A stretch of 31,531 nt of DNA, taken from IMG/VR virus record IMGVR_UViG_3300025889_000572, positions 1-31,531 of that record; one strand, given 5' to 3'. The notes under the pieces are model-generated. The model searched no databases and was not told the origin of the DNA. It saw nothing but the letters and a program-made list of their open reading frames with translations. Positions 1 through 31,531 of the stretch are shown in pieces. The stretch comes from a virus. Within the stretch, counting starts at the first letter, position 1, and every line of letters starts with the position of its first letter. Made by a program: the position numbers and the translations under genes.

Positions 1-554
1 CTGACGATTCTGAGGTAACATGGCATTACCCGGTTGGTGACGCCAGTGCGGATATCACCAACTATGTTACATATAACTATTTAGAGGATAACTGGACAAT
101 CGGAACACTGGACCGGGGGGCATACATCCATGCTCCAACGAAAGAGTATCCGGTTGCGGCGTCAAACAGCCTGTCAGACATAGACAACAACTTTCTGTAC
201 CTGCATGAGTTTGGGCACAGCGCTGACGGTGATCCTCTAAACGCCTTTGTAGCTTCTGGGGGAATTGGCTTGGGCGATGGCGAGTCATTCATGTCGATAA
301 GGCGCGTGATACCGGATTTTACCTTCCGGGGCACAACCTCTGCCGCAGACTTGTCAATGGAGGTTCTTGGCAAGGATTTCCCGCTCAACACAGAAACAGT
401 GCTGGATACAGCATCAATAGATAACACCACGGGCCAGTATCATTTGCGAGCCAGAGCTAGAGAAGTGATCGTCAAGATCAACACGAATGGCTCGGATTAC
501 GGCTGGACGTTGGGGGATTTGCGCTTTGACATACGCACGGACGGTCGCCGCTAA
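1..554 (+). CDS. Tail hub / packaged-DNA stabilization protein (P22 gp10-like), 3' part
   Basis: The reading frame is open from base 3 to the TAA at 552-554, so the window holds only the C-terminal ~183 residues of a gene that starts upstream. The visible part has the arrangement I associate with P22 gp10-type hub proteins, which close the portal channel and connect it to the tail: a segment like SEVTWHYPVG, then a YVTYNYLEDNWTIGTLDRGA block, an LYLHEFG block, and a GDGESFMSIRRVIPDF block. These beta-rich, Trp/Tyr-rich repeats are typical of that family. Its position just before small virion genes and large internal proteins fits a tail accessory role. The TAA overlaps the next ATG by one base (TAATG), which suggests translational coupling. 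The family call rests on pattern recognition; another beta-propeller-like tail protein is possible. Confidence 0.62.
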   Translation, partial: DDSEVTWHYPVGDASADITNYVTYNYLEDNWTIGTLDRGAYIHAPTKEYPVAASNSLSDIDNNFLYLHEFGHSADGDPLNAFVASGGIGLGDGESFMSIRRVIPDFTFRGTTSAADLSMEVLGKDFPLNTETVLDTASIDNTTGQYHLRARAREVIVKINTNGSDYGWTLGDLRFDIRTDGRR

Positions 555-751
555 TGCCTAGATATACGACATTGCCGGTAGCGACCCGCGAGTATGAGCA
601 ACAGAATGAGCAGGTTGCGCGCAGGACGATAGAGCAGTCCTTGCAGGACATCTCCAGCACGGTCGAGGGCAATACAAACAAGACCAACAAGGACTCATCA
701 CTGGCCTTGCGCCGGTTCCAGTTCCTGTTAATGGGGGCGAGTAGTGGCTGA
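554..751 (+). CDS. Small virion-operon protein, 65 aa, unknown function
   Basis: The ATG lies inside the TAATG junction with the tail hub gene, and the stop overlaps the next start, so translation of the three genes is probably coupled. The protein is polar and helical: after MPRYTTLPVATREYEQQNE comes a segment rich in Glu, Gln, Arg and Thr that could form a short coiled coil (about residues 15-50), ending in a Phe/Leu-rich tail. Small proteins with a similar N-terminus recur between the hub gene and later tail genes in marine podovirus-type phages, so a minor structural or assembly role is likely. No enzymatic motif is visible. Confidence 0.6.
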   Translation: MPRYTTLPVATREYEQQNEQVARRTIEQSLQDISSTVEGNTNKTNKDSSLALRRFQFLLMGASSG

Positions 752-1073
752 CGTAATCAAGGTATTGGGTCAGTCGGCTCCCGCGGCAACCACGACAACC
801 ACCTTGTACACGGTGCCGAACCTCAATCAAACCACCGTTAGCTCGCTGGTTATCTGCAACAGAACAGGCGGCGCCCTCACTTATCGCGTGAGCGTGCATG
901 TTGCGGATGCGGCGGCTGACGACAAGCAGTATCTATATTACGACAAGACCCTTGCGGCAAACGAGACATTCTCTGCCGTGCTAGGGCTGACTCTCAATCA
1001 AAGCGACGTGGTCAAGGTGTATGCGAGTAACACCGGCCTTAGCTTTAACATGTTTGGTGTAGAGACAAGCTAA
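744..1073 (+). CDS. Small beta-sandwich-type virion protein, 109 aa
   Basis: The GTG start at 744 overlaps the preceding stop by 8 bp, and the TAA overlaps the next ATG by one base (TAATG). The sequence alternates short hydrophobic strands with Thr/Ser/Asn turns (for example LYTVPNLNQTTVSSLVICN and YRVSVHVADAA), and has a DKQYLYYDKTLAANETF segment. This resembles an Ig-like or jelly-roll head/tail decoration module seen as a small gene in many phage tail operons. There is no signal peptide or catalytic motif. A minor virion component is the best reading; the exact location in the particle is unknown. Confidence 0.6.
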   Translation: MADVIKVLGQSAPAATTTTTLYTVPNLNQTTVSSLVICNRTGGALTYRVSVHVADAAADDKQYLYYDKTLAANETFSAVLGLTLNQSDVVKVYASNTGLSFNMFGVETS

Positions 1074-4000
1074 TGAATCAATACCCAGCGAAACCGATAA
1101 TGGACGAAATGGCGAAGTATGGCCGCTACGGCGATACCATGCTGGTCCATATGAACCCCGTGGAAGTAGCGGGGATTGCGTCCTTGGTTCCCGGCGGAAA
1201 GCTGACCACAAACCCCGTCACAGGACAGCCAGAGGCGTTTCTCCCCCTGCTGTTTGGTCTTGCTGGTGGAGCGTTTGGCCTCGGCACGCTGGGCACGGCG
1301 GCTCTGACCGGAATCGGCACGGCGGCGGTAACGGGCGATCTCAAGCGCGGATTGCTAGCTGGCCTGACCTCTGGCTTGACAGCGGGAATCGGCGAAGGGC
1401 TTGCGGAGGGTCTTGATGTCGCTACAGAGGGCGTGGATGCAGTCGCTACCGGCGCAGAGGTGGCCAGTCAGGCCGTAACAGATGCTTCTACTCAGGGATT
1501 GGCTGGCTTGACGGATTATACGGGTCAAGCCGCTGATATGGCCCAGAAGATTTCAGATGTCGGCGGTTATGCGCCCGTTGACTATATGGCTCAGGCGCAA
1601 AGCATTGCAGACACTACCGCTCAGGCAGTAGCTCCTGCGGTAAGAGCGCCCAATATGAGCGATCAGATATTTGGCTCCGCAGAAGGCATCGTCCAAGAGG
1701 GGATTGGAAAGCTCGGAACCAGCGGACAGCTTGTCGGCGCAATGACAGCCGAGGGCGTGTCCCAGCAAATGCAGACCCAGCAGGACTTTGAGCGCCAGCA
1801 AGCGGCTAGGCGGGAAGAGTCAGAGGCCAAAAAGATGCAGGCATACGATGACCTGCAAGGCGCCTATGCAATGGCACAGCCCGGAGCACAGCGTGGCTAT
1901 AGCCCATATCGCTCCATGATGAGCAGAAACACTCCCCCGCCATTTGTCCCCGGCATGCAGGAGGGCGGGGTGGTTAATACAAACGGCATCGACGTTCCCG
2001 GCATGACGAGTTTTGAGGCTTGGTTGGCTGGCCCCGGAGCAATGTATGCTTCAGATCCTACTGATGCTCAGTATGCGGCGTATGCGGCGTTTTTGTCAGG
2101 AACCGGCACAGGCACCACAGACACTACGGGCACCACAGACACCACAGACACCACAGGCACCACAGATACCATAAGCACTCCGGCCCCTATTAGCACGGTC
2201 CCGAGCGAGGATGAGGTCCGCGTTCTTAATATCGCAGGCAGGGGAGATATCTTAGGTCGGGAAGACCAGCTAATTCTTGAGGGATACTACAACCGACTTG
2301 CTTTGGCGAACCAGCAGGCAGATGAGGCGGACGCGGCTGTTGCGGCAGAGGAAAACACGCTTTACATCCCAGAAGGGGCGACCAATGCAGAGGCATTGCA
2401 GGCACTCCGGCAGGCAAACTTGGTCCCAACAGATGCCTACAACTGGCTCATGCGTCACTACCGGGAAAGCGGCACGGGTGACAGCCAATACTTTGCAAGT
2501 GAAAATTTCCCCGGCGTCGAAGAGTGGCTTGCAAGCACGGACTTTAACGAGGAAAACAAGAACTATCTGCGCCAGATTTTGCCTTTGATCCAGCAAGGCG
2601 CGACAACCGGCATTCCTCTGACCGGCGGAGCGGGTAGCGTTGAGGACATTGTTGCGTACAACCCATTCGGCGGGACGTATTACGGCGGAGGCGCCAACCC
2701 CGGATATGGCGGCTTAGACCCCGTAACCATCCAGAAAAATCTGCGCGGCGGCGTATCCGTAGCCCCACCAAGGGACTACATGCCCGGTTTTGAGCCGGAG
2801 TTCAGCTACTTCCAAGAAGACCCGAACAGGCTTGACATCCCGAGTCGCGCATTTAGACCAACCGCAAGGCGATTCTTTAACTATGGCGAGGGTTACTTTG
2901 ACCCAATCATGGAAGAGCAGGCTTATCTTGATCAGCTTGCCGAGTACTACACCAAGCTGGGCGGCTATGGCCCAGAATCTGTGACCTACCCGACCGAGAC
3001 GGATTCTACAGAAGATGATCCAGACAATGTCGGTGGTGACGACACCACTGGCGGTGGTGGCGACACGACTCAGGCGCCGACGATCACTAGAGATGAAATT
3101 AACGCTCTTTATCAGGAGTTGTTCGGTCGGGACGCTTTGGACGCCGGGGCCAACTACTGGATGAGCGAGGTTGTCAGCGGGAATGTGTCCAAGGATAAGC
3201 TCCGAGAGGCGCTTATTGCTAGTGCGCAAGGTTCTGACCGCGAGTACTACGAGCAGAATGTGCTTGGTCAGGGCGGTGACGATACCACCACCACCACCGG
3301 AGGCGGAGAAACTGGTGGCGGTCTGGTGAGCAGGTCGCAAATTGATGCCCTTTATCAGGAGCTGTTTGGCAGAAACGCTCAAGATGCGGGGGCCAACTAC
3401 TGGATGGATCAGGTAAACAGCGGAAACATTGCCGTTGACGACTTGAGAGAAGCGCTGATTTCCGGGGCGCAAGGCTCTGACCGCGAGTACTATGAAAAGA
3501 ATGTCCTTGGTCAGGGCGGTGACACCACCACAACCGACACCACTGGCGGCGGAGACACCACTGGCGGCGTAGGTGATGGTGGAGAAGCCGCCACAAATTA
3601 CGGCTCGTATGGAAACCCGCTAACCACATACTCCAGCGCACAAAGAGACAATTACATATACCGAATGCTGGACGTATCAGGGATGGGCGGCGACTACGAT
3701 CCCGTGGAGGGCGGCAAGCTATCTGGGCAAGAGCGGGGGGCGCAGAAAGAGCGTGCCAAGCTGGTAGTGCGAGATATGTTCAACAGGTATCTCGGCAGGG
3801 AGCCTGATAGAGAGGCAAGTGAATACTACGCAGAGCAAATACTGAAGGGCAACTCGCTCAAGGTTTCCGCAAGAAACTTTGACAGGGTGGTCAGGGAAAT
3901 TATGAACTCTCCCGAAGGCCAAGCATACGCCGCGGCGGTAGAGGCCGGAACAGCCAATATCCCAGACAGGACGATGCCCGGAGGCAACTATACCTACACC

Positions 4001-5050
4001 GACATCGACGCATGGATGTCTGGCGACCCCGCCTCAAAGCTACCGGACCTTGACCCGACTCCAGACTCGGAGGGTTACTACAGCCCCGCAAATGCACGCG
4101 ACGTAGACCCGTTCTTGTGGTCGAAGCGCGGCTCTTTTTCTGGCTACAAGGTCAAGGCAGACTCCAAGGCAGAAATACCTGTCAGTGATTTTGCCAGCAC
4201 TCTGGCCGGCCAAACTGGGCGCTATGGCGGTCGAATGATTTTTGACCCAGAAACCGGAACGATATACGAAGGCATTACCGATGACATGTCTCAGGCAGAG
4301 CGCGATGCGTTTACGGCCGGCATTGAAGACATGAGAAGCAAAAATTCACTTCCTATGGGTATAGACCCGAGCCTGATGACTGATGTAGAAAAAATACGAA
4401 GCAAGTCGCTTTATGGAGGTCTTGGTAGAACCGATTACAGAATCGGTAACACCCATTACTTTGTTGATGATGAAGGGAATATCGTAAGCTACCAGATTAA
4501 ACCAGTTAAGTACAGCAATACGCCGAAATTCAAGGGCATGAACAAGGGTGGCACCGTGCCGCTGAGAACCTCTATGGGCGAAACCGAGGTGACGGCTGGC
4601 GGTATTGCAAATGTGCCCACCGAGTTCACAGCATCCATGCCATCTGAGCAGGAGTTCAGCATGGTAGCGGCGGCAGTGCTTGGCCGGCTAGAAAACCCCG
4701 ACCCTATTATTGACATGTTTGTTAAAAAATACGGGCCTGAAATGTTCCAGCGGGTTCGCGAATTTGTCTTACAGAATGTAGCGCCCAACGCTCAGACGGA
4801 GGGGATGATCCGCGGCCAAGGCGGTGGTATGGATGACAAGGTTCCCGGCATGATCGGAGATCAACAGCCTGTCGCTGTTTCGCCGGGAGAATTTATTGTC
4901 CCTGCTGATGTCGTGTCAGGATTAGGCGATGGAAGCTCTGACGCTGGAGCGGAAAAGCTAGACCAGATGATGGACCGAGTCAGAATGGCTCGCGGCGGTA
5001 ACACAAAACAAGCCCCGTCTATTGACGCAGATAGAATGATGCCTGCATGA
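1073..5050 (+). CDS. Large structural protein with DUF4214 repeats, 1325 aa
   Basis: The N-terminus (residues ~15-60, containing HMNPVEVAGIASLVPGG and a TNPVTGQPEAFLPLL stretch) is a pattern I recognise from virion proteins of marine podovirus-type phages. Residues ~60-115 are Gly/Ala/Leu-rich and could insert in a membrane. Thr/Asp-Gly linkers at ~340-368 and ~650-670 separate globular parts. Two near-identical DUF4214 units begin at residues 671 and 752 (core LYQELFGR...GANYWM), and a degenerate third lies near 899-955. The C-terminal ~70 residues contain VAVSPGEFIVPADVVSGLGD, also typical of such phage proteins. Motifs of the form MxxGGxV occur at residues 295, 1156 and 1305. The gene overlaps the next by 4 bp (ATGA). 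A tail-tip, fibre-like or ejected protein is plausible; the exact role is unknown. Confidence 0.75.
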   Translation: MNQYPAKPIMDEMAKYGRYGDTMLVHMNPVEVAGIASLVPGGKLTTNPVTGQPEAFLPLLFGLAGGAFGLGTLGTAALTGIGTAAVTGDLKRGLLAGLTSGLTAGIGEGLAEGLDVATEGVDAVATGAEVASQAVTDASTQGLAGLTDYTGQAADMAQKISDVGGYAPVDYMAQAQSIADTTAQAVAPAVRAPNMSDQIFGSAEGIVQEGIGKLGTSGQLVGAMTAEGVSQQMQTQQDFERQQAARREESEAKKMQAYDDLQGAYAMAQPGAQRGYSPYRSMMSRNTPPPFVPGMQEGGVVNTNGIDVPGMTSFEAWLAGPGAMYASDPTDAQYAAYAAFLSGTGTGTTDTTGTTDTTDTTGTTDTISTPAPISTVPSEDEVRVLNIAGRGDILGREDQLILEGYYNRLALANQQADEADAAVAAEENTLYIPEGATNAEALQALRQANLVPTDAYNWLMRHYRESGTGDSQYFASENFPGVEEWLASTDFNEENKNYLRQILPLIQQGATTGIPLTGGAGSVEDIVAYNPFGGTYYGGGANPGYGGLDPVTIQKNLRGGVSVAPPRDYMPGFEPEFSYFQEDPNRLDIPSRAFRPTARRFFNYGEGYFDPIMEEQAYLDQLAEYYTKLGGYGPESVTYPTETDSTEDDPDNVGGDDTTGGGGDTTQAPTITRDEINALYQELFGRDALDAGANYWMSEVVSGNVSKDKLREALIASAQGSDREYYEQNVLGQGGDDTTTTTGGGETGGGLVSRSQIDALYQELFGRNAQDAGANYWMDQVNSGNIAVDDLREALISGAQGSDREYYEKNVLGQGGDTTTTDTTGGGDTTGGVGDGGEAATNYGSYGNPLTTYSSAQRDNYIYRMLDVSGMGGDYDPVEGGKLSGQERGAQKERAKLVVRDMFNRYLGREPDREASEYYAEQILKGNSLKVSARNFDRVVREIMNSPEGQAYAAAVEAGTANIPDRTMPGGNYTYTDIDAWMSGDPASKLPDLDPTPDSEGYYSPANARDVDPFLWSKRGSFSGYKVKADSKAEIPVSDFASTLAGQTGRYGGRMIFDPETGTIYEGITDDMSQAERDAFTAGIEDMRSKNSLPMGIDPSLMTDVEKIRSKSLYGGLGRTDYRIGNTHYFVDDEGNIVSYQIKPVKYSNTPKFKGMNKGGTVPLRTSMGETEVTAGGIANVPTEFTASMPSEQEFSMVAAAVLGRLENPDPIIDMFVKKYGPEMFQRVREFVLQNVAPNAQTEGMIRGQGGGMDDKVPGMIGDQQPVAVSPGEFIVPADVVSGLGDGSSDAGAEKLDQMMDRVRMARGGNTKQAPSIDADRMMPA
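2104..2178 (+). repeat. Thr/Gly/Asp-coding tandem repeat (ACCACAGACACC-type)
   Basis: The bases encode a low-complexity run of Thr, Gly and Asp (residues ~344-368 of the 1325-aa virion protein) built from repeated ACCACAGAC/GGCACC units. Similar codon runs recur in the linkers at about 3030-3070, 3270-3320 and 3510-3580. Such runs usually form flexible linkers and are prone to slippage length change. Confidence 0.8.
3083..3519 (+). repeat. Two tandem DUF4214 units, period 243 bp
   Basis: Two in-frame copies start at 3083 and 3326, exactly 81 codons apart. Both contain LYQELFGR, GANYWM, LREALI and a GSDREYYE-(Q/K)-NVLGQGGD ending. They share long identical DNA tracts around GGGGCCAACTACTGGATG and GACCGCGAGTACTA, which points to a recent internal duplication. 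Confidence 0.85.
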
Positions 5051-5460
5051 AAATAAGCCTAGTGCCGCTGGAACACGCTTCCATTGCTTGGAATCAAGCG
5101 AGGCACTGGCTTGAGCCGGCTGTAGAGACTGCCAACGGTCGATGGACGATGGAGCATCTTTGCGCGGCGGTGATGATGGGTAATACTCAGCTCTGGATTG
5201 CATTTGATGATGAAAAGGTCTGGGGCGCAGTAACCACGGAGGTCACTCGATACCCTGCAAGGACGATGCTTTCGATGCATTTTTTGGGTGGAGAGAGCTT
5301 TGAAGACTGGTATGGCGACATGCTTGATAACTTGACTCGATATGCCAAGGACGCAGGGTGCGACGGCATAGAGGGTATAGCCCGCTTCGGTTTCTGGAAG
5401 TGGCTGAAGGACGACGGATTTAATAAAACATCTGCATTTTATGAAAAGGAGATAGTGTGA
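5047..5460 (+). CDS. GNAT-like N-acyltransferase, 137 aa (first of a pair)
   Basis: The ATG overlaps the stop of the preceding gene by 4 bp (ATGA). The protein has the strand-helix order of a small GNAT fold: an N-terminal MKISLVPLEHASIAW strand-helix, the central strands around QLWIAFDDEKVWGAVTTEV, a helix after the GGES turn near residue 80, and C-terminal GCDGIEGIARFGFWKWLKDDGF. GNAT enzymes transfer an acyl group from acyl-CoA to an amine. The usual (R/Q)xxGx(G/A) acetyl-CoA loop is not clearly preserved, so catalytic activity is uncertain. Proteins like this are found inside virion gene clusters of other podovirus-type phages, where the substrate is unknown. It is directly followed by a second GNAT-like gene. 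Confidence 0.6.
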   Translation: MKISLVPLEHASIAWNQARHWLEPAVETANGRWTMEHLCAAVMMGNTQLWIAFDDEKVWGAVTTEVTRYPARTMLSMHFLGGESFEDWYGDMLDNLTRYAKDAGCDGIEGIARFGFWKWLKDDGFNKTSAFYEKEIV

Positions 5461-5924
5461 GCGCGTTTAGCTTGCGTTTAATGGAGCACAGAGACGCTCC
5501 ACTGGTTGCCAAGTTGCTGTCTATGTACTTGAGTTCCTCTAAGTATGCAAACCGCGTCCTTAGCGCAGAAAAACTGCCAATGACTATCTTTAATGTAATA
5601 GAGCTAGACCAAAACTTAGGTTTGGTTGTTGATGACAACTCAGGCGTGGGAAGAGGCGCGTTTCTTGGGGGGTTGTTTTCTAATCCCCTCTTTGATGGGG
5701 ATGACGCTCTGGAGTACGGATTTGCGCTAGACCCAGAAATGAGACAGCACACAAGAGAGGCGACAAAAGCGGTGATTCGTGCGTTTGAGGATTGGGCTAA
5801 AGAAAAAGGGGCGATGGAAGTTAAGTACACCATCGGCTCAGGGATTCCCGGCAAGACGCTGGAAAGTATTTTTGATGAAACTGGATACGAGCGATTTGGA
5901 TATTGCGCTCGTAAGGAGATATAA
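5457..5924 (+). CDS. GNAT-like N-acyltransferase, 155 aa (second of a pair)
   Basis: The start is GTG at 5457, overlapping the previous TGA by 4 bp (GTGA). Features consistent with a GNAT fold are the N-terminal FSLRLMEHRDAPLVAKLLS strand-helix, the central strand pair around LGLVVDD and GAFLGGLFS, EYGFALDPEMRQHTREATKAV (the place where GNATs bind CoA pyrophosphate, here with MRQHTREA instead of a canonical QxxGxG/A), and a C-terminal FDETGYERFGYCARKEI. It differs enough from the 137-aa neighbour that a recent duplication is unlikely. The substrate could be a virion protein or a host component; nothing in the sequence decides. The next gene starts immediately after the stop, with AAGGAG in the last codons as its ribosome binding site. 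Confidence 0.6.
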   Translation: MSAFSLRLMEHRDAPLVAKLLSMYLSSSKYANRVLSAEKLPMTIFNVIELDQNLGLVVDDNSGVGRGAFLGGLFSNPLFDGDDALEYGFALDPEMRQHTREATKAVIRAFEDWAKEKGAMEVKYTIGSGIPGKTLESIFDETGYERFGYCARKEI

Positions 5925-7070
5925 ATGTGCGGCGGAGGCGGATCGTCCGGACCAACTGAGTCAACAGTAACCCAAACAAATCTGCCTGAGTACGCAGAAC
6001 CCTACTACCGCGACCTATTAGCCCGAACAGGCTATGAGAGTGCGGTTCCGTACCAGACGTTCCGAGGCCCGCGCCTTGAGTACTTCCGCCCGGAAGAGCA
6101 GACAGCCATGCGTCGGATGCGTGATCTGGGCATGTCGGGTACTCCAGTCGAGCTTGAAATGGCCGGGCAAATAGCGGCCCAGACAGGACTCGGCAACCCT
6201 TACGCAGAGACCATGCTGGAGACAACAATGCGGGCGCAAGAAATGCCCGGATACGCCAGCACATTTAGGCAAGGAAATGTTTATAGCGGGTACCAACCTC
6301 AGTTCATGACTGACCAAGGCGTCATGCAGGCGTACATGAACCCTTATACCAAACTTGTCACAGACCCGATGGTTCGCGAGGCACGCCGTCAATCAGAGAT
6401 TAGCGGCCAACAGCTTGGTTTGCAGTCTGCTGGCATTGGTGGTCTGGGCGGCTACCGCGAGGCCATCATGCAGGCAGAGCGGGAGAAAAACCTCCAACAG
6501 CAGATCGGCGATATCTACGGAGCTGGATTACAGCAGGCGTACCAGCAGGCAACGGGCGCATACCAGTTTGGCGAGCAGGCCAGACAGCAGGCGGCGGGCA
6601 TGGGTATGGATGCCGCAAGAATCGAGCAGGCTGGTCGCATTGCAGAAGAGCAAGCTAGAAGCCGTGCCGCAGAGATGAACTTTGCGCAAGCCCAGAGAGC
6701 GGCGCAACTTGGCCAGTCGGCTTATGCGCAGTTGCTGGGCGGAGAACAGCAAAGGCTGGCTTCGGCTGGCATGCTCGGCGACTTTGTCGGACAGCGCCAG
6801 CAGATGGAGCTGGAGCGGCTCAGGGCTATGCAGACTGCGGGGCAGATCGAGAGAGAACTGCGCCAGCGCGGTCTGGATATCGGGTACTCCGACTTCCTTC
6901 GCCAGCAGGCGTACCCAAGAGAGAATCTGGCGTTCTACAGCTCTATGTTGCAGGGCATACCGATTGCGCCGGGACAGATATCACAATCATATGGCATCAC
7001 CCCGTCCATGACCCAGCAGTTGCTGGGCGCCGGTATCGCGGGTGTTGGCCTGTACAACGCATTTCGATAG
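5925..7070 (+). CDS. Internal virion-type protein, 381 aa, Gln/Ala-rich helical
   Basis: ATG 5925 has a good AAGGAG site 7 bases upstream. The protein starts MCGGGGSSGP, with no signal peptide, followed by a Tyr/Pro-rich part (residues ~20-140). A long Gln/Ala/Arg-rich helical region (~150-320) has strong coiled-coil character. A short Gly/Ala hydrophobic segment near the C-terminus (LLGAGIAGVGLYNAF) could contact a membrane. This resembles, in kind and position, T7 gp14-like ejection proteins, which are small, helical, Ala/Gln-rich and precede two larger core proteins. There is no clear sequence similarity to T7 gp14 that I can show, so the role is inferred from composition and from the two large genes that follow. 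Confidence 0.65.
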   Translation: MCGGGGSSGPTESTVTQTNLPEYAEPYYRDLLARTGYESAVPYQTFRGPRLEYFRPEEQTAMRRMRDLGMSGTPVELEMAGQIAAQTGLGNPYAETMLETTMRAQEMPGYASTFRQGNVYSGYQPQFMTDQGVMQAYMNPYTKLVTDPMVREARRQSEISGQQLGLQSAGIGGLGGYREAIMQAEREKNLQQQIGDIYGAGLQQAYQQATGAYQFGEQARQQAAGMGMDAARIEQAGRIAEEQARSRAAEMNFAQAQRAAQLGQSAYAQLLGGEQQRLASAGMLGDFVGQRQQMELERLRAMQTAGQIERELRQRGLDIGYSDFLRQQAYPRENLAFYSSMLQGIPIAPGQISQSYGITPSMTQQLLGAGIAGVGLYNAFR

Positions 7071-7080
7071 GGGCTAGCTG

Positions 7081-9177
7081 ATGAATATCCTTGAGCAAGA
7101 AGACCTCATCAAGGGACTGCCAGATCAAGCCCTAATGAAGGAGGCGTCAGCGCCCAGCGGTCAGGTTCCCCAGTTTCTGGTTATCTCTGAGATCAAGCGC
7201 CGCAGTGACATGCGTAAGCGCTTTGAGCAACAACAGCAACCAGATGGCACCGTTAAAGACCAGATTGTGATGGAGGCGATGGGTATCGGGGGCGTGATGC
7301 CGCCGCAGATGGCTTCTGCGCCTCAGCCAATGGGTCCAGCAGGGGCGCCCCCGATGGGTGCTATGCCACCCCCTATGGGCGGTATGCCTCCGCAGGGAGC
7401 ACCTCCAATGGCTCCCCCCATGCCACAGGGAATGCCTCCGATGCCGCAGGGCGGTATAGCGTCTGCTCCACAGGCTATGCCCCCGATGGGTATGGCGCAA
7501 GGCGGGATAGTGCAGATGCAGACTGGCGGCGCTCTTCCTGCTGGTCAATATCGCCTTTTTGATGGATCAACTATTGCCGAAAAGATGGCGGAGTTGTTGA
7601 ACAGGGTCCGCAGAGGGGAGCTTGCTTACGCTGATGTGCTTGCAAACATTTCCTCACTGCCCGCCTCAGAGGCTCGGGATATGGCGTTAAGCTATGTTCA
7701 GTCCGAAGCTGGAGGCAAGCGCGCTCCCAACCCCGAATCCAAATTCAGGATGGATGAGGGGATGTTTGGCTACTCAGACAGAGATGCCCGAGTTATGGGG
7801 ACGATGGAGTCGCCACTACCCGACAGAGAAAGTTACCCCGCTGGCAAGCAGGGTCGCGAGCTTTTTGAAAGGGAGTTCATGGATACCTTGAACGCCAATG
7901 ATGCGATCTTTTACGGGCAAAACGCCATCGCGCCTGATGCCTCGGAAACGGATCAGGGCATTATGGCAAATCTGGGCATGCCAACTAGAGAGCAGGGGCA
8001 AGCCGCAGATCGCTCAAGAATAGAACGTATCAGAGGGAAACTCAGCCCCCCTATCGGGCCTATGGGCGCTATTGACGTGGATAGCGGAATTGCAAGCATG
8101 GTCAGTGAGCGTGCGCCAAGGTCAACAACTGCATTTGATTTTCTGAGCATGAAAGGCAGTGACTTCGGGCCACTGCCAGAAGGCAAGACAGTAGGACCAA
8201 GCCCGTTTGAGCGCTTGGTGCCGGAAGGAGGCCCGTATGCGCGACAGCTTGCAAGCGAGCTGAACGAAATCGAAGACCTGACGCTATACGGAATGCTTAC
8301 CGCTGACGAAAAGGATCAGAAAGTGGCGGACCTGTTTGGCACCGGGTTTGGCGGGGCAGACTACTCTCAAGTCACACCTTCTGACGTGTATCGAACAGCA
8401 GGGTCGGGCGCCAAGGAGGGGACTGAAGAGACCCCTGTGGGCAGGGCTGTCAGCGAGCTATCGAACTACCCATCTCTTGATGAAAGCAATCCATTTATGG
8501 AGCAGATACAAGGGACTTTAGATGCGGCTAGAAAGATTACTGGCGACATCTCAGTGCAAGGCAAAAGCAAGATACAGACCCAGCCTGCACCAGCAAGCAA
8601 AGCGCCATCAGACGCAGACATGCCTGCTCTTGACTTCTCAGACCTAATAGCCGAAAGCAAGCAACAGGCTCTGGCCAACGCAGTGATACAGCTTGGCGCT
8701 GGCGTTTTGTCTGGTGACGTAGCGAAGGGGCTGTCTGCCGCAGGCGCCGCCGCTATGGAGGGCACTGCCGACGCCAGAGCGCTGGATATGAGGCGCCGTC
8801 TGGCTGAGTACCAAGCAGGCCGCGAAGACATCCGTAGAGGCGACGAGGCAACCCGATACAAAGAGGGGATGGATCTCAAGCGCGAGCAGTTTGATACGAG
8901 GCTCCAGTTTGACATGGCAAAATTGGACGCTGAGATAGATCAAAGCAACGAGGTAACTCGTAGGTCGCTCATCAACAGCATCCCAGATTTAATCAGGGAG
9001 GCAAATGACGAGATCACTAGGCTTCAGCAGTTTGGCTCGGACGAGGCGGCACTTTCAAGGATTACTGACCTGCAAGATCGGATAGAGTCGCTGTACAAGC
9101 AATACGAGAAGTATTCCACGATGCCATCTAGAGGGAAAAATCGCTTCAGCGGTTATTCACTTGTAGGCCAGAGGTAA
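7081..9177 (+). CDS. Internal virion-type protein, 698 aa, Pro/Met/Gly-rich N-terminus and coiled-coil C-terminus
   Basis: ATG 7081 follows AGGGG with a 7-base gap. The N-terminal ~45 residues (LIKGLPDQALMKEA...PQFLVISEIKRRSDMRKRF) form a helical block that I associate with second core/ejection genes of marine podovirus-type phages. Residues ~72-150 are a flexible Pro/Met/Gly/Ala run, with MPQGGIA at 121 and MAQGGIV at 138. The middle (~160-520) is acidic and mixed. Residues ~545-575 form a small-residue amphipathic or hydrophobic helix (LANAVIQLGAGVLSGDVAKG), followed by a long charged coiled coil (~585-680). The order 381-aa, 698-aa, 2641-aa mirrors the T7 gp14-gp15-gp16 order. The analogous role, forming the ejectosome, is inference. 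Confidence 0.65.
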   Translation: MNILEQEDLIKGLPDQALMKEASAPSGQVPQFLVISEIKRRSDMRKRFEQQQQPDGTVKDQIVMEAMGIGGVMPPQMASAPQPMGPAGAPPMGAMPPPMGGMPPQGAPPMAPPMPQGMPPMPQGGIASAPQAMPPMGMAQGGIVQMQTGGALPAGQYRLFDGSTIAEKMAELLNRVRRGELAYADVLANISSLPASEARDMALSYVQSEAGGKRAPNPESKFRMDEGMFGYSDRDARVMGTMESPLPDRESYPAGKQGRELFEREFMDTLNANDAIFYGQNAIAPDASETDQGIMANLGMPTREQGQAADRSRIERIRGKLSPPIGPMGAIDVDSGIASMVSERAPRSTTAFDFLSMKGSDFGPLPEGKTVGPSPFERLVPEGGPYARQLASELNEIEDLTLYGMLTADEKDQKVADLFGTGFGGADYSQVTPSDVYRTAGSGAKEGTEETPVGRAVSELSNYPSLDESNPFMEQIQGTLDAARKITGDISVQGKSKIQTQPAPASKAPSDADMPALDFSDLIAESKQQALANAVIQLGAGVLSGDVAKGLSAAGAAAMEGTADARALDMRRRLAEYQAGREDIRRGDEATRYKEGMDLKREQFDTRLQFDMAKLDAEIDQSNEVTRRSLINSIPDLIREANDEITRLQQFGSDEAALSRITDLQDRIESLYKQYEKYSTMPSRGKNRFSGYSLVGQR
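7291..7515 (+). repeat. Pro/Met/Gly/Ala low-complexity coding tract
   Basis: About 75 codons repeat the themes ATG-CC(N), GG(N) and GCN-CCN, giving PPMG, PMGG, APPM and MPQG units (residues ~72-146 of the 698-aa virion protein). Such tracts behave as disordered linkers and change length easily by recombination. Confidence 0.8.
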
Positions 9178-9186
9178 GGGTAATCC

Positions 9187-12100
9187 ATGCCCGTATCAGA
9201 AGTTCGCGTTCCTGACGGAAGGGTATTTGAAATATCTCACCCAGAAGGTGCCAGCAAAGAAGAGATATTCGCCTTTGCAGAGTATCAGTATCTTCAGTTT
9301 GAAGAGCCTCCAGAGAGGACGATGCCGGTTGCTCCCCCTGTCGAGGAGGAGGAAGATACTGGCATGCTCTCCGATATTGCGGAGTTCGGCCAGCGGACTC
9401 TTGGGGCGGCAGGCAGAATACTGGGTCAAGCCCCGGCTGGCTTGCAGTCTATGTTCCGCGAGGGCATGGAAGAAGACGAGGAGCTTGTCGAGCGCAATCG
9501 CGCCATAGAAGAAAGCATCCGGAGCGGCCTCGGCTATGACGATGAGTATGACGACTCAACCCTTGGGCTAGCCGCAGATGTCACCGGATCAGTACTGGGC
9601 TTTGGCGGCACCACTTTAGCCGGCGCGGCTTTGGGCAGTGTTGTTCCGGGCGTCGGCACGCTTGTCGGGGGCGTGCTGGGCTTGGGTTCGGGTATATTGC
9701 TGGGTGCAGGATCAAATGTGGCTCGCGGCATGGAAGAAGCGGCGAGGCAGGTTGAGCGCGGCGAAATTGTTAGCGATGCGGACTACGAGGCGGCAAGTAC
9801 AAGACTGGCGGCGATTGGCGCCTCCGAAGGACTGCCGTTTATTGGCCCCACGTTCAGAGTATTGCGCCGTATATCAGGAGCCGCGGCTAAAAACCCCAAG
9901 GCGGTAGAGACGCTGGGGGATTATATTCGTAGTGCGGCTTTGCAGGGCACGGAGGAGGCGGCTCAGGAAGCGCTTGCCGGTATAGCCACAGATGCTGTAC
10001 TAAAAGAATACATCAACCCAGACATAGAGATTGGTGACTCGCTCGGTATTGACCTAGTTGCAGGCGGCACGGCGGGAGCGCTTTTTGACGTGGCGATCAA
10101 TCTTGCGACCCGCAGAAGGCGAGCGCCCACCGCTGTAGATGAGGAAATCAAGCCGTTCCGAGAGGAGCTGATTGCTGAGGAGGCGGCGCTACGCGAAAAC
10201 ATTGAGTCCTCTGAGGAGGCAAGGCGCGAGCGGATGGGCGAGCTTGCCCGTATGCCAGTAATTCCCGCCGAAACGGGCGAAGTAATACTTCCTGAGCTGT
10301 TAGAGGCAGGCAGGGCGCTTGTTGAGCCATCACCAGCCGAGATGAAGGTGCTGGAAAAGCGCCGGACAGGGGAAGAGTTGACAAGCGCCGAAAGGCGCAT
10401 CCTGAGAGAATACAAACAGCGCGTCCCTGACGCCGATGCATACAATGAGATTGCTAGACGGGTTGTGCGCCAAATGGGCGATCAATTCCCCGTTGAGCCA
10501 GAGTTTTATCTAGACGATCAAGTTGACGGCATGCCCGGAATGGTGGCCATCAGAGACGGTAGCGGCAGGATGTATGGCTCTCCTCTCCGCGCAGATATGG
10601 CCCCCAAGCTACAGCCTGCTGTCGCCGCGCTCAACGCACAGACCGTTGAAGAAAACATATTCCAAAGCAACCGAACGGCAATCGCCGAGTCCAAAGAGCA
10701 GTACTCGCCAGATCAAATTCAAACACTCCAGCGGCTTGGCCGCATAGCGCTTGGGCCAGAGTCCCTTTCGTATTCGTCAGAGGCCGCAGACTATGCTGGC
10801 GGCACTACGGTTGAGAATGGGTTTATCCCGCATCTCTCGGCAGAAAAGGCGCTTGAGGCAAATATACCCCGAAGCAAGCAGACCGTCTCCCAGCGCATCA
10901 ACATCCGCCGCCTTAAAGAAGGCAAAAGCCCCACAAGGAGATTTGCCCTAAGCGAAATAAGGCGGGAGATCGGCAAAGATGTTGGACGGCTGGCAGAATA
11001 TGAGGCAGGCGCGTTTGACGTAGACACGTTCAGAGCACTGCCGATGCCGGTGCAGGGCAAATTTGCCGTTGTCCCAGAGCGCATGAACGCTAACGGCGTT
11101 ATGGAAGCGTCGGGAGAAACGCTGTTTGATCGCCCCCCAACAAAAGCAGAAAGGCAGGCGGCAAGGGAGGCAGGCAGGAGTATTCCAGCGCGGGTGCCAT
11201 TTCAGTCCGCTCAGGATGCGGCTAACTTTGCGAGAGAGGCAAATCTTGCGAAAGGCGGCGCATACATCCCAAGCCAAGAAATTATGGGCGACCCTGACTT
11301 CAGTATTGAAAAGATACAGGAGTTGCTTGACGGGAAAAACATATCCTCCGACATTAACTCGCCAGAAATCAAGGCGCTTGCCTCGCGGTTTACTGGCAAC
11401 AAGTTAAGAAAAGACCAAACGATTGGCGATATGACCGCTGGTGAGCGGCAGTTGTTTTACCAGAAATTGCGCCAACTACCCCGATTCACTTCTCCCACCA
11501 AGATCCCTTTATTTAAACTGCGAGCCAGACCGACCGCAGAGCCAATTGTGGAAGAGCAGGCCCAAACTGAAGTGCTCGGGTTGCCATCACCGGCAGTCCC
11601 GCAGGGGATGGATGCGGCCACAAAGGGCATGCTGGAGCGTGCCCTTGAGTCCAGACTAAGGCAACTTGGCCTGACAGATTACAAGACAATGGTCACGAAC
11701 ACACTGAAGGCGGTTGCTCGGGACGCGGACGGCAACGTCTATATGCGTAGCCTGCCAGAAGATCAGGCCGCAGGCGCTCTTGCTGAGGGCGGTATCAGTG
11801 TGGACGGCGCTCGCGTTATCCAAATTGCTGTTGACAACATCATGGCAAGAAAGGTCAAGCCCGATGACCTTGAGGCGGCTGTGGTCGATGTGCTCAACCA
11901 TGAAGTGGTTCACGCTCTCCGCGAGCTTGATGTCATTACGGAGCAAGAGCTACGCTTGTTACAGAGGCTTTCTTCTCGCTACCGCAAGACATCCACCGGA
12001 CAGACCTACGCCGACTGGGCGATTGAAACATATGGCGATACAGAATCAGACGTAAACATCGCCGAAGAAGCAATCGCAGAGATGATTCGAGATGCTATTT

Positions 12101-15100
12101 CAGGGCGCGTCATTATTGACAATAAGCCAGCAGTAGTATCAGGCAAGCCACGGTCAATCATCAACAAGATCATCAAGTTCTTCAAAGGTCTGATTGGCGT
12201 AGCGCAGGATGTTGATCCCGACTACACGTCCTTCACTCAGTTCATGAATGATCTTGAGTCGGGCCAGATCGGAGCGAGAGAAAGGGGGCCAATTAGGACT
12301 CTGTACAGGCTAGAGCGGGGAACGGGCCAGTTTATCGACCGGCCAGCGCCATTGCGCACTCAAAGGCAGGTGGAGACCTATGAGATTGAGACCCCGACAG
12401 GCCGCACCGTTATTGAAACAGACTCCCCCCAAGCGGCTGAAAGAGCGGCTGAGGCGATGGGTGGCACTGCCACGCAAACTGCGCGAGCGGGTGATCTCAT
12501 GGAGGAGGCCGGACTTGGCGACATGATGCTGAGTCGTCGTGCCGACATGAAGCATGGAATTCCCAGAGAGTACATTGTCTCGTCGAAGGGGCAAGTGTCT
12601 GGCAAGCCGGCACTGCCAAAGGCAATTAACCCCAACAACGGCGAGGCTCAGGCCCAGAAGCTGGCTGAGCTGGCAGAGCGGCACCCAGACCCGCTAGCCA
12701 GCAAGGCCGCATGGCTTAAATTTGAGCGCGACCTTCTAGGTGACAATGAAACCCCGTCAGCGCCAACAGGGTTAATCGACCTGTACAACGACATGGATTC
12801 TTGGGTTGACAGGCACGAACAGCTCACCCCAGAACAACTCACCGCCGCAGGCGAGGGGTTTGAGCTGGTGGAGGATATGAGCAAAGCCTATGAAAGCGGC
12901 GATGCCACCGTGGACACGACAGGAAAGTTGATGCTGTGGGGCATGCTGTCCCGAATGCTGTCAGCGCACCCACATGAATCTGCGTTTCTTGATGCCGCTG
13001 TAGACCGGAAGCTATCTGAATTTATTAAAAGAGCAACCGAGCGGGAGTGGACTCAAGCTGACATTGACGAGTATCTTGAGTGGTCTGATACGGTTATTCC
13101 GGACTTTGCTCCGTCCAAGCAAGGCACATCCAATCTCCGCGCCTTTGGCAAGACGTTCCTGCCAAAAATGTCAAAGCGCATGCCGAGCGGCAAGTCCGCC
13201 TTGGAAGAGTTGCATGACCTTATAGCTGACAAGTCTGTGCCAACAAGCGATATCCGGGCCAAGTACTACGGCTTGAATCAGGGCATGGGCATACAGAATA
13301 AAGTGCTTTCATTTGTCCTCCTCATGACCGGCAGAAAAGATGTTGTAATCCTAGACCGCATACAGATCAACTCCATGTGGGATGCCGGTCGGTTCGGGAA
13401 GTTGATATATGACGATGTGGCCAGCCTTTTTGAGGGCGCTCACGGTCTGGCAAGGTATGAAGCACTGGAGCGCTCGTTGGCGAGCAGGATACAAGGGCTT
13501 TATGACAGAATTGGTAGGCCAGAGGATGCGTCTGTTGGCCGCTATCATTGGGAGAGCTGGGTAAGAGACTCGGGTCAGGTCGTGTCTCATCCGACAATAA
13601 AGGGGCTGATTAGGGAGACTAGGGAAGATCAGCCGCTGGCCAGCTCTTATGCAGACATAGGCGCGCCAGAGGGGCGGTTCCATCAATTTGCATTTGGCTC
13701 TGTTTATGCGCGTGACGCAGACGGCACCCCGTATATCATGTACGCAGACAGTAATGGCGTCCCGTATAGGTTCGGACTAAAACGATTCAAGGACTTCTTG
13801 GATCAGATAAAAAAGCCGGCTAGCGGAGTCATTCCTGCTAAATTTAGCGTAAAATCATACAGGGACGCCGGCTACCCGTGGTATCAGTCAGAGGAAGTAA
13901 ATCGTGAAAGACTCGACCAGATCATCCAAGATTTCTCAGAAGGAGCAACGTCTACAGAGGCGGCTGTTTCAGACGCTGTTAAATCTGAAGCAGAAGCCGA
14001 TGTCTCCGGACAGCGACCTCGCGATGAAGACATCTTCGGTCAAGACCGCATCGCCTTCTCTCGCCGAGCGGCAGACAGGAATGTAGAGCAGTCAAGCAAC
14101 GAGGCTATGGCGGACGTTGCTGAGTATGTAACAGAAACAAGCCCTGATGCCGCAGGAATGGCGACAATTGAAGCAGGCCCAATGGCCTACTCAATCAACT
14201 CAGGATTCGCAGATCAAAACGGGTACGCCCCGACCTTCACCACGCCATCCCGATCTTGGTTTCAGAAGATCGTCTTCCAAGTGCAAGACAAACTAACCGA
14301 CCTCAAGTCCATAGAGGATGCGATTAACGAAAACAGAAAGGCCAGAGGGCTTCGCCCGCTCAAGGCGGCAGAAAGCGCGTACACCGGAGAGGAGACGCTT
14401 CCCGGCAAGATTGGCGAGTTTGACCGGCGATTCAAGAGCAACGAGCTGGAGCCGTTACTCAAGGATATGGCGGACAGCGATGTCACACTGGATCAGATGG
14501 ATGAGTTCTTGGTGTTGCGTCACGCGGTGGAGCGCAACGACCGTGTTCGCAAGATAAACCCAGCAATACCCGATGCAGGCTCCGGCAAGTGGGCGGGTCA
14601 GGAGCTTACTGACCAATATGTTAAGAACAAGATGTTGTCTGACTTCGGCATGAAGTGGAACGACAGCAAGGGCGAGTGGGAGGGTGGCAACGAGCGAGGC
14701 CGTACTTTGTCCAGACTGGCCTCCCGCGTTGATAAGATCAACAGCACGACGCTAGCGATTAGCCGCAAGGGCGAGTTGATCACCGAGCAGGAGCGTGAGT
14801 TTCTGGACGGCTTCTTTAAATACTACACTCCATTGCGAGGCATCGCTCAGGACGAGGACATTGCGGCGGAGACAGATGAAAGGACCGCTGGCTCTGGCGG
14901 CACACTGAGCATTGTTGGCAAGGAAGTAAAGCGCCTGATTGGCCGCAAGACTGAGGCGATATCGCCCTTAGCGACCATAGTCACAATGCGAGGCACGCAG
15001 GCGGCTAGGGCGGTCAAGAACACGTCGTTTGGCAAGCGGTTGATCAAACTGATACAAGAAAACCCAAACAATGACGTGTGGCAGTTAATATCTCCGGAAG

Positions 15101-17112
15101 ACCCTAAATACAAGACGGCGTTTGATTCGTCTTACACTTACGTCGGCCCAGACAGGTCACGATACGGCCAGAAAAAAAGCGATATATCTGGGGAGTCAGA
15201 CAAAAAGAACTGGGTCAAGCGGGTGCGGGTGGTTCAAGACCCGGTGTTTAACCCTACTGGTCAGGAGTTGTTAGGAGTAAAGGTTGACGGCCAGCAGTAC
15301 TACGTCTTCTTCCAGAATCCCGAACTTCGCAAGGCGGCAATAAACCTTGACGCCCAGAGCGTCGGATATTTGGTGGAGAAATTGAACGGGTTTACCCGCT
15401 TCATGTCATACGTCAACACCAGCCTCAACCCAGAATTTGTCATGGGTAACTTCCCTCGCGACATCGAAACAGCGATCTTCAACATAGTTGGGGAGCAGAC
15501 GATGGAGGGCGGGAAGGCGCTGGACGCGAAGGGCATCATTGGTCAGGTTCTGAAAAATACGATCCCGTCCGTCCGCACTTTCTATAAAGGATTTCGCAAC
15601 CCAGACAGCCTGTCAGCCGAGGACGCCACCAACTTCCGCGAGTTCATCACCTCTGGAACCAAAACAGACTGGTTCCACTCCCAGCCGCCAGAACAGCAAA
15701 AGAAAAACCTTGAGATGATGGCCGAGATGGCTAGGGGCACGTTCAAGGGGGGCGCCGCACAAGGGTTCAAAGCGGTCAAGGACTTTGTAGATGACAGCAA
15801 TAACGCCGTTGAAAATGGCGTGCGATTAGCCACATTTGTCGCCGCAAGGGATGCCATGATCAAGAGCGGCATGTCACGCTCGGACGCCATACAGCAGGCT
15901 TCTACGCTTGCGAAAAACCTAACCGTCAACTTCAATAGAAAGGGCAACTCTGGTCAACTGCTGAACGGCTTGTATCTCTTCTTCAACGCCTCAGTGCAGG
16001 GCACCGTCAACACAATGCGCGGCTTGAATGTGTTTGACCCCAACTCATCAAGGACAAAGCAGGCTGTTGTGGGTTCCATCATGGGGTTTGGCGCACTCAC
16101 GACGGCGATTGCCAACGCCCTGATGGGCGAGGATGAGTTTGAGAGAATACCTGACTACATCAGGGATCGAAACATCATTATCCCAGACGCGCTGTGGGGC
16201 GGAAATCCAGAGACATACTCAACCATCCCCTTGCCATACGGTTACAACGTGTTCTGGAATCTGGGGGAGAACGCCTACCTTGTCTCTGCTGGGCAGGTGT
16301 CGCCAGAGAATGCGGCGGTCAGGGCAACCAACGTCTTTCTTGGATCATTCAACCCGCTCGGGACGTCCACCAGCGAAACGTACCTTGGCTCACTGGCCAA
16401 GACCGGAACGCCGCAGTTTCTCAAGCCCGTTCTTGAGCTGGTAATGAATGAAAACTATTTTGGCTCTCCCATTTATCCCCCAGACAGTCCGTTCGGCGGT
16501 GGAGACGACCCGCTGTCACGTCGCTCTTTTTCTAACACCTCACAAGTCTGGAAGAGCATTGCAGAAACAGTCGGCACGCTGACTGGCGGCAACGAGTCCG
16601 AACCGGGGCTTATTGAAATGCCCCCGGACGCCCTGAGCTATCTACTGTCTTTCTACGGCGGAGGCGCAGGATCGTTTGCTGAAAGGACGTTCTTCAAGGT
16701 GCCAGATGCGCTGATGGACCCGACGCGGGACTTAGAGGTCAGGGATATCCCCTTTGTTCGCAGGATACGCGGCGAGGTGGACAATCGCGTGGACAGCGAG
16801 TCATTCTACGAGCGGCGAGAAACGCTACAGAGAAAAGACAGGCAGGCGAATGACAGGCTGACGGGCGCAGAGCGTATCGCCTACATCAAGGAGAATCAGG
16901 ATTACATAAAGATGCTCCCCATGCTTCAAGGAACAGAAAAGACGTTACGAGCATTGCGCAAGTCACTGAGGAACCTTGACAAATTGCAGAATGTGAGTCC
17001 CCAAAGAGCGCTTGAAATTGCCGAGCAAAAGCGGAAAATACAGGAACGTATCGATAAGACGATCGAGCGCTTCAACAAGCGGTACGATGAGGTAGTAGGA
17101 AAAACAAAATAA
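9187..17112 (+). CDS. Giant polyvalent virion protein, 2641 aa, with embedded HEVVH metallopeptidase and LPD38-like C-terminal region
   Basis: This single ORF fills a quarter of the window; ATG 9187 follows AAGGG. The N-terminal ~40 residues (VRVPDGRVFEISHPEGASKEEIFAFAEYQY) match the short beta/helix module that often opens phage internal-virion proteins. Residues ~125-175 and ~275-305 are Gly/Ala-rich and could cross a membrane. H905-E906-x-x-H909 followed by LRE, with a downstream EEAIAEMIRD helix as third-ligand candidate (near residue 960), indicates a zinc metallopeptidase. Residues ~1380-1470 and ~1480-1580 (including GRKDVVILDRIQ and VGRYHWESWV) are conserved-looking but unassigned. 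From ~2070 the NPEFVMGNFPRDIETA block and, near 2245, NFNRKG...GLYLFFNASVQGT resemble the LPD38 region of polyvalent phage proteins. The C-terminus is charged coiled coil. It is probably packaged and ejected with the DNA, like T7 gp16. Confidence 0.75.
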   Translation: MPVSEVRVPDGRVFEISHPEGASKEEIFAFAEYQYLQFEEPPERTMPVAPPVEEEEDTGMLSDIAEFGQRTLGAAGRILGQAPAGLQSMFREGMEEDEELVERNRAIEESIRSGLGYDDEYDDSTLGLAADVTGSVLGFGGTTLAGAALGSVVPGVGTLVGGVLGLGSGILLGAGSNVARGMEEAARQVERGEIVSDADYEAASTRLAAIGASEGLPFIGPTFRVLRRISGAAAKNPKAVETLGDYIRSAALQGTEEAAQEALAGIATDAVLKEYINPDIEIGDSLGIDLVAGGTAGALFDVAINLATRRRRAPTAVDEEIKPFREELIAEEAALRENIESSEEARRERMGELARMPVIPAETGEVILPELLEAGRALVEPSPAEMKVLEKRRTGEELTSAERRILREYKQRVPDADAYNEIARRVVRQMGDQFPVEPEFYLDDQVDGMPGMVAIRDGSGRMYGSPLRADMAPKLQPAVAALNAQTVEENIFQSNRTAIAESKEQYSPDQIQTLQRLGRIALGPESLSYSSEAADYAGGTTVENGFIPHLSAEKALEANIPRSKQTVSQRINIRRLKEGKSPTRRFALSEIRREIGKDVGRLAEYEAGAFDVDTFRALPMPVQGKFAVVPERMNANGVMEASGETLFDRPPTKAERQAAREAGRSIPARVPFQSAQDAANFAREANLAKGGAYIPSQEIMGDPDFSIEKIQELLDGKNISSDINSPEIKALASRFTGNKLRKDQTIGDMTAGERQLFYQKLRQLPRFTSPTKIPLFKLRARPTAEPIVEEQAQTEVLGLPSPAVPQGMDAATKGMLERALESRLRQLGLTDYKTMVTNTLKAVARDADGNVYMRSLPEDQAAGALAEGGISVDGARVIQIAVDNIMARKVKPDDLEAAVVDVLNHEVVHALRELDVITEQELRLLQRLSSRYRKTSTGQTYADWAIETYGDTESDVNIAEEAIAEMIRDAISGRVIIDNKPAVVSGKPRSIINKIIKFFKGLIGVAQDVDPDYTSFTQFMNDLESGQIGARERGPIRTLYRLERGTGQFIDRPAPLRTQRQVETYEIETPTGRTVIETDSPQAAERAAEAMGGTATQTARAGDLMEEAGLGDMMLSRRADMKHGIPREYIVSSKGQVSGKPALPKAINPNNGEAQAQKLAELAERHPDPLASKAAWLKFERDLLGDNETPSAPTGLIDLYNDMDSWVDRHEQLTPEQLTAAGEGFELVEDMSKAYESGDATVDTTGKLMLWGMLSRMLSAHPHESAFLDAAVDRKLSEFIKRATEREWTQADIDEYLEWSDTVIPDFAPSKQGTSNLRAFGKTFLPKMSKRMPSGKSALEELHDLIADKSVPTSDIRAKYYGLNQGMGIQNKVLSFVLLMTGRKDVVILDRIQINSMWDAGRFGKLIYDDVASLFEGAHGLARYEALERSLASRIQGLYDRIGRPEDASVGRYHWESWVRDSGQVVSHPTIKGLIRETREDQPLASSYADIGAPEGRFHQFAFGSVYARDADGTPYIMYADSNGVPYRFGLKRFKDFLDQIKKPASGVIPAKFSVKSYRDAGYPWYQSEEVNRERLDQIIQDFSEGATSTEAAVSDAVKSEAEADVSGQRPRDEDIFGQDRIAFSRRAADRNVEQSSNEAMADVAEYVTETSPDAAGMATIEAGPMAYSINSGFADQNGYAPTFTTPSRSWFQKIVFQVQDKLTDLKSIEDAINENRKARGLRPLKAAESAYTGEETLPGKIGEFDRRFKSNELEPLLKDMADSDVTLDQMDEFLVLRHAVERNDRVRKINPAIPDAGSGKWAGQELTDQYVKNKMLSDFGMKWNDSKGEWEGGNERGRTLSRLASRVDKINSTTLAISRKGELITEQEREFLDGFFKYYTPLRGIAQDEDIAAETDERTAGSGGTLSIVGKEVKRLIGRKTEAISPLATIVTMRGTQAARAVKNTSFGKRLIKLIQENPNNDVWQLISPEDPKYKTAFDSSYTYVGPDRSRYGQKKSDISGESDKKNWVKRVRVVQDPVFNPTGQELLGVKVDGQQYYVFFQNPELRKAAINLDAQSVGYLVEKLNGFTRFMSYVNTSLNPEFVMGNFPRDIETAIFNIVGEQTMEGGKALDAKGIIGQVLKNTIPSVRTFYKGFRNPDSLSAEDATNFREFITSGTKTDWFHSQPPEQQKKNLEMMAEMARGTFKGGAAQGFKAVKDFVDDSNNAVENGVRLATFVAARDAMIKSGMSRSDAIQQASTLAKNLTVNFNRKGNSGQLLNGLYLFFNASVQGTVNTMRGLNVFDPNSSRTKQAVVGSIMGFGALTTAIANALMGEDEFERIPDYIRDRNIIIPDALWGGNPETYSTIPLPYGYNVFWNLGENAYLVSAGQVSPENAAVRATNVFLGSFNPLGTSTSETYLGSLAKTGTPQFLKPVLELVMNENYFGSPIYPPDSPFGGGDDPLSRRSFSNTSQVWKSIAETVGTLTGGNESEPGLIEMPPDALSYLLSFYGGGAGSFAERTFFKVPDALMDPTRDLEVRDIPFVRRIRGEVDNRVDSESFYERRETLQRKDRQANDRLTGAERIAYIKENQDYIKMLPMLQGTEKTLRALRKSLRNLDKLQNVSPQRALEIAEQKRKIQERIDKTIERFNKRYDEVVGKTK

Positions 17113-17133
17113 CATTCTAGCTGGGGGCAATGA

Positions 17134-18300
17134 ATGCAATTAGGAAAGTTTGCCGAGAGCAAGGCTCAGGCCGAAGTTGCGGCTCTGCTGGACAGCGGCC
17201 TCACAAAAAAAGAAGCGGCTCATAGGCTGGGCATTGGAGAGCGCAATGTCTATCGCACCGTAACTCGCATTAAGGCAAACGCGGCGCGGCGAGGTTACAG
17301 CCCAGAACACGACATGACGCATGTTGTGCCCGAGGGGTACAAGGTCAAGGGCGTATCCACTTACTACAACGAAGACGGCAAGCCCACCGGCCAATGGGTT
17401 AAATCTGCGACCGACGAAAGACAGCGAGTCGAGTCGATACTCCGCGCGATAGAGGACTCCTCTAAGGCACTCCCCGCATTCAAGCCGGTAAAACCGCCAA
17501 AGCAGGCAGACGAAGACCTAGCCTCCCTCCTTACTATCACCGATTTCCATCTCGGCATGCGTGCTTGGCGTGCCAGTGACGGCGAAGATTGGGACGTCAA
17601 GATTGCGCGTGACGTGTTTCTGAACGCTATTCATGACATGTTGCAGGGAAGCCCCAAGTCCGGTACAGGGATACTCAACCAGCTTGGCGACTTCTTCCAT
17701 TGGGATGGCCTGATCCCGGTCACCCCTACCTCACAACATGTTCTGATTGGCACCGACGACCGATACAGCAAACTTGTTGAGATGACCATCGCCATCATGG
17801 ATGAAGCGGTCAAAATGATGCTGGGCAAGTTCGGCAGGGTGATGATTGTCCAAGCCGAAGGCAATCATGATCTGTCCTCCAGCGTATGGATGCGCAAGTA
17901 CATGAAGCACCGCTTCCGTGATGAGCCGAGAGTCGAGGTAATCGACAACGAGTTCCCTTACTACGCCTACCTACACGGCCAGACCATGCTTGGTTTCCAC
18001 CACGGCCACAAGATGCGCATGGCCAACCTGCAAAAACTGTTTGCGGCAGAGCCTCGGTTCCGTGAGATGTGGGGGAAAGCGAAGCACTGCTACATTCATT
18101 GCGGCCACCTGCACCATGAGCGAGTTCTGGATGACGCAGGCGCCACGATTGAGCAACATCCCACGCTCTCGGCCCGTGACCACTACAGTAGTTCACACGG
18201 CTACATCAGCCAGCGTGGTGCAAAGGTAATTACATATGACAAGTTGGATGGAGAAATACACCGAGTCACAGTGAGGCCGAGGTATGACAAAGATTCTTGA
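17134..18300 (+). CDS. HTH-calcineurin-like metallophosphoesterase, 388 aa
   Basis: The ATG follows a GGGGG site at 17123. Residues ~10-45 form a helix-turn-helix (LTKKEAAHRLGIGERNVYRTVTRIK), like small terminase or resolvase-type DNA-recognition domains. Residues ~130-370 carry the calcineurin-like phosphoesterase motifs in order: D137-x-H139 (ITDFHLG), G185-D186 (LGDFFHW), G243-N244-H245-D246 (EGNHD), then FHHGHK and CGHLHH. These bind two metal ions and hydrolyse phosphoester bonds; with the HTH, a DNA substrate is plausible (inference). The gene sits last but one in the virion operon and overlaps the next gene by 17 bp. Phage proteins with this HTH-phosphoesterase order occur near packaging or structural genes; a DNA end-processing or nuclease function is possible but not shown by the sequence. 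Confidence 0.8.
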   Translation: MQLGKFAESKAQAEVAALLDSGLTKKEAAHRLGIGERNVYRTVTRIKANAARRGYSPEHDMTHVVPEGYKVKGVSTYYNEDGKPTGQWVKSATDERQRVESILRAIEDSSKALPAFKPVKPPKQADEDLASLLTITDFHLGMRAWRASDGEDWDVKIARDVFLNAIHDMLQGSPKSGTGILNQLGDFFHWDGLIPVTPTSQHVLIGTDDRYSKLVEMTIAIMDEAVKMMLGKFGRVMIVQAEGNHDLSSSVWMRKYMKHRFRDEPRVEVIDNEFPYYAYLHGQTMLGFHHGHKMRMANLQKLFAAEPRFREMWGKAKHCYIHCGHLHHERVLDDAGATIEQHPTLSARDHYSSSHGYISQRGAKVITYDKLDGEIHRVTVRPRYDKDS

Positions 18301-18559
18301 GTTCAAGCGCCCGATGGCGTGGGAGTCAGCGCAGGAAATGGCTGAGGCATTTGCAGAAAGGTTAAGTGACAACGATGACGGATTGGCTGAAAGTCTTTAC
18401 AGCGCAGTAATCATGTACCGCCTCAAAGATGGCAGTATTGCCTTTGAATGTAGCGACAACGCGAACGCCCTTGACGTGGGGATGATGGCCTCAGCCGTTC
18501 ACATTGCCTGCCTATATGAGCTGGGGGCGGTTAACTCAGAGGAGGAGGTTCTGCACTAG
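18284..18559 (+). CDS. Hypothetical protein, 91 aa
   Basis: The ATG overlaps the end of the phosphoesterase gene by 17 bp in another frame. The protein is acidic and mixed alpha/beta: MTKILEFKRPMAWES, a helix around MAEAFAERLSDNDDG, a strand VIMYRLKDGSIAFECS, and a helix MMASAVHIACLYELGAV. I do not recognise a family. It is the last + strand gene before the strand switch, and its 3' end overlaps by 28 bp the 3' end of the convergent gene at 18531-18758. No terminator hairpin is visible at this junction. Confidence 0.6.
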   Translation: MTKILEFKRPMAWESAQEMAEAFAERLSDNDDGLAESLYSAVIMYRLKDGSIAFECSDNANALDVGMMASAVHIACLYELGAVNSEEEVLH

Positions 18560-18758
18560 CCTCTGGGAAGAATAAAGCAACCGCCGACATAAACAAGACA
18601 ATAACCACAGCCCAGACATACTCTGGCACCCCCTCCTCCCGCAACTTCTTCTTGCACGACTCGCACAACGCATCCGATATCGGAATGCCTGACTTGTTGC
18701 AGACGTAACAGTGCCTCACTGGGAATGCCTCCTCTCCATTAAATGGCGCCAAAGCCAT
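18531..18758 (-). CDS. Zinc-ribbon plus one membrane helix, 75 aa
   Basis: Four cysteines arranged C-Y-V-C (residues 17-20) and C-E-S-C (32-35) look like a small zinc ribbon or knuckle. They are followed by a charged KKKLREE stretch and one hydrophobic segment (about 48-66, VWAVVIVLFMSAVALFF), then a short acidic/proline tail. This predicts a membrane-anchored protein with the zinc module on the cytoplasmic side (positive-inside rule). It is the last gene of the recombination operon and its start overlaps the preceding PD-(D/E)XK-like gene by 43 bp. The function is unknown. The convergent 28-bp overlap with the + strand gene makes the exact end less certain. Confidence 0.55.
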   Translation of the reverse strand: MALAPFNGEEAFPVRHCYVCNKSGIPISDALCESCKKKLREEGVPEYVWAVVIVLFMSAVALFFPEASAEPPPLS

Positions 18759-19225
18759 TCTATCGGCTTTAGATCGCGGGACTCCATAACCAGTCTTTCA
18801 CCATAACCAAAATCATGCGTCTTTGCCTGAGCATGAAACAGCTTCTTGCCTACCGCGCCCCAGATACGCATTGCGGCTGGGTCATCTGTCTTGCTGACCA
18901 GCACCGCGCAGTCCGCCTTAAACTTCTCCATGTTGTCAAAGATAAGCGGGCCTCCGTACTTGTTTGTGAATTTCACGTCGATTGAAATATCATCAAACCA
19001 GAGGTCAACGCCACCGTCAGTCAGCACATTAACTTCTGGCAAGTCAGTACCAAGAACCCTCGCAACGGCAAACTCAGCCTTGAATCCATATATGTTTGCC
19101 TCAACCCGAGACTGACGCTCATTCTCCAGTCTAGGCGGGAAACCCTGCATCTCGCACAGCTTCACCGTGTCGGCGCCCATCAACTCAGAGGCATGGACAT
19201 CCTTTTTACTGAGACGAACAAGCAT
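18716..19225 (-). CDS. Putative PD-(D/E)XK nuclease-like protein, 169 aa
   Basis: The core reads GFKAEFAVARVLG (E51 on a helix), then LTDGGVDLWF (D74), then ISIDVKFT (D83-x-K85), then ADCAVLVS. This helix-strand-strand-helix order, with E...D...(D/E)xK, matches the minimal fold of PD-(D/E)XK nucleases, including T7 endonuclease I and several resolvase-like phage proteins. The D-x-K variant of the third motif is acceptable for the superfamily. The N-terminal half and the Trp/Arg-rich C-terminus are unassigned. The ATG at 19225 directly abuts the stop of the preceding 68-aa gene. Given the recombination operon, a branched-DNA or restriction-like nuclease is plausible; activity is inferred from motifs only. 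Confidence 0.55.
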   Translation of the reverse strand: MLVRLSKKDVHASELMGADTVKLCEMQGFPPRLENERQSRVEANIYGFKAEFAVARVLGTDLPEVNVLTDGGVDLWFDDISIDVKFTNKYGGPLIFDNMEKFKADCAVLVSKTDDPAAMRIWGAVGKKLFHAQAKTHDFGYGERLVMESRDLKPIEWLWRHLMERRHSQ

Positions 19226-19432
19226 TTATAGCCCGTTCATCTCCGCTAGCTTGTTCTGAGCCTTTTTCAAGTCCTCAATCGCCGCCTCAATAATATCCAG
19301 ACTATCCGCGTTCATATTGGATATGTCTGCTATCCTCTTGATGGCCTTGTCCAACTCCTCCAGCCTGTCCAATACCGCAGTTACTGCCTGCTCTGCCATA
19401 TCTCCCTCCAACTCTACTTTGATTCTGGTCAC
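19226..19432 (-). CDS. Small coiled-coil protein, 68 aa
   Basis: I chose the GTG at 19432-19430 because it makes a GTGA 4-bp overlap with the stop of the upstream gene; a longer start at 19489 would sit inside that gene and adds an Arg-rich, unlikely N-terminus. The protein (MTRIKVELEGDMAEQAV...) is almost wholly helical with heptad-like Ile/Leu/Ala spacing and many Glu/Asp/Lys, so a short coiled-coil oligomer is likely. No family is recognised. Its place between a NinB-like gene and a putative nuclease suggests an accessory role in recombination. Confidence 0.55.
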   Translation of the reverse strand: MTRIKVELEGDMAEQAVTAVLDRLEELDKAIKRIADISNMNADSLDIIEAAIEDLKKAQNKLAEMNGL

Positions 19433-19854
19433 GCCATACCCTCTTCTGCCGGCGGTATGTAATATCCAATCTCTGCGGCGACACGACATAGCGTTTCTAT
19501 TAGGTCTGAATAGTCACCTCTAGAGGCGTCACCTGAACGCTTGACCGGCCTTCTTCTCATGCCAAACTTGGTCGCATGTTCTGTTGAGCCATAGCATTGG
19601 CACAGCATTTCCTCATGCATTTCGTCTGGCGTCATGCCGCAGAACCGAGCAAACTCGGCGCAATACTTGCGGTAGTAATTTTCCTGCGGTCGCGTGCGCT
19701 CACTCCGTAGCGGCTTGATTTCAATGGTGACACCGTATGGTGCCTGCTTGTTGGTGGCGATCAATTCCTTTACGGCATCCGGAAATGCCGACGAAAGATA
19801 CTGGAACACGTTCATCAACTGGATGGACTTAGTTCGCGGGATGTGCAACTGCAT
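19429..19854 (-). CDS. NinB/Orf-like recombination accessory protein, 141 aa
   Basis: The start has AAGGAG 7 bases upstream. The central stretch GVTIEIKPLRSERTRPQENYYRKY, followed by a helical FARFCGMTPDEMHEEMLCQCYG, has the layout of NinB (lambda Orf)-type and related phage recombination mediators: a beta strand, an (R)xxxQNxxY-type motif and a helix with an H near residue 80. The C-terminal YSDLIETLCRVAAEIGYYIPPAEE helix is also typical of these replacement proteins. Orf-family proteins help load or exchange single-stranded DNA-binding proteins during recombination. I cannot show true homology without a profile search. It overlaps its neighbours by 26 bp upstream and 4 bp downstream. Confidence 0.45.
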   Translation of the reverse strand: MQLHIPRTKSIQLMNVFQYLSSAFPDAVKELIATNKQAPYGVTIEIKPLRSERTRPQENYYRKYCAEFARFCGMTPDEMHEEMLCQCYGSTEHATKFGMRRRPVKRSGDASRGDYSDLIETLCRVAAEIGYYIPPAEEGMA

Positions 19855-20050
19855 CTGCGGTCTCCTTCTCTTGGTACGGGCGGTAAAAATAGAGGGGGCA
19901 ATTTGGCGCGGTACAGTTCCTTATGCTTTCGCGGAACCCCGGCTCAATGTGGTCCTTTGTACACCCCATGCAGTGGGCGCACATCGCTTTAATGGCCCTC
20001 TGCCTTGTGCGCTTTCTTTCATACTGAATTAGCGGGTTGTAAGTGGTCAT
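19829..20050 (-). CDS. Cys-rich zinc-binding-type small protein, 73 aa
   Basis: A basic N-terminus is followed by CAHCMGC (residues 24-30) and, after a spacer, RNCTAPNCPLYFYRP (C46, C51). A C-x2-C-x2-C...C-x4-C pattern ending in PLYxYRP is common in small phage proteins placed among nin-type recombination genes; zinc binding is likely. ATG 20050 overlaps the stop of the HNH-like gene by 4 bp. The molecular role is unknown. Confidence 0.6.
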   Translation of the reverse strand: MTTYNPLIQYERKRTRQRAIKAMCAHCMGCTKDHIEPGFRESIRNCTAPNCPLYFYRPYQEKETADAVAHPAN

Positions 20051-20367
20051 GGTTTGTGTCCCTTGATTTCGATGATCTCCTGCGCAACACGGCGCACCAA
20101 TGTCTGAATTATCAGGAATAAGAACTGCTCACTGAGATCGATCTTTTTGTCGAACGATGACCCATCAAAGGCCACGTCGAATTTATAATGACATCTTGAG
20201 CACAGATCAGCGATGCAAAGGTCATGCGGCTTGTGGCCCGTACCTTTCCCAAACCTGTGCGACCTCATTCCGGTGTAGTGTGCGGCAACCACGGTGCCAT
20301 CAGCGGCACCGCAGTTAACACATGACTGGCCCTTGGCCCCGTCAAGCAGTTTCTTTGACCTAATCAA
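20047..20367 (-). CDS. HNH/zinc-finger nuclease-like protein, 106 aa
   Basis: The start is TTG at 20367, forming a TTGA 4-bp overlap with the preceding stop; no ATG gives a full-length domain. Residues ~15-65 contain C-V-N-C, AAHYTGMRSHRFGKGTGHKPHD and LCSRCHYKFD. The two CxxC pairs, a conserved AHY and a second His/Asp cluster resemble the DUF1364/Ref/NinG-type HNH-like nucleases found in phage recombination regions. The remaining C-terminus is helical. A structure-specific nuclease function is inferred from this pattern and from the operon context. Confidence 0.6.
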   Translation of the reverse strand: MIRSKKLLDGAKGQSCVNCGAADGTVVAAHYTGMRSHRFGKGTGHKPHDLCIADLCSRCHYKFDVAFDGSSFDKKIDLSEQFLFLIIQTLVRRVAQEIIEIKGHKP

Positions 20368-20663
20368 AACGGAATATCATCCTCTGGCACCAGAATGGGC
20401 TGTGGCTTCGGGGGAGGTGCAGTCTCCTCTCCGTCCCAGAATACCTCGCCAGTCACATACTGGTATGGCTGGCCGGTGTCTTGCGCTTTGCGGGTCCATG
20501 ACGCCAGCTTGATTTTGGGCGTCTCACCCTTCTTGGCCATCGCCACCAAACCCTTTAACTGCTCGCGAGTCAGGTCAACCTTGCCCGTCATGTCGGGGTG
20601 GTTCTGCGCCTTCTTGTCTTTATTCGGCCAAAGACCGCCTTCGCTTTTGTGGTACTTACTCAT
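20364..20663 (-). CDS. SSB-like protein with acidic DDIPF tail, 99 aa
   Basis: I start at ATG 20663 (MSKYHKSEGG), which has AGGGAG 6-8 bases upstream; a longer in-frame ORF from 20756 would run through the spacer and most of the preceding small gene. The core (residues ~25-75) has OB-like strand content: GKVDLTREQLKGLVAMA, TPKIKLASWTRKA, YQYVTGEVFWDGE. The C-terminus is a Pro-rich linker ending EDDIPF, which is the hallmark acidic tip that bacterial and phage SSBs use to bind partner proteins. Next to a DUF1071 annealing protein, a single-stranded DNA-binding role is reasonable. The OB fold itself is an inference. Confidence 0.55.
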   Translation of the reverse strand: MSKYHKSEGGLWPNKDKKAQNHPDMTGKVDLTREQLKGLVAMAKKGETPKIKLASWTRKAQDTGQPYQYVTGEVFWDGEETAPPPKPQPILVPEDDIPF

Positions 20664-20674
20664 TTCTTTCTCCC

Positions 20675-20875
20675 TTAAAATGGCTGAGGGCAAAAGCCGT
20701 AGCCAGATGTTGTTGTGTAGTGAGACGAACTGCCGATCCCACACTTCCACTGGCAAACGACCTGACCGTTTACCCCCTGTTGCTGAGACACCTTACTCCA
20801 AAGGTGCGCATGCCCCAGCGCAGATGCTGACAAAAACAGCGCCACGATGACGCCAACAGAACGTAACTTACTCAT
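20675..20875 (-). CDS. Small exported Cys-containing protein, 66 aa
   Basis: The start has GGAGGG 5 bases upstream and overlaps the end of the annealing-protein gene by 8 bp. Residues 1-23 (MSKLRSVGVIVALFLSASALGHA) form a clear Sec signal peptide with an AxA-type cleavage site. The mature part of ~43 residues contains CQWKC and a C-terminal GYGFCPQPF, so two or three cysteines could form disulfides in the periplasm. I know similar small exported phage proteins with a WxC...C pattern but no function for them. An exported protein within a recombination operon is out of place and may act in lysis, exclusion or envelope modification (inference). Confidence 0.6.
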   Translation of the reverse strand: MSKLRSVGVIVALFLSASALGHAHLWSKVSQQQGVNGQVVCQWKCGIGSSSHYTTTSGYGFCPQPF

Positions 20876-21608
20876 TGGTTCCCTCCTTTTGGGTCTTGAG
20901 TTGTTGCCGTAGAGCAGTGAAGTGGCCCTTCAGTTGCTCGTAGTGCTCGTTGTAGTTTTGATCCAGCAGATCAATTACCTGCTTGTTCTGTTTCCAGAAG
21001 TCGATCAGGTCTTGCTCTGTCCCTGTTGCGAACGTGTCAGCAGTACTCATCATGAACGCCAGCACGTTATCCGCTTCTTCTTCAGACCCGATATGATTCT
21101 CGGCAGGCTGTTCGGCAACCTCCTGCTTGATCGGCGTCACCTTCTGCGCCGGCTCCCTCGCCTTGGCCGGCTTCTTCTCTGGCTTCGGCTCTGATGGCGG
21201 CTCATCGTCTGGCGGCAGGTCTTCGCCAGCATAGATATAGTGTCCTAGCCCAAACATGCCGATGCATTTGGTCAAGCAACGCATGCGGGTGTCTGACACC
21301 TTGCGTATGTCTGGGTTTTGGATGGCCTGATTCTTGTAGTCCATCACCGGCAACCACATTGTTCGCTCTAGCTCGCCGATCTTGACTCTGCACCAGACCT
21401 CGCAGAATCCCTGCGCGTCCCGTTGCTCATTGAAGAACTCATAGGTCGCATCAGGATAATGCTCCATCAAGATGCCCCAAGCCCACGCCCAAGACAGGTA
21501 ACTGAGACCGTTCTTGCTTTTTTTGTGCTCGTTGCAATCGACCTTCGACAGCGTCTCCCAGACCGACTCGTATGTCGGTTCAGAGGAGGTAGTTTTTTTT
21601 GTGCTCAT
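20868..21608 (-). CDS. DUF1071 (Sak3-type) single-strand annealing protein, 246 aa
   Basis: ATG 21608 follows AGGAG by 6 bases. Residues ~15-135 carry the DUF1071 signature: a GLSYLSWAWAWGILMEHYPDA block, WLPVMDYKNQAI, and RCLTKCIGMFGLGHYIYAGEDLP. This family belongs to the phage Rad52-like/Sak group of single-strand annealing proteins, which pair complementary ssDNA ends during phage recombination and genome repair. Residues ~135-175 are a Pro/Lys/Glu linker and the C-terminal ~75 residues form an acidic helical tail that may contact SSB or nuclease. The flanking Cas4/RecB-like nuclease and SSB-like genes make up the expected exonuclease-annealase-SSB set. Confidence 0.75.
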   Translation of the reverse strand: MSTKKTTSSEPTYESVWETLSKVDCNEHKKSKNGLSYLSWAWAWGILMEHYPDATYEFFNEQRDAQGFCEVWCRVKIGELERTMWLPVMDYKNQAIQNPDIRKVSDTRMRCLTKCIGMFGLGHYIYAGEDLPPDDEPPSEPKPEKKPAKAREPAQKVTPIKQEVAEQPAENHIGSEEEADNVLAFMMSTADTFATGTEQDLIDFWKQNKQVIDLLDQNYNEHYEQLKGHFTALRQQLKTQKEGTNE

Positions 21609-21801
21609 TGCTCACTCCTAGTGTTTTCCAGACTTCGTTTGGCTTCATCTTGTAGAATTCCGCGGCTCCGATGTTGCCGATGTGTTTATCGTTAAGATAA
21701 AACGCCAGCGTGTTGCCGTGGATGACTATCTGTAACTTGTTTCTTGATTGTTGCATCATGCCAACAACCTTGAGGTAAAAGTCAGGGTCTTGTTGAATCA
21801 T
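21580..21801 (-). CDS. Small alpha/beta protein, 73 aa, unknown
   Basis: I start at ATG 21801 (MIQQDPDFYLK), which forms an ATGA overlap with the stop of the upstream nuclease gene, rather than at an earlier ATG eight codons upstream. The protein contains two predicted beta strands (KLQIVIHGNTLAFYLND and KHIGNIGAAE) and a C-terminal helix with KPNEVWKTLGV. The C-terminus overlaps the annealing-protein start by 29 bp. No family is recognised; it lies exactly between nuclease and annealase genes, so it might act as their small partner. Confidence 0.55.
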   Translation of the reverse strand: MIQQDPDFYLKVVGMMQQSRNKLQIVIHGNTLAFYLNDKHIGNIGAAEFYKMKPNEVWKTLGVSNEHKKNYLL

Positions 21802-22658
21802 GCGGCCCTCCATTGGTCGCACCACTCAGCAACACGGCACCAATTATCTTCGCATCTGGTGTACCGTCCCTCTCTCGTCTCAACGATCAAATCATCCTTT
21901 CCTTCTGCGTATTCACGCGCCTGCTCCATTGAGTCAAACACCCTTAACGCTCGTTTGTTGCCGTCTTTCTTTACAGCGAACTGGTCAGGTTTTTTCCAGC
22001 GCTCCTCATCAGAGCACAGGGGTAGTGGCTCGCCGGTTAGCCGCAGGAATTCCGCTTCGTCGTGCAGGCGGACCCGTTCGCGGACATAGCTATCCCTGTC
22101 TTGTTTGCTCCAGAGCGGGATATCCACGATCACGATTGGCGCTTTCGGGTAGTTGGCCTCGCCGGCCTTGCTTCGTTGCCAGTCCCGCAGGACCGCCACG
22201 ATATTGAGCGCTGACACCTCTGCGTCATGATTCTGCTCGACCAGCCAAGCGTAAAAGTTAAGTTGCTTGTCCCACTCCTTTTTGCCGTAGATGACCGACC
22301 AGACTGACGTACACTTGTAGTCGAGAATGGTGACCGTGCCATCTGCCTCGGAGCGTTGCAGGTCGATGGCGCCACTGATAAGCCAGTTATCGATCTCTGC
22401 AAACAACCTTTCCTCAACGACGTGGCCGTCCGGTTGATGGCGTTCAAACATGTTATGGACTGCGGTGCCAAGCACAGACCAGACCATGTCGGATGCGTCC
22501 TCTTCTATAACTGCATCATGCTCGGCCTTGAGAATGCGCACACGCGGAGAGTCGATCAACTGCGTAACAGATCGATTGCTGTTGCCACGGCTGTAATCGC
22601 TGTGGGTTAGCGCCTGATAAACAGGCTCCGGTAGGTTTGTGTGGTTAGTTATTCTCAC
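21798..22658 (-). CDS. RecB/Cas4-like PD-(D/E)XK exonuclease, 286 aa, with four-cysteine C-terminal pattern
   Basis: Catalytic motifs of the RecB/lambda-exonuclease superfamily are present in order: LGTAVHNMFERH (G64...H68), SGAIDL (D99), ILDYKCTS (D113-Y-K115), and QLNFYAWL (Q132, Y136). Four cysteines at 215, 269, 274 and 280 (C...C-x4-C-x5-C) lie C-terminal to the nuclease core. Comparable cysteine sets in Cas4 and AddB hold a [4Fe-4S] cluster, so a cluster here is plausible (inference). The enzyme probably resects linear dsDNA ends to provide ssDNA for the DUF1071 annealase encoded two genes downstream. ATG 22658 overlaps the 76-aa gene stop by 4 bp. Confidence 0.75.
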   Translation of the reverse strand: MRITNHTNLPEPVYQALTHSDYSRGNSNRSVTQLIDSPRVRILKAEHDAVIEEDASDMVWSVLGTAVHNMFERHQPDGHVVEERLFAEIDNWLISGAIDLQRSEADGTVTILDYKCTSVWSVIYGKKEWDKQLNFYAWLVEQNHDAEVSALNIVAVLRDWQRSKAGEANYPKAPIVIVDIPLWSKQDRDSYVRERVRLHDEAEFLRLTGEPLPLCSDEERWKKPDQFAVKKDGNKRALRVFDSMEQAREYAEGKDDLIVETREGRYTRCEDNWCRVAEWCDQWRAA

Positions 22659-22885
22659 TGGATTCTGAACACCCGCATCTGGTCGCCGTCACGCACCACG
22701 CTGAATTTCTTCGGAGGGTTGCGCCTTTGGAACCTCACCACCCGTTGGCGTAACGCTTGGACAAGTCGGGCGTCTTCTGACATAACTGGGGCGAGGAATG
22801 ATTCGTTGATCTCCATCTCCGAAAATGGTAACTCTGGCAAGCGGGTGCGTTGCGGGATTGGAATGTTCCGTTCGATCTTGATCAT
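22655..22885 (-). CDS. Small phage protein with N-terminal nIPiP motif, 76 aa
   Basis: ATG 22885 is preceded by GAGAGAG. The sequence MIKIERNIPIPQRTRLPELPFSEMEINESFLAPV followed by a basic helix and ...GDQMRVFRIQ matches the layout of a small phage protein seen repeatedly near replication/recombination genes: an nIPiP start, a central phi-xxMxxxxSF block and a C-terminal RVxRi strand. Its function is not known. It overlaps the RecB/Cas4-like gene by 4 bp (ATGA), and out of frame overlaps the candidate leader ORF 22689-22943. Confidence 0.65.
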   Translation of the reverse strand: MIKIERNIPIPQRTRLPELPFSEMEINESFLAPVMSEDARLVQALRQRVVRFQRRNPPKKFSVVRDGDQMRVFRIQ

Positions 22886-22943
22886 ACTGCTCTCTCTCTT
22901 CAGCTTCTTGAAGTTGGTAGACGTAGCGTCCCATTTTGCTCAT
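22689..22943 (-). CDS. Candidate first cistron of the recombination operon, 84 aa, overlapping the 76-aa gene
   Basis: ATG 22943 has GAGGA 7 bases upstream and lies about 26 nt downstream of the expected start site of the strong - strand promoter. The N-terminal part (MSKMGRYVYQLQEAEEREQ) looks like real protein, but from about residue 20 the frame runs over the 76-aa gene, where it becomes Pro/Arg/Thr-rich, as expected for a shadow. It may be a genuine overlapping gene, a leader peptide that couples translation, or a chance reading frame. The good Shine-Dalgarno and promoter spacing are the reasons for keeping it. Confidence 0.35.
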   Translation of the reverse strand: MSKMGRYVYQLQEAEEREQYDQDRTEHSNPATHPLARVTIFGDGDQRIIPRPSYVRRRPTCPSVTPTGGEVPKAQPSEEIQRGA

Positions 22944-22975
22944 ACAGCGGTCCTCGTTTTGAACCAGTCGAAATG

Positions 22976-23002
22976 ATAATAGGGGGAAGAAAGGAATGTC
23001 AA
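22976..23002 (-). promoter_or_regulatory. Sigma70-type promoter for the recombination operon
   Basis: On the - strand TTGACA (23002-22997) and TATTAT (22981-22976) are separated by 15 bp. The -35 is a perfect consensus and the -10 has one mismatch. The expected start site near 22969 precedes the first - strand genes by about 25-85 nt. The -35 box overlaps the start codon of the divergent RusA-like gene, so RNA polymerase bound here would interfere with its expression. Confidence 0.6.
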
Positions 23003-23397
23003 ACAATATTGTAGAAATGGTGATCTATGGCGAGCCGTGTAGCAAAGCAAATAGCCGTAGACTTGTTAAGAGCAAGAGCGGACGACCCCTGTTCATCAAA
23101 TCACAGAAAGCGCTCGATTATGTCAAGTCATTTGAAAAGCAATGCAGAAAAATTGAGCCGCCAGTCGAGAAAGATGTAGCCGTTCGGATCGTAATATTTT
23201 ATGCTAGCAGACGGCCTGATCTTGACGAATCACTGATACTGGACTGCATGCAGGGTCCAATATACAAGAACGATAGGCAGGTCAAAGAAAAGCACATAAT
23301 CTGGGGAGGGGTTGACAAAGACAACCCGAGGGCAGAAATCAATGTCCGGTATTTACAAGACGGTCTACAGCAAGGTGATATTTCAAGCGATTCGTGA
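22996..23397 (+). CDS. RusA-like Holliday junction resolvase, 133 aa
   Basis: ATG 22996 has a weak purine-rich site (GAAAGGA) directly upstream. The protein has the RusA family layout: an N-terminal MVIYGEPCSKANSRR (where RusA has GxPxPKxRPR), a basic DNA-binding segment, RRPDLDESLILDCMQGPIY (D75, D77, D83) and KNDRQVKEKHIIWG (D93), followed by a final strand AEINVRYL. RusA proteins are homodimeric nucleases that cut four-way junctions using Asp residues of the PDLD and DxQV motifs; those are kept here. The gene is transcribed divergently from the recombination operon, with which it presumably works in resolving recombination or replication intermediates. Confidence 0.75.
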   Translation: MSNNIVEMVIYGEPCSKANSRRLVKSKSGRPLFIKSQKALDYVKSFEKQCRKIEPPVEKDVAVRIVIFYASRRPDLDESLILDCMQGPIYKNDRQVKEKHIIWGGVDKDNPRAEINVRYLQDGLQQGDISSDS

Positions 23398-23593
23398 TCT
23401 CGTTGGCTCACAGCCGCAAGAAAAAGAAGACGCCGTCAAGTATTTGCAATCCCCAGCATTCCTGTCGCACTGTGAAATAGCGGGTTTCCCGTCTGGCTTG
23501 CAGGACGCCTTGGATGAGATGTTATTGCTCAGTCGCACCGAGCAGAAAGTTGTCGCCAGAATGGTGATGGAAGAGCTGACATCTTGTGCATAA
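23342..23593 (+). CDS. Hypothetical phage protein, 83 aa
   Basis: ATG 23342 is the best start, with GAGGG 9 bases upstream, overlapping the RusA-like gene by 56 bp; an ATG at 23312 is also possible. The sequence IFQAIRDLVGSQ...DAVKYLQSPAFLSHCEIAGFPSGLQDALDEML has the helix-turn-helix-like pattern of small phage proteins in which an AIxxyl/SxxFxxxCexAG segment recurs. Some of those lie near replication genes, but no activity is established. The last codon and stop run into the A-tract of the hairpin at 23592-23616. Confidence 0.6.
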   Translation: MSGIYKTVYSKVIFQAIRDLVGSQPQEKEDAVKYLQSPAFLSHCEIAGFPSGLQDALDEMLLLSRTEQKVVARMVMEELTSCA

Positions 23594-23616
23594 AAAAGCC
23601 CCCGATGGGCGGGGGC
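23592..23616 (-). terminator. GC hairpin with U-run on the - strand
   Basis: A perfect 7-bp stem, GCCCCCG/CGGGGGC (23598-23604 with 23610-23616), encloses a 5-nt loop. Six A's precede it on the + strand (23592-23597), so only - strand transcripts would carry the U-run of an intrinsic terminator. On the + strand the hairpin is followed by GAGACT, not by T's, so it would be a poor terminator for the RusA operon. No - strand gene is visible upstream of it (on the 23620+ side), so it could end a short RNA from the control region or shield the recombination operon from read-through. Confidence 0.65.
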
Positions 23617-23643
23617 GAGACTCAAGGGAGGTTCACCACTAGT

Positions 23644-23726
23644 ACTGTTCTAGTCTAGTACATTACTAATTATATATAAATAGTAATGTTCTAAGCTGGT
23701 ACTGTTCTAGTCTAGGACAGTTCTAG
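23644..23726 (+). promoter_or_regulatory. Three related 21-bp imperfect palindromes (operator or iteron array)
   Basis: The 10-bp half-site A(C/A)TGTTCTAG is repeated and inverted. Palindrome 1 is 23644-23664 (halves match 8 of 10), palindrome 2 is 23685-23705 (weaker), palindrome 3 is 23701-23721 (9 of 10). An extra direct half-site, ACAGTTCTAG, is at 23717-23726. Each palindrome has a 1-bp centre; centres are at about 23654, 23695 and 23711, so 1 and 2 are 41 bp apart (about four helical turns). The array lies directly upstream of the primase-helicase gene, as would be expected of repressor operators or of replication-origin iterons. Confidence 0.65.
23661..23688. repeat. Inverted repeat CATTACTA/TAGTAATG around an AT-rich core
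   Basis: CATTACTA (23661-23668) and TAGTAATG (23681-23688) are perfect inverted copies flanking a 12-bp all-A/T core (ATTATATATAAA). The structure sits between palindromes 1 and 2. Such an AT core could be a DNA-unwinding element or carry -10 boxes (TATAAT reads on the - strand at 23674-23669), but neither is proven. Confidence 0.6.
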
Positions 23727-23742
23727 GGTCTACTCATATCAC
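23714..23742 (+). promoter_or_regulatory. Weak candidate promoter for the primase operon
   Basis: AGGACA (23714-23719; 4 of 6 to TTGACA) and TATCAC (23737-23742; 4 of 6 to TATAAT) are 17 bp apart. The -35 overlaps palindrome 3, so a protein bound there could repress or activate. The boxes are weak; use of a phage-modified polymerase or an activator is possible. Confidence 0.3.
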
Positions 23743-23766
23743 AAAAAAAGGGGGTAGGCAACCGCT

Positions 23767-25500
23767 ATGACCGCTTTGAACGACTACGTTCTTGGCCATA
23801 GTCAGGACGCCCGAGTAAGGTGTCCCGAGTGTGGCGACCAGCGCAAAAAGAAAAATCAGAAAACATTTTCAATCACGATCAAGCCCGATCACACCCTGTA
23901 CCACTGCCACCACTGTGGCCTGTCGGGCGCTGTTCGGCGTGAAAAATTTTACGAGGCTCACATGGAGAAAGTAGTAAAGATACCCACCCAGCTAAACTAC
24001 AACGTGCAGTTGATACAGGATTTTTTTGGCGTCAGGGGCGTGCCGCTGGATACCCTTGAGGGGTTACCAGCAATGACCACTGGCGAGAAATACTTTCAAG
24101 GCGAAATGAAACAGGCGGTCGGCTTCATCTACGGGCCGAGAGAAAACCCCACCGCAATCAAGTGGCGATCCGTGGAAGGGAAGGGATTTCTCTGCGATGG
24201 CGCACCAAGATCGTTCTACGGTATCGAAAACGTGGAAGATACCGACGAGGATTTGACGATAGTCGAGGGGGAGTGTGATGTCATTGCCTTGGCTAGCGTT
24301 GGAATTAAGGCCGTATCTTGCCCCAACGGCGCACCTGCAAAGGTCAGCCAAAATCGGGTCTCTCCGGAGGAGGACAATAAGTTCTCGTATATCTGGGAGG
24401 AAAGGGAGCGTCTGGAGCGCGTCAAGCGGGTTATTCTGGCGACCGACAACGATCAGGCAGGCGAGGCGCTGGCAGAGGAAATCGCCCGTCGAGTGGGACG
24501 GGCCAAGTGCTGGCGGGTCAAGTTTCCCGAGGGCACGAAGGACGCAAACGATGCTGTTGACAAGTTAGGAGCAGATGAAACGCGCCGGATCTTCGATAGC
24601 CCTGAGCCAGTTCCGCTGTCCGGAGTCTATGGTGCGTCGGAATATCTAAATGACATCAAAGACATCTACGCCAACGGCCACGGAAGAGGGGCCAGTACCG
24701 GGTATCACGCTATAGACGAGTTGTTCACAATAGCGGAGGGACAGCTATCTATCGTTACCGGCATGCCCAGTTCGGGCAAGTCTGAGTTCATTGACCAGAT
24801 CATGATTAATCTGGCACAGCGCGAGTCATGGAAGTTTGCCGTGTGCTCGTTTGAGAACCCACCGCACATGCACATTGCCAAGCTGGCAGAGAAGGTGTCG
24901 GGAAAGGGTTTCTATGACGGTCTGGGGCCGCGAATGACTGAGAGTGAGCTGGATGAGGCGGTCGAGTTTATCAACAACCATTTCGTCTTTCTGGAGTCAA
25001 AAGACGGGGGCATGAGCACCATTGAAAGCGTGATTGAGCGCACTAAGCAGGCTGTGATGCGGCTGGGCGTGCGCGGTCTCGTGATTGACCCCTACAACTA
25101 CATCGAGCAAGTCGGCTCAGAAGAGCATAACAGCATCAGCCAGATGCTGAGTCGGATCACGGCTTTTGCCAAAGCCCACGGCATCCATGTCTGGTTTGTC
25201 GCCCACCCACAGAAAATGTATCCCCGAGAAGATGGGAGCTATGCAGTGCCCAAGGGCATGAACATCTCCGGTTCTGCGGCATGGTTCGCAAAAGCCGATC
25301 TGGGGATTACCGTCCACCGAGGCGATGACTGCGTCGAAATCCATTGCTGGAAATCTAGATTCAAGTGGACGGGCCAGCAGGGGATGGCTTGTCTTACATA
25401 TGAGCTGTCAAATGGAAGATACAGGGACTACGCTCCGCCGGCAGAAATCAGGACGATCAAGGGAGTTGACCGGAGTTGGGAGGACTTTGATGAGTTCTAG
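23767..25500 (+). CDS. Primase-helicase of T7 gp4/Twinkle type, 577 aa
   Basis: The domains are complete. An N-terminal zinc ribbon has CPEC (C19, C22) and CHHC (C47, C50). A TOPRIM primase domain has IVEGECD (E near 167) and ATDNDQAGE (Asp near 226). A RecA-type DnaB-like helicase has Walker A GMPSSGKS (about 332-339) and Walker B-like GLVIDPYN (about 437-444), with a later VAHPQK motif. The acidic C-terminal DRSWEDFDEF resembles the tail by which T7 gp4 binds its polymerase. The enzyme unwinds DNA at the fork and makes primers. It is the first gene after the palindrome array and overlaps the next gene by 11 bp. Confidence 0.9.
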   Translation: MTALNDYVLGHSQDARVRCPECGDQRKKKNQKTFSITIKPDHTLYHCHHCGLSGAVRREKFYEAHMEKVVKIPTQLNYNVQLIQDFFGVRGVPLDTLEGLPAMTTGEKYFQGEMKQAVGFIYGPRENPTAIKWRSVEGKGFLCDGAPRSFYGIENVEDTDEDLTIVEGECDVIALASVGIKAVSCPNGAPAKVSQNRVSPEEDNKFSYIWEERERLERVKRVILATDNDQAGEALAEEIARRVGRAKCWRVKFPEGTKDANDAVDKLGADETRRIFDSPEPVPLSGVYGASEYLNDIKDIYANGHGRGASTGYHAIDELFTIAEGQLSIVTGMPSSGKSEFIDQIMINLAQRESWKFAVCSFENPPHMHIAKLAEKVSGKGFYDGLGPRMTESELDEAVEFINNHFVFLESKDGGMSTIESVIERTKQAVMRLGVRGLVIDPYNYIEQVGSEEHNSISQMLSRITAFAKAHGIHVWFVAHPQKMYPREDGSYAVPKGMNISGSAAWFAKADLGITVHRGDDCVEIHCWKSRFKWTGQQGMACLTYELSNGRYRDYAPPAEIRTIKGVDRSWEDFDEF

Positions 25501-25660
25501 TTTTTACAGTATCGCGCAGGCTGAAAGCCTTGCGGTTACTGGGTTTGATCAGTTTGATCAGTTTTTCACACGCCCCGAAAAGCCTACTCCTAACAAGTTA
25601 CCAGTAGTGTTTTATTATCCGGGGACAAATTCGCGCTCCGGGGAGATGGTTTATGTCTGA
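25490..25660 (+). CDS. Small protein with FDQFDQFF repeat, 56 aa
   Basis: ATG 25490 (MSSSFYSIAQAESLAV) is embedded in the primase stop region; it is the only reasonable start, because a longer in-frame ORF from 25325 lies inside the primase gene. Residues 19-26 read FDQFDQFF, encoded by a tandem GTTTGATCA repeat. The rest is Pro/Tyr-rich. No family is recognised. The repeated FDQ/QFF motif somewhat resembles short sliding-clamp-binding peptides, but the fit is imperfect. Overlaps: 11 bp with the primase and 8 bp with the next gene. Confidence 0.5.
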   Translation: MSSSFYSIAQAESLAVTGFDQFDQFFTRPEKPTPNKLPVVFYYPGTNSRSGEMVYV

Positions 25661-26129
25661 CAAGTCACACACAGACCTCGGCACGAAGGAAATCTACAAA
25701 CGCCACGCAGTGATGGTCGAGGGCGGCAACATGCCCCGCGCCAAGGTCATGGATCAGTGTCTGGTTGACCGATACCTGATGGACGGATTGTTGACGCTTC
25801 CCCAGCACCAAGCGGCAGAGTATGTCATGGCGCAGGCTTCGCAGGCTGGAATGTACACAAGGGCGCTTAACTTTGAGCCGTCTTCTGGGGAGCGTGCCAA
25901 GGACACAATGGCAAACGAATCGCTCATGCGCTACGGGCGCACGCTGGATTTAATTGGGAGGCGGTATGGGCCGTATCACAAGTATCTGGTGGAGGAGGTT
26001 GTGCTACATGACTGGGATGTTTCAGATGACGCCAAGAAAATGGGCGTGCTGAAAGAGGGGCTGGACTGGATATCGGAAAGGCGTCTGGCTGGCGGCAGGA
26101 ATCCGCTGAGGAGATTGAAGGGTGAGTAG
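25653..26129 (+). CDS. Helical protein of unknown function, 158 aa (DUF6456-like layout)
   Basis: ATG 25653 overlaps the previous stop by 8 bp. After a polar N-terminus, residues ~35-75 (VDRYLMDGLLTLPQHQAAEYVMAQASQAGMY) show a helical MxxGLLTxxQHxAAExV block, and residues ~95-125 (RYGRTLDLIGRRYGPYHKYLVEEVVLHDW) resemble the lxxIgxxYG...vvv part of DUF6456-type and related phage proteins that sit after replication genes. The C-terminal LKEGLDWISERRL is helical and basic. A DNA-binding regulator role would fit but cannot be read from the sequence. It is followed by DUF3310 with an 8-bp overlap. Confidence 0.55.
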   Translation: MSDKSHTDLGTKEIYKRHAVMVEGGNMPRAKVMDQCLVDRYLMDGLLTLPQHQAAEYVMAQASQAGMYTRALNFEPSSGERAKDTMANESLMRYGRTLDLIGRRYGPYHKYLVEEVVLHDWDVSDDAKKMGVLKEGLDWISERRLAGGRNPLRRLKGE

Positions 26130-26337
26130 CTTTGACGAGCAGGTAGGCGGGGATCATTACAAGCGGTTCAAGATACAGCCGCTGGAGTATGCGCTGGAGA
26201 ATGGTCTGGGGATTTGCGAGCACGCCGTGATTAAGTATGTGACTCGGTGGCGTGACAAGGGCGGTGCTGATGACTTGCTAAAGGCAAGACACTACATCGA
26301 TCTTTTGCTGGAGTTTGAGGGCAAGGGGGGGGTGTAA
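26122..26337 (+). CDS. DUF3310 protein (T7 gp1.7-like nucleotide kinase domain), 71 aa
   Basis: The start is GTG 26122, overlapping the previous stop by 8 bp. The sequence VGGDHYKRFKIQPLEYALENGLGICEHAVIKYVTRWRDKGGADDLLKARHYIDLLLE is a textbook DUF3310 block: GGDHY, QPxEY, a central xHxVIKYVxR, and the DLxKAxHY helix. The same domain occurs in T7 gp1.7, a nucleotide kinase, and in many phage replication modules. The present protein is only the core domain, so kinase activity is uncertain. It is the last gene of the + strand replication operon. Confidence 0.85.
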   Translation: MSSFDEQVGGDHYKRFKIQPLEYALENGLGICEHAVIKYVTRWRDKGGADDLLKARHYIDLLLEFEGKGGV

Positions 26338-26340
26338 AAA

Positions 26341-26369
26341 CTGGAAAACTGGAAAACTGGAAAAACTGG
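26341..26369. repeat. Tandem CTGGAAAA repeat, about 3.5 copies
   Basis: Directly after the DUF3310 stop, CTGGAAAA occurs at 26341 and 26349, CTGGAAAAA at 26357, and a partial CTGGA at 26366. It is non-coding and lies between convergent operons. It may mark slippage or be a protein-binding repeat. Confidence 0.75.
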
Positions 26370-26377
26370 AGAGGGGT

Positions 26378-26472
26378 GCGGTGGATAGCGTTTTTGCCAA
26401 TCACTTTGCGTGTAGCCCCCTGACAAAAATACTTTGCCGACGCCACCGCTCGCCGTTAGGAGTGTGGGGCTA
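26378..26472. other. Intergenic sequence with two crossing inverted repeats (possible pseudoknot)
   Basis: GCGGTGG (26378-26384) pairs with CCACCGC (26443-26449), and TAGCCCC (26413-26419) pairs with GGGGCTA (26466-26472). The arms cross, as in an H-type pseudoknot, in the convergent gap between the replication operon and the - strand small-gene operon. The GGGGCTA arm overlaps the TAG stop of the 63-aa gene. No U-run terminator is visible on either strand. The pairing could be chance. Confidence 0.3.
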
Positions 26473-26661
26473 ACTCAGTCTAGCACCAGTTCGCTTTTTC
26501 CGTAAAGCCGCTGGGCAACGAATTATCTCAATGGATGGAGAGTCTACCTCCCTTAGCAACAACACCGATAAGTTGGGCATTATCGCCACATCCTCTCCGA
26601 ATCTTTCGGCCATCTGCGTGGCCGCTTGCACTGCTATCTGGTAATCGTCTGGCTCGGCCAT
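26470..26661 (-). CDS. Hypothetical protein, 63 aa
   Basis: ATG 26661 has AGGGG 7 bases upstream. The protein reads as an N-terminal helix (MAEPDDYQIAVQAATQMAERFGED) followed by two beta strands (VAIMPNLSVLLLREV and SIEIIRCPAAL) and a basic tail, a credible small alpha/beta domain. No family is recognised. It overlaps the 3' half of the Cys-rich ORF 26528-26812 in another frame by 134 bp and is the last gene of the - strand operon. Confidence 0.55.
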   Translation of the reverse strand: MAEPDDYQIAVQAATQMAERFGEDVAIMPNLSVLLLREVDSPSIEIIRCPAALRKKRTGARLS

Positions 26662-26812
26662 TCATGATCCCCTTGCGCCTGAGAAATCGTGAGTAAGCGC
26701 CGGCCTCAAGGTCAGCGCATTTGCCTACCCCACACAAATCGGTTGATTCGTAGATAGCGGGGCAAGCGGGGGCGTGGATGCCCCCGTCCATGTCGCAGTA
26801 CTGGCAAGTCAT
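26528..26812 (-). CDS. Cys-rich small protein, 94 aa (3' half uncertain)
   Basis: ATG 26812 makes an ATGA 4-bp overlap with the stop of the Myb/TM gene. The first ~50 residues (MTCQYCDMDGGIHAPACP..., then DLCGVGKCADLEAGAYSRF) have a C-x2-C...C...C-x4-C set that suggests a small zinc-binding protein. After about residue 50 the frame overlaps the 63-aa gene and becomes Ser/Arg/Gly-rich, unlike a folded domain. Either the C-terminus is genuinely disordered or the original gene ended earlier and lost its stop by a shift. Confidence 0.45.
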   Translation of the reverse strand: MTCQYCDMDGGIHAPACPAIYESTDLCGVGKCADLEAGAYSRFLRRKGIMNGRARRLPDSSASGHADGRKIRRGCGDNAQLIGVVAKGGRLSIH

Positions 26813-27183
26813 GAGACCATCGCCAAGATCACGATCACCAATGTGGTGAATGACATCATCGCGCCAGCGCCAGCAATCAAGGTCAGCATGGGTATCTGCT
26901 GAACCATTCGCTCGGCTTCCAGCACCCGATCCAGCATAGCATCTGGCATCTCGGGCGGCTTGGGCGCAGGCTCCGCCCTTGGCGCAGGCTCCGCCTTCTT
27001 CGCAGGCGCTCGCAGGGGCAGTGACCTCTGGGTCGTCTTGCGAATGTATGTTGCCCTCCATGCGACAGCGTCCCTTGTCCTGCCTAGTGCTTGGGCAATG
27101 ACCGCCTTACTCAGTCCCTTCTCCAAACACTCCGTTAACACGGCATCATCTTCCTTAGACCACTTGGTAAAATGTCTTTCCAT
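26809..27183 (-). CDS. Myb/SANT-like DNA-binding domain with C-terminal membrane helix, 124 aa
   Basis: The start has GAGGAG 9 bases upstream. Residues ~7-48 (KWSKEDDAVLTECLEKGLSKAVIAQALGRTRDAVAWRATYI) form a Myb/SANT-like three-helix domain: a tryptophan, an acidic first helix, then the KGLS...IAxxLGRTxxAVxxR recognition helix. Residues ~52-85 form an Ala/Pro/Lys/Glu linker. Residues ~97-124 (IPMLTLIAGAGAMMSFTTLVIVILAMVS) are strongly hydrophobic, a tail-anchor type membrane helix. This predicts a DNA-binding protein held at the inner membrane. The next genes upstream and downstream are also small; one encodes a membrane protein. A role in attaching phage or host DNA to the membrane, or in membrane-linked regulation, is inference. 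Confidence 0.7.
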   Translation of the reverse strand: MERHFTKWSKEDDAVLTECLEKGLSKAVIAQALGRTRDAVAWRATYIRKTTQRSLPLRAPAKKAEPAPRAEPAPKPPEMPDAMLDRVLEAERMVQQIPMLTLIAGAGAMMSFTTLVIVILAMVS

Positions 27184-27188
27184 TGTGA

Positions 27189-27374
27189 TTACTCCTCACA
27201 GTTGATATCTGGGTTGTAGGCAGGCCAAGCCTTACCCTCAACCATTTCACAGTAGTGGCGCTCGCTAGCGACTGCATCTTGATAATCGCCCTCTCCCGCC
27301 ACAGCTAAAATGAGCAGGGCGATAATCACCCCAGCCCAAATTGACAACGCACTATCCATTTCTTGCCGACTCAT
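27189..27374 (-). CDS. Small single-helix membrane protein with C-terminal Cys pair, 61 aa
   Basis: I start at ATG 27374 (MSRQEMDSALS), forming an ATGA overlap with the stop of the 91-aa gene; the longer in-frame ORF from 27476 would add an Arg-rich, unlikely N-terminus. Residues ~10-26 (LSIWAGVIIALLILAVA) form one membrane helix. The rest (EGDYQDAVASERHYCEMVEGKAWPAYNPDINCEE) is acidic with two cysteines and the YCEMV...WPxY pattern that recurs in small membrane proteins of many phages. Topology and function are unknown. Confidence 0.65.
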   Translation of the reverse strand: MSRQEMDSALSIWAGVIIALLILAVAGEGDYQDAVASERHYCEMVEGKAWPAYNPDINCEE

Positions 27375-27646
27375 ATACCCCCCTCGTTGACGTAGCACCC
27401 GCCGATCACGATGCCATATTCGTTGGTGATGTCGGCCTCGCCGTCTTCGATAACAGTCGAGGGGCTGAACCCCCACAGCTTGGCGGCGGTGCGCATCTCC
27501 GCCTCGCAGGAAAGCCAGTCATCCATCGGCCTGCCGGTCAGCCACAGCGTAAAGGTCGGCTCTGGAGCGTCCTCAGCCTCTGGGCAATGGGGGTGGTGCG
27601 CGTTTACGCGCAGGCACTCGTTACACATTCTGATCATGTCATTCAC
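27371..27646 (-). CDS. Hypothetical acidic protein, 91 aa
   Basis: ATG 27646 has AGGAG directly upstream (spacing about 3-4). The N-terminus contains C8-N-E-C11 and, later, H19-x-C21, a possible zinc site. The centre (PTFTLWLTGRPMDDWLSCEAEMRTAAKLWGFSP) and the C-terminus (ITNEYGIVIGGCYVNEGG) look like a small alpha/beta domain. No family is recognised. It is preceded by a 57-aa gene and followed by the membrane protein with a 4-bp overlap. Confidence 0.55.
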   Translation of the reverse strand: MNDMIRMCNECLRVNAHHPHCPEAEDAPEPTFTLWLTGRPMDDWLSCEAEMRTAAKLWGFSPSTVIEDGEADITNEYGIVIGGCYVNEGGI

Positions 27647-27665
27647 TCCTACGTTGAGACAATGT

Positions 27666-27839
27666 TTATGTTACGTCCGCATGGACGCATAGGCAAGTAC
27701 TATCATGCAAGTAGCTCAGAAAGTCCTCCAAAAACCCCTCGGCTATCGCGTAGTTTTCGGCGCGTGTTTGCTCACTTTTGTCACCTTGCAATTCGCATAG
27801 GATTTCACCCATGGCGAGTTTTGCGGTATCGATATCCAT
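27666..27839 (-). CDS. Small hypothetical protein, 57 aa
   Basis: ATG 27839 is preceded by GGAG with a 6-base gap; the stop is TAA at 27668-27666. The protein reads MDIDTAKLAMGEILCELQG followed by an acidic helix and a C-terminal SYLHDSTCLCVHADVT. It fills the 240-bp gap between the VWA gene and the 91-aa gene, on the same strand and with the same strong ribosome-binding site type, which supports a real gene. Its function is unknown. Confidence 0.5.
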   Translation of the reverse strand: MDIDTAKLAMGEILCELQGDKSEQTRAENYAIAEGFLEDFLSYLHDSTCLCVHADVT

Positions 27840-27888
27840 GATTTACTCCATAACTTGTTAAGAATAAAAATATCCGACATACCTCGCT

Positions 27889-29358
27889 TCACCAGCGTTC
27901 ACTTGCGTGCGCTGGCGATACAAAGTTGGGTACTGGGGGCGCGTGGCCCCCGTGGATTACGCCGCCTGAGCGGACGATGGTGTCGGCACCGGACTCGGCG
28001 ATCATGCGTCGAATGCAGGGCACCGGCTCGCTGTCGAGCACCACAACCAGATTGTCGCGCTGGCCCAGTGCGTTCCAGTCATCGTCATACATCTCGCCAT
28101 CGGTGAACACGATGACCAGATCAGACTCCAGACCGTTCTGCTCAAGCCACTCGACGCCAGCGGTCATGTAGGTGCCGCCGCCGCAGGGTGCCTCAAGGTC
28201 GAGAAGGTCTGCACCGGAGTACACCTCGTCGGAGCTGTGGAACTGGTGATTAGTCCATGCAACCACAACGCCGTCACGCGGTTGGAGCGTGTCGATCAGA
28301 GACGCAGACTCAATCATGAATTGATTGAGCATATCGCGGCTGACTGATGCTGAGATGTCAACCACAATGGAGACGCGCCCGATCTGACCGATTGACGTGG
28401 GGCTGATGACGCCCAGCGTCGAGAACCGGCGGCGATGAATGCGAGACCATGTGGTCTGACCGCCAGCGCCTGCGCGGTTGAACCGATCAGCCAGCTCTGC
28501 ACGCCAGTCGGTGTCGGATGCATTGCTGGGGCGGTAGCGGTGCGAACCCTCGCGGATAGACTCGGGGAGTCGTGCAGGGTCGCGCCCGTCAGCCTCAAGC
28601 TGATCGATGCCATCGTCCACTGATGAGCGGATGTCGTGCTCATCTTCGCGAGCGGCGGCTTCCTGCTCCTCGTCGGTGCCCTCATACTCGGGCGTCAGGT
28701 GATGGTCGTGACCGGCAGGCTCAGGCAGGGAGCGCTCCCCATCGTTACTGTCTGACTTGTCAGGAGCACCATCGCTAGTGTCTGCGCTGTCTCCAGAGCC
28801 GTCCTGATTTTCTGGCTGGCTACACTCGCCAGACTGGTCGCCGCTGGGGGCGGGATTGGTCTTGGCGTCATCGTTGTCATCCTGCTTTTGGTACAGCTCA
28901 GCGTAGACCGAATCGACAATGTCATCGCGCCCGTAGTCGTCGGAGTAGCAACCCTGCGGGATAGGCTCAAAGCCCATCGCCTTGCAGTCGGAGTTGATGA
29001 CATAGTCGGCGGCGCGGTTATAGGTGCCGTGATCGAATGGCACGCTGGGTCGGAAAAACCCGCGATCCTGATACACCTTGCCGCGCTGGGGGTGCCGCAG
29101 GATTATGTGTGACACCTCATGAGCAAGCAGGAACGCCCGCTGTGAGTCTGAGTCAAGCCCGCGGAAAAACTCGGGGCTGATGTAAACATAGACGCCGTCA
29201 GTGGCGGCAGTGCCTACGGCGTCAGTCCAGATCACCTCAGTGGCGAGTAGCACGCTGTAGTGAACGGGCGCTTTAGTTTGCAGGATGATCAGCGCCGCAA
29301 TGTAGCGGCGCGAGTTGGTGAGATCAGCAGTAGGTGCGAACAGCTTCTTGGCTCGCAT
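27889..29358 (-). CDS. HExxH metallopeptidase-like domain fused to VWA domain (DUF2201-type, CobT-like), 489 aa
   Basis: ATG 29358 has GGAGG upstream, 2 bp after the MoxR gene stop. Residues ~1-150 hold a peptidase-like domain: H80-E81-x-x-H84 in LLAHEVSHIILRHPQRG, then YNRAADYVINSD (D118 as a possible third ligand). Residues ~160-255 are a very acidic Asp/Ser/Gln/Gly linker. Residues ~325-470 are a VWA domain with a full MIDAS: D334-x-S336-x-S338, T396 in GGGTYM, and D420 in FTDGE. This is the DUF2201 arrangement. VWA partners of MoxR-type ATPases recruit substrates or metal-binding targets for remodelling. It is expressed with the MoxR gene (2-bp gap), so they likely form one complex. Peptidase activity is inferred from the motif. 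Confidence 0.8.
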   Translation of the reverse strand: MRAKKLFAPTADLTNSRRYIAALIILQTKAPVHYSVLLATEVIWTDAVGTAATDGVYVYISPEFFRGLDSDSQRAFLLAHEVSHIILRHPQRGKVYQDRGFFRPSVPFDHGTYNRAADYVINSDCKAMGFEPIPQGCYSDDYGRDDIVDSVYAELYQKQDDNDDAKTNPAPSGDQSGECSQPENQDGSGDSADTSDGAPDKSDSNDGERSLPEPAGHDHHLTPEYEGTDEEQEAAAREDEHDIRSSVDDGIDQLEADGRDPARLPESIREGSHRYRPSNASDTDWRAELADRFNRAGAGGQTTWSRIHRRRFSTLGVISPTSIGQIGRVSIVVDISASVSRDMLNQFMIESASLIDTLQPRDGVVVAWTNHQFHSSDEVYSGADLLDLEAPCGGGTYMTAGVEWLEQNGLESDLVIVFTDGEMYDDDWNALGQRDNLVVVLDSEPVPCIRRMIAESGADTIVRSGGVIHGGHAPPVPNFVSPAHASERW

Positions 29359-29360
29359 GG

Positions 29361-30497
29361 TTACACCTCCATGCCGGCAGTTTGTGCCAGCGGTAAAAGA
29401 TCGTGAAACTTCTGAATGAATGCCACAGCGACACTCGACGTGAGCACCCAGCCTTGACGGGCTGAGGTGCGGAGTAGCTTAGACCCCAGCGACACCTGCA
29501 AGTCGGGACGCAGGCGCGTGACATACGCCAGTGCCGCCTCGCCGGTATCGGCATTGTGCGCGGCATTGATGGCGCGGTTTGCGGCGAGCAGTTGGTAGCC
29601 CGTTGCGTCTGGCACGTTAGCGCCAGTGGGGTCGGCGAATATGTCACGGGCAGTCGGCACCTGATCAGCCATCGCAATGTGGCGGGACAGCATGCCAGCG
29701 GCGCGGTCGCCAATGTTGGCGGCGAGCAGTGACTCGACATATGACGGCAGATCGATACCGTCAAACTCAGCCGACTCGGTGAACGCCGTCAGGTGTTGAG
29801 CGGCACGCACCAGTGAGCGCGGGGTGCAGAATGGGCCGTCCTCAGTCGGGACGCAGTCGGCGAAAAAGCCGTCATCTGCATAGGCCATCGCGCAGTCAAT
29901 CGCCAGCGGGTTGACGCCATTGTCAGCGGCCCAGTCGGCCCAGCCCTTGACATCAAACTGAAGCTCAAACACCGCGCACCGGTTGAGCAAGTGCGACAGC
30001 ATGCGGGTAGCGCCTGACTTGTCAGATGTACGGTTGCCAGTGAAACAAACGATCCAGCCGTCAGGGATGGGGTGACCGCCGATAGTGCGCTCGGCGGGGT
30101 CGAGCAAGTCGGCCAGCACCTTCTGAACATCAGCGGTTGCCTGCATCAACTCGTCGATCAGGATGATGCCGTATTCCTTGCCGGTCTCCCTGATTTTGGT
30201 GATCAGCGGCGCGACAGTGAAGGTCGTGCGCAGGTTGCCGTCCGCGTCTTTTGATGGCAGTGCGACACCAGCAATCTCAGCAGAGTCGCGGTTGGCAACG
30301 CGCTCTTGAATGAATCCAAGGTCATCAGCGGAGACGCCGACGTGCTCCGCGTACAAGTCGCGGAACCAGCCCTTAAAGTATTGAGTCTTGCCAACGCCCA
30401 CGGGGCCGATCAGACCCACGGGTTGCTGGTTACCGCTGGCCAATACCAGCGGGACGATTTTTTGAAACTCGGCGATAGTGGTTTGAATGTGTGCCAT
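29361..30497 (-). CDS. MoxR/CobS-type AAA+ ATPase, 378 aa
   Basis: ATG 30497 follows GTAGGAGGGATC. The AAA+ motifs are complete: Walker A GPVGVGKT (31-38), Walker B IILIDE (111-116), sensor 1 FTGN (152-155) and an arginine near HLLNRC (R173) as finger candidate. It has the MoxR-type layout with a long insertion between Walker A and Walker B and an ALPSKDADG loop. The C-terminal lid region is helical. MoxR ATPases act with VWA proteins as chaperone-like remodelling machines; CobS is the same type in cobalt chelatase. Here the VWA partner follows directly and a DUF3150-like gene precedes it. The phage target is unknown. Conserved Walker residues suggest it is active. Confidence 0.85.
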   Translation of the reverse strand: MAHIQTTIAEFQKIVPLVLASGNQQPVGLIGPVGVGKTQYFKGWFRDLYAEHVGVSADDLGFIQERVANRDSAEIAGVALPSKDADGNLRTTFTVAPLITKIRETGKEYGIILIDELMQATADVQKVLADLLDPAERTIGGHPIPDGWIVCFTGNRTSDKSGATRMLSHLLNRCAVFELQFDVKGWADWAADNGVNPLAIDCAMAYADDGFFADCVPTEDGPFCTPRSLVRAAQHLTAFTESAEFDGIDLPSYVESLLAANIGDRAAGMLSRHIAMADQVPTARDIFADPTGANVPDATGYQLLAANRAINAAHNADTGEAALAYVTRLRPDLQVSLGSKLLRTSARQGWVLTSSVAVAFIQKFHDLLPLAQTAGMEV

Positions 30498-30523
30498 GTG
30501 ATGATCCCTCCTACAGGATTTGA

Positions 30524-31501
30524 TTAATCGATCAGGTCAGCGAGCAGTGAGTCGCCCGTGATCACGTTAGACGCGGCGGGTGCCGCGGGTGTTGCGGTTG
30601 ATGGTGCCTTGGCGACAGCGGCCAGTGCCTTGCTGGCAGTGCCAGCGGCGCGGATCGCTTGATTGCGGCGAGTCGCGCTGTGCTTGACTTGTTCAATGTT
30701 AGGTATCGAGCCAATACGCTGGTCGATCAGGTCGGCAACCTCCAGCACGCGGGGGTCATTGTCATACCCCTCTACCATGTCGCGCAGTAGGCGTGCGTGG
30801 CGCTTGGCATTGTCGAGCAGTGACTGGTGCAGGCGCTTGCCCTCAGTCAATTGCTTTTCGACAACGTCCATATGCTTTTGAGCGCCCTCGATAGCGGCCT
30901 GCTTGGCGCCGTCCAATTGCTTGCTGAGTCGGTCGTGATGGCGCTGTGCAATGTCAGCGGCCAGACCGGCAGGCAATGCCAGACTGTCAACATTGAACAC
31001 CGGCAGTGGCTCAGGCGCTCCGATAGTGACGCGATACTTACCAGCTAACACGTCAGGATCAGGCATATCCACGTCAGACACGCGGCCTAAGTCAGCGCGG
31101 TTGCGGCTGGCGTAGTACTGGCGATAATCGGGCATGAATGCGTCGAGTGCGGCGAATGCCTCACCCTTCAGCTCGGCCAGCTTGGCGAGCACCTCCGGAA
31201 CCCGTGACACGGGCACGATGCGCTTTCCGCGCTTCTGTTGTCCCTCTTCGCAGTCGGTGAAGGGCAAGGTGTTGTCATAGAGCCAAGTGCGGATGCTGGC
31301 GAATTTGCTGTTGACCTGTTTGAGGTCGGTAGTGAGTCGGCCCAGCGCTCCGACACGGGTGCGCACCGGCACGTTGCCGTTGACTCGACACTCGGCGGCG
31401 GCGGCATCAGATGCCACGGCTGAATGCTTCATGGGGTCGGCGCGACCCAAACTAAGGTCGAGCACCATGTAATTATTGGCGATGGTTTGTTGCATATACA
31501 T
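30524..31501 (-). CDS. DUF3150-like partner of the MoxR/VWA cassette, 325 aa
   Basis: ATG 31501 has GAGGAG 9-10 bases upstream; a second ATG two codons on is possible. The N-terminal half contains GALGRLTTDLKQVNSKF and a stretch with FMPDYRQYYASRNRADLGRV. The middle has a conserved-looking KYRVTIGAPEPLPVFNVDSL segment, and the C-terminal half is a long Ala/Lys/Glu-rich coiled coil (about residues 190-260), followed by an Ala/Thr/Pro tail ending in DSLLADLID. The combination of a beta/alpha N-terminal half and long coiled coil next to a MoxR ATPase and a VWA protein matches DUF3150 proteins of phage MoxR cassettes. I cannot show sequence homology here. The gene is first in the - strand operon within the window; the promoter lies further upstream. 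Confidence 0.6.
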   Translation of the reverse strand: MYMQQTIANNYMVLDLSLGRADPMKHSAVASDAAAAECRVNGNVPVRTRVGALGRLTTDLKQVNSKFASIRTWLYDNTLPFTDCEEGQQKRGKRIVPVSRVPEVLAKLAELKGEAFAALDAFMPDYRQYYASRNRADLGRVSDVDMPDPDVLAGKYRVTIGAPEPLPVFNVDSLALPAGLAADIAQRHHDRLSKQLDGAKQAAIEGAQKHMDVVEKQLTEGKRLHQSLLDNAKRHARLLRDMVEGYDNDPRVLEVADLIDQRIGSIPNIEQVKHSATRRNQAIRAAGTASKALAAVAKAPSTATPAAPAASNVITGDSLLADLID

Positions 31502-31531
31502 ATTGATTCACTCCTCAGTGATGGGTTGGTG

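Follow-up and report, generated by a model that had tools for sequence, protein, structure and literature searches.

The virus record IMGVR_UViG_3300025889_000572, a linear fragment of 31,531 bp that was analysed whole (the window), carries a real three-gene cassette consisting of a DUF3150-like gene (A), a MoxR-type AAA+ ATPase gene (B), and a gene that joins a metallopeptidase-like domain to a VWA domain (C). All three genes were found together in 81 of the loci that we fetched, far above chance. The carriers are phages, Burkholderiales megaplasmids, and an Acetobacteraceae plasmid. In broad terms, the machine type was already known, and the occurrence of the B+C pair in phages has been published (PMC7824862). 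New here are the third partner A, the finding that plasmids share the trio, which comes in three gene orders, and the resulting constraint on function. We give an even chance to the reading that the products form a three-subunit AAA+ remodelling machine on mobile DNA elements (tailed phages and plasmids), with an early target outside the virion. That the same machine, with its third subunit, resides on virion-less plasmids changes where its target should be sought.

Table 1. Positions of the cassette genes, their motifs, and the downstream hairpin in the window
Feature	Position	Strand	Description
Gene A	30524..31501	-	325 aa, divergent DUF3150-like; predicted model mostly long helices
Gene B	29361..30497	-	378 aa, MoxR/AAA_5-type AAA+ ATPase, PHROG 1297
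Gene C	27889..29358	-	489 aa as read; metallopeptidase-like DUF2201_N domain followed by an acidic linker and a VWA domain
Walker A of gene B	30384..30407	-	GPVGVGKT, residues 31-38
Walker B of gene B	30150..30167	-	IILIDE, residues 111-116
HExxH of gene C	29107..29121	-	HEVSH, residues 80-84
MIDAS DxSxS of gene C	28345..28359	-	DISAS, residues 334-338
GGGGGC-N5-GCCCCC hairpin after C	27935..27951	-	terminator-like in relatives; only perfect copy in window

The earlier note on this DNA had reported three consecutive ORFs with complete AAA+ motifs in B and a complete MIDAS and HExxH in C. We recovered the ORFs at their minus-strand positions (Table 1), with gaps of 26 and 2 bp, and found every motif, with residues invariant in homologues. 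In B, Walker A, Walker B, sensor 1, and arginine-finger candidates are all present, and K37, D115, E116, G154-N155, and R173 do not vary across distant homologues. B matched Pfam AAA_5 at 22.4 bits, just over the cut-off of 22, and PHROG 1297 at 3.6e-48; the gene for a VWA partner adjoins it, which places it among the MoxR-type ATPases. It matched neither CbbQ_C nor the NCBIfam models of the named RavA-ViaA and NorQ-NorD families, and NCBIfam yielded no name for the window proteins.

Gene C matched DUF2201_N (PF13203) at 2e-25 (90.2 bits, gathering score 23.2) and DUF2201 (PF09967) at 1e-8 (35.7 bits, gathering score 26.4). Its MIDAS is complete (D334/S336/S338, T396, D420), and all of these residues, together with H80, E81, H84, H89, D118, and N122, are invariant in 29 phage homologues. 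The N-terminal domain is metallopeptidase-like and may be a peptidase. HExxH is kept in five of six further C proteins from N4-like or similar phages; the sixth, Littlefix, reads HLAMH and, unlike the window protein, has lost the glutamate. An HExxH match is also absent from some plasmid and viral copies (L062, L091, L098-L100, L148/L149). The peptidase motif is thus lost in some copies, and the MIDAS is therefore the more constant feature. The predicted model of C has a long, acidic, low-confidence linker (residues 166-215) and a low-confidence loop (299-323) before the VWA domain, and a fold search with it matched a NorQD chain (9qhe, E = 9.6e-4) among VWA folds.

Gene A scored 15.8 bits against Pfam DUF3150 (PF11348; E = 0.009), below the gathering score of 24.9. 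By Pfam's rule it is no member, and we name it DUF3150-like. The relationship proposed in the earlier note is nevertheless established through its homologues. One of them (L005) matched DUF3150 at 6e-6 over positions 3-249 of the 257-position model, nearly its whole length, and another (L142) reached 27.3 bits, which exceeds the Pfam cut-off. Profile-profile comparison (hhalign) linked the A family to its plasmid homologues at 98% (E = 7e-14). A fold search of the PDB with the predicted helical fold of A returned helical matches at chance level only (best E = 0.15), and we found no paper mentioning DUF3150 by name in the open-access literature searched. The link to the B-C machine would be the first testable role for DUF3150.

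Six close relatives cover the region, and in each of them A, B, and C lie side by side, as the earlier note anticipated for related phages. Five less closely related contigs (L053-L057) carry a homologue of A downstream of C, and cyanophage MinM2 has the order B-A-C with the middle gene annotated as DUF3150. Our family-HMM census assigned the 81 loci to B-A-C (67), A-B-C (8), and B-C-A (6); most B-A-C loci are Burkholderiales retrieved with A as the query, a few contigs are near-duplicates, and the bacterial census was queried with closer A sequences, which biases it towards Burkholderiales, so these counts are not an unbiased frequency. The trio is found on plasmids of Rhodovastum, Paraburkholderia, Cupriavidus, Variovorax, and Simplicispira, with T4SS and PRTRC-type genes among its plasmid neighbours. 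Phage-built profiles scored the plasmid proteins (MinM2 included) at 126-196 bits for A, 102-144 for B, and 114-165 for C. Among viral contigs retrieved with a plasmid-type A, 12 of 12 carried B and 11 of 12 carried C; in the twelfth the locus is cut off by the contig end. A machine peculiar to phages, as first described, must be given up, since the homologous trio is also on plasmids. The recurrence of the trio, with its order shuffled, in unrelated phages and large plasmids suggests that the DUF3150 protein is a real part of the machine.

The divergences of A, B, and C are strongly correlated, with r of 0.95-0.97 over 42 loci and 0.94-0.96 over 23 mostly viral loci; because shared ancestry alone raises such correlations, they indicate joint inheritance and not contact. 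The clearest exception is L004, whose A and C are close to those of the window but whose B allele diverges (A 94%, B 69%). It is improbable, in our judgement, that A is a mere neighbour and no subunit of the B-C machine. Many B+C phages do lack A, and loci with A alone exist, but in phages and plasmids alike A accompanies B and C, whichever of the three gene orders is found, and the three diverge congruently. The loci with a DUF3150-like gene and neither B nor C, from Planctomycetes and Deltaproteobacteria, bear on the same question: a different AAA ATPase lies nearby in 15 of 19, and a DUF1257 gene in 12 of 19. Two of their DUF3150-like proteins exceed the Pfam DUF3150 cut-off.

The suggestion that the DUF3150 protein is the adaptor does not hold if every such machine is meant to need it, as the gene is missing in many phages with the B+C pair. 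A profile of A, run against 20 whole phage records, recovered the gene in the four where it was expected and in none of the 16 others (including RHph_TM3_14A, the N4-like records, and slur16), which confirmed that the pair-only phages have no hidden or shortened DUF3150 gene. One 136-aa ORF near B+C in L027 (E = 0.005) had been a candidate for such a gene; it was rejected because most ORFs in comparable positions share no relationship with it or with one another. As A is missing from 16 of the 20 records, we regard B+C as the core and A as an addition: probably a helical subunit, common yet dispensable.

A distant parallel exists in the ORF101-103 region of plasmid pCAR1, which has an AAA ATPase, a DUF3150 protein, and an HExxH-containing VWA protein in a row, like the trio. 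It differs in that its B is CobS-like (TIGR01650, 2.8e-36, under the cut-off), its C is not DUF2201, and its similarity to the window proteins is remote only. The pCAR1 DUF3150 protein matches DUF3150 at 8e-92 and aligned to the A family at 83% (hhalign, E = 9e-6), and such remote links to the window are of the modest strength of these profile comparisons. A 2009 transcriptome paper reported that genes of this region are conserved in R478, Rts1, SXT, and R391; it found strong transcription of the trio operon, for which its authors suggested a role in transfer (PMC2642839).

It is possible, though we put it somewhat short of even, that DUF3150 serves AAA+ remodelling machines as a general subunit, and that MoxR, DUF3150, and metallopeptidase-VWA proteins make up a distinct three-component machine serving a common early step in the establishment of phages and conjugative plasmids in the cell. 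If so, DUF3150 would mark machines of at least three AAA+ types: the DUF2201-linked MoxR type, the CobS-like type, and a DUF1257-associated AAA ATPase.

Like B and C, the NorQ-NorD, CbbQ-CbbO, and RavA-ViaA systems combine a MoxR ring with a VWA partner, and a finger-in-pore principle is likely common to all. They are cellular systems that insert metal or activate enzymes, unlike this mobile-element cassette, and we know of none with a DUF2201 metallopeptidase domain or a DUF3150 partner. B and C carry NorQD-type parts, namely the AAA motifs, the MIDAS, an N-terminal domain, and the long acidic linker. In cryo-EM structures of NorQD, a VWA finger sits in the MoxR pore, the MIDAS probably faces the target, and ATP-driven rotation stretches the linker (PMC13036017, PMC9976466). 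By homology to this system, B would be the ATP-driven ring and C the target-binding arm, whose VWA domain would dock on the ring while its MIDAS metal grips the target, which ATP hydrolysis would then pull or twist. The HExxH domain of C would bind metal and perhaps hold the target or cut it, and A would be a helical extra subunit tuning target choice in the elements that carry it. By the same analogy, these last two parts would decide what the target is.

Gene context, an indirect line of evidence, points to an early, non-virion target, which may be a host protein to be disarmed or a complex that processes DNA in replication, recombination, or transfer. Plasmids build no virion. In N4-like phages, the AAA+ ATPase gp24 and the vWFA protein gp25 are homologous to B and C, are encoded by genes that are adjacent or have one small gene between them, and lie in the middle/replication region, adjoining helicase and DNA polymerase. 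On these two grounds, and at no more than moderate confidence, we prefer an early, non-virion target to virion assembly. The N4 genes for gp24/25 belong to the middle class (PMC4193335), and an A-family DNA polymerase gene lies near the B+C pair in 16 viral loci. Unlike the window, the N4-like records searched have no recognisable DUF3150 gene anywhere. The absence of A from most whole phage records counts against the reading of a three-subunit machine with an early target, as do the virion findings in roseophage RPP1 and the archaeal virus ATV given below. Two tractable laboratory systems are indicated: N4 in E. coli K-12 and pCAR1 in P. putida KT2440.

The strongest rival, which we nonetheless consider unlikely, is a virion-assembly chaperone, in which the ring and the VWA-metallopeptidase would act late in infection to assemble or process proteins of the head or tail. 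Such a role was proposed for the pair of a MoxR protein and a metallopeptidase-vWA protein in group 2.2 jumbo phages, citing ATV p618/p892 (Iyer and Aravind; Iyer et al. 2021, PMC7824862). As in the window, that pair consists of a MoxR-type ATPase and, next to it, a VWA protein whose N terminus bears a metallopeptidase domain, but no DUF3150 partner was described there (PMC7824862). In ATV, as in the window, a MoxR ATPase (p618) is paired with a VWA protein (p892), which stimulates it; the pair has been linked to tail development, and p618 is a virion protein (PMC4124505). The VWA partner in this archaeal virus, unlike C, has no peptidase domain (PMC7824862). In RPP1, four virion proteins are encoded near the gp24/25 homologues (PMC4193335). 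Against virion assembly stand the homologous trio on virion-less plasmids, the middle-gene/replication location of the N4-like pair, and the divergence of the cassette block from the terminase genes in a related contig (G002).

Slightly less probable again is a role in counter-defence or host takeover, in which the machine would unfold or cleave host defence or regulatory proteins that phages and plasmids both meet. This would explain a cassette common to phages and plasmids, and it agrees with an HExxH that is nearly always intact and, in EcP1, with a Lar-like restriction-alleviation gene that immediately follows the pair. The cassette shows no link to a particular defence system, however. 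PADLOC, which lists defence proteins and would not list counter-defence, gave no match for it. In part, this rival is a special case of the early, non-virion target that we prefer.

A CobST-like function, in which B and C would aid cobalt insertion by a host CobN and so boost cobalamin, is the least credible of the alternatives. We know of no HExxH or DUF3150 partner in CobST. A chelating role has been proposed for viral CobST (PMC8651126), and the CobS-like B of pCAR1 would fit it. No CobS or CobT model in Pfam or NCBIfam matches B or C of the window, however, and CobN occurs in none of 17 phage records, which makes the role unlikely even though a host CobN could serve.

The earlier note had also taken the cassette to lead an operon of at least six further small genes. 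The window itself cannot decide this, because the record stops 30 bp upstream of A. The 58,289-bp contig G002 looks like a complete circular map, since its ends overlap by 98-99 bp and similarity to the window crosses the end junction; the window spans about half of it. In G002, two small same-strand ORFs stand ahead of A, between it and the terminase genes, and the trio is transcribed away from the latter. The hairpin listed in Table 1 follows directly after C in most close relatives. It is likely a terminator, because in six of them (L002, L003, L006, L008, L049, L050) a T-rich tract comes immediately after it; in the window, about 65 bp separate the two. With a terminator-like hairpin after C, A-B-C is probably a separate transcription unit rather than just the opening part of a nine-gene operon, and the downstream six-gene operon is doubtful. 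Scanned for promoters, the window region gave fewer hits than shuffled sequence. The remaining window genes encode head and ejection proteins, a 2,641-aa LPD38 protein, an exonuclease, a Sak-like annealing protein, and a primase/helicase.

The 3' end of gene C differs from that of its relatives. Relative to L002, L003, L004, and the 98%-identical L042, the window has an extra base near 27972, and the homologous stop lies at about 27957-27959. Because of this one-base insertion, the last ~26 residues of C as read fall outside the family frame and have no homologue in the C proteins of the relatives; the frameshift may stem from a sequencing error. C belongs to PHROG 1314, whose label, "HNH endonuclease," conflicts with the domains of C, and phage DUF2201 proteins are being named after this misleading label.

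In one related contig (L004), the gene for the MoxR/AAA_5-type ATPase, gene B and the motor of the proposed machine, is a divergent allele (10001-11146) that is only 69% identical to its counterpart in the window. Because this allele lies between copies of A, the DUF3150-like gene, and C, the DUF2201 gene, which are both close to those of the window, the motor gene appears from the sequence comparison to have been swapped independently of its two neighbors. DUF3150-like genes also adjoin a different AAA ATPase with DUF1257 in loci from Nitrospirota, Planctomycetes, and Deltaproteobacteria (L064 and L121-L139), with DUF2997 also present in L064.

Close to its 3' terminus, gene C of the window carries one base more (within 27957-27975) than its counterparts in four relatives, L002, L003, L004, and L042, the last being 98% identical to the window. 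The final ~26 residues of gene C are outside the reading frame of the family, and the extra base may be a sequencing error or real. The family itself, PHROG 1314, carries the label “HNH endonuclease,” which has been propagated into phage records, contrary to the DUF2201 metallopeptidase-like and VWA composition of its proteins.

The two ends of a related contig, G002 (IMGVR_UViG_3300030708_001784), overlap by 98-99 bp, and similarity to the window spans the junction, so G002 is probably a complete relative of this phage.

Other proteins encoded in the window
Protein	Position	Strand	Remark
GcrA-like protein	26809-27183	-	E 6e-5, below cut-off
2,641-aa protein with LPD38 polyvalent-protein domain	9187-17112	+	

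GcrA is alphaproteobacterial, and the below-cut-off match therefore hints at an alphaproteobacterial host. The C-terminal stretch of this GcrA-like protein is hydrophobic, and a similarly laid out protein was found again in L003, L005, L006, L050, and L051.
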